A stretch of 64,000 nt of DNA from Melioribacteraceae bacterium (GTDB lineage: Bacteria; Bacteroidota; Ignavibacteria; Ignavibacteriales; Melioribacteraceae). A program made the position numbers and the translations under genes. Under the pieces are notes generated by a model that saw only the letters and a program-made list of their open reading frames with translations, searched no databases and was not told the DNA's origin. Shown piece by piece: positions 1 to 64,000 of the stretch (positions within the stretch are counted from its first letter, which is position 1; the number at the start of each line of letters is the position of its first letter). Location: NCBI GenBank assembly GCA_030584085.1, contig CP129490.1, positions 3,195,511-3,259,510 of the forward strand. Direction: 5' to 3'.

Positions 1-416
1 CCGTTTAACTCATTACTTATCTTGATTGCATCCTTGAATGACTGAAGCATGATTTCATAATAGTTATCCGTTTTAGGTTCTTGTTCCTTGACCGGCTCAG
101 GCTCATCAACTTCAGTAATGGTCTGATTGGGTTTTGATTTAACTTTGCCTTTTACACTTACGTCATAAGTTGATACAATTCTCGAGCCTCGTTTTGCTAC
201 TAGCTTTGTTATAGTTGCTCGATCTCCGGCTTTAAGTTCTTTTAGAGCATCATGTACTTCCCGCGGCGGGAAAAAGGCATACTCTTCTTCGCCGACTTTA
301 ACTGCATAAAGAAAATATTCTCCATAAGAATTAAATCCAGTTACTGGTTCATTGTACATTATCTCAATTTCAACTGCCTTGTTGACCTCAAGTTCAAGCT
401 TAGTTCTAGTTACCAT
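1..416 (-). CDS. Hypothetical protein, N-terminal part (runs off left edge)
   Basis: Reading the minus strand from the ATG at 416 gives an uninterrupted frame of 138 codons that leaves the window still open. The start lies one base after the stop of the Gam-like gene, so the two are translationally coupled. The visible part begins MVTRTKLELEVNKAVEIE, has a small beta-rich segment (about residues 15-90) and then an acidic Pro/Glu linker (EVDEPEPVKEQEP). I do not recognise a family. The linker followed by a helix suggests a two-part protein. Its position in the early operon of a mobile element suggests a role with DNA recombination or single-strand handling, but this is inference from context only. 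Confidence 0.75.
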   Translation of the reverse strand, partial: MVTRTKLELEVNKAVEIEIMYNEPVTGFNSYGEYFLYAVKVGEEEYAFFPPREVHDALKELKAGDRATITKLVAKRGSRIVSTYDVSVKGKVKSKPNQTITEVDEPEPVKEQEPKTDNYYEIMLQSFKDAIKISNELN

Positions 417-417
417 T

Positions 418-921
418 TTATACCTCCAATATTTTTAGTGATAGACTAAATGAGTCTTGCCCTTCTGTGAACTTTACACCTTCAGGAACAATACCCGTTC
501 TTTTTATATAGTTCTTTATTCCATTTAGATCAGGCTTATAGCTTTCCGGAATAGCCTTCAACATCTCACTCTTTGCCGATATAATAAATGTATCAACATC
601 TATTACCTCTACCTTATCTGGGCGTTTTCTAATCTGTAGCTTTCCATGAGGCAGATCTATAGTTTTTACATTACTCTCTACAATAAAAGCATGAAGTTTA
701 GTTTCCAGGAATTCAATCCGATCTAAATGCTTGGTTATCATGCTGTCTTTCCATTGATTGATAAGCTCAATCTCCCGCTTGGTCTGATCATTAATCTCAT
801 TGATCCGTTTTTGCTCATTAATGATATCCACAATAAGCATATCATAATAGGCAAGGGATTGCTGCTCCTCTTTCTGTTCCGCTTCACGGATTAATTCGTC
901 GATGAAATCTCTTGATTCCAT
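418..921 (-). CDS. Gam-like / Gp157-like host-nuclease inhibitor family protein
   Basis: The 167-residue protein has a long N-terminal coiled coil (about residues 1-85) followed by a compact C-terminal region. In that region the order KTIDLPHGKLQIRKRPDKVEV, then IPESYKPDLNGIKNYIK, then GVKFTEGQDSFSLSLK matches the layout of phage Mu Gam and siphovirus Gp157 proteins. Mu Gam binds double-stranded DNA ends and shields them from host exonucleases; that activity is family knowledge and is not shown here. The gene sits first in line behind small regulatory genes and is coupled to the gene at the left edge. Such proteins normally travel with phage or ICE recombination genes, which fits the mobile-element setting. 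Confidence 0.75.
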   Translation of the reverse strand: MESRDFIDELIREAEQKEEQQSLAYYDMLIVDIINEQKRINEINDQTKREIELINQWKDSMITKHLDRIEFLETKLHAFIVESNVKTIDLPHGKLQIRKRPDKVEVIDVDTFIISAKSEMLKAIPESYKPDLNGIKNYIKRTGIVPEGVKFTEGQDSFSLSLKILEV

Positions 922-949
922 ATTTAGCTCCTTTCATTTTGGTTATTAA

Positions 950-1165
950 TTAGTCTTGGTATGAGTTAAGTAAGTCAGCATCGGTGATTTCTCTTGCACA
1001 GACTGTACAGCGGTTAGGCATGGAAAAAGAATATACTGTTTGATTATAGCACCATGGACAGATGACTATATCATCTTCGGGCGAATAAATTAAATAACTA
1101 TACCCGCCGTTTTGCTTTAGTTTCTGTTCAACTAATACTTCATCGATTTGATGGATACTTTTCAT
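950..1165 (-). CDS. Small zinc-ribbon protein
   Basis: This 71-residue protein carries one clear CxxC-x(n)-CxxC zinc knuckle: CPWC near residue 37 and CTVC near residue 53. The N-terminal half is a short helical and beta stretch without recognisable motifs. It overlaps the C-terminal coding region of the upstream gene by 26 bases, which is typical of densely packed phage-like early operons. It probably binds zinc and may bind nucleic acid or a protein partner; no specific function can be assigned. Confidence 0.65.
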   Translation of the reverse strand: MKSIHQIDEVLVEQKLKQNGGYSYLIYSPEDDIVICPWCYNQTVYSFSMPNRCTVCAREITDADLLNSYQD

Positions 1166-1322
1166 CTTGATTCTCCTTAATTAATGATTGATGTTTGGTT
1201 AGAAATTCAGCTATAGCTTCAGAGACCAATACGGTCATTGGTTTCTTTACTTTCTGCTTCAGCTGATATAGTAAAGGAACATACTCCTCCTTGATCTTCG
1301 GGGAATACATTTTTACCTCCAT
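1140..1322 (-). CDS. Ribbon-helix-helix-like small protein
   Basis: This 60-residue protein has the length and pattern of a ribbon-helix-helix DNA-binding subunit. A short basic strand (KMYSPKIKEEY) is followed by a helix (VPLLYQLKQKV), a turn (KKP), and a second helix with the typical end MTVLVSEAIAEFLTKH. The start has a good ribosome site: the minus strand reads GGAGGTAAAA just before the ATG region. It overlaps the next gene, which fits a compact operon. A role as a repressor of the element's early genes is plausible but unproven. Confidence 0.6.
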   Translation of the reverse strand: MEVKMYSPKIKEEYVPLLYQLKQKVKKPMTVLVSEAIAEFLTKHQSLIKENQDEKYPSNR

Positions 1323-1406
1323 GTTGAGTTATTAATTAATTGGATTGTTACTGCCACTTCTGACAGGTTTTGAGAATAGATATACTTTTGAAAAGCGTCA
1401 GTTCTG

Positions 1407-1586
1407 TCAGGCGTTGCCTTTGGCTTGAATGGTGACGGTTATTTTAGAGGGGCCGTCAAAGCGGTTGGCTACTTCGAGGAGAGTTTTGGAGAGAAACTTA
1501 CTAACTCTTTTCTTCTCGTGTTCCGGTATGGGGAAATAATTGTAGGGCTTTCTTACAGTTAAGCTTACTTCTTTGGTTGATACCAT
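1407..1586 (-). CDS. Small basic protein of 59 residues
   Basis: The minus strand has GGAGGGAAT directly before an ATG at 1586, then 59 codons and a stop. The protein begins MVSTKEVSLTVRKPYN, continues with a Lys/Arg-rich helix (EKKRVSKFLSKTLLEVANRF), and ends with a strand (SKITVTIQAKGNA). The strong ribosome site, the tight spacing to the next small gene (12 bases) and the sensible amino-acid content make it a real gene. A longer overlapping frame on the same strand has no such support. The function is unknown; the basic helix followed by a beta strand could be a small nucleic-acid-binding subunit. Confidence 0.6.
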   Translation of the reverse strand: MVSTKEVSLTVRKPYNYFPIPEHEKKRVSKFLSKTLLEVANRFDGPSKITVTIQAKGNA

Positions 1587-1598
1587 ATTCCCTCCTTG

Positions 1599-1745
1599 TT
1601 ATAGATTGAATAATTTGATTACTGCACATACCGCAACAGCTATCCAGACAAATGGAGCCAAAGGCGGCATGATAAAGGTAGTGATGATAGCACCTGTCAC
1701 CATAACGGGCATGTTGATACTGTCTGAGAGATTTTGCTTTTGCAT
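1599..1745 (-). CDS. Small membrane protein of 48 residues
   Basis: The ATG at 1745 is preceded on the minus strand by a near-perfect Shine-Dalgarno (TTAGGAGGTC, about six bases away). The 48-residue product starts MQKQNLSDSINMPVMVTG. It then has a hydrophobic stretch of some 30 residues with a Pro-Pro kink (TTFIMPPLAPFVWIAVAV), so it should be a one-span or hairpin membrane peptide. Its stop lies just before the ribosome site of the 59-residue gene, forming a pair. Phage-like elements often encode such peptides (holin-like or membrane anchors), but no family is recognisable. Confidence 0.6.
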   Translation of the reverse strand: MQKQNLSDSINMPVMVTGAIITTFIMPPLAPFVWIAVAVCAVIKLFNL

Positions 1746-1770
1746 AAAGACCTCCTAATTGATTTGAATG

Positions 1771-1812
1771 AATAAAAAAAGCCGCCAATGAGATTGTCTC
1801 TCAAAGGCGGCT
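1771..1812 (-). terminator. Intrinsic terminator / possible attenuator
   Basis: The stem AGCCGCC (1780-1786) pairs with GGCGGCT (1806-1812), and an inner TGAG/CTCA pair sits inside it. On the minus strand the hairpin is followed by seven U residues, so it terminates leftward transcription. Only 25 bases separate it from the start codon of the 48-residue gene, too few for a promoter plus leader. It therefore probably sits inside the leader of the minus-strand operon. Confidence 0.7.
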
Positions 1813-2232
1813 GTAAATTGAATTTTTATGTAAAGATTATGTGGTTATATTATTTGACCGGCGGCCTCGCATCGGAATTGAAAAGGGTCCCATGCTAACT
1901 TCAAGGATATACCTGGTTCCTTCTAGCTGTCGGGTCTATTTGTCAAAGTACTTTATTGTATCATTCTTCTAAACATGCTTGCTCAATAAAAACCCCCGAT
2001 GTCCTATTCCTCCGTATTTCTACGGATTTACTTTAATTGATTGCCAACCTATATTATAAACAAATAACAATTTATTTCGCGGCTGTCGATGAACACTTCT
2101 CGTCAATAAATTTAGGAGGTGATAAATGTAATGCAATAAAAAGCATAATTACTTAATTTGAATTAGTGAAAGCAGCCTCAAGTAACTCATCAGCTTGAGC
2201 GGAACAAAAGAAATTAAAATTTAGGCGGAAAA
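1813..2232. other. Intergenic leader region between divergent transcripts
   Basis: No convincing gene is present in these 420 bases. On the minus strand a frame open only from about 1936 to 1842 ends in a peptide containing GPFSIPMRGRRSNN, without a start or ribosome site. A perfect 6-bp hairpin TCCGTA-tttc-TACGGA lies at 2011-2026. The region should contain the promoters of both the leftward early operon and the rightward lipoprotein gene, but I could not identify clear promoter boxes. Confidence 0.4.
2113..2139 (+). promoter_or_regulatory. Perfect ribosome-binding site followed by start-stop mini-ORFs
   Basis: TTAGGAGGTGAT, close to the full complement of the 16S rRNA 3' end, precedes ATG at 2126. 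That ATG is followed at once by the stop TAA. The overlapping ATG at 2131 encodes only Met-Gln before another TAA. No larger frame uses this site. It may be a remnant ribosome site of a lost gene, or a mini-ORF in the leader of the lipoprotein gene about 100 bases downstream. Confidence 0.35.
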
Positions 2233-3567
2233 ATGAAAACTATATCTAACTTAAAAACACATCGGGCATTAATCTACTTTTTCCTTTTGCCTTTGTTCTT
2301 TATTCTAGTTTCATGCAACACGACAGAACCACCGATCAACTATACCGATTTTTATATAATTCAACTTGATGTTGGTGTTTCTGAAGTATATCTGCACTTG
2401 CACAACAGTCAACCAAATAGGGATTATGACTTAATACTAGAAAGAGATAATAGTGTAATTACTACTTTTAACAGTTCCGCTACAGATACAGTTATTGTTG
2501 ATACAAGTCTTAATGAAAATCGAGATTATACATATAAAGTATCAAAATCTCTAAGGAATGAGATTATTGAAACAACAAATGAAGTTACAATAAAAACATT
2601 GGAAGCAACCAGTCATAATTTTACATGGCAGACCTACGAGTTTGGAGACTTTTCAAGTATTCTCTATGATGTTGCCATCATTGATGAAAATAGCATTTGG
2701 GCGGTTGGTGAAATATTTCTAAAAGATGAAAATGGTGATTACGATTCTGAGCCATATGGTTTGGCTCGGTGGAATGGCTCTACTTGGTCCGTAGAAAAAG
2801 TTCAGATTTATGATTCATTATATAACTATAAAGCTTATAGCAGATTCAATGCTATTTATTCGTTTGGAATTAATAGCACCTTTATAGCCAGCTCAGCCAA
2901 TTTATTAAAGTGGGATTTTACTCAATTTGATACAAAAGCCTTTTTTATGCAAAGTTTACCTTTTACAGGTCAAGTTACTTGTATGTGGGGTACAGATGAA
3001 AATAATATTTATTTGGGTAGCGGAAGTGATGGAACAGTCTATAATTACTATGGAAGCGGATGGAAAATTATATACCAAAGTGAAAATGATGCAGGTATAG
3101 CAGATGTTATCGGTTATGTCTCCCCGATTGATAATAAGCTAAACGTCGTTGCATCGGCTATATCACAATCTATTGATGGGGATAACAAAATTTTGCTAAT
3201 TGACGAAAATAATAACGTAAATGAAATGGAATGGGACTCAAGAACCAGCATTACTTCAACATGGACAAGAAAAGGTTTGCCGATATATTCTAGTGGAGAC
3301 GGAGTTTATAAATATGATGGTCAAGATTGGAAAAGAATTCCAGGTCTTCCATCAATATTTACAAATAAAGTGCTGGGTACAAAGCTTAATGATATCTTCG
3401 TTGTCGGTGCATTTGGTCTAATATTACATTTTAATGGCATTACTTGGCAATCATTGGTAAGCTTAGGTAGCGGAGCGCTTGGACAAGTTGCAATTAAGGA
3501 TGATATAATTGCTATAGCGGGAAGAGAGGGAGGTAAGGCAGTAGTAAAAATCGGCAGAAGAAATTAA
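2233..3567 (+). CDS. Secreted lipoprotein with propeller-like repeats
   Basis: The 444-residue protein starts with a basic tip and a hydrophobic signal ending in the lipobox LVSC, so Cys about residue 29 should be lipidated. After a short fibronectin-like N-terminal part, the body repeats an aromatic motif of the type W-x-G-x-x-W: ARWNGSTWS, YGSGWKI, YDGQDWKRI, FNGITWQSL. This is typical of beta-propeller surface proteins. It lies just upstream of, and in the same direction as, the giant metalloprotease gene, with a hairpin in between. The pair may be cell-surface cargo of the mobile element. No enzymatic motif is visible. Confidence 0.65.
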   Translation: MKTISNLKTHRALIYFFLLPLFFILVSCNTTEPPINYTDFYIIQLDVGVSEVYLHLHNSQPNRDYDLILERDNSVITTFNSSATDTVIVDTSLNENRDYTYKVSKSLRNEIIETTNEVTIKTLEATSHNFTWQTYEFGDFSSILYDVAIIDENSIWAVGEIFLKDENGDYDSEPYGLARWNGSTWSVEKVQIYDSLYNYKAYSRFNAIYSFGINSTFIASSANLLKWDFTQFDTKAFFMQSLPFTGQVTCMWGTDENNIYLGSGSDGTVYNYYGSGWKIIYQSENDAGIADVIGYVSPIDNKLNVVASAISQSIDGDNKILLIDENNNVNEMEWDSRTSITSTWTRKGLPIYSSGDGVYKYDGQDWKRIPGLPSIFTNKVLGTKLNDIFVVGAFGLILHFNGITWQSLVSLGSGALGQVAIKDDIIAIAGREGGKAVVKIGRRN

Positions 3568-3571
3568 TCAA

Positions 3572-3598
3572 ACTCCCGGTGATGGCGGCACCGGGAGT
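3572..3598 (+). terminator. Strong hairpin after lipoprotein gene
   Basis: A perfect 10-bp stem ACTCCCGGTG / CACCGGGAGT with a 7-base loop lies four bases after the stop codon. The following bases are A-rich rather than U-rich, so it could be a transcript-end stabiliser as well as a terminator. Confidence 0.6.
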
Positions 3599-3715
3599 AA
3601 ATAAAAAGAAATAGATAAACACTTCATCAGGCGGTTACCTTGACTATGTGGATACCTATTTCATTTTAAATATACTCATTGTCCGCGTTATTTTCATTAT
3701 TATAAGGAAACAGTA

Positions 3716-6700
3716 ATGAAGCAATTCAATTTACTTCTACTTCCATTAGTATTAATATGTTCAACAATGTTTTCACAGGAAAGTATTACTTCAGTCTGTA
3801 AAGTTAAACCAGGTAATGCTTTTACATCTGTTGAAGCACCATCTGTATATTTATCAAGAAATATATTGGCAAAATCCCCATCTTCGAATTTTGATATTAC
3901 CTTCGAAGGCTCATGGTCTTTAGAACAACAGGAAGCATTCCAAAAAGCTATAGACATTTGGTCATACCTAATAGTAGCAGCGAATGATATAAAAGTAAAA
4001 GTGGAATGGGATGTTCTTGATGCGACAATTAATGCACAAGCTGAAACTTTTTATTACAATAATTTTCCTGATGCGCCCTCTAACAATTATCAATACCCGA
4101 CAGCATTGGCAAAACAAAAAGGGGTGTTGACCAATCCTCCAGAGTTTGACTTTATTCTTACATTTAATGCTAGTCAAGATTGGTCGTTTTCAGTTCATGG
4201 TATACCATACGAAGGCAAGTCAGATTTTGTTACTATAGCTATGCATGAAATCGCTCATGGTCTAGGGGTCACTCATTCGATTTATTATTCAGAAGGCGAT
4301 GCATGGATGGGATTGGATAGCATTGATAATGATAAAAGTGGAATATATCCAACAATTTTTGACAAGCATGAAAAGTCTGGAAGTAATCTTCTTACAAACA
4401 TCACTAACCCACAAACATTGGGATCAGCAGTAACCTCAGGAAATGTTAAATTCAATGGGCCTAAAGCAATGAAAAGTAATAACAATACTGAACCCAAACT
4501 ATATTCTCCTTCAACCTGGAGCGGAGGATCGAGCATTGCTCATCTTGATGAGAACACATATCTTGAAGGGACCATAAATTCCCTTATAACTCCTCAAACT
4601 GCACATGCTGAAGCTGTGCATACCCCGGGACCAATATTATTAGGAATTTTAGAAGATCTTGGTTGGGAAACAAATAGATTTATTTATACCCTTAAACCTT
4701 TAGGTGGTGAGAAACTAATGAAGGGAGGCACAACAACTATAAACTGGTTCGATTATCACGGAACTTCATTGGGACAAAATATTAATATTGTTCTAAAAAG
4801 ATATGAGGGTGAAGTATTAATTCCTCTGGATCCGCCTATACTTAGCAATTATACCTCCGCATCAGGTGGTGCAAATTCATTTCAATGGACTATAAGCGAT
4901 CAACTTATCGAAGGTCAATATATTTTGCAATACGAGGGATATACTTTGCCAATTGGCTGGGGAACAAGTCAAACATTTACAATATCATCTCAACCGGCAG
5001 AGCCATACTTTGATCCGCCACCAAGTCATTATACCGGTGAACAAAATATTCGAATTTTTACATTTACTGAGGGGGCTACAATAAAGTATTCTCTTGATGA
5101 AAGTGAACCAACTATTGATTATACAGATGGTCAATCTATTACAATTAATAAGACAACGATTATAAAGGCAAAATCGATTTTTACATTACCAAATGGAACT
5201 GTTACAGAGAGTGAAACAGTTACGGGGAAATATTATATTAATGAAAATATTCAATCGATTACAATTGTAGGGAATGCAAAAACACTAAAAAAAGCAGGCA
5301 CTCTTGTCACAGAACTAAATAATGAAGATATACATCTTGGGTATTTGGGTCTCATGAATTCTTATGTACCAATAATAGGCAGGGCTTACATTTGGTTTAG
5401 CGGAATTGGAAATAATATTCCAGAAAATTCAGTAATTGAAAGTGTTGAGCTACAAATTGATTTTCAATCAGGTATTGATAACTTTTATAAGTTATACAAT
5501 TATACCGCTCCTCAACCAGGAAGTTTACCAAGTGTGTATTGGGGTGCCACTGCTATAGGTGGAGTGATAGAAACCATCCCAGCACAATTTGAAAAATATA
5601 ATATAACCAATAGTGGCTTTATCAGTAAATTTCAAGATATTGTTGATAGGCAATCCAGTGAAAAAATATATTTTTCTCTCATAAATAAACATGAGGCCTC
5701 AGGTACGAGTGGTCAAAGACTTTATAGTAAATATTCACCTAAAATTAAAATTTACTACAAAGGTAATGTTGAGGTTAATCAATTAGCATCCGATCTCACT
5801 CCATTTGGTGATGTTAAGATTTGGGAAAATAATAGTTGGCAGACAGAGAGTGTTCCTTTTTATCGAAGCAAAAATCAGGGCTCACAAGTAATATTGAAAG
5901 CCTCGCAAGAAATTAACCCGAATGCAAATGAACTTATGCATAGATGGGAAGATGCAACTAATGCATTACTTTCATTAATCAATTTTAATACTTTTGGAAT
6001 CAATTCAACAGAAAATGTGTTTGAAGCAAAATTCTCTCCTATTGCCAACGATTTGACTATTAAAAATAGTATTGAAGGTTACGAAAACGTTAATGACCCC
6101 AATAACAAGTTATATTTTAAAGACCCTTGGTTGTTAGATAGGGTTAGTAGTAATCATGCTGACGCAAAATACAATAGCGGAGTGGATGCCGAATTTAAAG
6201 AATTAGGTTCACCATTTCTATTACACGAGAATACTAATTATAAAGGAGTTTTTAAAAATCAACTCGTACCTGATGGATATTATTACTCAATTAAATTTGC
6301 AGATGTTTTATCAATTACATTAAATGGGTTGAATACAACAGTAAAATACCTTGACGTAAGTTCAACAGGCACTCAAGGACTAGCTCCACAACTCGATAAT
6401 GGATTTCATAAGAGTCCTGTAGTCTTTACAAGTGATGACCCTGTTGTAACTGCAAACTACAAAGGCTCATTATTAAGCAATACAACTAGTGCATTGCGGG
6501 GTGCAAGTCAGCGCAAAATAGCAAGAACGCCCAATGGTCACCTCCATCTTGTTTACGAGAGCATGGACCATGTTTGGTATGAGAGAAGTACAGACGGAGG
6601 AAGTTCTTGGGAATTAATGAACAATGCTCAACCTCTTGACAATTATAGAGGGAAACTACCCTCCATTGATGTATCTGGTGAAGGTGTAAGCATAGTTTTT

Positions 6701-8479
6701 CAGCAAGACGATAATTGGGACTGGCATTCTATTGTTTACAAATTTTTCCTTTATGGGTCGTTGGAGTTGACATATCAGGTTACACAAGACTTCGGAGATT
6801 ATAATAGCCACGATGCCAATCCGGTATTAGCAACCGGTTCAGACGGAAGAGTTTTTATAGTTTGGGAAAGAATGGGCTCAATAGCTTATGGACAAGAAGA
6901 CAATCTGTGTTATCGATTCGGAGTTATGAATTTAACGGATCAACAAATTAATTGGAAGACTGTGGTAATAAATATCCCGAACTCAACATCTTTATCAACA
7001 ACACCAAGTCTTGTTTCAGATAAAATAGCAGGCTACTCGAACTATTATTTGGTTTGGGCGGAGAGCAATAATAGCATAAAATATATTAAAGCTTCATCAC
7101 CAAATGATATTCCGCAGTTTAGCAACGTTACTACTATCTCAAACCAAAGTGGATACGAAAACCACTGGAACCCCGAAGTAGTTATTTCCGGATCAACTGT
7201 TTATGTTGGATGGGTTGGGCAAAGATATGAAGCCGGTGAGGAAGAACCGGGACCAATCCAATGGAAAACAAATGCATTTGGCGGAGGCGGATGTTCTTTT
7301 GGTGAATGGAAGGAAAGAGGACTTCTAAGATCATTTAACGGATCAAGCTGGAGCGGTATTATAAAAGCTCTCGGAAGTGATGTTGATGACGTTGCTCTTA
7401 ATACTGCGGGGAGTTCGGTTGTATTTGCTTATTATACAGAAACTAGTTTGGAAACTTACTATACCCGTGGAGTTCAAAGTGGAGACGGGTTTAATACAAT
7501 ATTTAATATCTCCGACGGCGGGAAATCTTTTATGCTCTCCAACGGCTCTTCGCTAAATAATATGAAATGGTTTGATGTTGACTATCCAAGTGAACATCTT
7601 CAACCTTTAGGACCGCCTTATTCATTGAAGAATGGCAATATAGCTACGCAATATAAACAAGGGTCTACTGAAAATTATGCATTAATCGGCAGAGAAGGTG
7701 TAACAACAAGAGACAGCGTGCAATTCTACTTTACTTTTGGAGAAATTATTGTTGATGGTGTACAGGTAAATTTCGTTGAACTTCCGGACACGATGAAGGA
7801 AATAAAAAATTCCAATCAATTAAATAAGTTTTTAGTTAGTGAACCTTTTACTCTAGATGATAACTCACAATTTACATATGGCGTGATGTGTGGAGTAGCT
7901 GACTCGGCAGATGTTGAGGTTGCGCTGGAGAAAAATAAATACATTAATTTCAAAGTTGAGTTGATAGAAGATAAAAGTCAAAAAGTACTCGGTGTTTATG
8001 ATAATGTAACCTTTACTTCCGACAGTATTAATTATTATTCCAATAAAAACTATCAAGTAGATACAAAAGGTATCGGGAATAAAACTGTTAGACTTCGCTT
8101 ACAGGTCAAGGATAACTTTAAGCAGAATTACAGCATCGGTAATTTGTTGGTGGAGGATTCATTAATGTATAAGAAGGGCTACCATGAATTAAATTATAAA
8201 GGTGAACTGCTTGTAAAAGATTATGACTTAGTTCAAAACTATCCTAATCCATTTAATCCTACAACAACAATAAAATACCAAATACCGAAATCCGGTCATG
8301 TGAAGTTAAGAGTGTACGATATACTCGGCAGAGAAGTTACGACACTAGTAAATGAATACTTGGTAGACGGTAGATATGAAGCTGTATTCAATGCAAATGA
8401 ACTATCAAGCGGTGTATATATTTATCGTCTGGAAGTAAATGATTTTGTTACTTCTAAAAAGATGATGCTGGTGAAATAA
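3716..8479 (+). CDS. Giant secreted metzincin-like metalloprotease with T9SS sorting domain
   Basis: The 1,587-residue protein has an N-terminal signal peptide (MKQFNLLLLPLVLICSTMFSQ). Its zinc site is HEIAHGLGVTH at residues 177-187, which is the HExxHxxGxxH consensus of metzincin metalloproteases. Near residues 435-500 the FDPPPSHYTGEQNIRIF to TIKYSLDESEPT stretch looks like a chitobiase C-terminal-type domain. The middle has repeat-like segments (WYERSTDGGSSWE, a BNR/sialidase-type repeat). The last 80 residues are a type IX secretion sorting domain, with NYPNPFNPTTTIKYQIP and the final GVYIYRLEV...SKKMMLVK. It should be exported, cross the outer membrane and be anchored or released. It is unusual as cargo of an integrated element. 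Confidence 0.85.
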   Translation: MKQFNLLLLPLVLICSTMFSQESITSVCKVKPGNAFTSVEAPSVYLSRNILAKSPSSNFDITFEGSWSLEQQEAFQKAIDIWSYLIVAANDIKVKVEWDVLDATINAQAETFYYNNFPDAPSNNYQYPTALAKQKGVLTNPPEFDFILTFNASQDWSFSVHGIPYEGKSDFVTIAMHEIAHGLGVTHSIYYSEGDAWMGLDSIDNDKSGIYPTIFDKHEKSGSNLLTNITNPQTLGSAVTSGNVKFNGPKAMKSNNNTEPKLYSPSTWSGGSSIAHLDENTYLEGTINSLITPQTAHAEAVHTPGPILLGILEDLGWETNRFIYTLKPLGGEKLMKGGTTTINWFDYHGTSLGQNINIVLKRYEGEVLIPLDPPILSNYTSASGGANSFQWTISDQLIEGQYILQYEGYTLPIGWGTSQTFTISSQPAEPYFDPPPSHYTGEQNIRIFTFTEGATIKYSLDESEPTIDYTDGQSITINKTTIIKAKSIFTLPNGTVTESETVTGKYYINENIQSITIVGNAKTLKKAGTLVTELNNEDIHLGYLGLMNSYVPIIGRAYIWFSGIGNNIPENSVIESVELQIDFQSGIDNFYKLYNYTAPQPGSLPSVYWGATAIGGVIETIPAQFEKYNITNSGFISKFQDIVDRQSSEKIYFSLINKHEASGTSGQRLYSKYSPKIKIYYKGNVEVNQLASDLTPFGDVKIWENNSWQTESVPFYRSKNQGSQVILKASQEINPNANELMHRWEDATNALLSLINFNTFGINSTENVFEAKFSPIANDLTIKNSIEGYENVNDPNNKLYFKDPWLLDRVSSNHADAKYNSGVDAEFKELGSPFLLHENTNYKGVFKNQLVPDGYYYSIKFADVLSITLNGLNTTVKYLDVSSTGTQGLAPQLDNGFHKSPVVFTSDDPVVTANYKGSLLSNTTSALRGASQRKIARTPNGHLHLVYESMDHVWYERSTDGGSSWELMNNAQPLDNYRGKLPSIDVSGEGVSIVFQQDDNWDWHSIVYKFFLYGSLELTYQVTQDFGDYNSHDANPVLATGSDGRVFIVWERMGSIAYGQEDNLCYRFGVMNLTDQQINWKTVVINIPNSTSLSTTPSLVSDKIAGYSNYYLVWAESNNSIKYIKASSPNDIPQFSNVTTISNQSGYENHWNPEVVISGSTVYVGWVGQRYEAGEEEPGPIQWKTNAFGGGGCSFGEWKERGLLRSFNGSSWSGIIKALGSDVDDVALNTAGSSVVFAYYTETSLETYYTRGVQSGDGFNTIFNISDGGKSFMLSNGSSLNNMKWFDVDYPSEHLQPLGPPYSLKNGNIATQYKQGSTENYALIGREGVTTRDSVQFYFTFGEIIVDGVQVNFVELPDTMKEIKNSNQLNKFLVSEPFTLDDNSQFTYGVMCGVADSADVEVALEKNKYINFKVELIEDKSQKVLGVYDNVTFTSDSINYYSNKNYQVDTKGIGNKTVRLRLQVKDNFKQNYSIGNLLVEDSLMYKKGYHELNYKGELLVKDYDLVQNYPNPFNPTTTIKYQIPKSGHVKLRVYDILGREVTTLVNEYLVDGRYEAVFNANELSSGVYIYRLEVNDFVTSKKMMLVK

Positions 8480-8486
8480 TGTATAT

Positions 8487-8514
8487 GTAGCGGCTTCTTT
8501 AGTGAAGTCGCTAC
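8487..8514 (+). terminator. Terminator-like hairpin after metalloprotease gene
   Basis: The stem GTAGCGGCTTC / GAAGTCGCTAC (11 pairs with one G-U) and a 6-base loop begin eight bases after the stop. The downstream sequence GTACTTTAATT has only a weak U-tract. Confidence 0.6.
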
Positions 8515-8688
8515 GTACTTTAATTATCATTAAAGAATACTTCCAATGAGGTAGCCAAAATATTTCACAAACTTATTCAAAGAAAATACCTCAAAATATA
8601 TTATTAAAAAGCCTAATGAGCTGGACGGTTGGTTCGCATAAATATTAGGATTGTATAACAGAGTATCCATGAGATAAAACCTCACTAT

Positions 8689-9096
8689 TTAGGATAAAAT
8701 CAATTCAACCCACGCACTAAATCTTTCAAAGTGTTTCCGTAATAGCTGGATGTCAGAAACTTTATACAGTTCTCCTTGATAGGAAACAATATTCTTATGA
8801 TCGATCAACTTTTCAAAGTGAGCTATAGCTTTACTTTTCTGTTTATCGTTTGGGGCAGCTTCCTTTAATAATTTGATAATCTCATAATGATTATCCCCGG
8901 TGCATTTTACTGAGGCAAACCGTATGGTAACTGCATCGGCAAGAGCAATTGCAGCGTGAATAATCAAGACCCCGGCTGCATTGTAGTATTCATAATCTGC
9001 CGCAACGTCAGCTCCATTTATAAAATTATGAGAGACTTTGATAAACTTGGAATAGTCGGTTGCATCATATCTTTTTCTTGGTACTTTTTTAACCAT
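8689..9096 (-). CDS. HEPN-domain protein, toxin partner of MNT nucleotidyltransferase
   Basis: The 135-residue all-helical protein follows and overlaps (8 bases) a minimal nucleotidyltransferase gene. This is the standard arrangement of MNT/HEPN toxin-antitoxin pairs, where the HEPN protein is a ribonuclease-type toxin inactivated by the MNT. The segment AAGVLIIHAAIALADAVTIR resembles the second HEPN helix. The usual catalytic R-x(4-6)-H motif is not obvious: the Arg in TIRFASVKC is followed by His only eleven residues later. The protein may therefore be a variant or a non-catalytic HEPN. The assignment rests on gene order and helical pattern. Confidence 0.65.
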   Translation of the reverse strand: MVKKVPRKRYDATDYSKFIKVSHNFINGADVAADYEYYNAAGVLIIHAAIALADAVTIRFASVKCTGDNHYEIIKLLKEAAPNDKQKSKAIAHFEKLIDHKNIVSYQGELYKVSDIQLLRKHFERFSAWVELILS

Positions 9097-9700
9097 GGAT
9101 TATCCTATTTATTGATTTACCGGAAATAACATTACCTTCTTTGATTATATTATCAATTGGCGGCTTTATATTTTTAGCCCTTGATTTAAATTCTCGCTCG
9201 GTTATATAGAATGGGGCAAGATTAACACCAAATTCATTAAACAGCTTATCACGTAAACTACTTATCTTCTCCTCAACAAGAGCTTTCTTTCCCTTATAGA
9301 CAATGCATAAATCTAGATCGCTTTCAACTGTTTCATCTCTTCGCGCGACACTACCAAATATAATTAAGCTAATTGACCACTTGCCAAGACTCTTTTTAAT
9401 ACTTTCAAATATTGCGTTTATATATTCTCTTTCATATGAGTATAGGTTTTCAATTATTTGCTTGTTTAGATAATGATTCCGGTTTAAGGTAAAATAGTGA
9501 GACCTTCCGGCTGTAATTCTATTGACTATTTTGAGAGCCTCCAAGTTTGCAAGGGTATTGTGGGCGGATTGCGGTGTTAGATTAGTAATCCTAGCAAGCT
9601 CACGACCGGTTAAACCCGTATTGCGAATTGAAAGTTCTCTTAACAATGAAACCGCTGAAGGAGCAGAAAATATGCTGTTCAGTACGTTATAGATTTTCAT
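9089..9700 (-). CDS. Winged-helix MNT nucleotidyltransferase, antitoxin of MNT/HEPN pair
   Basis: The 203-residue protein joins an N-terminal winged helix-turn-helix (residues about 10-75, GLTGRELARITNLTPQSAHN) to a minimal nucleotidyltransferase domain. The active-site motif is GSVARRDETVESDLDL, with G116-S117 and the metal-binding D128 and D130. MNT antitoxins of this class add AMP to a Tyr of the HEPN partner; this is family knowledge. The fused DNA-binding domain suggests that it represses its own operon. Imperfect repeats just upstream (TTGACA at 9731 and 9751) could be its operator. It is the first gene of the pair. Confidence 0.8.
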   Translation of the reverse strand: MKIYNVLNSIFSAPSAVSLLRELSIRNTGLTGRELARITNLTPQSAHNTLANLEALKIVNRITAGRSHYFTLNRNHYLNKQIIENLYSYEREYINAIFESIKKSLGKWSISLIIFGSVARRDETVESDLDLCIVYKGKKALVEEKISSLRDKLFNEFGVNLAPFYITEREFKSRAKNIKPPIDNIIKEGNVISGKSINRIIHG

Positions 9701-10029
9701 CTTATCTCACTTATTCTGTGTCTATTATTATTGACATATGTCTAGTAAACTTGACACAAAGATAATGATTATTATGGAAATATATAATAGAAATTTTGCG
9801 ATATAAGGGAAAGTCAAAAAAGATTTATTGGGAGAATTCATTTTACTTAGCTTAAATAGAATTCCCAGGGTTTCGAGAGAGATTGGAATAGGCTCGATAT
9901 GTAACACTTAAGCTTAGAGAAGATTTATCCTTAGTTGAAACTGCAAGTTCATGTAAGATCATCCGTAAGCTTTAATCTTGATTTATTTTATGCTAAATTC
10001 GGATTGCAATTCAAAAATACTTATAGTGA
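9701..10029. promoter_or_regulatory. Divergent regulatory region between MNT/HEPN and type III R-M
   Basis: No gene is visible. Close to the MNT start lie the 10-bp palindrome GACATATGTC (9733-9742) and two TTGACA repeats exactly 20 bases apart (9731 and 9751); these are candidate operator half-sites for the winged-helix MNT protein. An imperfect inverted repeat containing GAATTC arms lies at 9829-9867. Promoters for the divergent restriction genes must be within this stretch, but no unambiguous boxes were found. Confidence 0.4.
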
Positions 10030-12726
10030 ATGATTCTAAAACTCGAACAACTCGAATATCAGCAAAAGGCGATTAACTCAGTTATAAAAGTTTTTGAGGG
10101 ACAGGAACGAAATACCTTCGAGAACGCCGGGAGTGATGGAATTCGTTCGAATATTCTTACGCTTACCAAAGATGAACTGTTAACCAATATTAAAAAAGTC
10201 ACCGAAGAAAACGGGATATCCTTGGAAGCTGGTAAACTTTCCCAGGAGAATGATCTTTGTATTGAAATGGAAACCGGAACGGGTAAAACTTTAGTTTATC
10301 TAAAAACAATTTATGAATTGTATGCTCGTTATGGTTTTACCAAGTTTATAATATTGGTTCCAACAGTTCCTATAAGAGAAGGTATCTTATCAACGTTTGA
10401 GGCATTTCATAAACAGTTGGACGATCTCTATGGATTTACGCCGAACTTATTCGAGTATGATAGCAAAAGATTGAGTAAGGTAAAGAGTTATATAGAGGAG
10501 CAGCATCCGCAAATAATGGTAATGACGCTGCAGTCTTTTAATTCTGAAGATAAGATTCTGAATCAGGCTGAACGAGAAGATCTCTTTGCTAACCTAGCAT
10601 ACATCGATGCGATTGGCGCAACTAATCCATTTATTATAATGGATGAGCCGCAAGAAGGAATGGATACAGATAATTCCATAGAACGTATTAAGAAGTTGAA
10701 TCCAATTTATAAACTCCGTTATTCGGCTACTCATAAAGTAATGAGAAATCTCATCTATCGCCTAACTCCATTTGAAAGTTATAAACAAGGTTTGGTTAAA
10801 AAGATAGAGGTTCTTACCGTTACCGAAAAGAATGACGAAGCCTCAATGAAAGTAGAGATTGATAGAATAGACACTTCTAAAGATATTAAGGTGAAGCTTA
10901 AGGCTTGGCATCTTACCGCAAGCGGCTATAAGTTCAAAGGGACTAAACTCCTTGGCAAAGATGATAAACTTGATGAAGTAACAAATAATGTTAGTTACCC
11001 TGGATATGAAATTGACCGTATTACAAAACCGCCTATGAAAAAAGGATTCGTGCAGTTTAAGAATGGCGTAGTAATTAACGAATCAGAGAAGGCTCAGGAT
11101 TTTTCATTGATATTCGGTGAACAATTATATTGGCTAATATATAGTCATTTCGATAAGAAGGAAAAACTAAAGAAGCATGGGATCAAATGTCTGTCGCTGA
11201 TATTTATAGACAGAGTTGCAAATTATATAGATGACAATGGAATTATCAAGACAGCTTTTGCTGAACAATACAATAAAGTCTATAAAGAAGTTTATAAAAA
11301 AGAGCCATCAAAAGAGGATATAGAAAATATTCAAGGATACTATTTTGCTCAAACCGGCAAGGGAGATTATACCGATAGTGAACGTTCCATGAATACGAAC
11401 AAAGAACTCTTCGATCTAATCTTGAGAGATAAAGAGAAGTTGCTTTCAATAGATAACCCGGTAGAATTTATATTTTCTCATTCGGCTCTTGGGGTTGGAT
11501 GGGATAATCCAAATGTTTTTAACATCGCAACCTTGAATCAGTCATATAGTGAGATTAAAAAACGTCAAGAGATCGGGCGCGGATTAAGAATATGTGTAAA
11601 CCAAGACGGACGGCGAATCTATGATAAGCCGTCAGTACGCGAAGGCGAAGAGATCAATTTACTTACGATTATTCCTAATGAGACATATGAAGCGTTTGCC
11701 GCTCAATATCAAAGTGAAATAGTTGAGATTTATGGCTCAACCGAAGCCGGAGCAGAAACAAGGCATACCCATAAAGGTGAAAAGAAATCAGAGAAGAAAG
11801 CAACAAGAAATAAGACTCTGTTTGAGTCAGAATCTTTTAAGAAGTTCTGGCGTAAACTAGCACGCAAAACAGATTATTTAGTTTCCTTTGATGATGATGT
11901 GATAATTGCAAAATCCATCGAAGCTTTGAAGACGATTAAGGTGGAAGCTCCTCAAGTTGAAGTGGCTTTGCACCGTATAAGCGATATCCAGGATGTATAT
12001 ACTACTGCTGAGAATAAAGGGCGTCAAGCCGGGAAAGGAAAAGTTACTTTTGCGCCAATGGATATAATTGAAGAGATCAGCGAAAACACAGGGATTTCAT
12101 ACAAATCTGTTTTTGAAATATTAAAAGGAATTGATAATTATAATGAAGTAGCCAAGAATCCTCCTAAGTTTTTACAAGAAGCTGTTACAAAGATCAGGCA
12201 AATTGAGTTAGATGAATTAGTAAGAGGCTTGACATATAAGCTTAACGGTGATAAGTATGATTTAAATGACTTAAAAGAAATCATCATCCGTAATACTGAT
12301 AGATTTCAAGAAACGCCCAACAGAGGAATCTACGATTTGATGTTCTGGGAAAGTGATATAGAAAAAGAGTTTGCCAAGGAAGCAGATACAGATAGTGAAG
12401 TTGTATGTTTCTTAAAGCTGCCGGAATTTTATAAGATCGATACTCCGATTGGTCCCTATAATCCGGATTTTGGAATTGTACTAAAACGGAAGAAGATTAA
12501 AAGCACTGATGCCGATGAATTTTACTTTGTTATAGAAACCAAAGGCACTAATGATATAAATGATCATAAAGCTCTAACGCTAGATGAAATCACAAAGATT
12601 AAATGCGCACAAAAGCATTTTACTGCCCTTGGCATAGATGCATTTTTCGATTACTATGCGCCGGTTAAAGAGTACAAATCATTTAAGAAAAAAGCTGATA
12701 GTAAAGTATTAGCCGCGGATATTTAA
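10030..12726 (+). CDS. res: Type III restriction enzyme, Res subunit
   Basis: The 898-residue protein has the superfamily 2 helicase layout of type III Res. Walker A is ETGTGKT (81-87), motif Ia is near FIILVPTVPIREG, and motif II is DEPQ (205-208). A late motif VI, RQEIGRGLRICVN, lies near residue 520. The C-terminal nuclease site is visible as PD (812-813) followed by E836-T-K838, the PD-(D/E)xK pattern. In the family, Res works with Mod to cut DNA after ATP-dependent communication between two inversely oriented sites. All key motifs are intact. Here res precedes mod, the reverse of the most common order. It lies beside the MNT/HEPN pair in a small defence island within the mobile element. 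Confidence 0.9.
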   Translation: MILKLEQLEYQQKAINSVIKVFEGQERNTFENAGSDGIRSNILTLTKDELLTNIKKVTEENGISLEAGKLSQENDLCIEMETGTGKTLVYLKTIYELYARYGFTKFIILVPTVPIREGILSTFEAFHKQLDDLYGFTPNLFEYDSKRLSKVKSYIEEQHPQIMVMTLQSFNSEDKILNQAEREDLFANLAYIDAIGATNPFIIMDEPQEGMDTDNSIERIKKLNPIYKLRYSATHKVMRNLIYRLTPFESYKQGLVKKIEVLTVTEKNDEASMKVEIDRIDTSKDIKVKLKAWHLTASGYKFKGTKLLGKDDKLDEVTNNVSYPGYEIDRITKPPMKKGFVQFKNGVVINESEKAQDFSLIFGEQLYWLIYSHFDKKEKLKKHGIKCLSLIFIDRVANYIDDNGIIKTAFAEQYNKVYKEVYKKEPSKEDIENIQGYYFAQTGKGDYTDSERSMNTNKELFDLILRDKEKLLSIDNPVEFIFSHSALGVGWDNPNVFNIATLNQSYSEIKKRQEIGRGLRICVNQDGRRIYDKPSVREGEEINLLTIIPNETYEAFAAQYQSEIVEIYGSTEAGAETRHTHKGEKKSEKKATRNKTLFESESFKKFWRKLARKTDYLVSFDDDVIIAKSIEALKTIKVEAPQVEVALHRISDIQDVYTTAENKGRQAGKGKVTFAPMDIIEEISENTGISYKSVFEILKGIDNYNEVAKNPPKFLQEAVTKIRQIELDELVRGLTYKLNGDKYDLNDLKEIIIRNTDRFQETPNRGIYDLMFWESDIEKEFAKEADTDSEVVCFLKLPEFYKIDTPIGPYNPDFGIVLKRKKIKSTDADEFYFVIETKGTNDINDHKALTLDEITKIKCAQKHFTALGIDAFFDYYAPVKEYKSFKKKADSKVLAADI

Positions 12727-12741
12727 GACGGAGAAATTTTT

Positions 12742-14631
12742 ATGAGTAAAGGAAAATATATGATGGAAACTCCCGATCTTAATTCGGAGCGATTAGAGAC
12801 ATTGAAAAAACTATATCCGGACTTATTCACAGTTGAAGGAAAACTTAATACTCATGAGTTGGAGAAATTAGTTGATCCGGCTGCAGTTCATGAAACCGAG
12901 CGATATGAGTTTAAGTGGTTTGGTAAAAGCGAAGCCAAGAGAAGAGCATTTACGCCGAGCCGAGCTACATTAAGATATGATGTTGACCGTTCTGTGAATC
13001 CGGATAAGGCTGATGGCAATATGATTATTGAGGGAGAAAACTTAGAAACATTAAAATGCCTCCTTGCTGCATATAGAGAAAAGATTAAATGTATATACAT
13101 TGATCCGCCGTATAATACAGGAAAAGATTTTGTTTACAGCGATAAGTGGGATGAAAGCAAGGAATCTTACTGGGAGCATATTGGCGTTACAAAAGACGGT
13201 GTTAGATTAGATACAAATACTGATTCAAGCGGCAGATACCACAGTAATTGGCTGAATATGATGTACTCCCGGCTTCTTATAGCCCGGCAGTTGTTGCGTG
13301 AAGATGGCGTTATCTTTATTTCGATTGATGATACCGAAGTTCATCATTTGCGAAAATTATGTGACGAGATATTTGGTGAGGATAATTTGGTGGGCGAAAT
13401 AACTTGGTTAAAACGTGCTGGAAGGAGTAACGATGCAAAACTCATGAACAATGTTGCTGAATATATTGCAGTATATCGAAAGTCGGATAAGCTTTCACAA
13501 ATGCGCGAACCACGCCCAGAAGAATCAAATAAAGGTTATTCAAACCCAGACAATGATCCAAGAGGTGATTGGACAAGCATTTCCTATGTAAGCCAAAGAC
13601 CAAAATCCGAGAGACCAAATTTATGCTATAGCATCATAAATCCATACACGAATAATGAGATATATCATCCAACTCATTCGTGGAAGTATAGCAAAGAACA
13701 AACCGATTTGCACATCAAGGAGAATCGCTTGTATTGGGGAGAAGCTGGTAATCATACCTATCCCCGTCTAAAAGTATTTATGTCAGAATTAAAAGAAGGA
13801 CTTGTTCCAATCAATTTTTGGAATTATAAAAACTCAGGTTCCATCGATGAAGGTACGAAAGAGGTTGATCAATTATTGGGAATAAACGTTTTTGATTATC
13901 CTAAACCGGTTAGGTTATTAAAAAAGATTATTGAAACTGCCGCATCTGAGAATGAAATTGTCCTTGATTTCTTTGCTGGCTCTGGAACCACTGCTCAGGC
14001 AGTTATGGAGCTTAACAAAGAGGACGGCGGGAATAGAAAATTCGTCCTTATACAGATACCGGAATTAACAGATGAAAAGAGCGAAGCCCATAAAGCCGGA
14101 TATAAAAAGATTTCTGATATAACAATTGAACGTAACAAAAGAGTCACAGCCAGGATAGAAAATGAAATGGCAGATAAACCGGACTTGTTCAAGGATAAGG
14201 ATTTATCTCTTGGCTTTAAGGTCTACAGACTTGCTAAATCCAACTTCCCTCGAGTTGATTTTAGACCGGATCCGGATAAATCAGAAGAAGAGAATGCCGC
14301 GGCGTTAGAGAAGTATATATTAGAAAAAGAAGCCTCATTTATAAGTCTTACTAATGCGGCTGATGTGATGGATGAAGTACTGTTGAAAAATGGCTTTAAA
14401 CTCAACTACAGCAAGGAGAAGATTAAGAGCTTTAAGAAGAATGATCTATATAAAGTCTCTGACGGCGAAAGATCAGCACTGATCTGTCTCGATATGAAGA
14501 TCGAGCCGGATACTTTTACAGAACTGCAGAGTTATAAGGATACAAAGTTTATATGTCTAGAGCAATCGCTGGATACAAAGATGAAGTGGAATCTCAAACA
14601 ATTACTGGGAGATTATTTAGTAGCTTTCTAG
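12742..14631 (+). CDS. mod: Type III DNA methyltransferase, Mod subunit
   Basis: The 629-residue protein is an amino-methyltransferase of the beta class: the catalytic motif DPPYNTGKDF is at residues 121-130 and the AdoMet motif DFFAGSGTT at 409-417. The region between them (about 200-400) should hold the target-recognition domain. It starts 15 bases after the res stop, behind a GGAG ribosome site, so both are co-transcribed. Mod methylates adenine in an asymmetric site and provides specificity to the Res-Mod complex (family knowledge). No simple-sequence repeat suggesting phase variation is visible in the gene. Confidence 0.9.
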   Translation: MSKGKYMMETPDLNSERLETLKKLYPDLFTVEGKLNTHELEKLVDPAAVHETERYEFKWFGKSEAKRRAFTPSRATLRYDVDRSVNPDKADGNMIIEGENLETLKCLLAAYREKIKCIYIDPPYNTGKDFVYSDKWDESKESYWEHIGVTKDGVRLDTNTDSSGRYHSNWLNMMYSRLLIARQLLREDGVIFISIDDTEVHHLRKLCDEIFGEDNLVGEITWLKRAGRSNDAKLMNNVAEYIAVYRKSDKLSQMREPRPEESNKGYSNPDNDPRGDWTSISYVSQRPKSERPNLCYSIINPYTNNEIYHPTHSWKYSKEQTDLHIKENRLYWGEAGNHTYPRLKVFMSELKEGLVPINFWNYKNSGSIDEGTKEVDQLLGINVFDYPKPVRLLKKIIETAASENEIVLDFFAGSGTTAQAVMELNKEDGGNRKFVLIQIPELTDEKSEAHKAGYKKISDITIERNKRVTARIENEMADKPDLFKDKDLSLGFKVYRLAKSNFPRVDFRPDPDKSEEENAAALEKYILEKEASFISLTNAADVMDEVLLKNGFKLNYSKEKIKSFKKNDLYKVSDGERSALICLDMKIEPDTFTELQSYKDTKFICLEQSLDTKMKWNLKQLLGDYLVAF

Positions 14632-14694
14632 AGATACAAATATATTCATGTATATCCTATATATATTGGACAGTTGAATCTCCTCCTTGAGCAT

Positions 14695-14712
14695 GGAGAA
14701 CGGAAGTTCTCC
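14695..14712 (+). other. Hairpin with GNRA-type tetraloop downstream of mod
   Basis: GGAGAAC-GGAA-GTTCTCC is a perfect 7-bp stem closed by a GGAA loop, 63 bases after the mod stop. No U-tract follows, so it may protect the 3' end of the transcript rather than terminate it. Confidence 0.45.
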
Positions 14713-14845
14713 TCCATTATATCCGATGTAAAAAGCTCAATAATGATTACAGCCAAAATTAGAAATCATATCATATATTATAGATTATACATTATATCCT
14801 TATGTGGAAAGCAATATATATTATAGACATATATATATCAGCAAA

Positions 14846-14940
14846 GGTGGAAAGGTGGAGATTGTTCTTGTAAATACTAAAAGATTAATTGCTTGTAAAA
14901 GTTTCAGTTAATGTATGGGTGAGTACTCCACCTCTCCACC
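14846..14940. repeat. Spaced inverted repeat with GGTGGA units
   Basis: The arm GGTGGAAAGGTGGAG (14846-14860) is repeated inverted as CTCCACCTCTCCACC (14926-14940), with 14 of 15 positions matching and a 65-base spacer. Each arm itself contains a direct repeat of GGTGGA. The region lies between the convergent mod and primase genes, about 430 bases without a gene. It could be an origin-type or protein-binding site of the element; it shows no coding sign. Confidence 0.5.
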
Positions 14941-14990
14941 CATATATGAAATAGGAGCTATAGAATTAATAATTCAAGGGATGAAAAATC

Positions 14991-15023
14991 AGTGCTTGCG
15001 GAACTAATTGTTCCACAAGCACT
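14991..15023. terminator. Bidirectional hairpin between mod and primase genes
   Basis: AGTGCTTGCGGAAC / GTTCCACAAGCACT forms a 14-bp stem with one mismatch and a five-base loop. It lies between two convergent transcripts and 43 bases past the primase stop, as expected for a shared transcription end. Confidence 0.6.
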
Positions 15024-15065
15024 ATATCTGTTTGATTCATGATTTACCAACAAAGAGGTTTAGAC

Positions 15066-16943
15066 TCACTCCTCGCCATTATACTCAGGTAAGTTCAGAA
15101 GTTCATCCTCGCTCAAAGGTTTAGAATGAGGTGAAATCCCGATTTCTTCCATGAGTTCATACAATTCTTCGTATTCTTCAGAATCTAAATCCGGGAATAA
15201 TTCTTCTTCCTTCGTGGCTTCCTCAGTCTGTTGAGAAATTCCGAGGATTGATTTAATCGGTTCAGCATCTGCCGTGTAATCAAACTCAGAATCATTTACT
15301 TTTATTCCTATAACCCAATGAATTTTCTTGTAGATCTTCCCGGAGTGTGATTTAACGTGATTTATGATATGGGTCGGACAATGGAATAAGGACTCGAGCG
15401 TATTCATAAACTCCGTTCTGGACTTGGCAGTTGTGCCTTGTTCTTTGTTGCACCAGTGCTGGTATGAAGCATAGATATGCTTTAATGTTGTCGCGCAATC
15501 AATTCCACTTTCGGCAGTTAGATCACAGCTTTGTTCAACAAACTCACCTATAGAATTTGTCTTTCTTTTAAAGACTTCGATGTTTTCATCAACATGTTTG
15601 GGAGAATCAAAATACACGGATCCGTCTTCTCTTATGATTTCCGGTACTTTTGAAAGTACAAGATTTAAAATTCCCGATAATTCCATTATCAGTTTTTTAT
15701 CAAGCGTTGGATCAGGATTTTTTTCGAAGTTATTCTCGAATTTAACTATTTGTAACCTTCTAAGAATTGCATTATCAACCTCTTTGAATGAAGGCATTCG
15801 ATTAGCTGCAATTATGAGTCGCGCATTGTTATAAAACTCCAATGGTTTCTCATAAATTTGCCGAGCAGCTATGGTATCGCCTCCGGAGAGTGATTTTAGA
15901 ATGCTCGATTCCTTTTCTGAAGATGATATTTCGTTAGAGAAATTCGCCAACTTACCAACTAACTGTTGAACGGAATAATTCGCGTTTGTGGATAGATCTT
16001 TTAATGACTGATTGCGTACATTCTGTTTGCCAAGAAAAGCCGACCACAAATTAATAAGTGTTGACTTTCCATTTGCTCCCTTACCAAGAAGGAAAAGGAA
16101 TTTCTGGTATTCATACGTTGGGATCATTGTGTACAACATCCATTTGAGTATGAAGTCAACAACTTCTTTCGAGCCAAGTATTTCAATGATTTTTTCTTCA
16201 AACAATTTACACTCAGCCGCAGGATCATAAACTAAAGGAAATTGTATTGTTGATTTATGATGAGGCGTATGTGGCATAAGTTGCTGTTTGCATAAATCGT
16301 ATAAACCATTTTTGAAATTAAGAATCATTTTATCGCTATTGAAATCCCTCTCGAAAAATAATTCTTCTTTTGTTTTGAGTCGTTTGAATAATCCATTGAT
16401 TCGTGTAGTGTTTATTTGCTCCGGTTCATAAATTGCATTGAGAAAACTCTCAATGTGCATTTTACATTTATCCTCATGTAGTACACTCCAAACACCATCT
16501 TCATAATAATAAAAATTATGAGTTGCAAGATGATATAAGATAAAGTGCTTGTTGTAATCAATGAAATATTTTGCCGCATATGACTCATTGAATTTTTCAC
16601 TGACTCTTTCCGGCAGTTCAAGTGGAGTTTTTATGTTTAATGATTTTGCAAGAGAACATAAATTCTCCTTACCACAAATCATTTCACATAAATCACTTTT
16701 AGGTTTTTCATCAGTTTGAATTGAGTTCCATATTTCATCAACCCTATTCAAATCAATACCGGCATCGAAGCAAAGAATTTGAAACTGCTTTTTACCAATT
16801 TCTTCGAATTCGGAAAAGAGAATTGCTGACTTTAAAAGATCATAATCTTCTAAATCCTCTTTGCTTATCATTTTATCTAAATTATTTACCATATAATTGC
16901 ATCTTTTTTTCATGACTTCTAATTGTTGTAGATTATGCTGCAT
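15066..16943 (-). CDS. Phage/plasmid D5-type primase-helicase (SF3)
   Basis: The 625-residue protein has a D5_N-like N-terminal half and a superfamily 3 helicase C-terminal half. Walker A is GKGANGKST (287-295), a Walker B-like strand is in KLANFSNEISSSE, and the sensor region is FYNNARLIIAANRMP followed by NAILRRLQIVKF. Such proteins load at origins and unwind DNA during replication of phages, satellites and integrative elements. Its start codon overlaps the preceding integrase gene by 11 bases. The C-terminal tail is acidic (EEELFPDLDSEEYEELYEL). No zinc primase domain is obvious at the N-terminus, so the primase activity is uncertain while the helicase is clear. Confidence 0.88.
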   Translation of the reverse strand: MQHNLQQLEVMKKRCNYMVNNLDKMISKEDLEDYDLLKSAILFSEFEEIGKKQFQILCFDAGIDLNRVDEIWNSIQTDEKPKSDLCEMICGKENLCSLAKSLNIKTPLELPERVSEKFNESYAAKYFIDYNKHFILYHLATHNFYYYEDGVWSVLHEDKCKMHIESFLNAIYEPEQINTTRINGLFKRLKTKEELFFERDFNSDKMILNFKNGLYDLCKQQLMPHTPHHKSTIQFPLVYDPAAECKLFEEKIIEILGSKEVVDFILKWMLYTMIPTYEYQKFLFLLGKGANGKSTLINLWSAFLGKQNVRNQSLKDLSTNANYSVQQLVGKLANFSNEISSSEKESSILKSLSGGDTIAARQIYEKPLEFYNNARLIIAANRMPSFKEVDNAILRRLQIVKFENNFEKNPDPTLDKKLIMELSGILNLVLSKVPEIIREDGSVYFDSPKHVDENIEVFKRKTNSIGEFVEQSCDLTAESGIDCATTLKHIYASYQHWCNKEQGTTAKSRTEFMNTLESLFHCPTHIINHVKSHSGKIYKKIHWVIGIKVNDSEFDYTADAEPIKSILGISQQTEEATKEEELFPDLDSEEYEELYELMEEIGISPHSKPLSEDELLNLPEYNGEE

Positions 16944-17886
16944 AATTAAACACCTCCATTGCTTTTTTTAAGTTATTGAGATTTAGGTGAGCATATCGTT
17001 CTGTTGTTTTAACATTGCTATGCCCCAAGATTTCCTTTACTGTGTATAAATCAGCTCCATTTTGCACTAAATGACTCGCAAATGAATGACGGAGCGTGTG
17101 GAAATGGATTTTTTCATCGAACCCTAATTTTCGCACAATTGATTTGAACAGTTTTGAAATGTAGTCTGTGGAATAACGATAACCGTTCTTCTTACAGAAA
17201 ACATATCCATTTGAGCTATTGTTGTTTCTTAATTCTAATAGAGCAGAATGCAATCGATTGGATAATGGAATTATACGTTGTTCACGAGTTTTTGTTATGA
17301 ATTCATTATCACCGATTGTAATTACTCGATTAGAGAAATCGACATTACTCCATTTTAGATTGATTATTTCTGATAATCTACATCCCGTAAAGAATGCAAA
17401 CAGAAACAAAGTTGAATGGGTAACGTCTACAGTCTCTTCCAGAATTAGATTCAGATCTTCTACCGTCAGATAGAAAGGAAACTCCAATTGCTGTTTACTA
17501 AGTTTTACTTTAGTAAACGGGTTGTCGTTAATGTACTCCCAATCTTTAGCTTTATTAAAAGCTGCTTTGAGGTTGCGATAATAGACGCGATACCCTTTGG
17601 GAGCGGTCTGCTTTAGCCAATCAATGAAATCAATTATTCTTTTAAAATTGATATCGATCAGCTTAGCATCTTTTCCAAAGAACTCAATCATTTTTTGAAA
17701 TGAAAGTTCGATGGATTTGTTGTACTTTAATGAGTGATAGGATTTAGAATACCGAGTGTATTCTTGGCTAAATCCATCAAGGTGCAACGAACTGCTACTT
17801 CGCTTTTCCAAAAGATTCGAAAGCGAATCATGGAGGAATTTCATTTCCTCCGTCGAGAAGTTGTTAAGATTGTTTTTGAAATTCAT
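16933..17886 (-). CDS. Tyrosine recombinase (first integrase)
   Basis: The 317-residue protein has an N-terminal SAM-like core-binding domain and an intact C-terminal catalytic domain. Catalytic residues are visible: R170 in TGCRLSE, H263 and R266 in HTLRHSFAS, H289 in LGHSNVKTT and the nucleophile Y298 in ERYAHL. It resembles XerC/D-like integrases. It overlaps the primase gene and appears to be transcribed with it, so it may be the recombination enzyme of the replication module rather than the one acting at the tRNA site. It is clearly related to the second integrase 2.3 kb away, yet diverged from it along its whole length. Confidence 0.9.
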   Translation of the reverse strand: MNFKNNLNNFSTEEMKFLHDSLSNLLEKRSSSSLHLDGFSQEYTRYSKSYHSLKYNKSIELSFQKMIEFFGKDAKLIDINFKRIIDFIDWLKQTAPKGYRVYYRNLKAAFNKAKDWEYINDNPFTKVKLSKQQLEFPFYLTVEDLNLILEETVDVTHSTLFLFAFFTGCRLSEIINLKWSNVDFSNRVITIGDNEFITKTREQRIIPLSNRLHSALLELRNNNSSNGYVFCKKNGYRYSTDYISKLFKSIVRKLGFDEKIHFHTLRHSFASHLVQNGADLYTVKEILGHSNVKTTERYAHLNLNNLKKAMEVFNYAA

Positions 17887-17936
17887 GTAGAATCTCCGTT
17901 TTATTTTGAGTTACAGAGATTATTGCAGGAGACGTT

Positions 17937-18090
17937 CCGTTAAATTCCGTGAAATGTAATCTGCATTTTTAACGATTATGAAAAGAAAATATTGATAGGG
18001 CGAAGAAAATGTTATGTCTCAATTTTTGACAAAAATTTAACGGTTCTTAACAAATAAATTATTGATGGAATAATTCACGTAAATTAACGG
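17937..18090. repeat. 17-bp inverted repeat upstream of first integrase
   Basis: CCGTTAAATTCCGTGAA (17937-17953) and TTCACGTAAATTAACGG (18074-18090) are inverted copies matching at 15 of 17 positions. A third TTAACGG core lies between them near 18039. The sites sit in the AT-rich 250-base gap upstream of the integrase gene, where recombinase arm sites or autoregulatory operators are often found. Confidence 0.5.
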
Positions 18091-18139
18091 TATGATTTCT
18101 TCTGAGGATTAAGTCTTTACTTAATTGCGAGTAATAAGG

Positions 18140-18973
18140 CTAATTAATTTCTAATTGCAAATCTTTTTTCAATGTATTACAATTAATTATTACTTCTCCC
18201 TTGCAATCATAGAATGATTTCGTTTTACCATCATATTTGATGTTATGCTTTTTAAGATCTTCCTCAAAAGAGGAGCGAGCTTTTCCATAAGTTCTTGCTA
18301 TCTTTGATAAATCTGCTTTACCTCCGTTTAATGTCGAGGTTAATTCCGCTCCTTCTTTCAATGCTTCTATCACATCCGTCTCAATTGTTGAGTTAAAGCT
18401 TTTGATTTCTTTTGTAGAAGTTTTAGATTGATTGTCAATATAGATTGCTTCATCAATACTAGCTCGAAAATCTATAGAGAGTCTGTCATGCTTAAAAGCC
18501 TCTGCTAAAAGAATGTATGGTCTAAAATATGAATCGATTTTCATTCTTACTTTTTCCACATGTATCTCAATGCAAATAATTATATCATCCTTCAATAAAT
18601 GATAAATATTCTGTGAATTAAAGAACTTTTTTTTCTTAGTGTAATCTTCTATCGAGATAGATTCTTGTTTTATACTCAAATATTCATCAAAATCATTTTC
18701 CATAATGCTGACTAGGTCGCGAATGGAAATAATGGCTAAATTATTTCTAAATGACTCGAATTCACTTCCGCGTTTATATCCAAATTCATCTGGCTCCTCC
18801 AAGTTAAATGGAACAGAAGGCATTTTTCCTTTATTAGTTTTTGTCCCCAATTCACTTAATTTCTCTTGGAGTTTCTCTCTATAAATATTTAAAAATCCAC
18901 TTTGTAAGATAATGTCTCTTTTCTGCTCTTTTGAAAGTTGAGAATTGATCATACTTGTTCCGATTTTGTTCAA
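18140..18973 (-). CDS. Hypothetical protein between two integrases
   Basis: The 277-residue protein is not recognised. It is charged, Lys- and Glu-rich and predicted mostly helical, with no signal peptide or membrane segment. A central stretch (residues about 130-180) is rich in Ile and may be a folded core. The C-terminal part contains ARTYGKARSSFEEDLKKHNIKYDG, which looks like a helix-turn-helix segment followed by a small beta hairpin. It lies between the two recombinase genes, transcribed in the same direction but with AT-rich gaps on both sides, so it probably has its own promoter. A regulatory or excision-related role is only a guess. Confidence 0.6.
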   Translation of the reverse strand: MNKIGTSMINSQLSKEQKRDIILQSGFLNIYREKLQEKLSELGTKTNKGKMPSVPFNLEEPDEFGYKRGSEFESFRNNLAIISIRDLVSIMENDFDEYLSIKQESISIEDYTKKKKFFNSQNIYHLLKDDIIICIEIHVEKVRMKIDSYFRPYILLAEAFKHDRLSIDFRASIDEAIYIDNQSKTSTKEIKSFNSTIETDVIEALKEGAELTSTLNGGKADLSKIARTYGKARSSFEEDLKKHNIKYDGKTKSFYDCKGEVIINCNTLKKDLQLEIN

Positions 18974-19090
18974 TTACAATATTAATGAAAAACTAAAGTG
19001 TTAGAAATACTTCGATTTTTCTTAACACTTTTATTCAGAAGATTCTAATAAAAGTTTAGAAAATTATTAAAATATATTATTCTTGACAAA

Positions 19091-19108
19091 TTTAACCAAT
19101 ATTTAACC
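19091..19108. repeat. Tandem TTTAACC sites one helical turn apart
   Basis: TTTAACC occurs at 19091 and at 19102, a spacing of 11 bases, in the gap downstream of the attachment-site integrase. Same-face spacing suggests a protein-binding site. Confidence 0.3.
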
Positions 19109-19170
19109 GATGTTATATCTCAATCCCAATGGAGATTTATACATTATATACAGTTCACCTTGCTGTTATA

Positions 19171-20184
19171 TCAATCGTTTGATAGCAATTCAATCGCATT
19201 CTTGAGTGATTCCCTATTTAGGTGTGAATAAATCTGAGTTGTAGAGACATCACTATGTCCAAGCAGTTCTTTTATCACATAAATGCTTGCTCCTTTTTGT
19301 ACTAGTTTACTTGCAAAGCTATGACGTAGGGTATGGAAGTGTACATCTTGATTTAATTCAGCAGCTATAATTGCCTTCTTAAATGATTTGCTCACATGAT
19401 CATTGTTGAATCTAATTCCATTGCAATTTGTGAACACATATGCTTCTATATCCACTGAGTCTTTATATAAATCTTTCAACAGATAATAAACAGTGGAATT
19501 CATTGGAATTGTTCTTGCGGCTTTACTTTTTGTAGTAAAATTGTGATTACCCACAACAATAATTTTTTCAACCATATTTATTGCCGACCAGGTTAGATTA
19601 ACTAACTCACCAAGTCTAAGACCCGTATTGTAAGCCATAATAAAGATATTTCTCATTGACACATTATTTGTATGAGCAAGTATTCTATTGAACTGATCAT
19701 CTGTTAGAAATACCGGATACTTTCTGTTTGTCTTAGGTGTTTTAACTCCCTTGAATGGATTCTTAACAAGTAATTCCCATTCAATAGCTTTGTTCATAGC
19801 AGCTTTTAGTGTACGATTATAGAGATGTGCTGAATATTTTGCTCTGGAATATGTTTCCCCAATAAATTTTTCTACATCATGCTTTGTTAGCTGAGTTAAT
19901 TGTTTGTCACCGAAGTAATTTATTAATTGCCGGAAAGAGAGGTCGATACTTCTGATGTATGACTCAGTGTACCGATGTTCTGCATATGCAGTATATTCTT
20001 TCTTAAAGGTACTGAACTTAATTGCTCTCGTTTCTTTAGGTTTGGTTAATTCTGCTTCAAGGTTGGAAGCAAATTTAATTGCTTCGGACTTTAGTTTAGA
20101 ACCACTAGAGATTCTGCGGATTTTGTTTTGGATTGGATCAAGGAATTCTACATGATAAACATTTCCTCGTTTGAAGATAAACAT
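19171..20184 (-). CDS. Tyrosine recombinase (second integrase, next to tRNA site)
   Basis: The 337-residue protein has a small N-terminal arm-type domain (residues 1-60, with FKRGNVYHVEFLDPIQNKIRR, typical of integrases that bind arm sites), a core-binding domain and a catalytic domain. The active site is complete: R190 in TGLRLGE, H284 and R287 in HTLRHSFAS, a His in LGHSDVSTT and Y319 in QIYSHLN. It lies about 110 bases from the tRNA-Thr 3' fragment, which is the usual place for the integrase of a tRNA-targeted element. It has a GGAGG ribosome site. It is most likely the enzyme that inserted the element into the tRNA gene. Confidence 0.92.
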   Translation of the reverse strand: MFIFKRGNVYHVEFLDPIQNKIRRISSGSKLKSEAIKFASNLEAELTKPKETRAIKFSTFKKEYTAYAEHRYTESYIRSIDLSFRQLINYFGDKQLTQLTKHDVEKFIGETYSRAKYSAHLYNRTLKAAMNKAIEWELLVKNPFKGVKTPKTNRKYPVFLTDDQFNRILAHTNNVSMRNIFIMAYNTGLRLGELVNLTWSAINMVEKIIVVGNHNFTTKSKAARTIPMNSTVYYLLKDLYKDSVDIEAYVFTNCNGIRFNNDHVSKSFKKAIIAAELNQDVHFHTLRHSFASKLVQKGASIYVIKELLGHSDVSTTQIYSHLNRESLKNAIELLSND

Positions 20185-20292
20185 AATGACCTCCTTTGCT
20201 ACAAGAGGTCTTACGATAGCTTACTGAACAGTCCACTGAACAGTGCTCAAAATTGCTGAAAAAACAATCATTAAATGCAATATACCGGCTTC

Positions 20293-20334
20293 TTTGTAAT
20301 CAGCAGGTTGCGGGTTCGAGTCCCATTGCCAGCT
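20293..20334 (+). other. Attachment site: 3' fragment of tRNA-Thr(TGT)
   Basis: The sequence starts at the intact anticodon loop TTTGTAA (anticodon TGT), continues with the 3' anticodon stem TCAGC, a short variable loop, the T-arm with GGGTTCGAGTCCC, and the acceptor strand TGCCAGC plus discriminator T. The D-arm and the 5' acceptor strand are missing: upstream bases no longer pair, and the expected GCTGGCA is absent. This is the 3' duplication left by an integrative element. The intact tRNA should lie at the left end, outside the window, its 3' end facing the element. The crossover lies in or near the anticodon loop. Confidence 0.85.
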
Positions 20335-20340
20335 CACAAA

Positions 20341-20375
20341 AACCCCGATTATAGTTTATAATCGGGGTTTTTTAT
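20341..20375 (+). terminator. Intrinsic terminator after tRNA fragment
   Basis: AACCCCGATTATA pairs perfectly with TATAATCGGGGTT across a 3-base loop and is followed by TTTTT. It is the original terminator of the tRNA gene, now separated from the complete tRNA. It marks the first clearly chromosomal sequence. Confidence 0.9.
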
Positions 20376-20546
20376 TTATTCTATTTCGTTTAATACCTCA
20401 TTTTACTTTCAAACCAAATCGTAAACCCGATTATTATAATATCATTTTTACTCGTTTAATAATCTTCTGTTTTGATTGCTGCACATTTGTATTTATTATG
20501 ATGATCAGCTTGATTATTTTTAAGTAACAAATATTGGGGGTAGAAG

Positions 20547-22130
20547 ATGAAACCTTTGGACATATCTTCTTTATCCTCCGTTCGGAATACTTTCTATATT
20601 ATACTTTTCCTTTCCATTGTTTTATTAGCCCAAAAATATCCAACACTAATAACTTCCATTGAGCAGATCAATTATATTAAACCGATTGAAATCGAAAACT
20701 CAGCATCAGCTTTGATTACTATCAATTATGATTCACCGCCTGATCAACAAAGACAAGTTTTAAATATCGTGGCAAAATCAGTCAATCCTGGATTTGAAGA
20801 TGTTTGGTGGGGACAGAATATTATACTTAATCCATTCTATACTCCTGTTACTTTGAATTGTGTGCTGGATCTCCATTCTGTTGGAGGACTGAGCGGAATG
20901 AATCTTCAAGAATTATCGATTGCTTACATTTTGACAGAGAAACTTTTACTTGAAAAGCCTAACCTGCCTCTTGAGGAATTTTCAGAATATCTTATCGGGG
21001 ATTATAATTATGCTGTTGGAAACGGAGTTGAAACATCAACAAAAATAGACTCAATAGAAGTAACCCCATTAATTCCGATGTGGACTCCCGAACGAGATAC
21101 TACATGGATTTACAGAGGATGTGAAGTTCCTAATATTGATCTGGACAATTCGACATATCCATTCAATATGGACAATCAGGGAAATATTTTATATCAGGGG
21201 GATCTTAACGCATGCGCTCAGGCATCTTTAGCAAACAGTTTTGCTTGGCTTGATTCAAAACATTCTGAATTCAATACAGGATTATCAACCCGGCAGATGA
21301 TTCAACAGCTTGATGAGGCGGTAAATAGAGATTTTGCTTCCGGAGCTCCGGATATGCAGGGCGTAATTGAAGGTGCATTGGATTTCATAGATAGTAATCG
21401 AATTCCCATCTCGGTGAAATTTCAATCCCTCGGATTGAATCGCGATATTGATTCTCCAAATTTTGATTACGGACATTCTGCTGAAAATGAGGGAATTAAT
21501 CCTCAAAATCCGAATGCTAATCAAGTATCATGGGATTGGATAAAAAGCGAAATGGATGCCGGAGAAGATGTAACAATGGTTTACTCAAATTGGGATGGAA
21601 CAGGTTGGAGATCAAGCCATGCAGTTACTCTAACGGGGATCTCAAAAGATGCAAACAATATGAAATTAACTTTCAAAGATGATACGGATCAACTGAATCC
21701 TGGAGGGGCTTCCGAAACACAGATTGACGTTCGATTAGTTAATGGTTGGCTGGTTACAAATCAATTAAGCGGAGGACCTGGGAATCAAATTATCACAGCA
21801 GTAGTTTCTAAGAGCTTTGATCCTACTATTTCATTTCCAACAGGAGGTTTGCTGGAAAATCAACAGTTTAAGTTTGTCCTGGGTCAAAATTATCCTAATC
21901 CTTTTAATCCGGTTACTCATATACCATTTTCAATATCAAAGACTGATTTCGTAATATTAAAGGTGTATAATATTCTGGGACAAGAAGTTGCTGAACTTGT
22001 TAATAAAAAATTTGAATCAGGAGCGCATGAAGTGGAATTTTATTCTAATAAAATAGGAACCGGCGTATATTTTTACAAAATTTCGGTCGGGGAGTTAACA
22101 AAGACTAAAAAAATGATACTAAGAAAATAA
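20547..22130 (+). CDS. Secreted C39-like cysteine peptidase with T9SS sorting domain
   Basis: The 527-residue protein begins with a membrane or signal segment (YIILFLSIVLLAQ). The middle carries a papain-fold peptidase pattern: C223 in GDLNACAQASLANSF, where Gln-x-x-Leu and the Cys mark the C39-type nucleophile, and H358 in SSHAVTLTGI followed by the acidic KDDTDQ. The last 80 residues form a type IX sorting domain (NYPNPFNPVTHIPFSISK, ending TKTKKMILRK). It should be exported and attached to the cell surface, where it may cleave peptides or act as a toxin-like protein. It is the first gene outside the mobile element and has its own terminator. Confidence 0.75.
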   Translation: MKPLDISSLSSVRNTFYIILFLSIVLLAQKYPTLITSIEQINYIKPIEIENSASALITINYDSPPDQQRQVLNIVAKSVNPGFEDVWWGQNIILNPFYTPVTLNCVLDLHSVGGLSGMNLQELSIAYILTEKLLLEKPNLPLEEFSEYLIGDYNYAVGNGVETSTKIDSIEVTPLIPMWTPERDTTWIYRGCEVPNIDLDNSTYPFNMDNQGNILYQGDLNACAQASLANSFAWLDSKHSEFNTGLSTRQMIQQLDEAVNRDFASGAPDMQGVIEGALDFIDSNRIPISVKFQSLGLNRDIDSPNFDYGHSAENEGINPQNPNANQVSWDWIKSEMDAGEDVTMVYSNWDGTGWRSSHAVTLTGISKDANNMKLTFKDDTDQLNPGGASETQIDVRLVNGWLVTNQLSGGPGNQIITAVVSKSFDPTISFPTGGLLENQQFKFVLGQNYPNPFNPVTHIPFSISKTDFVILKVYNILGQEVAELVNKKFESGAHEVEFYSNKIGTGVYFYKISVGELTKTKKMILRK

Positions 22131-22134
22131 TAGA

Positions 22135-22162
22135 AATCGGGACTTAGATGTCCACCCCGATT
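22135..22162 (+). terminator. Hairpin after peptidase gene
   Basis: AATCGGG and CCCGATT form a 7-bp stem around a 14-base loop a few bases after the stop. The following TATAAATC is only modestly U-rich. Confidence 0.5.
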
Positions 22163-22178
22163 ATAAATCAAAAGAATA

Positions 22179-22439
22179 CTATTTTACTAATAACATCTTC
22201 TTAGTGGATGTATATTCGCTTGCAGTTGTCTGATAGAAATAAACACCACTGCTAAGATTTGAGCCGTCAAAATCTATTCTTTAATTACCGGCTGACCTAA
22301 ATTCATTTGGCAGAGTTACAATTTTTTCACCAAGTGAATTAAAGGATGAAATATTAACATTGCTGTATTTAGGAATGCTAAACTTAATAGTACTACTTGG
22401 ATTAATTGGATTTGGATAATTCTGTACTATACCCGATAG
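22179..22439 (-). pseudogene. Decayed T9SS sorting-domain remnant
   Basis: Read on the minus strand, this stretch encodes IVQNYPNPINPSSTIKFSIP, then LGEKIVTLPNEFRSAGN, an in-frame TAA stop at 22281-22283, and then IDFDGSNLSSGVYFYQTTA and TSTKKMLLVK with a final stop. This is the complete C-terminal sorting domain seen in the two secreted proteins of this window, but without any upstream protein (a TGA closes the frame at 22440) and with an internal stop. It is the leftover 3' end of a lost secreted-protein gene in the opposite orientation to its neighbours. Confidence 0.85.
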
Positions 22440-22575
22440 TCATATAGTCTGATAAATATTCCATTATTACTTTTTCTATTTTGCCGATACTAGAGCTAAA
22501 ATAATTTTTATAATTTCTATAATGGATTTTAGTTAAGTTAGTTTATTGCCTTTAAATTTGTGCAGTGAGGTTAAT

Positions 22576-23340
22576 ATGAAACTACGACTTAAAATTCTTT
22601 CCGGTTTCTTAATACTAGTTATTATGCTAGCCGCAGCCGCAGTATGGTCAATCTATGAAATCAAATCGATCGGTTCTTCAGTTAATGAAATAATGGAAGA
22701 CAACTACAAAAGTATCGACGCATCCAAGAAAATGATTGAAGCATTAGAGCGCGAGGATAGCGGTGTTCTTTTACTAATTCTTGGTAAATGGGATGAAGGT
22801 AGAAAAATTATTGCCGATGCTGATATTCAATTTCAAAATGCTTTTAAAATCGCAGCTAATAATCTCACCATTGCAGATGAAGGGAACTACATTGAGAAAA
22901 TTAAAAATAATTATGCGAATTATAAAAATATCTGGGAAAGACCAATAGTCGGGACTTCAAAAGAAGGTGATATTAATTGGTATTTTGAAAGTGTACACAA
23001 AGAATTCTTAACTGTAAAATCTTCCGTAAATGATTTAATGAGTATTAATGATAAAGCGATGTTTTCGACAGCATCCAATTTGCGTGAGCAAGCTAACCGT
23101 GCACTTATGCCTGCTATTATTGCTATCCTTTCAGCATTAGTTTTTTCTCTTATGTTCAATTACTTTGTCAATTATTATTTCGTGAATCCAATAATGAAAA
23201 TTAATAACGGCGTTAAAGATTTTATTGAAAAGAAAAAACCATATTCAATAAATATTGAATCAAAAGATGAACTTACATCACTAAATACTTCTATAAGCAC
23301 TTTATGTTCATTATCGGAGGCAAATAGAAATATAAAATGA
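22576..23340 (+). CDS. Membrane sensor-like protein with HAMP, no output domain
   Basis: Starting at the ATG with a GTGAGG ribosome site, the protein has 254 residues: transmembrane helix 1 (about 5-27), a periplasmic four-helix-bundle-like segment of about 150 residues, transmembrane helix 2 (about 177-203), and a HAMP-like region (NPIMKINNGVKDFIEKKKPYSINIESKDELTSLNTSI). This is the input half of a chemoreceptor or sensor kinase, but the protein ends right after HAMP without a kinase, methyl-accepting or cyclase domain. Its stop overlaps the trkH start by four bases (ATGA), so it is translationally coupled to the potassium channel gene, which suggests a link to ion or osmotic sensing. Confidence 0.75.
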   Translation: MKLRLKILSGFLILVIMLAAAAVWSIYEIKSIGSSVNEIMEDNYKSIDASKKMIEALEREDSGVLLLILGKWDEGRKIIADADIQFQNAFKIAANNLTIADEGNYIEKIKNNYANYKNIWERPIVGTSKEGDINWYFESVHKEFLTVKSSVNDLMSINDKAMFSTASNLREQANRALMPAIIAILSALVFSLMFNYFVNYYFVNPIMKINNGVKDFIEKKKPYSINIESKDELTSLNTSISTLCSLSEANRNIK

Positions 23341-24788
23341 GACTCTATTTTGTATTGAGATATGTAGGATTAGTGCTGCTAATAGATGCTCTTTTTTTAT
23401 TAATATCGGCATTTGTCGGGTTGGCTTACGGCGATAATTCTTTTGGTGTTTTATTTTATAGCGCTGTTGTCACAGCATTATTCGGTCTCTTTCCCTTAAT
23501 TTTTGTTCCTCCGGCAGATAATATAACCCAAACCGAAGGTTTATTTATTGTTGTTGCAAGTTGGATTCTCACTTGCATTGTAGGTATGCTTCCGTATGTT
23601 ATGTGGGGAGGTGAATTTACTCTCTCAAATGCCTGGTTTGAAAGTGTCTCCGGTTTTACAACTACCGGCTCTTCGATATTAACCGACATTGAAAAGCTTC
23701 CATACGGATTATTATTCTGGCGAAGTGTTACTCACTGGTTAGGCGGAATGGGAATAATTATGTTTGTACTTTCGGTACTTCCCTCTTTGGGTTCCGCCAG
23801 TATGATTCTCTATCGAACTGAAATGTCACCTGTGGCGCAAGATAATTTTAAGCAAACTGCAAAAAAAACTTTAAGAATTGTTTTAATGGTTTATGTCGGT
23901 CTAACTTTTCTTCAAACAATTTTCTTGATGATTTTCGGAATGAATTTATTTGATGCAATTACTCATTCATTCGGGACGATTGCGACCGGTGGTTTTTCTC
24001 CTAAAAATTTAAGCGTTGCGTACTATGATAGTCTCGGAATCGAGATCGTCATAATCGTATTTATGATTTTATCCGGTTTACATTTTGGTTTACTTTTCAC
24101 AACATTTTTTGAAGGTTCGCTAAATATTTTTAAGTCAACAATAGTTCGTTATTACTTATTTATAATGATTGCCGGAATCGCCATTGTTACCTTTAATACT
24201 TACGGAAGTAATTATTCTAACTTCACAGATGCGCTAAGGTATTCAGCTTTCCAAGTCATTTCACTCGGAACTTCTACCGGGTTTGCAACAACAAATTCCA
24301 GCGTTTGGCCGGCTCTTTCTCAAATCCTTCTGATGTTCTTTGCCCTGCAATGTGCCACTGCCGGATCTACTTCGGGTGGTATTAAAGCCGATAGGTTTGT
24401 TATGCTTTTTAAAGCGATCGGTAAACAATTAAAACTTCTTAGACATCCTCGAGCAATAATAAGCCTTAAAATCGGTAACAAAAATATAAAGGATGAAGAT
24501 TCGTTCTTGGGCATCCTTTATATTGTAGTCTATTTATTGATTGTGTTTGTAGGTGGATTATTATTAGTAGCATTTAATGTCGATCCGCTTGAAGCTTTTA
24601 CCGGAACTATTGCCGCTGCGGGTAATGTCGGTCCCGGTCTCGGCGAAGTTGGTTCAACCGGAAATTTCAGCATGATCCCAAATGTCGGTAAATGGATTTT
24701 ATCTGCTGTTATGCTTCTTGGTCGGTTGGAAATTTATGGTGTGATCCTATTCTTTTTACCTCAGACATGGAAGCTAAAAAGTGAGTAA
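23337..24788 (+). CDS. trkH: Potassium uptake protein TrkH/KtrB-like
   Basis: The 483-residue integral membrane protein contains the repeated membrane-pore-membrane plan of the SKT family. Selectivity-filter-like loops are visible as VSGFTTTGSSI, SFGTIATGGFS, LGTSTGFATTN and AAGNVGPG, each with a central Gly. The helix GGMGIIMFVLSVLP is typical of TrkH. It forms the K+-conducting subunit and needs a cytoplasmic TrkA-type NAD-binding partner; one is encoded at 61831. It overlaps the HAMP gene by four bases, an unusual coupling. Confidence 0.92.
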   Translation: MRLYFVLRYVGLVLLIDALFLLISAFVGLAYGDNSFGVLFYSAVVTALFGLFPLIFVPPADNITQTEGLFIVVASWILTCIVGMLPYVMWGGEFTLSNAWFESVSGFTTTGSSILTDIEKLPYGLLFWRSVTHWLGGMGIIMFVLSVLPSLGSASMILYRTEMSPVAQDNFKQTAKKTLRIVLMVYVGLTFLQTIFLMIFGMNLFDAITHSFGTIATGGFSPKNLSVAYYDSLGIEIVIIVFMILSGLHFGLLFTTFFEGSLNIFKSTIVRYYLFIMIAGIAIVTFNTYGSNYSNFTDALRYSAFQVISLGTSTGFATTNSSVWPALSQILLMFFALQCATAGSTSGGIKADRFVMLFKAIGKQLKLLRHPRAIISLKIGNKNIKDEDSFLGILYIVVYLLIVFVGGLLLVAFNVDPLEAFTGTIAAAGNVGPGLGEVGSTGNFSMIPNVGKWILSAVMLLGRLEIYGVILFFLPQTWKLKSE

Positions 24789-24896
24789 AATTTGTTTGAA
24801 TAGTAGATAGCAAAAAATCATTTCTAAAAAACAATTCATCCAGCAAACCAAACTTTAATAGTTAAGTTATAATCATTTTTTATTATTTTACTTTCC

Positions 24897-27800
24897 ATGA
24901 AAAATGCTTTTGAAAATTATCTCAATTCAATTTCAAAAAAGTTCAAGCATCCCGAAACAAGCGAAATGGGTTATCGCACAGATTTTGAAATTCTACTAAA
25001 AGATATTTTTGAAAAAGTTGTAACCCGCCCGCGAATTGATCACGATGCAAAAGCAAAAGATGGCAACAAACCGGATTTCGCAATTCTTAAACATGATATT
25101 TCAATTCTATACATCGAAACAAAAGATATAGGCGTTGATCTCAATAAAATTGAAAAGTCCGAACAGATGGCGCGGTATTTCGGTTATACGAATTTAGTGC
25201 TTACCGATTATGTTGAGTTTCGTTTTTACAGAAACGGTCAGCGTTATGACGAACCTATCAAAATTGCCGAATATGATTTAAAGAATAGAACAATCAATCC
25301 TTTCCCCGATTCATTTGAACACGCTGCAAAAACATTAATCGATTTTACACAATCACAAAAAGAACCGATTAAGAACGGACTTCATCTTGCAAAAATTATG
25401 GGCGGTAAAGCTCAGCGTATCCGCGATAATCTTCTTCAATTTCTTTCTGTTGATTCGGAAAAGAATAATGAAATAAAAAAGATTTATAAAACTCTTCAGA
25501 AACTTCTTGTTCACGATCTTAAAGCTGAAACGTTCGCAGATATGTATGCGCAGACTTTAGTTTACGGACTTTTTGTTGCAAGGTATCACGATAAATCACC
25601 CGAAAATTTTTCACGAAGAGAAGCTCGTGAACTTGTCCCGACTTCAAACCCGTTTCTTCGTCATTTCTTCGATCATATTGTCGGTCCCGATTTTGACAAA
25701 CGTCTCGAATACATTGTCGATGAACTTTGCGAAGTTTTTTCTCACGCAAATGTACCCGAGTTAATGAAGCAGTATTTCCGCGATGATTTGTGGGGAAAGA
25801 CAAATGAAGGTCCCGATCCGGTTATTCATTTTTATGAAGATTTTTTGAGAGAGTACGATGCCGGTCTTCGTAAAAAACTCGGCGCTTATTACACACCGCA
25901 GCCGGTTGTTAGATTTATTGTCCGTGCAGTTGATCATCTTCTGCAGAAAGAATTCGGACTACCGAACGGTTTGGCGGATACGACAAAAACTCAAAACGAT
26001 ATTCACAAAGTTCAAATACTTGATCCCGCGGTAGGAACCGGAACATTTTTAAGCGCGGTTATAAGAAGTATTTATTTGCGTTTGAAAGATAACGGACAAC
26101 TCGGAAGATGGACAACTTATGTTCATCACGATCTGCTTCCACGTATTCATGGTTTTGAAATTATGATGGCGCCTTACACTATTGCTCATCTTAAACTAAG
26201 TATGGCTTTTAAGGCAACGGGATTCAAACATTTCAACCGGCGATTGGGAATTTATCTAACTAACTCTCTCGAAGAAGCCGATGAAATCGGCGATCTTTTT
26301 ACCGGGTTCGGTTTTGCAGAAAGCATAGCCGAAGAATCCAAAGAAGCGGCGCAGATTAAAAACGATACGCCGATTATGGTTGTTATAGGAAACCCGCCTT
26401 ACAGCGTTAGTTCTTCCAATAAAGGTGATTGGATAACCAACCTGATTAAAGATTACAAAAAAGATTTGAACGAAAGAAACATTCAGCCGTTAAGCGATGA
26501 TTATATTAAGTTTATCCGTTACGCAGAACATTACATTGAAAAAAACGGAAGCGGAATTGTCGCTATGATAACGAATAATTCTTTTTTGGATGGAATTATT
26601 CATAGACAAATGCGTAAACATCTGCTTGAAACATTTGACGAAATTTACATTTTAGATTTACACGGCAACGCGAAGAAAAAAGAAACCGCACCCGACGGAA
26701 GCAAAGATGAAAATGTTTTTGATATTCAGCAAGGTGTCGCAATTTCAATAATGATCAAGAAAGTAAATAACGTAGGGGTCGATCATCATCGACCCCGAAG
26801 GAATGATAACAATAACACGGTGGACGAAAATATTCTGGGGAACGAAAATATTCGTCCCCTACGGGCAATTGTTAAATTTGCCGAACTTTACGGCAAACGC
26901 GAAATAAAATTTGAAAAACTGAATGAAAATAAAATTGATACAATAAAATGGAAAAAATTAAAAACCGCCGAACCGAATTACTTTTTTGTTGAGAAGGATT
27001 TTGAATCAATAGAAATGTATGAAAAAGGTTTTAAGATTGATGAGATTTTCTCATCAAGTACATCTGGAGTTAAAACACATAATGATGGTGAATTAGTCAG
27101 TCATCGAGAATTTGCTGAGAATAATTATAAATATTTATATCGACCATTTGATGTGAGAAACATTGAATACGATTTGAAGAAAGTTGTTCGACATCGATTT
27201 AACGTAATGAAGAATATGCTACAAAATAATATCTCTCTACTGACATGCAGACAACAAAGTAGTTTTGATTTCCAGCACGTTCTAATCACCAAAGTACTAA
27301 GTGATATTTGTTCCGTTTCTTTACAAACAAAAGAGTCAACCTACGCATTCCCTCTCTACCTCTACACAGAAGACGGCGAAAAAGTACCGAACCTAAATCA
27401 AGAAATAGTTAACGAGTTAGAAAAGACAACCGGTAAAACAGAGCCGAAAGAAATATTAGACTACATTTATGCGGTACTGCACTCACCAAGTTACCGCGAA
27501 AAGTACAAAGAATTTTTAAAGATAGATTTCCCGCGTGTGCCGTATCCAAAAGATAAAACCACATTTAATAAGCTGGTAAAACTCGGGACGAAATTACGTG
27601 AAATACATTTATTAGAATCACCCGTTGTAAATAAATTTATAACCACATTCCCCAACGACGGTTCATACGAAGTCGGTAAAATAAAATATGTTGTGGATGC
27701 AAATCTTGCATCCCCAAAAAACAAAAATGTAGGGGTCGATGATGATCGACCCCAGACAAATAATTCCCACAACATAATGGACACAAAATTTGCGTCCACC

Positions 27801-28022
27801 ACAGGCCATGTGTACATTAACGAAACCCAATATTTCGGCAACGTACCTGAATCCGCGTGGAATTTTTACATCGGCGGATACCAACCCGCACAAAAATGGT
27901 TAAAAGACCGCAAAGGCAGAACCCTCACCAACGAAGACATTGAACATTATCAAAAAATCATCGTCGCATTAACCGAAACCGACAGATTGATGAAAGAGAT
28001 TAACAAAATTGATTTCATTTAA
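24897..28022 (+). CDS. Single-chain restriction-modification enzyme (type ISP/IIG-like) with REP insertions
   Basis: The 1,041-residue protein joins a nuclease, a methyltransferase and a specificity region. The N-terminal PD-(D/E)xK site is P59-D60 with E74-T-K76. The AdoMet motif is DPAVGTGTF (376-384) and the catalytic motif NPPY is at 499-502. The C-terminal VYINETQYFG...IGGYQPAQKWLKDRKGR is typical of type ISP specificity domains. There is no helicase, so it is the shorter, IIG-like form. Two segments (residues about 626-656 and 933-968) are encoded by GTAG-flanked palindromes and interrupt otherwise conserved-looking stretches in frame. The ORF stays open throughout, so the enzyme may still be made. 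Confidence 0.85.
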   Translation: MKNAFENYLNSISKKFKHPETSEMGYRTDFEILLKDIFEKVVTRPRIDHDAKAKDGNKPDFAILKHDISILYIETKDIGVDLNKIEKSEQMARYFGYTNLVLTDYVEFRFYRNGQRYDEPIKIAEYDLKNRTINPFPDSFEHAAKTLIDFTQSQKEPIKNGLHLAKIMGGKAQRIRDNLLQFLSVDSEKNNEIKKIYKTLQKLLVHDLKAETFADMYAQTLVYGLFVARYHDKSPENFSRREARELVPTSNPFLRHFFDHIVGPDFDKRLEYIVDELCEVFSHANVPELMKQYFRDDLWGKTNEGPDPVIHFYEDFLREYDAGLRKKLGAYYTPQPVVRFIVRAVDHLLQKEFGLPNGLADTTKTQNDIHKVQILDPAVGTGTFLSAVIRSIYLRLKDNGQLGRWTTYVHHDLLPRIHGFEIMMAPYTIAHLKLSMAFKATGFKHFNRRLGIYLTNSLEEADEIGDLFTGFGFAESIAEESKEAAQIKNDTPIMVVIGNPPYSVSSSNKGDWITNLIKDYKKDLNERNIQPLSDDYIKFIRYAEHYIEKNGSGIVAMITNNSFLDGIIHRQMRKHLLETFDEIYILDLHGNAKKKETAPDGSKDENVFDIQQGVAISIMIKKVNNVGVDHHRPRRNDNNNTVDENILGNENIRPLRAIVKFAELYGKREIKFEKLNENKIDTIKWKKLKTAEPNYFFVEKDFESIEMYEKGFKIDEIFSSSTSGVKTHNDGELVSHREFAENNYKYLYRPFDVRNIEYDLKKVVRHRFNVMKNMLQNNISLLTCRQQSSFDFQHVLITKVLSDICSVSLQTKESTYAFPLYLYTEDGEKVPNLNQEIVNELEKTTGKTEPKEILDYIYAVLHSPSYREKYKEFLKIDFPRVPYPKDKTTFNKLVKLGTKLREIHLLESPVVNKFITTFPNDGSYEVGKIKYVVDANLASPKNKNVGVDDDRPQTNNSHNIMDTKFASTTGHVYINETQYFGNVPESAWNFYIGGYQPAQKWLKDRKGRTLTNEDIEHYQKIIVALTETDRLMKEINKIDFI
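26772..26862 (+). repeat. REP doublet inserted in frame in R-M gene
   Basis: The unit starts GTAG, followed by the hairpin GGGGTCGAT-catc-ATCGACCCC (26775-26796). A spacer follows, and then a second hairpin GGGGAACGAA-aata-TTCGTCCCC (26837-26859) ends with CTAC. The ends are inverted (GTAG...CTAC), as in paired REP elements (BIMEs). Read in the gene's frame it encodes VGVDHHRPR, an Asn-rich linker and VDENILGNENIRPL, with no stop codon. Confidence 0.85.
27693..27800 (+). repeat. Triple REP array inserted in frame in R-M gene
   Basis: Three palindromes lie in a row: GGATGCAA-atc-TTGCATCC (27695-27713), GTAG plus GGGGTCGAT-gatg-ATCGACCCC (27729-27753), and TGGACACAAA-a-TTTGCGTCCA (27778-27798, one mismatch). 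They encode VDANLASP, VGVDDDRPQ and MDTKFAST. They split the specificity region between KIKYV and VYINETQYF, and the frame continues without interruption. Confidence 0.85.
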
Positions 28023-28064
28023 CGAATTAATTTGTAATTAAAAATTTTCACAAACATTTATGTT

Positions 28065-28272
28065 GAGGACAAATATTTTCGTCCCCCAAACAAAATTTAA
28101 AATGTAGGGGTCGATCATTATCGACCCGTAACAAATAATATCATAAAGTAGTGGACGCAAATTTTGCGTCCACAAATGCAATATTAATAAAATAATGTAG
28201 GGGTCGAATATTTTCGACCCCGAAGCAATATTATTAATCATAAAGCGTAGGGTATGCAAACCTTGCATCCCC
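28065..28272 (+). repeat. REP array upstream of RAYT gene
   Basis: Five palindromes of three stem classes fill the gap between the R-M gene and the transposase: GGAC...GTCC (28065-28085), GTAGGGGTCGAT...ATCGACCC (28104-28128), GTAGTGGACGCAA-att-TTGCGTCCAC (28148-28173, perfect), GTAGGGGTCGAA...TTCGACCCC (28197-28221) and GTAGGGTATGCAA...TTGCATCCCC (28247-28272). GTAG precedes four of the five. Spacers are 20-30 bases, AT-rich, and not conserved. Confidence 0.85.
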
Positions 28273-28285
28273 AAATAATAACAAA

Positions 28286-28846
28286 ATGAAAAACCGCAAA
28301 CGTAACAGATTACCCGAGTATGATTATTCCAATCCCGCATGGTATTACGTAACAATATGCACGCATAAGCACATTTATCATTTCGGTGAGGTTAAAAACG
28401 GTAAAATGATTTTGAATAAACTCGGGGAAATCACAAAAAAACTTTTAGAAGAAATTCCATCACATTATTCCAATGTAGAATTAGATGAATTTATTGTAAT
28501 GCCAAATCACATCCATGCAATCATAATAATCAATGACGTAGGGGTCGATCATCATCGACCCCGAAATGTAAATGATAATAATACGACCGGGGACAAAAAT
28601 ACTCTAAGGGTCGAAGATATTCGACCCATACAACCTTCGAATTTATCTAATGTTGTAAAGGGATTTAAAATCGGTGTTACCATATGGTGCAAGAATAATA
28701 ACATTGCAAACTTCAAATGGCAGCGTTCATTTTATGACAGGATAATTCGCAACGAAAAAGAATTGTACCACATCAGAGATTACATCGAACAAAATCCGTT
28801 GCGATGGGAAATTGAAAAAAATATCGAAAATTTGGACTTGATGTAG
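28286..28846 (+). CDS. REP-associated tyrosine transposase (RAYT, Y1 HUH family)
   Basis: The 186-residue protein has the RAYT layout. An N-terminal RLPEYDYSNPAWYYVTICTH strand precedes the HUH motif in MPNHIHAIII (H75, H77). The helix SNLSNVVKGFKIGV, the WQRSFYDRIIRNEKEL segment and the nucleophile Y166 in RDYIEQNPLRW follow. RAYTs are single-copy domesticated relatives of IS200/IS605 transposases that nick and move REP palindromes next to a GTAG tetranucleotide (knowledge from the E. coli family). Here 30 residues between the HUH motif and the following helix come from a REP unit inserted in frame. The stop codon TAG is part of the GTAG of the next REP. Confidence 0.9.
   Translation: MKNRKRNRLPEYDYSNPAWYYVTICTHKHIYHFGEVKNGKMILNKLGEITKKLLEEIPSHYSNVELDEFIVMPNHIHAIIIINDVGVDHHRPRNVNDNNTTGDKNTLRVEDIRPIQPSNLSNVVKGFKIGVTIWCKNNNIANFKWQRSFYDRIIRNEKELYHIRDYIEQNPLRWEIEKNIENLDLM
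28538..28631 (+). repeat. REP doublet inserted in frame in the RAYT gene
   Basis: The unit has GTAG, the hairpin GGGGTCGAT-catc-ATCGACCCC (28541-28562), an AT-rich spacer, and the second hairpin GGGTCGAA-gata-TTCGACCC (28608-28627) followed by ATAC. Apart from scattered changes it is the same composite unit as in the R-M gene: 94 versus 91 bases, a difference of one codon. It encodes VGVDHHRPR and an Asn-rich linker. Confidence 0.85.
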
Positions 28847-29007
28847 GGGATGCAAATTTTGCATCCTCTCACAATATTTTTTAACGAACAATCGGGGTCG
28901 AAAATATTCCGAGGGTCGAAGATATTCCGGGGGTCGAAAATATTCGACCCCTACGAATCTTGAATCTATCTGATGTTATAGGTGGACGCAAGATTTGTTT
29001 CCCCTAC
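28843..29007 (+). repeat. REP array downstream of RAYT gene
   Basis: A first palindrome, GTAGGGGATGCAA-att-TTGCATCC (28843-28868), overlaps the RAYT stop. After a short gap there are three tandem half-repeats of GGGGTCGAAAATATTC type (starting near 28894, 28913 and 28931). The last completes a hairpin GGGTCGAA-aata-TTCGACCC followed by CTAC (28951-28954). A degenerate GTGGACGCAA...CCCCTAC unit (28982-29007) closes the array at the end of the next gene. Confidence 0.8.
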
Positions 29008-29010
29008 AGT

Positions 29011-29583
29011 CTATCTTTTTAGTAACGGGATTTTTTCATGTTTACCGGATGAATCGATCAATATTTCTAGTCGTTTTAATCTGGTTGTTTCTTGTTTTGC
29101 ACTCATCACCCATCTGATTGAAGTTTTTCTATATGATGGAGCCAGCATCTCATTGAAAAACTGCCATGCTTTTTTATTCTTTTTAAAAATTTTCTCAAAC
29201 CTTTTTTCGAGTTGATCACTTTCTTGTTCGTACGAATACACTTTTGATTTATGGGACTTTCTTTTTTTGTACGCCCTAATACCTTCCGGTTTCATTAAGC
29301 TAAGCTTAGTAAGTATTTTTACCTTCTCAATGTTTACAGCACTCCAATTGCTGCTTGGCTTCCTTGGGGTAAACCTGATCATATAACTTTCTTCATCAAT
29401 TGATTTTCTTAAGCCATCAATCCAGCCAAAGCAGATTGCTTCATCTACCGATTCCGACCAGGTAATACTTTTTTTACCTGTTGCAATTTTATAGTAACCA
29501 ATCCACACTTCATTTAATTTGTTATGATTTTTTTCAAACCATTTTCTTAATTCTTTTTTTGTTTTGAAAAATTTAGGCTGCAC
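29011..29583 (-). CDS. YdeI/OmpD-associated family protein
   Basis: The 190-residue protein matches the YdeI family pattern: KTKKELRKWFEKNHNKLNEVWIGYYK, then ITWSESVDEAICFGWIDGLRKSID, MIRFTPRKPSSNWSAVNIEKV, and the C-terminal RWVMSAKQETTRLKRLEILI. Members are small soluble proteins linked to stress or peptide resistance in some bacteria, but the biochemical role is not established. The gene ends directly against the last degenerate REP unit, so its 3' end and the array abut. The C-terminal stretch SSGKHEKIPLLKR is family-like. Confidence 0.8.
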   Translation of the reverse strand: MQPKFFKTKKELRKWFEKNHNKLNEVWIGYYKIATGKKSITWSESVDEAICFGWIDGLRKSIDEESYMIRFTPRKPSSNWSAVNIEKVKILTKLSLMKPEGIRAYKKRKSHKSKVYSYEQESDQLEKRFEKIFKKNKKAWQFFNEMLAPSYRKTSIRWVMSAKQETTRLKRLEILIDSSGKHEKIPLLKR

Positions 29584-29632
29584 ACAAATCCTTTTTTGAA
29601 TATGGTTAGTTTTTTTGAATTAATAAAAAGTA

Positions 29633-29662
29633 AAACCCGAATCATTAGAATAATCCGGGTTT
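29633..29662 (-). terminator. Terminator of mscL
   Basis: The arms AAACCCGAAT and ATCCGGGTTT pair across about ten bases. On the minus strand the stem is followed by TTTTACTTTTTATT, giving a U-tract for leftward transcription from mscL. Confidence 0.7.
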
Positions 29663-29685
29663 CGAAAACAAACATTAATGATTTT

Positions 29686-30135
29686 TTAAGTCAGCGAAGA
29701 AGTACAAGCCGGGCATTTGGTTGCTTTAATCGAAATTGTGTTGAAGCAATATGGGCATTCTTTCGTGGTAGCTTCTGCCGGAACTTCTGCTTCTTTCTTT
29801 TTTAGTTTATTCATGCCTTTAACGAGTACAAAAATTGCCCAAGCGACAATCAAAAAACTAATAACTGTATTAATAAAAGTACCGTAATTTACTGTAACCG
29901 CTCCCGCTTCCTGTGCTTGTTGTAAAGTATCAAAAGGACCGGGAAGCGTACCTTCTTTAATTACAAAGAATAAATTAGAAAAATCTACACCCCCAAGCAG
30001 CAATCCAATAGGCGGCATGATAACATCAGATACAAGAGACTTTACAATTGTTCCGAAAGCCGCACCGATAATTATACCGACGGCCATATCAACTACATTC
30101 CCCCGCATAGCAAATTCTTTGAACTCTTTGAACAT
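29686..30135 (-). CDS. mscL: Large-conductance mechanosensitive channel with zinc-ribbon tail
   Basis: The 149-residue protein starts with the MscL signature [24 protein letters not shown]. Two transmembrane helices and a periplasmic loop follow, then the C-terminal helix [12 protein letters not shown]. The channel opens under membrane tension to release solutes during hypo-osmotic shock. The gene has a good AAGGAG ribosome site. It has an unusual extension after the family's normal end: [23 protein letters not shown], a CxxC-x(n)-CxxC zinc ribbon of about 25 residues, facing the cytoplasm. It may bind metal or a partner protein. Confidence 0.93.
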
Positions 30136-30215
30136 TTCTTACTCCTTATTGGTGAGGATTAAATTTACAAATTATGCTAATTCAAAAAAAGTGTAACAAT
30201 ACTATATTTAAAACA

Positions 30216-30242
30216 GCAAACCCATCACGTAGATGGGTTTGC
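30216..30242 (-). terminator. Terminator downstream of von Willebrand lipoprotein gene
   Basis: GCAAACCCATC and GATGGGTTTGC form a perfect 11-bp stem with a five-base loop. On the minus strand it is followed by TGTTTTAAA, so it ends leftward transcripts. Confidence 0.75.
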
Positions 30243-30324
30243 CGGCAAGTAGTGAAGTCTCCCTCACTAATATTTGTTAACTGATGTATCAAAATATTAA
30301 AGAACAGTAAATTTGTCAATTACA

Positions 30325-31419
30325 TTAGTAAGTGACTCTGTATGTTATTTCTCCATCTGCAGTTGAAGTGTAAACAATAATTTTAACAAGCCACTCTTGT
30401 ACTGTAGATGAACCCTTCATATATTCAACCAAGTAACTGTTTGATAGTGCGCCAACTACAGGAAGATCTGTCAATACTAAGTTTGTTGCATATCTATCTA
30501 CAAATTTAACAGTACCGCCTGTACATTTTGACATGTCCCAAGGACGTTCATAACTAGCACTCCAATAACCGGAATAATAAGTTGTATCTTCGCTAAATAC
30601 AGTATGAACTGTAGCAATACCGCCAATTGTGTTGCATAATTGTGCAGTATTGTATTCACCGCTTGAGCCTGGTTGAGTCGGCTCATCAGTAAAGTTTATA
30701 AATACTTTTGAAGCGCCAGATCTCCAGTTGAAATACTGATATCCGAATAAACAACCAACAACACCGTTTTCACCCCAAATACCCGATGCGAACGAAGAAG
30801 CGTTTGTTTGTAAAGTTGTAGCATCACCACCGCCGAAACCAACCGTTCGCGAAGTTCCGGTATATCCGCTTCTGTTTAAATAAGTTGATAAGTTTGCTGC
30901 TGTTGTAAAATTAAGTGCACCGTTAACACTTCCGTCATAGCCGACACATGCAAATTGAACATCTAATCCGCTATTAGCAAGGGCTGTTGCAAAATTGACA
31001 ATACCCGTTGCAACAACATCAGCTTCTTCACCCATACTGCCTGAGTTATCAACTGTAAAAACAACATCGGCTTTTAAAGTTGTACCTGTACCTACTTTAG
31101 TAACTAACAGTCCTTTTGTAACTCCATTTTGTGTAACAAATAAATTTGATGATGATGGGTTACTTGAATTGTAAAATAGATTAATCGGTTGTTGAGTATT
31201 AGGATCAACCAATCCTTGTAAGTTTACGTTAATACGTTCGCCTTGTGCAGAAAATGAAGCCGTCGGTTGAACATTATTTTTTGTCGGGGTTGGTGGTGTT
31301 ACATTCACCGGATCGGCAGGAATATCTGTATTAGTGTTGTCATCATCTTCGGCTTTATCGCAGCCAAAGAAAATTAAACTCATTGCCACTAACAAAATAA
31401 AAAGTAATTTCTTGAACAT
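30325..31419 (-). CDS. Lipoprotein with von Willebrand factor A domain
   Basis: The chosen ATG has a strong AAAGGAGGGTAT ribosome site; the frame extends 22 codons further upstream without one. The product of 364 residues has the signal MFKKLLFILLVAMSLIFFGC, with lipobox FFGC, and an acidic Asp/Thr/Pro linker. A vWA domain follows with the metal-ion-dependent adhesion site D124-x-S126-x-S128 (DNSGSMG). Such domains bind proteins or matrix ligands in a metal-dependent way. It is most likely anchored in a membrane facing the periplasm or the cell surface. No neighbour suggests a pathway. Confidence 0.82.
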   Translation of the reverse strand: MFKKLLFILLVAMSLIFFGCDKAEDDDNTNTDIPADPVNVTPPTPTKNNVQPTASFSAQGERINVNLQGLVDPNTQQPINLFYNSSNPSSSNLFVTQNGVTKGLLVTKVGTGTTLKADVVFTVDNSGSMGEEADVVATGIVNFATALANSGLDVQFACVGYDGSVNGALNFTTAANLSTYLNRSGYTGTSRTVGFGGGDATTLQTNASSFASGIWGENGVVGCLFGYQYFNWRSGASKVFINFTDEPTQPGSSGEYNTAQLCNTIGGIATVHTVFSEDTTYYSGYWSASYERPWDMSKCTGGTVKFVDRYATNLVLTDLPVVGALSNSYLVEYMKGSSTVQEWLVKIIVYTSTADGEITYRVTY

Positions 31420-31545
31420 ATACCCTCCTTTAAATAACTGGTTAACTTTAGTTGTTAATCTAAAAGCACAGAATAAAATATGCATTTAGTTATTCAGACA
31501 CAATAGTCCAATTGTGATTTGAATTGCATAAGAAAAACAAGTGAA

Positions 31546-31917
31546 TTAATTGTTTTGAAAAGTAGTTGTGCTGCTAAAACTACCAAAGGATTTTCGGACT
31601 AATAAAAGAATTGATTTTGCGTTCTTTTCGTTGAATTTATAAAAGGATGGTTTGTAATATTTGTATGCAAGACCTTTAACAGACTTTGAAATTATTTCAG
31701 GAAGATTACTCTCTTCTGTGATTAAAGTCACTGGTAAAAGCGATAGAATATCGAACAGAGAAATCTCAAGAATTTTTTTAAATTCCGAATCACTCAACTC
31801 TTCAATTGAATTAAAGGATTTATTCTTCGAGAGTTTTCTTTGACGCTTAAACTCCAGAGCAAATTGATCATTCAATAAAGATATTGCTGCTTCTGTAGGT
31901 AAATTAATTTCTATCAT
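31546..31917 (-). CDS. Hypothetical protein of 123 residues
   Basis: The protein is not recognised. It begins MIEINLPTEAAISLLNDQFAL and is mostly helical. It has a hydrophobic centre (FDILSLLPVTLI) and a Lys-rich C-terminal half (GLAYKYYKPSFYKFNEKNAK). There is no signal peptide or clear transmembrane segment. It lies 44 bases after sucC on the same strand and could be co-transcribed with it, though nothing links it to the citric acid cycle. Confidence 0.5.
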   Translation of the reverse strand: MIEINLPTEAAISLLNDQFALEFKRQRKLSKNKSFNSIEELSDSEFKKILEISLFDILSLLPVTLITEESNLPEIISKSVKGLAYKYYKPSFYKFNEKNAKSILLLVRKSFGSFSSTTTFQNN

Positions 31918-31961
31918 AATTAGTATAAAATTTTGAGGAGAATTAGATTCTCCTCATATTT

Positions 31962-33122
31962 TTAATTCAAAACTGCCGTAACTTTTTTTGCCGCATCTTG
32001 TAAACTTTGTGCGACTTCAAATTTTAAACCGGATTCATTTAATAAAACACCGGCTTCCTCTGCATTAGTTCCTTCTAATCTAACAACAATAGGAACTTGT
32101 ACGTTTATTTCTTTTACAGCGTCAATAACACCTTGTGCAACTCTATCGCATCTTACAATGCCGCCGAAGATGTTAATTAAAATTGCTTTCACATTTTGAT
32201 CAGATAAAATAATTTTAAATCCATTTGATACAGTTTCTTTATTTGCACCGCCGCCGACATCTAAAAAGTTTGCAGGTTCACCGCCGGCTAATTTTATTAT
32301 ATCCATTGTAGCCATTGCGAGACCGGCACCGTTGACCATACAACCAACATTACCGTCCAACTTAATGTAATTCAAATTGAATCTTGATGCTTCAATTTCA
32401 AGCGGTTCTTCTTCATCATAATCTCTGTATTCGATAATATCCGGATGACGGAATAATGCGTTATCATCAAAATTCATTTTTGCATCGAGAGCAATTACGT
32501 TTCCTTCTTTAGTTACAACTAAAGGATTAATTTCGGCTAAAGATGCATCGGTAGCTTCATATGTGTTGTAAAGAGCCATAATAAATTTTACGGCATTCTT
32601 TAATTGTTCGCCTTCCAAACCGAGTCCGAATGCTAATTTTCTTGCTTGATAAGCTTGAATACCGACACCGGGATCAATTGCTTCTTTTAGAATTTTCTCG
32701 GGAGTTTCGGCAGCAACTTTTTCTATTTCAACACCGCCTTCAGTTGAGACCATAATAACATTTTTTGATGAGACTCTGTCTAATGTAATTCCCAGATAGA
32801 GTTCTTTCTCAATATTTATACCTTGTTCGATCAATAATCTCTTTACTAATCTGCCTTCAGGACCGGTTTGATGAGTTATTAAATTCATTCCTAAAATTTG
32901 TTTAGCATATTCGCGGACTTCATCTATGCTTTTAGCAACTTTAACACCACCGCCTTTTCCTCTTCCACCGGCATGAATTTGAGCCTTCACAACCCAAACA
33001 TTTCCACCTATTCTTTTTGCCGCATCTACTGCTTCATCAACATTAAATGCAACTATTCCTTCAGGTACTGCAACTTTAAACTTCCGCAATATCTCTTTTG
33101 CTTGATATTCGTGAATTTTCAT
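31962..33122 (-). CDS. sucC: Succinyl-CoA synthetase beta subunit (ADP-forming type)
   Basis: The 386-residue protein covers the full family length. The ATP-grasp domain is seen in [37 protein letters not shown] and EINPLVV. The C-terminal CoA-ligase part contains [11 protein letters not shown] and [15 protein letters not shown]. With the alpha subunit it makes succinyl-CoA from succinate, CoA and ATP, or runs in reverse in the citric acid cycle. The alpha subunit gene is not adjacent, so the two must assemble from separate loci. The start has an AAGGAAC ribosome site. Confidence 0.96.
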
Positions 33123-33271
33123 TAGTTCCTTCCGTTAATTTCCTATTAAAATGTATGCTAAATTAAACGATTTGGGTCTAAGAATCAATTTGGACTGAAA
33201 TACGTGTTTTAGTGCTAATAGTGGGTTATAATAGCAACTAAAGAGTTTTAAGATCAATCTTACAAATAAAT

Positions 33272-33967
33272 CTATCTTCTTTTTGATTTCTCTTCTTCTA
33301 TAAAAAATTCATCTTTCAGACCAATATTTACTTTATAGTTTTCGTATTGAACAATTACTGTACCTTCCATCTTACCTTCTTTTTGGGTTTCTTGATTTGA
33401 TTCAAATTCGCCTGTCATACCCGGTGGTAAATTCATCTGATCGACTTTGAATGAAATTCTTAACTCGGATGGCAGAGCGTGTTCAATTTGTTCACCATAT
33501 TTAATATCGATTGTAACAGTCCCGCTTTTTTTTGTGGTTGTTTCGATTTTGTAAACAATAAATTTATTCTTATCAATCCAGAGATTCGAGAGCACGACTT
33601 CCGACGAATCCGATAACGGAAGTATTTTTATTAAGTAAACAGGATTCTTATTAATTATATCTTCCTTAGCAAAAACCGACGTGTATTCGTCTTTCAATAA
33701 ATTTGCAGGCGAAAAATTCAATCCTTGTCGAGGAAGTAACGCAAAACCCGTAGATTCCATCTTAATTTTATCGGGTTGTTTAAAATAAATGGTTGCGTGA
33801 GTTTCCGGAACTCGAAGAAAATTTACATCAATTTTTATAACTGCTTCAACTTGATAATCTTCTACACTGTTTATCTTTTGTTTGGTTTTTTGAAGTACTT
33901 CATTCGGATCAACAGTTTGTGAATATAAAACTGATGCAATAATTAATAGATAAATTATCTTTCTCAT
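33272..33967 (-). CDS. LolA-like outer-membrane lipoprotein-sorting protein
   Basis: The 231-residue protein has a signal peptide (MRKIIYLLIIASVLYSQT) and a fold of repeated beta strands typical of LolA/LolB-like proteins. Examples are VEDYQVEAVIKIDVNF, ATIYFKQPDKIKMES and NLWIDKNKFIVYKIE. It overlaps the ABC permease gene by four bases and follows an ABC ATPase. The three genes form one operon that may export or sort a lipid or lipoprotein. No canonical Lol transporter signature is visible in the permease, so the substrate is unknown. Confidence 0.7.
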   Translation of the reverse strand: MRKIIYLLIIASVLYSQTVDPNEVLQKTKQKINSVEDYQVEAVIKIDVNFLRVPETHATIYFKQPDKIKMESTGFALLPRQGLNFSPANLLKDEYTSVFAKEDIINKNPVYLIKILPLSDSSEVVLSNLWIDKNKFIVYKIETTTKKSGTVTIDIKYGEQIEHALPSELRISFKVDQMNLPPGMTGEFESNQETQKEGKMEGTVIVQYENYKVNIGLKDEFFIEEEKSKRR

Positions 33968-34803
33968 GTAAGAATGTCCTTACGATTAAATATATAAGTT
34001 GTAACTGCAAATAGAACTACAATATGGCCAAGCAATATTAATCCCGATTCAATTATAACATCGTAACCAACCGGGTCACCAAAAAACTCGCGCCATTTTA
34101 TCATATGATTTGTGAACAAATACGGTTTAATAAATTCCAATGCTTCAATCGGAAGAGCCGAAATAATAATGAAAACAATAATAACTGCCATTGTTACAAC
34201 TATAGGTCCGATTGCATTTTCAACCAATGAAGAAAAGAAATACGAAAGCGTGAATACGGTTGTCATACTTATCATAGCAAAGCCGTACGCTAATACAAAT
34301 CGCCAAATAACATCGTCAGCGGCAAAGATGTAAACTTTATCCCTCAATACAATTAATTCACCCGGACCAAAGATCAACAAACTTACACCCATGCTGATAA
34401 TCAATAACCAAGCAAGTAAAAGATTTGTGTAAATGAATCCGGCAATAAATTTTGAGAAAGCAATACTAAAACGGGAAACCGGTCTGGTAACTAACATTCT
34501 ATAAGTACCCGAAGTTGCTTCGCCGGCAAAAAGATCACTACCAACAAGAACAATTAAGAATGGTATGTGTATGAACAATGCCTGTAAAATCAAATATGCT
34601 ACTAAATAACCGTTCAATAAATTGCCGACAAAGAAAAACGAATCTTTGAGATTTCTTGTAGCGAAATCGACATATCCTTCACCGTTGAAATAAAGGGATA
34701 TCTGAACAATCGGTACCAAAACAGCAATAGCGCCAAACCCGATATACGTTCTCAATTTTCTAAATATTTTAGATAGTTCGATCGAGATTAATTTAATTAT
34801 CAT
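33964..34803 (-). CDS. ABC-2 type transporter permease
   Basis: The 279-residue protein has about six transmembrane segments with a cytoplasmic coupling segment (FAGEATSGTYRMLVTRPVSR) typical of ABC-2 permeases. It overlaps both the upstream ATPase gene and the downstream LolA-like gene by four bases each. It should form the membrane half of an exporter driven by the adjacent ATPase. The substrate cannot be told. Confidence 0.88.
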   Translation of the reverse strand: MIIKLISIELSKIFRKLRTYIGFGAIAVLVPIVQISLYFNGEGYVDFATRNLKDSFFFVGNLLNGYLVAYLILQALFIHIPFLIVLVGSDLFAGEATSGTYRMLVTRPVSRFSIAFSKFIAGFIYTNLLLAWLLIISMGVSLLIFGPGELIVLRDKVYIFAADDVIWRFVLAYGFAMISMTTVFTLSYFFSSLVENAIGPIVVTMAVIIVFIIISALPIEALEFIKPYLFTNHMIKWREFFGDPVGYDVIIESGLILLGHIVVLFAVTTYIFNRKDILT

Positions 34804-35720
34804 TCGGTTGTCTCGGTAATTCTTAGGAAATAATCTTCTAATGATCTGATCGGAATAATTGCACTTACATTGATTCCGTTTTGTATTAAGTATGAATTCA
34901 ATTCCGGTATTTCACTTTTCTGCATTTCAAATACCAGTTGATTTTTTTCTTTTTGCACAAATGAATCAACCCATTGAGTTAATTCTATAACCTCAAATGC
35001 TTTCATAATGTCATCAACTTCAATACTTACTTTTAAGAAATCGGGATTTAATAATTCATCGACTGTGCCTTCAACTTTTGTTGAACCTTTGTTGATTATA
35101 ATCATTCTGTTTGCGATTAACTCAACTTCGTGAAGTATGTGAGATGAAAGAAAAATTGTTTTATTCTGTTCTTTACTTAAACGAATAATTAAGTCACGGA
35201 TTTCCTTCATTCCTTGTGGATCTAAACCGGTGGTAGGTTCATCAAGAATAATAAGTTCGGGATCATGAAGAAGTGCTTGTGCTATTCCGAGTCTTTGTTT
35301 CATTCCATGCGAAAATGTTTTTACTTTACTGTTATATCTTTTATCCAATCCAATTATTTCGAGATGTTTCATTAAATTTTGTTTTGAAACATCGGCACCG
35401 GAAATTTTACCAAGTATTTCCAAATTTTTATAGGCTGTTAAGTACAGATAAAAATCCGGTTTCTCAACAATTGCACCTATCTTCTTTAAGATTTCTAATC
35501 GATTTTTCTGAAGCGATTTCCCAAATATTTTAATATTACCGGATGTCGGTTTAATTAATGTAAGCAACATTCGGATTGTTGTACTTTTCCCTGCTCCATT
35601 AGGACCAAGAAAACCAAACACATCGCCGCGATAGACATTCAAGTCTAGGTTATTAACTGCAATAAGATTTTTGTACTTTTTAGTTAACCCGGAAACTTCG
35701 ATAATCTTTTCGTTTTCCAA
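34800..35720 (-). CDS. ABC transporter ATP-binding protein
   Basis: The 306-residue ATPase has Walker A GPNGAGKST (39-47), the signature FSHGMKQRLGIAQ, Walker B ELIILDEPTTGLD and the switch His in SSHILHEVE. A C-terminal domain of about 90 residues follows. It is the first gene of the three-gene exporter operon. It belongs to the DRA/CcmA-like class that usually pairs with ABC-2 permeases, as here. Confidence 0.93.
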   Translation of the reverse strand: MENEKIIEVSGLTKKYKNLIAVNNLDLNVYRGDVFGFLGPNGAGKSTTIRMLLTLIKPTSGNIKIFGKSLQKNRLEILKKIGAIVEKPDFYLYLTAYKNLEILGKISGADVSKQNLMKHLEIIGLDKRYNSKVKTFSHGMKQRLGIAQALLHDPELIILDEPTTGLDPQGMKEIRDLIIRLSKEQNKTIFLSSHILHEVELIANRMIIINKGSTKVEGTVDELLNPDFLKVSIEVDDIMKAFEVIELTQWVDSFVQKEKNQLVFEMQKSEIPELNSYLIQNGINVSAIIPIRSLEDYFLRITETTE

Positions 35721-35770
35721 ACAATCCTCAAAATTTTGTAATTAGACGAAGCTGAGATTAAAAATGTTCT

Positions 35771-38644
35771 TTAATTTGTTACGGATTTATAAATAGCATC
35801 ATGTAGAACTGATCGGAATGGAATGATCTTCGTATTGTCACGTGTTGGAAAAACTCTATTGGATAAAAGAATAACAAACAATTTTTCATCCTTATCAACC
35901 CAAATTGATGTGCCGGTAAATCCGGTATGACCAAATGAATTTTTAGAAAATAATTTTCCGGCAGATGATTTTTCTTCCGATTTAGTATCCCAACCTAAAG
36001 CTCGTGAACTTAGTTCCGAATTTGTCTTGGTAAAAAGATCAATTGTTTCTTTTTTGAAAAATTGTTTATCCCCGACTTTACCTTCATTAACGTACAAGTA
36101 GATTAATTTTGCTAAATCTTCAGAAGTAGAAAACAATCCGGCATGTCCCGCAACTCCGTTTAATAGATACGCGGTTTCATCATGAACTTTCCCTTTCATC
36201 AATTGCATTCTCCAATAATTATCTTGTTCGGTCGGAACACAATTGTACCAAACTTTTGGCGATGGATTGAAAAATGTGTTTTTCATACCGAGTTTATCGA
36301 ACAGATTTTCTTTTAGATAAACATCGAATTTCATGTTGGTAATCTTCTCTATGACTTTCTGAAGAACAATCATTCCCAGATCACTATATTGATATTTTAT
36401 TCCCGGCTTAAAATCCAATTCAATATTCATGATTGAATTAATAACTTCATCCGCTGTTTTATGTGTTTTATGAAAAGGTCTAAATGCGGGCAATCCGGAA
36501 TTATGAAGTAATAAATTTTTTATTGTTATTCTATCTTTACCGTTGTTATCAAACTGCGGCAAATATTCAATAACTTTATCTTCCAACGAAATTTTACCCT
36601 GATCATAGAGAAGCATAACCGCAGAAGTCGTTCCGATTACTTTTGTCAATGATGCAATATCAAAAATTGAATTGTCTTCAATTCTCTTTGCTCCTTTTTC
36701 ATAAGTACCGGAACCAAAATTATTTCTGTAGATTACTCTCCCTCTATGTCCGACTAATAATTGTGCACCGGGAAAAACTTTTTCTGATACCGCATTTCTC
36801 ATCAATGAATCAACCGAACTAAAAATATAGTTTGAATCCGATCGCATTTTTTGAAAGAATATATTTTTAGCATTCTTTTGTAACCCGGTTCCGAAATCAA
36901 ATTGGGTTTTAGGAATTTTGATCGGAAGTTTTCCACGGATTGCAATATTTCCCAGCAAAGAATTTATTGCTGATGACTGAGTAACTGCTACGTTTCCGTA
37001 TGCCGCAAAGTAAGTCGGTATTTCCGGAACTTCCGCTAACAGATATGGATTTCCAAAACTTAACGCAATCGTCGGTTTACCATTTTTTATTATATCTCTT
37101 ATAAAATTAAACTGATCTTGATGAAGATCTATTGTTCCTTTTGATGATCTGACGTTTGCATAGATTGATAAAATAACAAGATCACTTTCAGAAACTTCTT
37201 CAAGAATTTTCTTGTAATCTTTTTCTGTGCTACTAAAATTCATTCTAAAATTTTTAACGTATCCAAGTTCTTGATTTAACACTTCTTCAAAAAGAAACGG
37301 ATCTTCAATTGTTTTGGCAAATCGCGAATCACTTATTGTAACAGAAATTACTTTTGAATAATCGTCAGGGTTAATTGGTATGATATTCTGTTCATCTTTA
37401 ACTAAAGTAATTGAACTTTCAGCGATGTCTTGTGCTAATCTAAAATGGGATCGTTTGTTTATTTCTTTTCTGGCTTGATGAATATCTACATATTTGTTTT
37501 CATCAAGCTTCAACCATTTTTTAACTTTCAAAATCTTTCTAACCGATTCATTAATTCTCTCTTCCGAAATTCTTCCTAGATTTACAGCATCAACAATACC
37601 ATCAATCATTTCTTTTTCTTTGCTGGGGAATAACAAAATATCGCAGCCAGCTTGAATTGAAAGCAAACCGATTTGTGCTTGTGTATAATCATTCGTTAAA
37701 GCTTGCATGTTGAGTGCATCTGTTACAACCAATCCGTCAAATCCCATTTCATTTTTTAGAAGAGTAGTGACTACATTATATGAAAAAGTTGCCGGAGCGC
37801 CTTCAACATCTGTTAATTCTGGTACATCAAGATGACCTATCATTACTGATTTTACACCTGCATCAATTGCAAATTGAAATGCTTTTAGGTCAACTTCCCA
37901 AAGTTCTTTTTTAGTTAATTCAATCAGCGGAAGTTCATTATGCGAATCTAAATCTGTTGCACCATGACCGGGAAAATGTTTTGCGGTAGATATCAAGTTG
38001 CTTTCATGCATTCCTCTTATGAAAGCATCAGAATGAATTGCAATAACATCCGGGTCGGATGAATATGCTCTTACATTTATAATTGGATTTCTATAATCAT
38101 GAATTACATCAACTAACGGTGCATAGTTTTGATGCACTCCAAGTACTCTTGCTTCCTGCCCTACAATCCTCCCCATATAGTAATCATTTTTTGGATTTCC
38201 CGAAGCAGCAAATGCCATTTTATACGGGAACTCAACTGCATCGGATAAACGCATACCCAGTCCGCGCTCATAGTCGGCTGAAATTAAGAGAGGAATTTTT
38301 GATCTCTTCTGAAGTTGGTTAATTATAGCCGTTTGATTTTCTATATCACCGGCTAAAAAAATAATCCCACCTACTTGTTCATCCTCTACAAGTTTCTTCA
38401 ATCTATTGTATTGTCTGGAATACTTTATCGTATCTTGTCCATTTGCATACGGTATAACCAGCTGCGCAATTTTTTTGCGAAGTGTTAATGAATTTAATGT
38501 TGATTCAACCCATTTTTGGTCGTCTTGCGATAAAGGAAATAATTTATCAAAGGTATGCTTGGGTTTACGAAGCTGCGTAATATTCTCGGAAGGAATGATT
38601 ATCGAAATTAATAATATTATCAAAAATCCTACAGCAGTTCGCAT
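35771..38644 (-). CDS. GH3 beta-N-acetylglucosaminidase fused to serine beta-lactamase-like domain
   Basis: The 957-residue protein has an N-terminal signal or anchor (VGFLIILLISIIIP). A family 3 glycoside hydrolase domain follows, with the NagZ-type KHFPGHG (222-228), a DSH around residue 233 and the nucleophile D309 in VVTDALNM. A GH3 C-terminal domain comes next, then a serine-hydrolase domain with S665-x-x-K668 (SLTK) and YSDLG. NagZ-like enzymes remove GlcNAc from muropeptides. The beta-lactamase/PBP-like domain may act on peptide stems. It is transcribed with an AmpG-like permease and a GlcNAc kinase, which points to cell-wall recycling. Confidence 0.88.
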   Translation of the reverse strand: MRTAVGFLIILLISIIIPSENITQLRKPKHTFDKLFPLSQDDQKWVESTLNSLTLRKKIAQLVIPYANGQDTIKYSRQYNRLKKLVEDEQVGGIIFLAGDIENQTAIINQLQKRSKIPLLISADYERGLGMRLSDAVEFPYKMAFAASGNPKNDYYMGRIVGQEARVLGVHQNYAPLVDVIHDYRNPIINVRAYSSDPDVIAIHSDAFIRGMHESNLISTAKHFPGHGATDLDSHNELPLIELTKKELWEVDLKAFQFAIDAGVKSVMIGHLDVPELTDVEGAPATFSYNVVTTLLKNEMGFDGLVVTDALNMQALTNDYTQAQIGLLSIQAGCDILLFPSKEKEMIDGIVDAVNLGRISEERINESVRKILKVKKWLKLDENKYVDIHQARKEINKRSHFRLAQDIAESSITLVKDEQNIIPINPDDYSKVISVTISDSRFAKTIEDPFLFEEVLNQELGYVKNFRMNFSSTEKDYKKILEEVSESDLVILSIYANVRSSKGTIDLHQDQFNFIRDIIKNGKPTIALSFGNPYLLAEVPEIPTYFAAYGNVAVTQSSAINSLLGNIAIRGKLPIKIPKTQFDFGTGLQKNAKNIFFQKMRSDSNYIFSSVDSLMRNAVSEKVFPGAQLLVGHRGRVIYRNNFGSGTYEKGAKRIEDNSIFDIASLTKVIGTTSAVMLLYDQGKISLEDKVIEYLPQFDNNGKDRITIKNLLLHNSGLPAFRPFHKTHKTADEVINSIMNIELDFKPGIKYQYSDLGMIVLQKVIEKITNMKFDVYLKENLFDKLGMKNTFFNPSPKVWYNCVPTEQDNYWRMQLMKGKVHDETAYLLNGVAGHAGLFSTSEDLAKLIYLYVNEGKVGDKQFFKKETIDLFTKTNSELSSRALGWDTKSEEKSSAGKLFSKNSFGHTGFTGTSIWVDKDEKLFVILLSNRVFPTRDNTKIIPFRSVLHDAIYKSVTN

Positions 38645-38646
38645 GA

Positions 38647-39924
38647 CTATTTTTCTTTCTTAATCCCGAATAGCGGATCGATTTTAATAAATTTTGTGAT
38701 CACAAATGCCGGTATTGTTGCTATTAAAATCCAGATAAAAAACATTTTATAACCCAGTGCTTCTTGAAGCCAACCGCTGAACATTCCGGGGATCATCATT
38801 CCCAGAGCCATAAAACCCGTTGTAATCGCGAAGTGTGCTGTTTTATGTTCTCCTTCTGAAACATATATCATAAAAAGCATGTATGCAGTAAAACCAAATC
38901 CATATCCAAATTGTTCAACTGCAATTAATGAAGATATCATATAGAATGATTCGGGTTGAAGAAGAGACATATATACATAAACTGTATTCGGCAAGTTGAT
39001 TGCGATCAACATCCACCATAGCCACTTTTTAAGCCCGTCTTTTGAACAAACAATTCCACCAAGAATTCCTCCGATCATCAATGCAATCAATCCGATAGTG
39101 CCATAAATTAAACCAACTTCGGATGTAGTTAATTCTAATCCGCCTATTTCTCTTTTATCTAATAGAAATGGTGCTGCTATTTTAACGAGCTGGGCTTCGC
39201 TGAATCTATAGAAAAGTAAAAATCCTATTGTTATTAAAATTCCTTTCTTCTTAAAGAACATTAAGAATGTATTGATGAAATCTTCGAAAAACTTTTTTGC
39301 GGAAACTGCTTTGCGAGATACATCAACACCCGGATAAGGTAAGGCGAAATAATGATAGATAAAAAATAGAACGAATAATCCGGCAAGAATAACAAATACA
39401 ATTACCCATGCTGTTTTTATGCTGTATAATTCTTCGAAATACCCTGCAAGTATTACAAGAAGACCCTGTCCGGTTAACATCGCAAAACGATAAAATGTAC
39501 TTCTTATTCCGACAAAAAATGCTTGGTGATGTTCACTCAAACCAAGCATATAAAACCCATCGGCTGCAATGTCATGTGTAGCAGAACTGAAAGCCATCAG
39601 CCAAAAAAATAATAAAGTAAGTTGAATATAATTATCCGCCGGGATTGTTAATGCAATTCCGCCTAAACCGGCACCAATAATTAACTGCATTGCTAAAATC
39701 CAAGCCCGTTTTGTTTTAAACAGATCAACAACCGGACTCCATAATGGTTTTATAACCCAAGGCAAATAAAGCCAGCTTGTGTAAAGAGCAATGTCTGTGT
39801 TCGATAAGCCAAGCCGCTTATACATTATAACAGAGACAGTCATTACAATAATATAGGGCATGCCTTCCGCAAAATACAACGAAGGGACCCAAGTCCAAGG
39901 ACTTCTGATTTTTCTTTCCTTCAT
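38647..39924 (-). CDS. AmpG-like muropeptide permease (MFS)
   Basis: The 425-residue protein has about twelve transmembrane helices. N-terminal sequence PSLYFAEGMPYIIVMTVSVIMYKRLGLS and the motif SWLYLPWVIKPLWSPVVD are typical of AmpG permeases. AmpG imports GlcNAc-anhydroMurNAc peptides from the periplasm. It overlaps the GlcNAc kinase gene by four bases and ends two bases before the GH3/serine hydrolase fusion, so the three form an operon. The specific substrate is inferred from this company. Confidence 0.85.
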   Translation of the reverse strand: MKERKIRSPWTWVPSLYFAEGMPYIIVMTVSVIMYKRLGLSNTDIALYTSWLYLPWVIKPLWSPVVDLFKTKRAWILAMQLIIGAGLGGIALTIPADNYIQLTLLFFWLMAFSSATHDIAADGFYMLGLSEHHQAFFVGIRSTFYRFAMLTGQGLLVILAGYFEELYSIKTAWVIVFVILAGLFVLFFIYHYFALPYPGVDVSRKAVSAKKFFEDFINTFLMFFKKKGILITIGFLLFYRFSEAQLVKIAAPFLLDKREIGGLELTTSEVGLIYGTIGLIALMIGGILGGIVCSKDGLKKWLWWMLIAINLPNTVYVYMSLLQPESFYMISSLIAVEQFGYGFGFTAYMLFMIYVSEGEHKTAHFAITTGFMALGMMIPGMFSGWLQEALGYKMFFIWILIATIPAFVITKFIKIDPLFGIKKEK

Positions 39925-40829
39925 TCAATTCCTTTGAATAAATTCTTAGCTATAAGAACAGCACCAAACTCGGCGCTATGTTTTGGTTCAATAATTTTTA
40001 ATTGAGGCAGTTTTTTATTTATAATATCGGTAAGCATTTTTTTGTAATAATTTTCAGATTGAAGAAGTCCGCCTGTTAAAATTAAATTAAGTCGATCAAA
40101 TTTTACTGAATCACACATTGCTTTTAAATGTATTAGCAATTCATTAGCTTCACTTTGCAAAATGTTTATAGCATCTTGAATTCCTTTTGATGCCGCATTA
40201 ATTACAACTTCAGCAAATTGTGATATTTCATAATTGTTTTTATAAATCAGATCGATCAGTTCATTTGTTGAATTTACTTTTAATTCTGTTTTAGCTATGA
40301 GAAACAATTCACTTTTATTAATTCTACCATCAACCATTTTAGAAAATAAGTTTAATCCCTTTTGACCGATGGAATAACCTGAACCTTCATCACCTATTAA
40401 TCTTCCAAATCCGCCAACTCGATTTATTATATTCTCAATTTTATAAAATAAGATGGAGCCTGTTCCGGCAATCAAAATTGCACCGTCTTCATTTTCGAAT
40501 GCACCTTTAATTGTGATCTCTGCATCGGATACAACTTTTATATGTTGAGTTTTGGGAAGACTCTCACTTAAATAATCCTGAAATTTTTCAGCACTGTCTT
40601 TCCTTCCGGCTCCGGCAGTTCCAATAACTAATGCAATTTCGTGATCTTTGTAATTATTGAGATGTGGATCGAGTAAATTAATTACATTGAGAACCGCTTC
40701 TTCAAATCCAATTTTAAGAAAATTTGAAGCTCCGCCAACGTCTTCTGTCAATACATTTAAGTTTTCATCGGTAATTAACAATTTAGTATTACTGCCGCCG
40801 CCGTCAATTCCGCATAGAATTCTTTTCAT
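39921..40829 (-). CDS. BadF/BadG-type ATPase, N-acetylglucosamine kinase-like
   Basis: The 302-residue protein has the ASKHA ATPase pattern: phosphate-1 loop GIDGGGSNTKLLITD, phosphate-2 ILIAGTGSILFYK, and GGFGRLIGDEGSGYSIG, the signature of GlcNAc kinases of the BcrAD_BadFG family. Members phosphorylate GlcNAc (or related amino sugars) set free during cell-wall turnover. It is the first gene of an operon with an AmpG-like permease and a GH3/serine hydrolase fusion, supporting a recycling role. Confidence 0.86.
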   Translation of the reverse strand: MKRILCGIDGGGSNTKLLITDENLNVLTEDVGGASNFLKIGFEEAVLNVINLLDPHLNNYKDHEIALVIGTAGAGRKDSAEKFQDYLSESLPKTQHIKVVSDAEITIKGAFENEDGAILIAGTGSILFYKIENIINRVGGFGRLIGDEGSGYSIGQKGLNLFSKMVDGRINKSELFLIAKTELKVNSTNELIDLIYKNNYEISQFAEVVINAASKGIQDAINILQSEANELLIHLKAMCDSVKFDRLNLILTGGLLQSENYYKKMLTDIINKKLPQLKIIEPKHSAEFGAVLIAKNLFKGIE

Positions 40830-40963
40830 GGTAAGTTTTTTTAGTTATTAAATCCAAAATAGATAATTAGAATAGAACTTAAAAATTATTTGTATATCAT
40901 TTCACTTGTTTATCAGTTACGATCTTTTATATTTTAAAACGCCTTACTAAAGAAAGGAATAAG

Positions 40964-41425
40964 ATGATTGACTTTACCATAAATCAATATTTTCATATTG
41001 CCTTACTCGGAGGCATACTTGCCACAAGCGGTATGACGGCCATCCTGTATATTTTTGATAAAGCAGGACTAGCCAATGGCGACATGGTGAGGGCTGTCGG
41101 AAGTTTGATTACAAAAAAGTATGAAAATGCTTTGATTCCCGGATTATTATTACACTATTCTTCGGGTATTTTTTTCTCAATTGTTTATGCTCTTGCAATT
41201 GATTTGTTTAATACGGTTACAGTAGAAAGTTCAATTGCATACGGGGTAGCAATAGGAATATTTCATGGAGCGGTAGTAGCTTTGGTCTTAGTTGTAATTA
41301 TCGCAGAACATCATCCTTTGGAAAAATTTCAGAAAACCGGAATAGCAGTTGCGGTATTACATTGGGCGGCTCACATTGTGTTTGGTTTAATTGTCGGAAT
41401 AATCGTGGGAATTACTGTTATTTAA
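40964..41425 (+). CDS. Small integral membrane protein
   Basis: The 153-residue protein has about four hydrophobic helices (ALLGGILATSGMTAILYIF, LLHYSSGIFFSIVYALAI, GIFHGAVVALVLVVIIAE, AHIVFGLIVGIIVGITVI) with conserved-looking His residues in between (HYSSG, FHGAV, EHHPLE, LHWAAH). It has an AAAGGAA ribosome site. It ends base to base against the convergent anti-sigma gene. The His pattern suggests a family with a metal or heme site, but I do not recognise it. Confidence 0.6.
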   Translation: MIDFTINQYFHIALLGGILATSGMTAILYIFDKAGLANGDMVRAVGSLITKKYENALIPGLLLHYSSGIFFSIVYALAIDLFNTVTVESSIAYGVAIGIFHGAVVALVLVVIIAEHHPLEKFQKTGIAVAVLHWAAHIVFGLIVGIIVGITVI

Positions 41426-42622
41426 TTATATCTGCCATTCAATTTCATTGTGCCAAAGTTCGAGCATTTTCTTATCCAGCTTAATAATTCCCTCTTGTGT
41501 AATTCCGGGAACAACCGGATAAAATTCGTTTAACTTTTGGTAAATCGGAATGCGGTCTGCCGGTGTTTTGGCTTTTGGAATAAGGTATAAAAGTGTCATG
41601 CCGTCTAATGGTTGAGCAATATTCAAAACTTTTCCAAAATCTGCAATTGAAGGAGTACCAAAACTTATTTTATCCACAAGGGAAATTAAACTTGAATCTG
41701 CAGCGATATGATAAGGAATTCCAATTGTGCCATCACTTGAAATTGTGCATTTATGATCTTGAACGAGTGTAATTTCTTCTTTAGAATTGGAAACTTTTAA
41801 AATGCCATTAGCGGTTTCCAAATTCAGAAACGATACGTTGTTAATTGAAGCAGTAAAATTTCCGGTTATAATTTTTAATTCTGCTTGAGGGGTAATAATA
41901 GTTAATCTTGGATCATCAATTTTACAAACAGCATCCAATCTTCCGGAGGTAAGTGAAATGATATTTTCAGAATCTTTTCCTTTCAATACTTTTAACGAGG
42001 AGAAACTTCTTAAATCAACTCTTCCTGCATTAGGGATATTAATTGAAACTTTTGTCGAATCTTCGGTGGTGATAATTTGATTATTATCTATTGTTGATGC
42101 ACTCGATGTCGGAACGATTGAATAATTACCATAATTCAATTTTAAGTTCCACGGTAAGTTGGTATTAAAAAAATCATAAATAAAATATCCGCCAACAATA
42201 AGAATCACTGCTAGTATAGCAATTAAAGGTTTCTTTGGTAAACTCTTCTTTTCAAATGTGTTTACAAGATCTCTGTCTACTGATTTTGCAGAAATACCTG
42301 AATCTAACTTTAGACGTTTTCTTTTCTCACCCTCGCTCTCGGTTTGTTCGGTAATCTCTCGTATCTTTTTCTGTTTATCAGATTTGATTTTTTCCAAACT
42401 CTGGGATAGTAACTCATCGGAAATTTTGCTCAACACTGTCTGCGGTGTTTTAATGCCTATTGGAAGTGATTGAGCCTTCTTTATTAATTTATTTAGTAAT
42501 TCATATTCGGCAGCAAGGTCTTCGTATTCTTCGAGGTAAGATTCAATAGTATCCTTTTCGTCTAAAGAAAGTAGTCCGTCAAAATAATCGTGCATTAAAT
42601 TTCTAACGTCGTCTCTGGTCAT
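41426..42622 (-). CDS. FecR-like anti-sigma factor
   Basis: The 398-residue protein has an N-terminal cytoplasmic region with a zf-HC2-like helical pattern (MTRDDVRNLMHDYFDGLLSLDEKD), one transmembrane helix near residue 140 (PLIAILAVILIVGGYFIYDFF) and a periplasmic FecR-type beta domain (GRVDLRSFSSLKVLKG, SGRLDAVCKI, ITGNFTASI). Anti-sigma factors of this kind hold an ECF sigma factor until a surface signal is received. It overlaps the sigma gene by four bases, which supports a sigma/anti-sigma pair. Confidence 0.78.
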   Translation of the reverse strand: MTRDDVRNLMHDYFDGLLSLDEKDTIESYLEEYEDLAAEYELLNKLIKKAQSLPIGIKTPQTVLSKISDELLSQSLEKIKSDKQKKIREITEQTESEGEKRKRLKLDSGISAKSVDRDLVNTFEKKSLPKKPLIAILAVILIVGGYFIYDFFNTNLPWNLKLNYGNYSIVPTSSASTIDNNQIITTEDSTKVSINIPNAGRVDLRSFSSLKVLKGKDSENIISLTSGRLDAVCKIDDPRLTIITPQAELKIITGNFTASINNVSFLNLETANGILKVSNSKEEITLVQDHKCTISSDGTIGIPYHIAADSSLISLVDKISFGTPSIADFGKVLNIAQPLDGMTLLYLIPKAKTPADRIPIYQKLNEFYPVVPGITQEGIIKLDKKMLELWHNEIEWQI

Positions 42623-43149
42623 TGAATATCGACTCCCGTTAAAGTTGCACGAGAATTTCTTATGATTCTTTTTATTTCATCAATTGTGAGATCACCAAAA
42701 AAACCTGCTATTTCTTCATAATCGTAACCTTCAACATCATGCAATACAAAAATAGTACGTTCAAGTTCTGGTAGTTCTAAAATTGTGCTTTCAAATTGAC
42801 TATTGGTATGAACACGATTAAAAATTGTCGAATCATTTTTCTTTTCGGCGGGATAAACCTTTGCTCGAACTTCGCGGGTTCGTAATTCCTCCATAATTTC
42901 AAATACCGCAATTCCTCTTAACCATGCAGTTACAGCAGTATCTTCGCGAACAAATTTGATATTCTGCCATGCCGAAAGAAATACATCTTTTGTAACTTCT
43001 TCGGCAATATTTGCATCACCTAAACACAATCCGCAAATTGCATATACTCTAGCAAGATTAATCTCACAAAGCTCTAAAAAGGAATTCTTTCTCCCTTTTT
43101 GAGATAAATTGATTAGATACTTTATATATGTTACGTTCGGTGCCTGCAA
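42619..43149 (-). CDS. ECF RNA polymerase sigma factor
   Basis: The 176-residue protein shows region 2 (LARVYAICGLCLGDANIAEEVTKDVFLSAWQN) and region 4 (LPELERTIFVLHDVEGYDYEEIAGFF followed by the recognition helix). It should direct RNA polymerase to a small regulon when released by its partner anti-sigma factor, which follows with a four-base overlap. The usual HTH residues are a little diverged (DLTIDEIKRIIRNSRATL). Confidence 0.85.
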   Translation of the reverse strand: MQAPNVTYIKYLINLSQKGRKNSFLELCEINLARVYAICGLCLGDANIAEEVTKDVFLSAWQNIKFVREDTAVTAWLRGIAVFEIMEELRTREVRAKVYPAEKKNDSTIFNRVHTNSQFESTILELPELERTIFVLHDVEGYDYEEIAGFFGDLTIDEIKRIIRNSRATLTGVDIQ

Positions 43150-43206
43150 TCTACTCTCTATTAATAGATAAAAAGATTTCGATGTAAAAGTTAACTAATG
43201 TGAGAA

Positions 43207-43614
43207 TCAGTTTCTAACTAAAATTTGCATCTCGCCATATCGATTTTTATTGTTTTTAGAGATTCTTGCAATAATTCTTACAGGATTGTTTCCATCATAA
43301 CCATTTAAATCGCCTTTTGCATCGATGTTTACCCTCTGATTATTTGCGACAAGTGAAACCGAAAACTTACCGAGTTCATTGCGGGTAAATTCACTAGGAA
43401 GTTGAAACCCATTATATGATCCACCACCTCCTCCAAGATTTGTCGGCTTCTTATAATACTCTTCGGCTTTTGATAATATTGTAAGACTATGACTAATTAA
43501 TTGTTCGCGCGCGCTATCCTGCGAGTAAACTTGAAACATCTGCAAGCCGGTTACAATAGCCAATCCGATGATAATAACTCCAAGAGTAATATATAAAAGT
43601 TGCGCAGTACCCAT
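43207..43614 (-). CDS. Single-span membrane protein with Gly-rich linker
   Basis: The 135-residue protein has one N-terminal hydrophobic helix (YITLGVIIIGLAIVTGLQMF), a polar helix, a Gly-rich linker (NLGGGGGSYNG) and a small beta-rich C-terminal domain. The layout resembles pilin-like proteins, but no prepilin peptidase site with a Glu at position +5 is visible. It lies just upstream of the sigma/anti-sigma operon in the same direction. The function is unknown. Confidence 0.55.
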   Translation of the reverse strand: MGTAQLLYITLGVIIIGLAIVTGLQMFQVYSQDSAREQLISHSLTILSKAEEYYKKPTNLGGGGGSYNGFQLPSEFTRNELGKFSVSLVANNQRVNIDAKGDLNGYDGNNPVRIIARISKNNKNRYGEMQILVRN

Positions 43615-43687
43615 TCTACATGCCGATTATTATTGATAAATTATAATATGAATATTATCCTATTTGTTCAATAGCGCAAAGTTATCA

Positions 43688-44581
43688 ATGAACTTTAAAA
43701 TTATACATAACGACCCTATAAATAGGGAAATAAAACGAATTGCAATTGAGTTGCTCGATGATTCGATTTCACGCTTAGGAGTTGTTCAAACTTCATTTGA
43801 TGTATCAATACACGAAACACGTAAAAATTTTAAGAAAATGCGAGGACTACTGCGATTAGTAAGAAATGAACTTGGTGAAGATATTTTCAAAAAGGAAAAT
43901 ATCTTGTTCAGAGATACAGGAAGAATTCTTTCACCTATCAGAGATGCTGCGGTTATGGTCGAATCCTTAAACTTGATAAAAAAGAATTATTCAAATGAGA
44001 TAAAGCAAAACGAATATGATCTGTTAAAAAAGAATTTATCAGTACGAGCAAGACGAGTACGCTCGCAATTCAAAAAGAATAAGGAATTAATTGAAGCAGT
44101 TATAAATATTCTAGAAAATCATAAATCCGATATAATTAAACTTCCTCTTCGAAAAAAAACTTTTACACAATTAATACCGAGTATTAATTTAGTTTACGAA
44201 CGAGGACTAAATGCTATGCAAACTGCTGTGAGATATCCATCTGCGTCTAATTTTCACGAGTGGAGAAAACGAGCTAAATATTTGTGGTACCAGACTCGAA
44301 TCTTAGAAGATGCATGGCCGGAATATATGACTTTGCTAGCTGCTAAACTTTCACAGCTTTCAGATGTATTAGGCTTAGAACATGATCTTGCCGAATTAAG
44401 GAATTTGTTAATGAAAGAATCTACTCTTTGTACTAATAAAGAATTTCAAACAAAACTTTTTAATTACATCGGGCAGGAAAGATTAAAATTACAAAGTGAT
44501 GCAAAATCATTATCACCATTTATTTATTCTGAAACTCCTGAAAATTTTTCCGGAAGATTACAAGCATATTGGACTCAATAA
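43688..44581 (+). CDS. CHAD-domain protein
   Basis: Started at the ATG giving MNFKIIHNDP (an in-frame TTG eight codons upstream has no better support), the protein has 297 residues. It shows the CHAD pattern of conserved His and basic residues: SIHETRKNFKKMRGLLRLVR and, later, FHEWRKRAKYLWYQTRILE. CHAD domains are helical bundles that bind inorganic polyphosphate (family knowledge). It stands alone, without a neighbouring adenylate cyclase-like CYTH gene. A role in polyphosphate granules is plausible. Confidence 0.85.
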   Translation: MNFKIIHNDPINREIKRIAIELLDDSISRLGVVQTSFDVSIHETRKNFKKMRGLLRLVRNELGEDIFKKENILFRDTGRILSPIRDAAVMVESLNLIKKNYSNEIKQNEYDLLKKNLSVRARRVRSQFKKNKELIEAVINILENHKSDIIKLPLRKKTFTQLIPSINLVYERGLNAMQTAVRYPSASNFHEWRKRAKYLWYQTRILEDAWPEYMTLLAAKLSQLSDVLGLEHDLAELRNLLMKESTLCTNKEFQTKLFNYIGQERLKLQSDAKSLSPFIYSETPENFSGRLQAYWTQ

Positions 44582-44730
44582 ATATTTATCCAAAATTGCT
44601 GTTATTGCAAACCAAACCACTTCAATAAAACTTTTACAATTCTTTTACAATATATTCTCTTGATCCGGATTTTTTATTTATATCTTCGTCTCTATCTGAA
44701 TTTATTTAGAAAGTAGAGAAAGCAAATTCA

Positions 44731-46572
44731 ATGTTTAATACGATACATAAATTTCATATCCCAGTAATGGGACTTGGTTTTTCGATTGATACTCCAATTA
44801 AAGTTGCGCACTACGGAATCGATTCGGTCATTTCAATAATGGATGATGATCTGATTGAGAAAATACGCGAATATCATTCCGCTAAAGCAGGCATAACCTA
44901 TGAAGAAATTAAAACATCCGAATATGATTTTCGCGCAAAACGAATCACGGCTTATCTGAATCTAGTTAATGAAATCGTCAACAATAATTTTGAAGCTCTC
45001 AAAAATTCTTTTGGCAAAAGAGATGGAGAATTCAAAAAATATATTGAATTGCTTCCTAATGATTCCGATTTGAAAATAATCTATAACGCAGCAGAAACAA
45101 CTAATCAATTAGATTCGATTAAAGATTGGGCTTTAGACCAACTTCACTTAGGCAGTATTGATATTAATATTATGACAAAAGTTGACGGCGCAGTTTATAA
45201 AGGAAATGAGAAACTTCCGATTATTCATAATTATGCCCACGCCGCTTTGAGAGGATACGCAAATAGTGATCTTAATTCTTCAATTGTACTTTCTGCCGGT
45301 ATGAATCCTCGTTTATATAGTTACTTTGAAGAGTTCAAAGATTTTTATCCAACAGAAAACGGTGAATTAAGAAAGAAAATTATTCTAAAAGTTAGTGATT
45401 ATCGTTCCGCATTAATACAAGGTAAGTTTCTGGCAAAAAAAGGTTTGTGGATTTCTGAATACAGAATTGAATCCGGCTTAAACTGTGGTGGTCACGCTTT
45501 TGCATCGGACGGATTTTTAATGGGACCAATTCTGGAAGAGTTTAAGAAAAATCGTAACTCTCTTTTAGAAATCAATCACCAAATTTATACCGAAGCACTA
45601 AGACAAAAAAATATTGAATTCAATAAGAATCCGCATCAGCAAAAATTTACTGCGCAAGGCGGTGTCGGCACATACGAAGAACAAAAATTTTTAATCGATA
45701 ACTATGAAGTTGATTCGGTTGGTTGGGGAAGTCCGTTCTTATTGGTTCCCGAAGTCACAAATGTCGATCCGAAAACTTTGAGATTATTAAGTGATGCAAA
45801 AGAAGACGATTTGTACTTAAGCAGAATTTCACCGCTAGGTGTTCCATTCAACAGTATAAAAGGAAACACCAAAGATTTAGAGAAATTGGCGAATGCTCTT
45901 AACGGAAAACCGGGAAGTCCTTGTCCCAAAAAATATCTTCAATCGAATACAGAATTTGGTGAACAACCGATTTGTACGGCTTCAATAAAATATCAATCGG
46001 AAAAGATAAAAGAACTCAAGTCACAGGACTTAAACAAAAAAGAACTTGATACAAATTATAAAAAGATAATTGATAAGGCATGTTTATGCGTTGGACTAGC
46101 TACATCTGCCGTACAAAATTATAATGTCTCAACAAAAATTGACGGCGAGGGTACACTAATTTGTCCCGGACCAAATATGGCATATTTTTCTTCTATTGTT
46201 TCACTAAAAGAAATGGTTGATCATATTTATGGAAGAGCAAACCTTATCACAAGAACAAATCGTCCAAACATGTTCATAAAGGAACTAAAATTATATCTGG
46301 ATTATTTAATGGACGAAATCAACGAAATAAATGAAGCTCCTTCAACTAATCAATTGAAATACTTTGAAACATTTAGAGATAATCTTGCTAATGGCATCGA
46401 ATATTATAGAAACCTTTTCTCAATGAAACAAAATTCTTTTAACAAAAATATTTTACTAGAGTTAAAAGAACTCGAAAATGTTTTCGCACTTATCAAAGAA
46501 CAGATGATACTTCATGATTTGCTATCGGAAGATTGTAAAGAAATTCAATTATCTGTTGCCGGGACAAATTAA
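44731..46572 (+). CDS. Conserved hypothetical protein, possible TIM-barrel fold
   Basis: The 613-residue soluble protein begins MFNTIHKFHIPVMGLGFSIDTPIKVAHYGID. Residues about 250-270 contain ESGLNCGGHAFASDG, and GVGTYEEQKFLIDNYEVDSVGWGSPFLL follows. These Gly-rich loops resemble those of FMN-dependent nitronate monooxygenase or IMP dehydrogenase-like barrels, but the match is weak. The protein has several Cys residues (CPKKYL, CTASI, CLCVG, CPGPN), which could bind metal or an iron-sulfur cluster. I cannot name the reaction. It has its own transcription unit and is followed by a toxin-antitoxin pair. Confidence 0.6.
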   Translation: MFNTIHKFHIPVMGLGFSIDTPIKVAHYGIDSVISIMDDDLIEKIREYHSAKAGITYEEIKTSEYDFRAKRITAYLNLVNEIVNNNFEALKNSFGKRDGEFKKYIELLPNDSDLKIIYNAAETTNQLDSIKDWALDQLHLGSIDINIMTKVDGAVYKGNEKLPIIHNYAHAALRGYANSDLNSSIVLSAGMNPRLYSYFEEFKDFYPTENGELRKKIILKVSDYRSALIQGKFLAKKGLWISEYRIESGLNCGGHAFASDGFLMGPILEEFKKNRNSLLEINHQIYTEALRQKNIEFNKNPHQQKFTAQGGVGTYEEQKFLIDNYEVDSVGWGSPFLLVPEVTNVDPKTLRLLSDAKEDDLYLSRISPLGVPFNSIKGNTKDLEKLANALNGKPGSPCPKKYLQSNTEFGEQPICTASIKYQSEKIKELKSQDLNKKELDTNYKKIIDKACLCVGLATSAVQNYNVSTKIDGEGTLICPGPNMAYFSSIVSLKEMVDHIYGRANLITRTNRPNMFIKELKLYLDYLMDEINEINEAPSTNQLKYFETFRDNLANGIEYYRNLFSMKQNSFNKNILLELKELENVFALIKEQMILHDLLSEDCKEIQLSVAGTN

Positions 46573-46692
46573 TTCCTGCTATAAAAAATTTTCACTCCCC
46601 TATCGCTTAACCTGTAATCAAGCACACATTTGCTTCTTAGACGAAATGAATCTATTTTTGTGGTATTACCATCAGTCATACCGGAGAAATAA

Positions 46693-46938
46693 ATGGCAAC
46701 TACAACTAAAATAGCAATTTCGGTTGATAAGAAAATTCTTCAAAGAATTGATCTTTTAGTAGATAAAAATCTTTTCCCTAGCAGAAGTAAAGCAATCCAA
46801 ATTGCTCTTGAAGAAAAGCTCTCAAAAATTGATAAATCAAGATTAGCAATTGAAAGTGCAAAATTAAACATAGCTGAAGAGCAGCTATTAGCCGACGAAA
46901 ATATTAATGGTGGAGTCAGCGAATGGCCAGAATACTAA
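46693..46938 (+). CDS. mazE: MazE-like ribbon-helix-helix antitoxin
   Basis: The 81-residue protein has an N-terminal ribbon-helix-helix (TTKIAISVDKKILQRIDLLV then FPSRSKAIQIALEEKL) and an acidic C-terminal tail (ADENINGGVSEWPEY) that should bind the toxin. It has a GGAG ribosome site and overlaps the toxin gene by 16 bases. Antitoxins of this kind repress their own operon. Confidence 0.85.
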   Translation: MATTTKIAISVDKKILQRIDLLVDKNLFPSRSKAIQIALEEKLSKIDKSRLAIESAKLNIAEEQLLADENINGGVSEWPEY

Positions 46939-47261
46939 GAGGCGATATTGTTTGGGCAAACTTAGATCCAACTCTGGGTAATGAACAAGCCGGTAAACGT
47001 CCCGTTTTAATTTTAAGCCACAATGTTTTTAATGAAAATTCTGGAACGGCCATTGCCGTCGCCTTAACTAGTAAAGAACAAAAAGCCGGGTTTCCATTAA
47101 CCCTTGAAATTACCTCAAAAAAACTTCCTAAAAAGTCATGGATAAAAATCAGCCAAATCAGAACACTTTCTGTCTCGCGGCTCGGGAAGAAAATAACTCA
47201 CATAAAGGAAGAAGAATTAATACAGGTAATTGATGGATTGAATGAGATTATTGGGAAATAA
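46923..47261 (+). CDS. mazF: MazF/PemK endoribonuclease toxin
   Basis: The 112-residue protein has the MazF pattern RILRGDIVWANLDPTLGNEQAGKRPVLILSHNVFN, then a strand region and SWIKISQIRTLSVSRLGKKI. The conserved R of KRPVL and the S/T of ISQIRT match the RNase active region. It cuts single-stranded mRNA at short sites and is neutralised by the overlapping MazE-like gene. The pair lies in ordinary chromosome and could stabilise this region. Confidence 0.92.
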   Translation: MARILRGDIVWANLDPTLGNEQAGKRPVLILSHNVFNENSGTAIAVALTSKEQKAGFPLTLEITSKKLPKKSWIKISQIRTLSVSRLGKKITHIKEEELIQVIDGLNEIIGK

Positions 47262-47489
47262 GGTATAATTATTTGTTCGCATTCTTCATTATGGTAATTA
47301 CTTTAAAAAGTTTACTTGGAGAGCTTGGTCAACAACTCTTATTAGTACAATGAATATTCTTCTGACTTCTTACTGCTGAATTCTGACTTCTGCTTTTAAA
47401 TCCTTGCTAATCTATAAAAGTACCTCTATTTTTGGACATTCAGATACTGTTTTAATTGTGTTAAAAAACATTCATTTTAAGGATATTTT

Positions 47490-48707
47490 ATGAGTATCAG
47501 TCAAATCGCAAGATCAATTAAAGCCTCCCCCACCCTAGCTTTGAATGAAAAAGCGGCAATATTAAGACAAAAAGGTGATCCGGTTATTCATCTCGGGGGT
47601 GGAGAGCCAAAAAGTAAAGCACCGCTCGATGCAATAGTTGCAGCATCGGCGCATTTAAACACCGGTGAAATTCGATATGCTCCTGCTGATGGAATTCCCG
47701 ATCTTAAAAAAGCAATCATTCGTTACACAGAAGAAAATTATGGTAAAAAAGTTGCACCGGAAAATGTAATGGCCTCCGGTGGGGCAAAGCAAGCATTAAT
47801 GGTTGCTCTTCAAGCAATTGTTAATCCCCAAGAAGAAGTTATTTTCCCTTCACCTTACTGGGTTAGTTATCCTGATATGGTAAAACTTTGCGGAGGTATT
47901 CCTGTTCCTGTTCTACCTGAAGATGGAACGTTTTATCCACGCATTGAAGACATTGAACAAAGAATCGGTTCATACACAAAAGCTATAATTATTAATAGTC
48001 CTAACAACCCGACAGGTGCAATGTATTCGGAAGATTTTATAGCTGCAGTTGTTGAGCTTTGTGAGAAAAGAGATATCTATTTAATAATGGATGATATCTA
48101 CCACAAATTAATTTTTGACGGAAGAAAACAGATCAACCCATTTAAGTTTGCTAAGAAACCGTTGGAAGAATCAAACATGATTTTAATTAACGGCGTTTCC
48201 AAAGCTTATGCAATGACAGGATTCAGAATCGGCTGGGCTGTTGCAAACAGAAAATTGATAGAAGTAATGACAAACATTCAAGGTCATCAAACTTCCGGTC
48301 CTTCAGTACTTTTACAAAAAGCAGCAGTCGGTGCTTTGAATGGAATTCAATCAAGTATAGAAAACTTACGAGTTACACTTGAAAACAACCGTAACATAAT
48401 GATGGCAAGATTGAAATCATTCAATGGAGTTCATGTTACTGTTCCCGACGGCACCTTTTATTGCTTAGCAGATTTTTCTAACTATGAAGAGAATTCTAAT
48501 AAATTATCAAGTTTCCTCATTGATAAAGTTTTGGTATTAACTGTTCCCGGTGCGGAATTCGGTTTAGACGGACATCTTCGATTAAGTTATTGCGGAAGCA
48601 TTAAAGAGATTACCGAAGGTATTGAAAGAATGAAATGGGCACTCGATCCTAATTCACCGAATGAACTTTATATTGGCGACAGAAAATTAGTGAGGGATTG
48701 GTCATGA
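47490..48707 (+). CDS. Class I/II PLP aminotransferase (aspartate aminotransferase-like)
   Basis: The 405-residue protein has the family layout with the PLP-binding lysine K238 in GVSKAYAMTGFRIGW, the substrate loop NSPNNPTGAMY, and an N-terminal GGGEPKSKAP. It transfers amino groups between an amino acid and a 2-oxo acid. The substrate is not fixed by sequence. It overlaps pckA by four bases, suggesting that oxaloacetate and aspartate are handled together. A second enzyme of the same family lies at 58115. Confidence 0.9.
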   Translation: MSISQIARSIKASPTLALNEKAAILRQKGDPVIHLGGGEPKSKAPLDAIVAASAHLNTGEIRYAPADGIPDLKKAIIRYTEENYGKKVAPENVMASGGAKQALMVALQAIVNPQEEVIFPSPYWVSYPDMVKLCGGIPVPVLPEDGTFYPRIEDIEQRIGSYTKAIIINSPNNPTGAMYSEDFIAAVVELCEKRDIYLIMDDIYHKLIFDGRKQINPFKFAKKPLEESNMILINGVSKAYAMTGFRIGWAVANRKLIEVMTNIQGHQTSGPSVLLQKAAVGALNGIQSSIENLRVTLENNRNIMMARLKSFNGVHVTVPDGTFYCLADFSNYEENSNKLSSFLIDKVLVLTVPGAEFGLDGHLRLSYCGSIKEITEGIERMKWALDPNSPNELYIGDRKLVRDWS

Positions 48708-50353
48708 GTAAATATCTAGAATTCAAAACTCCCGCACAAAAAGAGGCAATGACACTTGCTTCAGATTTTCGATTAAAGAATCAAGGATTGACATACCTCG
48801 ATGCTGTGTATTGGAATTTACCCGATGAAGCTTTGTACGAAGAAATCATTTTCAGAAATGAAGGTAAAATTACAAAACAAGGTCCTATAATTGTAAACAC
48901 AGGAAAACATTCCGCTCGTGCCGCAAATGATAAATTTGTGGTTAAAGAAGAATCAACAGAAAATAATATTTGGTGGGGTGAATATAACCGACCGATTACA
49001 AATGAAAAATTCAATACGATTTTGGCAAGAGTTCAAGCTTATTGCCAAGGTGAAGAACTTTTTGTTCAAGATTGTTATGCTGGTGCTGATCCTGAATACA
49101 GAATGCCGATAAGAATTATTACCGAAAAAGCTTGGCATAGTTTATTCGCAAGAAACATGTTTATAACAACCGATGATCAAGATGAATTAAGAAAGTTCAC
49201 TCCGGAGTTTACCGTTATTTGTGTCCCCGGCTTCATACTTGACCCTCGAGTTGATGGAACAAGAACTGAAACCGGGATAATTCTAAACTTCGACCAAAGA
49301 ACTGCAATTATTGCGAATACTCTTTATGGCGGAGAAATTAAAAAATCAATTTTTACCGTTCTTAATTTTCTTCTAACATTTGAAGATGTGTTACCTATGC
49401 ACTGTTCGGCAAACATCGGAAATAACGATGATGTAGCATTGTTTTTCGGATTAAGCGGAACGGGTAAAACAACATTATCTGCCGATCCAAAAAGAAAACT
49501 TATCGGCGATGATGAACACGGATGGAGCAGCGAAGGCGTATTCAATTTCGAAGGTGGTTGTTACGCAAAAGTTATTCGTTTAAGTGAAGAACACGAACCG
49601 CAGATTTATGAAACAACTAGAAGATTCGGAACAATTTTAGAAAACGTTGTATTCGATCCGGTATCTCGCAGAATCGATTTGGATGATGATATACTTACGG
49701 AGAATACACGCGCTTCATATCCGGTTGAGTTTATACCGAATATTATTTCGGAAGGATATGTTCATGCACATCCGAAAAATATAATATTCTTAACTTGTGA
49801 TGCATCGGGTGTACTTCCTCCGATTGCAAAACTAAATCCCGCACAAGCACAGTATCATTTTATAAGCGGTTACACATCAAAAATTGCCGGAACTGAAATC
49901 GGTTTAGGTATTGAACCGCAGATAACTTTCTCGGCATGTTTCGGTGCACCGTTTATGGTTCGTCATCCTTTTGATTACGCACAAATGCTGAAAGAAAGAA
50001 TGCTGAAGCACAACGTAAATGTTTGGTTAGTAAATACCGGATGGGTTGGCGGTGCGTTTGGTGTCGGTAAACGAATTAGTATTCGCCACACTCGTAATTT
50101 ACTTAACGCTGCATTGGACGGACAATTAGAAAAAGTGAAATTCAGAAAAGATAAGTTATTCGGTTTTGAAGTTCCTACAAGTTGTCCGGAAGTACCCGAA
50201 GATGTTTTAGATCCGTCAACTTCTTGGGGTAACGAAAAAGAGTACTGGAAAAAATATGATGCTCTTGCTGCAAGATTCATCGAGAACTTTAAGCTCTTTG
50301 AAGAAGGTGTGACCGATGAAGTTAAAAAAGCCGGACCGAAAAGAATGAAGTGA
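48704..50353 (+). CDS. pckA: Phosphoenolpyruvate carboxykinase (ATP)
   Basis: The ATG overlapping the upstream stop (ATGA) gives a protein of 549 residues, the normal length. Motifs are intact: the kinase loop GLSGTGKTTLSAD (249-261), KLIGDDEHGW, and an N-terminal NTGKHSARAANDKF. It catalyses oxaloacetate + ATP to phosphoenolpyruvate, the first committed step of gluconeogenesis. An intrinsic terminator follows. Coupling to an aminotransferase gene would supply oxaloacetate from aspartate; this is an inference. Confidence 0.96.
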   Translation: MSKYLEFKTPAQKEAMTLASDFRLKNQGLTYLDAVYWNLPDEALYEEIIFRNEGKITKQGPIIVNTGKHSARAANDKFVVKEESTENNIWWGEYNRPITNEKFNTILARVQAYCQGEELFVQDCYAGADPEYRMPIRIITEKAWHSLFARNMFITTDDQDELRKFTPEFTVICVPGFILDPRVDGTRTETGIILNFDQRTAIIANTLYGGEIKKSIFTVLNFLLTFEDVLPMHCSANIGNNDDVALFFGLSGTGKTTLSADPKRKLIGDDEHGWSSEGVFNFEGGCYAKVIRLSEEHEPQIYETTRRFGTILENVVFDPVSRRIDLDDDILTENTRASYPVEFIPNIISEGYVHAHPKNIIFLTCDASGVLPPIAKLNPAQAQYHFISGYTSKIAGTEIGLGIEPQITFSACFGAPFMVRHPFDYAQMLKERMLKHNVNVWLVNTGWVGGAFGVGKRISIRHTRNLLNAALDGQLEKVKFRKDKLFGFEVPTSCPEVPEDVLDPSTSWGNEKEYWKKYDALAARFIENFKLFEEGVTDEVKKAGPKRMK

Positions 50354-50384
50354 TGTAGAATGTAAAATTGTTAATGTATAATTG

Positions 50385-50413
50385 AGAGCGATCATTTGGT
50401 CGCTCTTTTTTTA
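50385..50413 (+). terminator. Intrinsic terminator after pckA
   Basis: AGAGCGA pairs with TCGCTCT around an eight-base loop and is followed by seven Ts. It lies 32 bases after the pckA stop. Confidence 0.9.
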
Positions 50414-50534
50414 GCTAAACTTCTTCGGGTTTACCACTATTTTCTCATCGATTTAATATAACCAATGACTGAAAATTTTCAATACTATTCTTACCTTTAT
50501 ACGTAAAAATTCATTTCACTATTCATAAAAGAAT

Positions 50535-51410
50535 ATGAGCAACCTCAGAATCGGCACTTGCAGTTGGAAATATGATTCTTGGAAAGGATTAATTTATCCG
50601 AATGAACCAAAGATAAATTATCTACATGAATATTCTAATCATTACAGCACCGTTGAAATCGATCAATGGTTTTGGTCTTTGTTTGGAGAGAAAAAAATTA
50701 ATTTACCGCAATTACATGATGTTGAGACTTATACAAAATCAGTTGACGAGGATTTTAGATTTTCAATTAAAGTACCGAACAGCATAACGCTTACACATTT
50801 TTATAATAGATCAAAATCTGATCCGCTTAAAGCAAATCCATATTTTTTATCGGAAGAATTGACTAACGAATTTCTCAAAACATTAGAGCCGATGAAAGAT
50901 AAACTCGGTCCTCTCATGCTGCAGTTCGAATATTTGAACAAACACAAAATGAAAAGCCAGCACGACTTCCAACTTCAACTCGCAAATTTTTGTGATAAGA
51001 TAATCAGAAATTATTTGTGGGGAATTGAAATACGTAATCCGAATTATCTCAATAAAACTTACTTTGAGTTTCTAAAAGAGTATGATTTAATTCCCGTTTT
51101 TCTGCAAGGCTATTACATGCCGCCTATTTTTGAACTAATTGAAAAGTTTATTGATCTTCTTCCCAAAACCGTCGTGATTCGTTTACATGGACCGGATAGA
51201 AAAGGAATCGAAGTAAAAAGCGGCGGTGAATGGAATAAAATTATCGAACCAAAAGATGTTGAGTTAGAAAAATTAGTTTATATAATTTCGTTACTTTTGT
51301 CAAAGCAAATAGATATTTATATAAACGTTAATAATCATTACGAAGGTTCTGCACCTTTAACAATTAAAAAAATTGAAAAGTTATTGAAAGAACAAGGAGT
51401 AAAAAGTTGA
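50535..51410 (+). CDS. DUF72 family protein
   Basis: The 291-residue protein has the start LRIGTCSWKYDSWKGLIYP and the segments YSTVEIDQWFWS, FRFSIKVPNSITL, LGPLMLQFEY and WGIEIRNPNYL that define the DUF72 barrel. The function is unsettled; a role in nucleic-acid or cofactor chemistry has been suggested for relatives. The TRAP-type binding protein starts four bases before its end, so the two are coupled. Confidence 0.88.
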   Translation: MSNLRIGTCSWKYDSWKGLIYPNEPKINYLHEYSNHYSTVEIDQWFWSLFGEKKINLPQLHDVETYTKSVDEDFRFSIKVPNSITLTHFYNRSKSDPLKANPYFLSEELTNEFLKTLEPMKDKLGPLMLQFEYLNKHKMKSQHDFQLQLANFCDKIIRNYLWGIEIRNPNYLNKTYFEFLKEYDLIPVFLQGYYMPPIFELIEKFIDLLPKTVVIRLHGPDRKGIEVKSGGEWNKIIEPKDVELEKLVYIISLLLSKQIDIYINVNNHYEGSAPLTIKKIEKLLKEQGVKS

Positions 51411-52504
51411 ATTCAAAGAGAAGAGATTTCATAAAAACCACTGCATTGGCAAGCGGCGGTGCATTATTATTCGGCTGCTCAAATAACGAAGAACAAAAAT
51501 CTGTTAACATTAACATGAATAAAACCTATTCATGGAAAATGGTTACAGCTTGGGCTCCGCACTTTCCATTATTAGGTGAAGGCGCTGATCAACTGGCAAA
51601 AGATATCGAAAGTATGTCGGGTGGTAGAATCAAAATTCAAGTTTATGGTGGTGGTGAACTGGTTCCACCGTTGGAAACTTTTGATGCAGTAAGTCAAGGT
51701 GTTGCTGAGATGGGACATTCTGCATCTTACTATTGGGCAGGTAAAGCTCCGGCAGCACAATTTTTTACAAGTCTTCCCTTTGGTATGAATACATCACAAA
51801 TGAATGCTTGGTTATATAACGGTGGCGGGATTGAACTTTGGCATGAACTTTATCAACAATTTAATTTGATCGCTTTCCCCGCAGGTAATACAGGGGCACA
51901 AATGGGCGGATGGTTCAACAAAGAAATTAATTCTTTGAATGATGTTCGTGGATTAAAAATGAGATTTCCCGGTATCGGCGGTAAAGTTATTAATAAAGCA
52001 GGTGGGTCGGCAGTGCTTTCAGCAGGAAGTGAAATTTATACAAATCTCGAAAGAGGAGTAATTGACGCAACCGATTGGATAGGTCCATATCATGATTACT
52101 TAATGGGGTTTCATGAAATTGCAAAATACTATTACTATCCAAGTTGGGCGGAACCGACAGGCGTACTTGAGTTGACTATAAATAAATCCGTGTATGAATC
52201 ATTACCGGATGAATTAAAACAAATAATAATACAGGCTGCAGAAGCGGCAAATATAAAAATGTTCGGTTTGTTTAAAAAGAATAATGCTGAGTATTATTCT
52301 AAAATAAAAAATGAAACAAAAGTACAATTCAAAAAATTTCCGGAAGATGTTTTAACTAGTTTCCGAAAATTTGCAAAGGAAGCAATTGATGAAATAGTCG
52401 AATCTAACTCTATGAGTAAGAAAATTTATCCATCTTACAAAAATTTTCATGAAATGATGTATCAATGGGATTCAATTGTAGAACCGAATTACGAAACTCT
52501 TTAA
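51407..52504 (+). CDS. dctP: TRAP transporter substrate-binding lipoprotein (DctP type)
   Basis: The 365-residue protein has a twin-arginine-like leader (SKRRDFIKTTALASGG) that ends in the lipobox LLFGC, so it should be exported folded and anchored. The binding domain shows AWAPHFPLLGEGADQLAKDI, GAQMGGWFNKEINSL and the TRAP signature LKMRFPG...GGSAVL. It should capture an organic acid and pass it to the two membrane subunits. Those subunits are encoded on the opposite strand, ending only three bases away, which is an unusual arrangement for a TRAP system. Confidence 0.9.
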   Translation: MNSKRRDFIKTTALASGGALLFGCSNNEEQKSVNINMNKTYSWKMVTAWAPHFPLLGEGADQLAKDIESMSGGRIKIQVYGGGELVPPLETFDAVSQGVAEMGHSASYYWAGKAPAAQFFTSLPFGMNTSQMNAWLYNGGGIELWHELYQQFNLIAFPAGNTGAQMGGWFNKEINSLNDVRGLKMRFPGIGGKVINKAGGSAVLSAGSEIYTNLERGVIDATDWIGPYHDYLMGFHEIAKYYYYPSWAEPTGVLELTINKSVYESLPDELKQIIIQAAEAANIKMFGLFKKNNAEYYSKIKNETKVQFKKFPEDVLTSFRKFAKEAIDEIVESNSMSKKIYPSYKNFHEMMYQWDSIVEPNYETL

Positions 52505-52507
52505 AAA

Positions 52508-53818
52508 TTATTTAAGAGTAGCCGGCAGCCAGAGAGCAACTTGTGGAAACAGGATTACGATTAATAATCCTATCAGCTGAATTATTACGTAAGGTATGAT
52601 GCCCTTGTAAATATGAGTTGTCGATACTTCCGGTGGTGCAACGCCTTTCAAATAGAAAAGTGCAAAACCAAAAGGTGGAGTTAAAAAAGATGTCTGTAAA
52701 TTCATTGCAATGAGTATTCCAACCCACAAGAGATCAATTCCTAAATGAACAAAAATAGGAGCAATTACAGGCACAATGATAAATGTGATCTCAATAAAAT
52801 CGATAAAGAATCCGGCGATAAAGATTATCAACATAACTATTACCAAGAAATGATGAGCTTCAATCCCGCTGATTAATTGTGTCAAATATCTATCACCACC
52901 CATTCCTCTAAAAACCAAACCGAAAGCTGAAGCACCAACCAATATCAAGAATGCCATGCTTGTCAATCTGGTTGTACTTGTCATTACATCTTTTAATGTT
53001 AACAACGTAAACTTTTTTCTTCCGATTGTTAGTAATGTGGCTCCAAGTGCACCAATAGCTGCGGCTTCGGTTGGCGATGCAATTCCGGCAAAGATTGATC
53101 CAAGAACAGCAATAATTAAAAACAATGGTGCAATGAATGCACCAATAATATTGACAAACTTCATGTCTCTTCTGAAACTTTCTAAATCTTCTCTTGGCAT
53201 AGCCGGAACTGATTTTGGATCAATAAAAGTCTTTAAAACAATATATAAGAAGTAAAGTGAAACCAACATAAATCCCGGAATAACCGCGGCCATAAATAAA
53301 TCACCGACGGAGATATTCAATACACTTCCAAGCAGAACTAATACAATTGACGGAGGAATTATTTGTCCCAATGTTCCGGATGCAGAAATAATACCGGTTG
53401 CTGTTTGTGGACTATAACCTCGTTTTAACATTGTAGGTAAACTCAAAACCCCCATAGTAACAACCGTCGCCCCAACAATTCCTGTTGCGGCAGCGAGCAA
53501 AGTGCCAACTATCAAAACAGAAATTGCCAAACCACCTTTTAGTTTACCGAACAATAAAGCCATTGTTTCAAGAAGTTCTTCTGCTAATCCGGACTTTTCA
53601 AACATTACTCCCATGAATATGAACAACGGTACGGCAATAAGAATGTAATTGTTCATTATTCCCCAAATACGGAGAGGAAGCAGATTGAAGAAATCAAAAC
53701 CAAATGTAAATAAACCAAATATTATCGATGCCCCGCCAAGCGTGAATGCCACCGGGAAACCGGCTAGCAATAAAAGTAAAACCACAATGAAAAAAATTAT
53801 AGGCATAGCTTCCATCAT
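52508..53818 (-). CDS. dctM: TRAP transporter large membrane subunit (DctM type)
   Basis: The 436-residue protein has about twelve transmembrane helices and the DctM features PLFIFMGVMFEKSGLAEELLETM, GALLAA-type helices with TGIVGATVVTMGVLSLPTML, and the C-terminal FIDFIEITFIIVPVIAPI. With DctQ it forms the sodium-driven transport channel. Its stop lies next to the stop of the convergent dctP gene. Confidence 0.94.
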   Translation of the reverse strand: MMEAMPIIFFIVVLLLLLAGFPVAFTLGGASIIFGLFTFGFDFFNLLPLRIWGIMNNYILIAVPLFIFMGVMFEKSGLAEELLETMALLFGKLKGGLAISVLIVGTLLAAATGIVGATVVTMGVLSLPTMLKRGYSPQTATGIISASGTLGQIIPPSIVLVLLGSVLNISVGDLFMAAVIPGFMLVSLYFLYIVLKTFIDPKSVPAMPREDLESFRRDMKFVNIIGAFIAPLFLIIAVLGSIFAGIASPTEAAAIGALGATLLTIGRKKFTLLTLKDVMTSTTRLTSMAFLILVGASAFGLVFRGMGGDRYLTQLISGIEAHHFLVIVMLIIFIAGFFIDFIEITFIIVPVIAPIFVHLGIDLLWVGILIAMNLQTSFLTPPFGFALFYLKGVAPPEVSTTHIYKGIIPYVIIQLIGLLIVILFPQVALWLPATLK

Positions 53819-54336
53819 AAATTTTCCTTGTAAGAAGCTTTTCTGAATTGCACGAGCGAACGAATGATTAGAGCAAAACTCTGAATTAGAATTAATAAAA
53901 ACGAAATTGGTAGAATTGCTTTGAGAATATATCTAGCCGGAAGTCCGCCCGGATCGGGTGAGGTTTCTGACATATTAAATGAGGATATAACAAAATTTTG
54001 TGATGCATAAACAATCATCAAACAAAACGGGATTAAAAATAAAATCGTTCCCAAAATATTAATTAGTGCTTGAGCTTTTTGAGAAAGGCGAGAATAAATC
54101 AAATCAACTCTAACATGCTCATCATGTTTTAAAGTATATGCCGCACCGATAAGAAAAATTACAGCAAATAAATGCCATTCTAATTCTTGAACAGCAACAC
54201 TGCTAAACTTAAAAAGATATCGCGAGACTACATCGAAGCAAACAAGAAGGACTAAAACGAAGGCTAACCAAGAAACACTTTTCCCAATTTTTTCACTGAG
54301 ATTTTCAATTTTGTGGGCAATTTTTTCAAGTAACAA
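53815..54336 (-). CDS. dctQ: TRAP transporter small membrane subunit (DctQ type)
   Basis: The 173-residue protein has four transmembrane helices with the typical DctQ segments SWLAFVLVLLVCFDVVSRYLF and LEWHLFAVIFLIGAAYTLKHDEHVRVDL. It overlaps dctM by four bases, so both are made together. It is needed for the Na+/substrate symport complex. Confidence 0.9.
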   Translation of the reverse strand: MLLEKIAHKIENLSEKIGKSVSWLAFVLVLLVCFDVVSRYLFKFSSVAVQELEWHLFAVIFLIGAAYTLKHDEHVRVDLIYSRLSQKAQALINILGTILFLIPFCLMIVYASQNFVISSFNMSETSPDPGGLPARYILKAILPISFLLILIQSFALIIRSLVQFRKASYKENL

Positions 54337-54459
54337 AACTTAGTTTTATCTCCATATTCGTTCTTATTTTGAATAAAAACTTAGACATTTTTCAGTAAAA
54401 AAGTTATATTGATTTATAAAAGATAAAAGGCTCTTATAGACTATTTTAGGATATTCGGT

Positions 54460-55704
54460 GTGATTACTGATTATCCATATTATATAGGTGCGGTGATGAA
54501 GACGAAGAAAAGTAACGCAAATGATATCCAAACAAAGTTAGAATTGGGTTTTGAACTAAACTTTGGAACTTCAAACTCGGTAAAATATTTTCAAAGCCCG
54601 TCAAGCATAATTCTAATGGGAGATCACACACAGTACAACGATGGAATAATGATTGCGACTGTTGTTGATAGCTTCGTGTATTTCGCTTGCCAAAAAAGTC
54701 AAAAAAAAATTGAAATTGCTTATAATAACCAGAAAATATCCGGTGATTTAACAGGTGGTTTTAAAGATTCTTCAGACGATAAACTACTACATAGTTTAAT
54801 TCACCTGATCAACAATCTAATAAAAGGAAATTATATTAAATGCGGTTTTGAGTGTTTCATTAAAAATGAAACTTCTAAAGTGTTTGGGCTTGGTAATCAT
54901 GCCGCTGCAATGATGGGATTCATGAAATCTTTATCGAGCACTTCGTGTTTTGACCTCAACAATCATCAAATGGTTGAAGTGGCTGTAAAATCGGAAACCG
55001 AATTATTCGGTCCTGTTGTAAGCAAAACACTGTTTTATGCTTCACTTATGCACAAAGAACATTCACTTTTATATCATGATAGCAGAACGGACTTCAAAAA
55101 ATTTTTACCGATAAATGAAAATATTCGGCTTGTTATTTGCAATACTAATGTCGAAAAAGAAAATTTTCATGAAAGATGTAAAGATAGAATTGTTGAATGT
55201 GAAGTTGGTGTGAAAGGTTTACGCTTATACATTTGGGGAATTAAAAACTTACGTGATGTGGAAGAAAAATTTCTTGAAAGACATATTCATATGCTTCCCA
55301 AAAGATTGTATTCAAGATGTCTTTACAACGTGCTGGAAAGAAAATTGGTCGAAGATGCATACAAGCATCTTCGAAATAATGAAATTGAGGAATTCGCAAT
55401 TAATCTAAACAAGACTCATAAACTTTTGGCAGAGCATTATGAAATAAGCTCAGTGACTATGGATAAATTAGTATCAATTGCTGAAGAATCAAAAATTTGT
55501 TTAGGAAGCAAAATGGTCAGTTGTTCGTATCATGATTCAACAATTAATTTAGTGTATAAAAAGAATCTTGACAAGTTTAGCACGCATGTTTCAACAAAGT
55601 ACGTTTCAAAGAATGGATCCGAATTAGTAATTGAAGATTACGGAATTTCCGAAGGTGCAAATCAATTGAAAATAAACCAAAAGCACACTGTTTACAGAAA
55701 TTAA
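54460..55704 (+). CDS. Galactokinase-like GHMP protein with degenerate catalytic motifs
   Basis: The 414-residue protein follows galactokinase from end to end. The sugar-binding motif is SSIILMGDHTQYNDGI (near residues 48-62), and a KRLYSRCLYNVLERKLVEDA...LNKTHKLLAEHYEIS segment corresponds to the C-terminal signature. The expected catalytic motifs are altered. The phosphate loop GLSSSA is GLGNHAAA (143-150), the catalytic region GIMDQ is GPVVSK (184-189), and the third motif GGGFGG is SCSYHD (about 352-357). It probably no longer phosphorylates galactose and may serve as a sensor. The GTG start has a TAGGA site; an ATG 12 codons later is an alternative. Confidence 0.75.
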   Translation: MITDYPYYIGAVMKTKKSNANDIQTKLELGFELNFGTSNSVKYFQSPSSIILMGDHTQYNDGIMIATVVDSFVYFACQKSQKKIEIAYNNQKISGDLTGGFKDSSDDKLLHSLIHLINNLIKGNYIKCGFECFIKNETSKVFGLGNHAAAMMGFMKSLSSTSCFDLNNHQMVEVAVKSETELFGPVVSKTLFYASLMHKEHSLLYHDSRTDFKKFLPINENIRLVICNTNVEKENFHERCKDRIVECEVGVKGLRLYIWGIKNLRDVEEKFLERHIHMLPKRLYSRCLYNVLERKLVEDAYKHLRNNEIEEFAINLNKTHKLLAEHYEISSVTMDKLVSIAEESKICLGSKMVSCSYHDSTINLVYKKNLDKFSTHVSTKYVSKNGSELVIEDYGISEGANQLKINQKHTVYRN

Positions 55705-55800
55705 TTTTTCGGAAATTTTACCTGCAATTACTCAAACAAATTCAACTTGATTTTAACACATCTTAGTAATACATTTTCTCCGAATTAAATAAGGAATTGT

Positions 55801-57219
55801 ATGCCCTATTCTGAAGAATTTTTTGACAACAATGATGAGCAATATTTCGAAGACGAAGACATTCAAGAAAAAGTAAATTCATGTAAGCAGATTGTATCAA
55901 CCGGTCAAACATTTTCATACTTAGAAAACATTGAAGAAACTATTGAACTTTGCCTGGAGTATGATTTTGTTGAAGACGGTTTATTCTTATGTGATGCAGT
56001 ATTGGATATTACACCATATAACTCTGAAGTTTGGCAGTTCAAAGGGATGTTGCTGAATAATAAATTTGATTTTGATAATGCATATGTAGCTTTCAATAAA
56101 TCGCTTTCATTAAATCCAAATGACGTCGAAACATTAATAAACAAATCCATCGCTGAAGAGAATTTAAATCTCTATCCGGATGCAGTTGAAACACTTGAGA
56201 AAGCCCTTCAATTAGAACCAAACAATGAAGAAGTGCTGTTCAGTTTAGGATTGCTTAATGAAAGACAAGAAAACTATCGCGAAGCGATCGAGTATTTCAA
56301 GAAGGCAATTGAAGCCGACAGTTCTTATTCAGAATCTTGGTATGAACTCGGTTACTGCTATGAAAGCATAGATGAACTTGATGAAGCATTAAAAGTATAT
56401 GAAAAGTTTTTAGATTTAGAACCGCACAGTCCTACCGGATGGTATAATAAAGGTATTGTACAAATTAGAATGGGTGATTTTGCAAAATCCGCAGATAGCT
56501 TTGAATTATCAATAGCTCTTAAAGATGACTTTGCCAGCTCATGGTTTAATTTAGGTGTTGCATACGCAAATATGAATAAAATTAATGACTCACTGTCTTC
56601 ATTTAAAAGAGCAGCCGAAATTGATCCTTATGATGAATCAATATTTCTTAATATCGGTCAAGCATATGAAGACCTTGGTGATCTGAACATGGCAATAAAA
56701 AGTTACACAAAATCGATTAGTCTTGATGAAGATTATTACGAAGCATATTTGGCGAGAGGTTATTGCTACGATATGCTTGGTAAATACAGGCTTGCGCTGA
56801 GAGATTTCAACAAAGCTATTTCAATTACCACAAATCCAACCGATGCTTGGTCGGCGAAAGCTGATTTAGAATATTCCCTTGGTCATTTAAAGGACTCAAT
56901 AAATTGTTATATCAATGCTATTCAAGCTGATAATAAAAATTTTAATGCGTGGTTCAAACTTGCCGAAACTCATATTGAAGTAGGAAGCTGGCTTGATGCA
57001 CTTGCTGCATTTGAAGAATGCTTGAATCTCAGACCGAATCATGCAAATAGTTATTACGGTAAAGCTAAAATTTTCTTTTTACTAAACAGAACATCTGAAG
57101 CAATTTCTTGCTTAAAGTCGGCGTTTAATCTTGATCCGACAATAAAAAACGATTTTGCAAAAGAGTATCCCGAAGTTAAGACTTCAAAACTTTTTAATAA
57201 ACTAATTCAAGAAAACTGA
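55801..57219 (+). CDS. TPR repeat protein
   Basis: The 472-residue protein is built from about ten tetratricopeptide repeats, with regular patterns such as WYNKGIVQIRMGDFAKSADSF, SWFNLGVAYANMNKINDSL and AWFKLAETHIEVG. It has an acidic N-terminus (DNNDEQYFEDEDIQEK) and no signal peptide or membrane helix. TPR scaffolds mediate protein-protein contacts. The gene lies between a pseudo-galactokinase and aroE, with no clear functional tie. Confidence 0.88.
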   Translation: MPYSEEFFDNNDEQYFEDEDIQEKVNSCKQIVSTGQTFSYLENIEETIELCLEYDFVEDGLFLCDAVLDITPYNSEVWQFKGMLLNNKFDFDNAYVAFNKSLSLNPNDVETLINKSIAEENLNLYPDAVETLEKALQLEPNNEEVLFSLGLLNERQENYREAIEYFKKAIEADSSYSESWYELGYCYESIDELDEALKVYEKFLDLEPHSPTGWYNKGIVQIRMGDFAKSADSFELSIALKDDFASSWFNLGVAYANMNKINDSLSSFKRAAEIDPYDESIFLNIGQAYEDLGDLNMAIKSYTKSISLDEDYYEAYLARGYCYDMLGKYRLALRDFNKAISITTNPTDAWSAKADLEYSLGHLKDSINCYINAIQADNKNFNAWFKLAETHIEVGSWLDALAAFEECLNLRPNHANSYYGKAKIFFLLNRTSEAISCLKSAFNLDPTIKNDFAKEYPEVKTSKLFNKLIQEN

Positions 57220-57231
57220 TTTATTCAATTC

Positions 57232-58110
57232 ATGCAATCATTAAACAAGTTTAATCATACAACTCAAATTGTAGGAGTGATGGGACATCCCATCAGGCAT
57301 TCATTCTCTCCGTTAATGCATAATATCTCTTTTGAGATTCTGGATTTGAATTACATCTATCTTCCTTTCGATGTTACAATTACTAATTTAAAAACAGCCT
57401 TAAAAGGAATGATTGCACTTGGAATAAAAGGGGTTAACGTAACTCTTCCATTGAAAGAAAAAATCGGTCAATACCTAAATGAAATTTCAGACGAAGCCGG
57501 AATTGTTGGATCAATAAATACTGTGGTTAATGAAAACGGCAGCCTGCATGGATACAATACTGATGTACACGGAATAATTGAAACACTTGCTCCTTTTAAA
57601 GATGAGATAGTAAATCAAACAGTGACTGTAATAGGTTCAGGCGGTGCTGCGAGAAGTGTACTCTATGCGCTTATTAAAGATTTTAAACCTGGTAAAATTA
57701 ATATTGTAAACCGAACTGCCGATAAAGCCGAGTCGTTAAAGGAATACTTTATTAGTAAAATGTTATTCGAGGAAATTCATTCCTACGAACTTCTTCCCCC
57801 GGATTTAGTAGGTTTATTCAAGGATTCGAAACTGATTGTTAATGCCACTTCGATTGGGATGACACCGGCCATTGATGATGCCGCAACTACAATTGCCGAA
57901 TCATTTCACAAAGAACAAATTGTTTTTGACGTTGTTTATACCCCGCTTAAAACCAAATTGTTGGAAATAGCCGAAGGACAAGGTGCAATTGCTCTGAATG
58001 GTTTGAAAATGTTTATTGAGCAAGGTGCAAAATCTTTTGAACTTTGGACCGAAAAAGAAATGCCGAAAGAAAAAATTTATACAGCTATTAAATCTTATAT
58101 GCAAAGCTAA
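57232..58110 (+). CDS. aroE: Shikimate dehydrogenase
   Basis: The 292-residue protein has the N-terminal VGVMGHPIRHSFSPLMHN, the catalytic Lys in NVTLPLKEK, the Asp in YNTDVHG and the Rossmann motif VIGSGGAARSVLYAL. It reduces 3-dehydroshikimate with NADPH in the chorismate pathway. It starts 12 bases after the TPR gene and is probably co-transcribed with it. The C-terminal GLKMFIEQGAKSFELWT is complete. Confidence 0.95.
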   Translation: MQSLNKFNHTTQIVGVMGHPIRHSFSPLMHNISFEILDLNYIYLPFDVTITNLKTALKGMIALGIKGVNVTLPLKEKIGQYLNEISDEAGIVGSINTVVNENGSLHGYNTDVHGIIETLAPFKDEIVNQTVTVIGSGGAARSVLYALIKDFKPGKINIVNRTADKAESLKEYFISKMLFEEIHSYELLPPDLVGLFKDSKLIVNATSIGMTPAIDDAATTIAESFHKEQIVFDVVYTPLKTKLLEIAEGQGAIALNGLKMFIEQGAKSFELWTEKEMPKEKIYTAIKSYMQS

Positions 58111-58114
58111 TTAA

Positions 58115-59323
58115 TCAGCTTAACATTTCAACAGCTTTCCTAAATCTTTCAACCGCCCTTTCAAGATTTTCCATCGAGTTTGCGTAGGAGACTCTCAGAT
58201 AACCTTCCGCACCGAATGCACTTCCCGGAACAACGGCAATTTGAGCTTCTTTAAGTAAATGCATAGCGAAATCAAAAGAATGCTCAATTTTATAAACATT
58301 TGATTTGCGGTGAAACAATTTTGAGATATTAGGAAATAAATAAAATGCTCCTTCAGGTTTATTACAGGTAATTCCGTCAATCTTATTTAATTCCGCATGT
58401 AAGTAATTTCTTCTTTTCTCAAACTCTTTTCTCATTTCTTCAACGGCATTTTGCGGACCTATAAAAGCTTCAATTGCTGCTTGCTGTGATATTGACGAAG
58501 CATGAGAAGTCGAATGACTTTGTAATTTATTAATACCGTCAACAACATTTTTTTGTGCGGCAGTGTAACCTATTCGCCAGCCTGTCATTGCATATGCTTT
58601 TGAAACACCGTTTATCAATATTGTCCTTCTCTTTGTATCTTCACCTAAAGTTGGAAAGCTTGTGAATTTAAAATCATCGTAAACAAGTTTGTCGTATATC
58701 TCATCAGCGATAACAAAAATGTGATACTTTGACATTATTTCGGCAATCTCTTGAAGTTCATCTTTCGTATAAGCCGAACCTGTAGGATTTGAAGGATTAC
58801 ATAAAATCATCGCTCTGGTATATGGAGTAATTGATTCGACTAATTGTTTGGGAGTTAATTTAAAGCCGGATTCTTCCGTAGTTTCAACAATTACCGGTGT
58901 ACCGTGAGCAAGAGTAACCATTTGAGGATATGAAACCCAGTAAGGTGCCGGAATTATAACTTCGTCATCAACATGAACGGTTGCCATAATTGTATTGTAA
59001 ACACTTTGCTTCGCCCCGTTCGAAACGATTATTTCATCCAAGGCATATTCTATATCATAGTCTCGTATTAAACTCTGTTGAATTGCTTTTCTTAATTCAA
59101 CCGAACCGGAATTTATAGTATACTTTGTATGCTCTTCATCAATAGCACGTTTGGCAGCATCTTTAATATTTTGCGGTGTAGGAAAATCAGGTTCACCTAC
59201 ACTTAAATCGATTACATCTTCACCGCGTGCTTTCATCGCTTTAGCTTCACCGGCAACACGCATTGTTGGGGAAACACCAACTTTATCTATTCTTTTACAA
59301 ACCGATAATTCACCCATTCTCAT
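58115..59323 (-). CDS. Aspartate aminotransferase-like enzyme
   Basis: The 402-residue protein has the PLP-binding K242 in GVSKAYAMTGWRIGY, a CNPSNPTGSAY substrate loop and an N-terminal LSVGEPDFPTPQNIKDAA. The pattern is that of AspC/AspB enzymes that interconvert aspartate and oxaloacetate. It is clearly related to the aminotransferase coupled to pckA but stands alone, convergent with aroE. One of the two may prefer another amino acid. Confidence 0.92.
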   Translation of the reverse strand: MRMGELSVCKRIDKVGVSPTMRVAGEAKAMKARGEDVIDLSVGEPDFPTPQNIKDAAKRAIDEEHTKYTINSGSVELRKAIQQSLIRDYDIEYALDEIIVSNGAKQSVYNTIMATVHVDDEVIIPAPYWVSYPQMVTLAHGTPVIVETTEESGFKLTPKQLVESITPYTRAMILCNPSNPTGSAYTKDELQEIAEIMSKYHIFVIADEIYDKLVYDDFKFTSFPTLGEDTKRRTILINGVSKAYAMTGWRIGYTAAQKNVVDGINKLQSHSTSHASSISQQAAIEAFIGPQNAVEEMRKEFEKRRNYLHAELNKIDGITCNKPEGAFYLFPNISKLFHRKSNVYKIEHSFDFAMHLLKEAQIAVVPGSAFGAEGYLRVSYANSMENLERAVERFRKAVEMLS

Positions 59324-59528
59324 TTTCGAAAAACTCCCATTTAAATTGCACCCAATATAAGAGTTGGGGTATTTAGATGAAAGATCAATTAATTTTTTGG
59401 ACTGGTTTTCTTTACAATTATATCCGTATAAAGCAATGCTAAAGTCTCATAATAAAGAAAGATAACAATCAAGTTGAAAAGCAATTTCTTTTATTATTGA
59501 TTTGCACATCATAAAAATGAATGGCGCT

Positions 59529-61697
59529 ATGAATATTGTCGAAAAAATTTCAAAAGAATTACAATTAAAAGCCGAACAAATTAAAACAGTATTTAGTCTT
59601 TTTGATGACGGTGCAACCGTTCCGTTTATTGCTCGGTACAGAAAAGAACATACCGGCGGTTTAGATGAAGAACAACTTAGAGAAATTGAAGATAGAAGAA
59701 ATTATTTGATTCTATTAGAGGATAGAAAGAACACCGTCTTAAATAGTATCGAAGAACAAGGTAAACTTACTCCCGATTTAAGAAACAAAATTTTAGAAGC
59801 TGAAAAATTGAGAGATGTTGAAGATCTTTATCTTCCTTATAAACCAAAAAGAAAAACTCGTGCGACTATTGCGATTGCAAAAGGACTTGAACCCTTAGCC
59901 GACTTCATACTCAACAATCCTCATTTCAAAGGTAACATTACCGATGAAGCTGCGAAATACATAAACCTTGAAAAAGAAGTTACAACAGCAGAAGAGGCAT
60001 TGCAAGGAGCAAAAGATATAATTGCCGAAAGAATTTCTGAAAATGCCGAAGTAAGACAATTAGTTAGAGATTATCTTTTAGATAACGCAAAAATTATTTC
60101 AAAGAAATCAAATACAAAGAAAGAAGATTTGGATAAAAACAAGAAGGATGTTTATGATATTTATCACGATTTCGAAATCGAAATTAGAAAAATAAAACCT
60201 TATCAAGTTCTTGCCATTAACAGAGGAGAAAAAGAAAAATTTCTTAAAATCGTGTTAAGTTTTGATCATCCTAAAATTACCGGGGAAATTTATGATAAAT
60301 TTTTCGGGACTGACGAAAACGATTTTACAGAATTGCTCAATGAAGTTACAATAGATTCATTTGATAGATTAATCTTCCCGTCAATTGAGCGAGACGTTAG
60401 AAGTGAACTAACGGAAAAAGCCGATTTACATGCGGTTGAAATTTTCGCATCAAATCTTAGACAATTATTATTACAACCACCATTTACCAATAAAATGATA
60501 ATGGGAATTGATCCGGGATATGTTTCGGGATGTAAAGTTGCCGTAATTGATAAAACAGGCAAGTATTTAGAAGGCGAAACAATTTATCCTCATCCGCCGC
60601 AAAAGAGGATGGATGGCGCAAAGAAAACAATTGTTGATCTGATTAAAAGATACAAAGTAGAGTTAATCTCAATCGGTAACGGAACCGCAAGTCGGGAAAC
60701 GGAGCAAATGGTCGCCGAATTAATTGCGGAGAATAAATTACAATGTCACTATCTAATTACTAATGAAGCCGGAGCTTCGGTTTATTCTGCATCGAAAATT
60801 GCTAAAGATGAATTCCCCGATCTTGATGCATCTCAACGAGGAAACATATCGATTGCGAGAAGAGTTCTTGATCCGCTTGCTGAACTAGTAAAAATAGATT
60901 CAAAATCAATCGGTGTTGGCTTGTATCAACATGATGTAGATCAAAAATTACTCAACAAAAAATTGGATGACGTTGTTGTAAGCTGCGTAAACTATGTCGG
61001 CGTTGATGTAAATACGGCTTCATCTTCATTATTAACCTATGTATCCGGTTTGACAAAAAACACAGCAAGCAAAATTGTTGAGTACCGCGATAAAAATGGA
61101 AAGTTCATCAATCGTGAACAAATTAAAAATGTAAAAGGCATCGGTGAAAAAGTTTTTGAGCAGGCAATTGGATTTTTGAAAATTCCGAATGGTGAAAATC
61201 CATTGGATAACACTTTTATTCATCCCGAATCATATCCGGCAGCTGAAAAACTTTTAGAAATGACAAACATCAGTGCAAAAGAAATAAATAAAAAAGGTTC
61301 AATGCTCGATTTATTTGTCAAACAAAAAAGTTTATCTGAAATTGCAAAAGAAGTTGAAGTTGGATTACCGACTTTAGAAGACATTATAGAAAATTTAAAG
61401 AAACCCGGTCGTGACCCCCGCGAAGAAATGCCTAAACCAATTTTGCGCAGCGATGTTCTTAAAATCGAAGACCTTCAAGAAGGAATGAAATTAACCGGAA
61501 CTGTTCGCAACGTTGTAGATTTCGGAGCCTTTGTTGATATTGGCGTAAAGCAAGATGGTTTACTTCACATTTCACAAATTGCAAACAAATTCATAAAGCA
61601 CCCAATAGAAGTGCTAAATGTCGGGGATATTATTGAAGTAACAATTATTGGCGTTGATATTCCAAAAGGAAGAATTTCTTTGAGCTTGATTAAGTAG
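59529..61697 (+). CDS. tex: Transcription accessory protein Tex
   Basis: From the ATG beginning MNIVEKISKELQLK (in-frame starts 4 and 9 codons upstream extend past the family's usual N-terminus), the protein has 722 residues. It shows the Tex order: N-terminal helical domain (ATVPFIARYRKEHTGGLDEEQL), a YqgF-like RNase H fold (MGIDPGYVSGCKVAVID), a helix-hairpin-helix region (IKNVKGIGEKVFEQ) and a C-terminal S1 domain (VRNVVDFGAFVDIGVKQDGLLHIS). Tex binds RNA and is linked to transcription and stress fitness. Confidence 0.94.
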   Translation: MNIVEKISKELQLKAEQIKTVFSLFDDGATVPFIARYRKEHTGGLDEEQLREIEDRRNYLILLEDRKNTVLNSIEEQGKLTPDLRNKILEAEKLRDVEDLYLPYKPKRKTRATIAIAKGLEPLADFILNNPHFKGNITDEAAKYINLEKEVTTAEEALQGAKDIIAERISENAEVRQLVRDYLLDNAKIISKKSNTKKEDLDKNKKDVYDIYHDFEIEIRKIKPYQVLAINRGEKEKFLKIVLSFDHPKITGEIYDKFFGTDENDFTELLNEVTIDSFDRLIFPSIERDVRSELTEKADLHAVEIFASNLRQLLLQPPFTNKMIMGIDPGYVSGCKVAVIDKTGKYLEGETIYPHPPQKRMDGAKKTIVDLIKRYKVELISIGNGTASRETEQMVAELIAENKLQCHYLITNEAGASVYSASKIAKDEFPDLDASQRGNISIARRVLDPLAELVKIDSKSIGVGLYQHDVDQKLLNKKLDDVVVSCVNYVGVDVNTASSSLLTYVSGLTKNTASKIVEYRDKNGKFINREQIKNVKGIGEKVFEQAIGFLKIPNGENPLDNTFIHPESYPAAEKLLEMTNISAKEINKKGSMLDLFVKQKSLSEIAKEVEVGLPTLEDIIENLKKPGRDPREEMPKPILRSDVLKIEDLQEGMKLTGTVRNVVDFGAFVDIGVKQDGLLHISQIANKFIKHPIEVLNVGDIIEVTIIGVDIPKGRISLSLIK

Positions 61698-61830
61698 ATA
61701 TTTTCTAATTATTCTGATAGAGAACACAACAAAGATTTCAGCCGAAAATCGATTTGTGAGCATGTAATTTAATTGGAATAATAACTTTATCTGACTTAAC
61801 TTTATGGAAGATTAAAAAACCAATTTATTT

Positions 61831-63171
61831 ATGAAGATAATTATTGCAGGTGCAGGAGAAGTTGGTTATCATTTAGCGAAACAGCTTTCTCTTGATGAAC
61901 ACGATATAACAATCATTGATATTGATGGGGCAAGACTCGATAGAATCGGTTCAAACTCCGATGTACTTACAATTCCGGGTTCATCAACCTCCATTGAAAT
62001 CTTAAAATCCGCTCATGTTGAAAATACCGATCTCCTTGTGGCAGTGACTTCAAGCGAAGCAGTTAATGTTAACACAGCCATCCTTGCCAAAAAATTAGGC
62101 GCAAAGCGAACAATTGCAAGAGTTTCGAATGACGAGTATATCTCAGCCGATTTCAAGGATATGTTCAAAAATCTTGGTGTAGATAATTTAATTTATCCCG
62201 AAGATTTAGCCGCAATTGAATTAGTAAAATTGATTGAACGTGCAGCGGCTACCGATGTTATTGAATTTGAAAATGGATTACTAACCTTAATCGGTTTAAA
62301 ACTTGATAAGAATGCAAAAGTTATTCATAAGACCATGCGCGAAACAGCTTCGGAGTATCATTCATTAAACTATAGAATTGTAGCTATTCATAGAGGTATG
62401 CGTACATTAATTCCTTCCGGTAATGATATCTTTCTTCCTAACGATCAAATTTTTGTAATTACAAATCCGGGCGGACAAGATAAAATCTTAGAACTCGCCG
62501 GTAAGGATAAAACTAAGATTGAAAATTTAATGATACTTGGGGGCGGTAAAATCGGTCGTAAAGCCGCGAGACTTTTAGAAGATGAAATAAATATCAAAAT
62601 AATAGAAAAAGGAAAAGATAGATCTGTTGAACTAGCCGATCATCTTCAGAAAGCTTTGGTAATTCAAGGAGACGGACGAGATCTTGATTTACTTGCTCAA
62701 GAAGGTATAATTGATATGGATGCTTTTATTGCTGTTACAAATGATGCAGAAACAAATATCATAACTTGTCTAATGGCAAAACATCTCGGCGTTTCCAAAA
62801 CTGTTGCTCTGGTTGACAATGTTGATTATGTCCCTTTAACACAAACTATAGGTCTTGATGCACTTATCAATAAAAAATTAATTACCGCAAGTAATATTTC
62901 ACGTTTTATTCGAAAATCAAATATTCTGACCTTGGCATCTCTGCAAGGAATTGATGCGGAAGTTTTAGAATTTATTGCACGAGATAATTCAAAAGTGACA
63001 ACTGCCCCGGTTAAGAATCTTAAATTTCCTAAAAATGCTATCATTGGCGGATATGTAAGAGATGGCGAAGGGTTCATAACTGTAGGAGATTCACAACTTC
63101 AACCCGGTGATAAAGTTGTAGTTATTGCTCTTCCAAGCGATATAAGTAAAGTTGAAAAATATTTTCAATAA
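61831..63171 (+). CDS. trkA: Trk potassium transport regulator TrkA
   Basis: The 446-residue protein has two RCK modules. Each NAD-binding Rossmann fold is visible: MKIIIAGAGEVGYHLAKQL with the acidic end of strand two (TIIDID), and a second GGGKIGRKAARLL. TrkA is the cytoplasmic gating subunit that binds NAD(H) or ATP and controls K+ uptake through TrkH. The stop codon overlaps the start of a trkH gene by one base (TAATG), so regulator and channel are co-translated. Confidence 0.95.
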   Translation: MKIIIAGAGEVGYHLAKQLSLDEHDITIIDIDGARLDRIGSNSDVLTIPGSSTSIEILKSAHVENTDLLVAVTSSEAVNVNTAILAKKLGAKRTIARVSNDEYISADFKDMFKNLGVDNLIYPEDLAAIELVKLIERAAATDVIEFENGLLTLIGLKLDKNAKVIHKTMRETASEYHSLNYRIVAIHRGMRTLIPSGNDIFLPNDQIFVITNPGGQDKILELAGKDKTKIENLMILGGGKIGRKAARLLEDEINIKIIEKGKDRSVELADHLQKALVIQGDGRDLDLLAQEGIIDMDAFIAVTNDAETNIITCLMAKHLGVSKTVALVDNVDYVPLTQTIGLDALINKKLITASNISRFIRKSNILTLASLQGIDAEVLEFIARDNSKVTTAPVKNLKFPKNAIIGGYVRDGEGFITVGDSQLQPGDKVVVIALPSDISKVEKYFQ

Positions 63172-64000
63172 TGCTAAACATTAAAATCATCTTAAATTTT
63201 ATCGGCTTTGTTTTAATTCTCAACGGATTATTCATGATGTTGGGAATTCCCTTCTCAATTTACTACGGTGCTAATGATATCCTAATTCTTATTGCGTGTG
63301 GATTAGGTACATCGTTTATCGGATTGATGCTTGTCTTAGCAACTCGTGATCATAAAAAGGAAATCTACAAACGGGATGGTTACATAATGGTCTCGCTAAC
63401 ATGGATTATGATGGCTTTGTTCGGTGCAATACCCTTTGTAGTTCATGGCGCAATTCCTTCTTATACCGATGCTTTCTTTGAAACCATGTCGGGATTTACA
63501 ACAACTGGTGCATCCATATTAAATAATATTGAAGAACTTCCACACGGACTTTTATTTTGGCGAAGCATGACTCAATGGTTAGGTGGTATGGGCGTGATAG
63601 TATTATCAATTGCAATACTCCCAATGTTGGGCATTGGAGGAATGCAGTTATTTGTTGCAGAGGTTCCGGGTCCAACAAAAGATAAAATTCATCCACGAGT
63701 TAGAGAAACAGCCAAAAGATTATGGGGAATTTATGTTTTATTTACATTGGTACAAACCGGTTTACTTTTACTAGGCGGAATGAACTTGTTTGATGCAGTA
63801 AATCATTCCTTCACAACAATGGCAACGGGCGGATTTTCAACTAAGCAAGCAAGTATTGCTGCTTATGATTCTCCTTTTATTCATTATGTTATGATAATTT
63901 TTATGTTCATTGCGGGAACAAATTTTACTCTTCACTATCATCTTCTGCACAAGAATTTTAAAGTATTTACACAGAATGACGAATTTAAATTCTACTTAAA
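63171..64000 (+). CDS. trkH: Potassium uptake protein TrkH, N-terminal part (runs off right edge)
   Basis: An open frame starts at the ATG that overlaps the trkA stop and stays open to the window end (over 270 codons). It shows TrkH features: MSGFTTTGASILNNIEELPHG, RSMTQWLGGMGVIVLSIAILPMLG and SFTTMATGGFSTKQ, each matching the first trkH at 23337 but clearly diverged. The genome therefore has two channel genes, one coupled to trkA and one to a HAMP membrane protein. Confidence 0.93.
   Translation, partial: MLNIKIILNFIGFVLILNGLFMMLGIPFSIYYGANDILILIACGLGTSFIGLMLVLATRDHKKEIYKRDGYIMVSLTWIMMALFGAIPFVVHGAIPSYTDAFFETMSGFTTTGASILNNIEELPHGLLFWRSMTQWLGGMGVIVLSIAILPMLGIGGMQLFVAEVPGPTKDKIHPRVRETAKRLWGIYVLFTLVQTGLLLLGGMNLFDAVNHSFTTMATGGFSTKQASIAAYDSPFIHYVMIIFMFIAGTNFTLHYHLLHKNFKVFTQNDEFKFYL

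Follow-up and report, generated by a model that had tools for sequence, protein, structure and literature searches.

REPINs consist of two inverted REPs and the spacer between them, forming one unit. But how do such palindromes come to stand inside genes? Work of Di Nocera et al. (2013, PMC3733652) already described intragenic GTAG REPs and REP dimers in unrelated genes. In the text of that paper the dimers have REPs in opposite orientation and add 20-30 amino acids, sometimes with two inserts per gene, and the authors speak of flexible linkers or loops and of possible neutrality, while also wondering about repair genes. The hosts named there are repair, replication and RNA genes; the text, its supplementary gene table aside, names no restriction enzyme and no secretion sorting domain. 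Rickettsia palindromic elements (RPE), which occur in another host, are likewise palindromes lying in-frame in unrelated proteins (PMC3733652), a likeness in description. Quentin et al. (2018, PMC6006769) placed an in-frame REP between the HuH and Y motifs of tnpA-REP subclass 2.4. As the text of this second report has it, such REPs are found in Cyanobacteria, Bacteroidetes and other phyla and are modelled as a peripheral extension, and the subclass is marked by NH[IFV]H, WQ, YIxNNP and the internal in-frame REP.

The locus described here has traits of both systems (Table 1). It lies in the window, a stretch of 64,000 nucleotides from the 3.74-Mb, single-contig genome of a Melioribacteraceae bacterium. 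A restriction-modification (RM) gene with two in-frame palindromic inserts is followed, 263 bp past its stop codon, by a REP-associated tyrosine transposase (RAYT) that has the HUH and Tyr motifs and REP arrays on both flanks. As in the cases in the text of PMC3733652, there is a GTAG tag, the dimers are opposed, the host genes are unrelated and one gene carries two inserts. The RAYT shares NHIH, WQ and the internal in-frame REP with subclass 2.4 as that report's text defines it, and differs in the Y motif, YIEQNP against YIxNNP, so that it is at most a candidate member; unlike in that text, a related unit is also present in the neighbouring enzyme. Thus the translated REPs of the RM gene and the RAYT are a further case of a phenomenon in print and hold no new principle.

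Table 1. Features of the locus, with positions in the window
Feature	Position	Strand	Remarks
Type-ISP-like restriction-modification (RM) gene, 1041 aa, open throughout	24897..28022	+	Pfam matches
Composite REP unit (REPIN-like), RM site 1	26772..26862	+	residues 626-656; no REP there in 16/16 homologues
Second in-frame palindromic insert of RM gene, site 2	27691..27799	+	three hairpins
REP array (BIME-like) between RM gene and RAYT	28058..28285	.	families D1, D2
REP-associated tyrosine transposase (RAYT / TnpA-REP), 186 aa	28286..28846	+	profile, structure match, own-genome search
Composite REP unit inside RAYT, between HUH strand and next helix	28538..28631	+	residues 85-116
REP array downstream of RAYT	28847..29010	.	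family D3; half-repeat and inverted REP at 28903-28955

Type ISP restriction enzymes are marked by a Type_ISP_C specificity domain joined to an N6 methylase, which the RM protein has, and are expected to have a helicase-like ATPase domain. The Pfam matches of the RM protein (Type_ISP_C with 234 bits, N6_Mtase, Eco57I) include no helicase model, hence the name type-ISP-like. Its methylase-motif and presumed nuclease-motif columns are kept: across 16 aligned proteins D376, G380 and NPPY at 499-502 are invariant and P59, D60, E74 and K76 nearly so. Seven named records encode relatives of the protein, four of them labelled Ignavibacteria, Ignavibacteriae or Melioribacteraceae and the remaining three Bacteroidetes, Desulfobacterales and Gracilibacteria. 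The RAYT scores 22 bits against Y1_Tnp, one below the cut-off of 23, and 49.6 bits against NF047646, below the cut-off of 80. Among the structures similar to its model, 4er8, a complex of TnpA-REP and a REP hairpin, is at rank 3 (E 9.2e-6), and the IS608/ISDra2 transposases match too; the protein is thus predicted to have the HUH Y1 fold and to stand near TnpA-REP. The model has a low-confidence linker between the strand at 75-82 and the helix at 120-137. No second RAYT of this class was found in the genome, either in a protein search with the RAYT or at the five Y1_Tnp loci, where there is no RAYT-like ORF.

The site-1 unit has exact ends, with GTAG at 26772 and CTAC finishing at 26862. It is built from a REP at 26772-26796 (GTAGGGGTCGATCATCATCGACCCC), a 41-nt spacer at 26797-26837 and an inverted REP at 26838-26862 that ends CCCCTAC, and its palindromic stem bears at the 5′ end the GTAG by which GTAG REPs are recognized. 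With its homologous spacer this is the inverted-REP and spacer structure of a REPIN, and it may have moved as one; it differs from REPINs in lying in coding DNA and in being, in its exact type, local and of few copies. Five copies of the exact pattern GTAGGGGTCGA-N3-10-TCGACCCC, a TCGA-type REP, were counted over the 3.74-Mb genome; every one belongs to this cluster, within 2.2 kb, and the reversed pattern has 0 matches. The many dispersed genome copies that also define GTAG REPs are therefore not found for the TCGA type.

How similar are the two coding units? Translation gives VGVDHHRPR-RNDNNNTVDENILGNE-NIRPL for the RM gene and VGVDHHRPR-NVNDNNTTGDKNTLRVE-DIRPI for the RAYT, both units beginning in phase GTA-GGG, which bears out the peptide, Asn-rich linker and NIRP/DIRP end reported in the preliminary description. 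The same account had a 91-base and a 94-base unit with common hairpins and spacer, differing by one codon. The homology stands, as the spacers align with a score of 17, whereas none of 2000 single-base shuffles scored above 6. The single codon is right for the length, there being one 3-nt gap, but not for the sequence: 75 of 94 aligned columns are identical and 16 substitutions separate the units. The claim that a repeated palindrome gave rise to homologous peptides in two unrelated proteins is supported. Besides the RAYT itself, the protein search of the genome returned the RM insert only (58% over RAYT residues 80-118, E 2e-6). A half-repeat ending AATATTC precedes the inverted REP both in the intergenic array (28903-28955) and in the RM unit (26811-26863), at 79%. 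In G001, a second genome of the genus, a RAYT has the same REP, spacer and inverted REP arrangement with a longer spacer, which suggests that the RAYT insert probably predates the split between the two genomes. Three nucleotides of the window RAYT spacer are missing from both the RM copy and the G001 RAYT, the rest of whose longer spacer differs; the window RAYT copy therefore need not be the source.

Was the peptide in the RM protein before the palindrome? The preliminary description had pointed to orthologues holding the peptide at a site free of REP DNA as the sign of an ancestral segment. Neither a REP nor a VGVDHHRPR-type peptide is present at site 1 in any of 16 aligned type-ISP homologues (34-71% identical by blastp). 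In 15 of them the site is a short turn (e.g. KNEKKDKP), and L037 has ten additional residues there that are unrelated to the window insert. Compared with L036, the window loop is longer by about 26 residues, against a unit of 91 nt; part of the old turn must therefore have gone as well, unless the loop varied beforehand. No target duplication was found for the RM insert. In the structure model of the RM protein, poor overall (pLDDT 65.4) and usable only locally, residues 625-654 fall under pLDDT 50 between strands 615-621 and 658-663, as do residues 938-966 of site 2 between strands 930-933 and 969-973; such low confidence is weak evidence of disorder, as it is expected wherever homologues have a gap.

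Site 2 is composed of a GTGGATGCAA-type hairpin, GTAGGGGTCGATGATGATCGACCCC (27729-27753) and a TGGACACAA-type hairpin. At this loop three of the 16 homologues have other palindromic elements, starting with GTCAT and ending with ATGAC: L012 (HAELGSASKIPKQ...), L011 (VISTEGRNLSTK...) and L035 (HSELDSES...), the last a paralogue within the same genome. These belong to a different element class at the loop that REPs use in the window. L011 and L012 have a further palindromic element in common at about residues 307-334. The idea that type-ISP genes are general REP hosts is unsupported: among the 39 ORFs longer than 400 aa, whatever their kind, that 30 loci hold, many clipped at locus ends, two have a stem of at least 9, neither of them GTAG, at a threshold that would miss stems of 8 such as that of L035.

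The RAYT loop was surveyed in 30 loci and 60 more, taken in listed order among the matches listed, together with the five Y1_Tnp loci of the genome. Ninety loci gave 93 ORFs, of which 15 were excluded for failing the motif pattern; the 78 remaining loops come from 78 loci and are all distinct in DNA, some from close relatives, so that the number of independent cases is below 78. A perfect inverted repeat with a stem of at least 9 lies between the HUH strand and the following helix in 65 of the 78, against 2/295 control windows of the same genes and 1/390 codon-shuffled loops, and 12 have no stem of 8 or more. E. coli rayT, used as a negative control, has no stem above 6 in 90-nt windows. The palindromes are diverse, with 50 distinct 18-nt cores among the 65. 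A 5′ tag is present in 46, a 3′ tag only in 15 and no tag in 4. The 46 with a 5′ tag are read in one phase in 33 cases and in another in 13; the third phase is missing, as expected because the TAG of GTAG would close the frame. L081 and L083, whose proteins are 74% identical, differ by two paired changes that preserve the palindrome and alter two residues, so that either the fold of the DNA or RNA is under some influence or the REP was replaced as a whole; as the 65 were picked for perfect stems, they carry no claim of general covariation. At least 12 nt are shared with DNA within 900 bp of the own gene in only 13 of the 65, against 29/1300 cross-comparisons. REPs inside RAYTs were dropped as a discovery, being already in print in the text of PMC6006769, and this survey confirms and enlarges the subclass 2.4 report there.

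Are translated REPs found in other proteins? A wider pattern, GTAGGGG-N8-16-CCCC, has 13 sites in the genome, six of them inside the window, and its reversed control 3 matches. Its seven sites beyond the window all belong to type IX secretion sorting domains (PF18962), where they occupy the turn after 'IKFTIPN'. This adds a further protein class with translated REPs. A second REP type (GTAGGGACAA) has 16 sites: nine in the same turn, six in no ORF of at least 110 aa and one upstream of where an ORF probably starts. Outside the window, in-gene copies of the two exact patterns are in the sorting-domain turn in 16 of 16 cases, in 15 open genes and a decayed one. No report of this site was found in the open-licence literature, supplementary tables being outside the scope, and a recurrent coding-REP site in the sorting-domain turn of this genome and its relatives may be new.

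The genome has 127 PF18962 matches. For comparison 71 sorting domains were selected, 29 from the 30 best-scoring of the 127, another 36 by manual choice, in many cases because of a long span, and 6 as matches of the REP pattern; 27 of them have insert peptides of six types (3, 18 and 6 by source), which describes a selected set and is not a rate. Four types, DEYIRP, SRDLS, THELS and DAKFA, include clear GTAG palindromes, and VKRETS and VETPNRESLQ have no long perfect stem. A stem of at least 8 is present in the turn of 18 of the 71, against 1/247 control windows; one of the 18, in L101, is a palindrome due to chance in a domain that lacks an insert. The turn is filled with other REPs in relatives, where a segment was obtained from 28 of 30 loci and a stem of at least 7 was present in 15/30, in a survey whose query contained a REP peptide. 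Sorting-domain and RAYT-loop palindromes share at least 16 nt in 7 of 19 same-genome pairs and in 18 of 1433 pairs between genomes, the seven coming from four genomes and four of them from G025. Counted by palindrome, 13 in sorting domains have a RAYT loop in the same genome, seven matching it and six not, and for several there are matches in the RAYT loops of other genomes as well. The genome of the window is among the six: its sorting-domain REP, of which one was compared, has no match to the window RAYT loop beyond a common stretch of 4 nt. In G042 a single 28-bp palindrome encodes GRDGIYPVST in the RAYT and, in a different frame, VETGYIPSLQ in the sorting domain. The earlier term 'protein-embedded mobile peptide' thus needs qualifying: the palindrome in the DNA is the conserved entity, not the peptide.

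How did different REPs come to fill one turn? On a tree of the 71 sorting domains, built with insert columns removed and with 34 of 68 inner branches open, insert presence needs 3 changes, against a mean of 21.9 and a least value of 15 in 300 shuffles. Insert type changes 15 times among the 27 (shuffles mean 15.6, 137/300 at or below 15), a figure that may arise from the poor resolution alone, given the open branches. Flank identity among 25 domains is 0.690 for same-type pairs (n=71) and 0.672 for different-type pairs (n=229; permutation p 0.0065). Within 0-15 nt downstream of the REP it is 0.66 against 0.57 (GTAG types only), and within the REP 0.85 against 0.38. The near independence of insert types from their flanks suggests a cassette-like turnover, and one old filled subfamily with exchanged REPs is proposed as the simplest reading; the flank data neither prove nor exclude short homologous tracts, as in conversion. 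At filled sites the exchange could occur by REP-directed insertion or by short recombination tracts. Type IX sorting domains are removed after export. It is conceivable, although the odds fall somewhat short of even, that REPs have fixed coding niches, the sorting-domain turn (with the RAYT loop) being an addressable cassette site of low cost to the host, since the domain is cut off after export, and that coding copies serve as long-lived reservoirs for persistence and spread.

With a probability of roughly 0.8, a REPIN-like unit related to the RAYT's own was copied into the RM gene and is tolerated as an in-frame loop, a by-product. This reading starts from the observed homology of the units, the absence from homologues, the open frame, the kept motif columns and the predicted loop. 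RAYT-class transposases would copy GTAG REPs, and most copies landing in genes would be lost; survivors, the RM insert at 26772 presumably among them, would be REPs that entered loops in an open phase and kept the frame. The RM unit would have landed in a β-hairpin turn, in the stop-free phase GTA-GGG, its net length leaving the frame intact, and it may have escaped purging because turn position, phase and length permit reading as a flexible, Asn-rich surface extension. The RAYT would be the mover, and the RM protein would be made and active with a neutral insert, whose peptide most likely serves no function and is a by-product of mobility at the DNA level. In general, REPs most probably persist as harmless peptides at any site whose loop, phase and length permit it. 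The recurrence of palindromes at the same protein position in RAYT relatives (65/78) and the placement of all 16 in-gene copies beyond the window in the sorting-domain turn support this explanation; the failure of the window RAYT loop to match the sorting-domain REPs of its own genome goes against a simple story, and the small share of RAYT-loop palindromes that resemble nearby DNA (13 of 65) also counts against it.

Is the RAYT needed at all? An exchange of copies between the REP array and the genes on its flanks could have come about through recombination or template switching between hairpins, as the confinement of all five exact TCGA-type copies to 2.2 kb, the ragged half-repeats common to copies and the slightly more alike sorting-domain flanks beside same-type REPs would let one expect. 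Palindromes of this kind are also present within loops of genes that are not linked and, across many genomes, in the RAYT loop, an objection that concerns the general process and not this locus itself, and recombination among neighbours is unlikely, if a serious competitor. Still less probable is a function of the peptide, or of the DNA or RNA hairpin, that led to its being kept for a benefit such as DNA contact or gene regulation. The near-regular palindrome of RAYT relatives, the paired changes of L081 and L083 and the uptake of different palindromes at RM site 2 in different lineages agree with a function, but the diversity of cores and of reading frames and the 12 loops lacking a stem of 8 argue against it, and none of the 16 RM homologues needs the site-1 insert. 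An ancestral protein segment, palindromic by accident, has no supporting point and is ruled out for practical purposes, as 16 of 16 RM homologues are free of it and the DNA homology reaches the spacer and the intergenic arrays. Palindromes arising by chance are ruled out by the reversed TCGA-type pattern and by the RAYT (2/295) and sorting-domain (1/247) controls.

Copying of a REPIN-like unit into the RM gene would make this a single locus that joins a palindromic element, its adjoining transposase and a neighbouring defence enzyme, and the locus illustrates how REPs can persist within coding DNA. Should the sorting-domain turn be a cassette site, the target choice of RAYTs, the persistence of REPs and the feedback from coding copies become testable by strain comparison, because empty and filled sites coexist among paralogues of one genome.

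For annotation, strings such as VGDENFRPLQ and VETGHAPSLQ are to be read as translated DNA palindromes and not as protein motifs. The sorting-domain REP sites of G000:C1 lie at 155487, 158228, 206934, 345828, 734395, 1197143, 1198099, 1387363, 1391987, 2471395, 2473029, 2895684, 2900391, 3591491 and 3613279 (loci L043-L053 and L331-L357) and encode VGDEYIRPLQ, VGTSRDLSLQ, VGTTHELSLQ and near variants. The turn peptide (D/N)VKRETS and its variants, which have no long perfect stem, are found in L117, L231, L236, L241, L245 and L266. In the decayed sorting-domain gene at G000:C1:486666 (L047, L268) the REP is still at its usual position.
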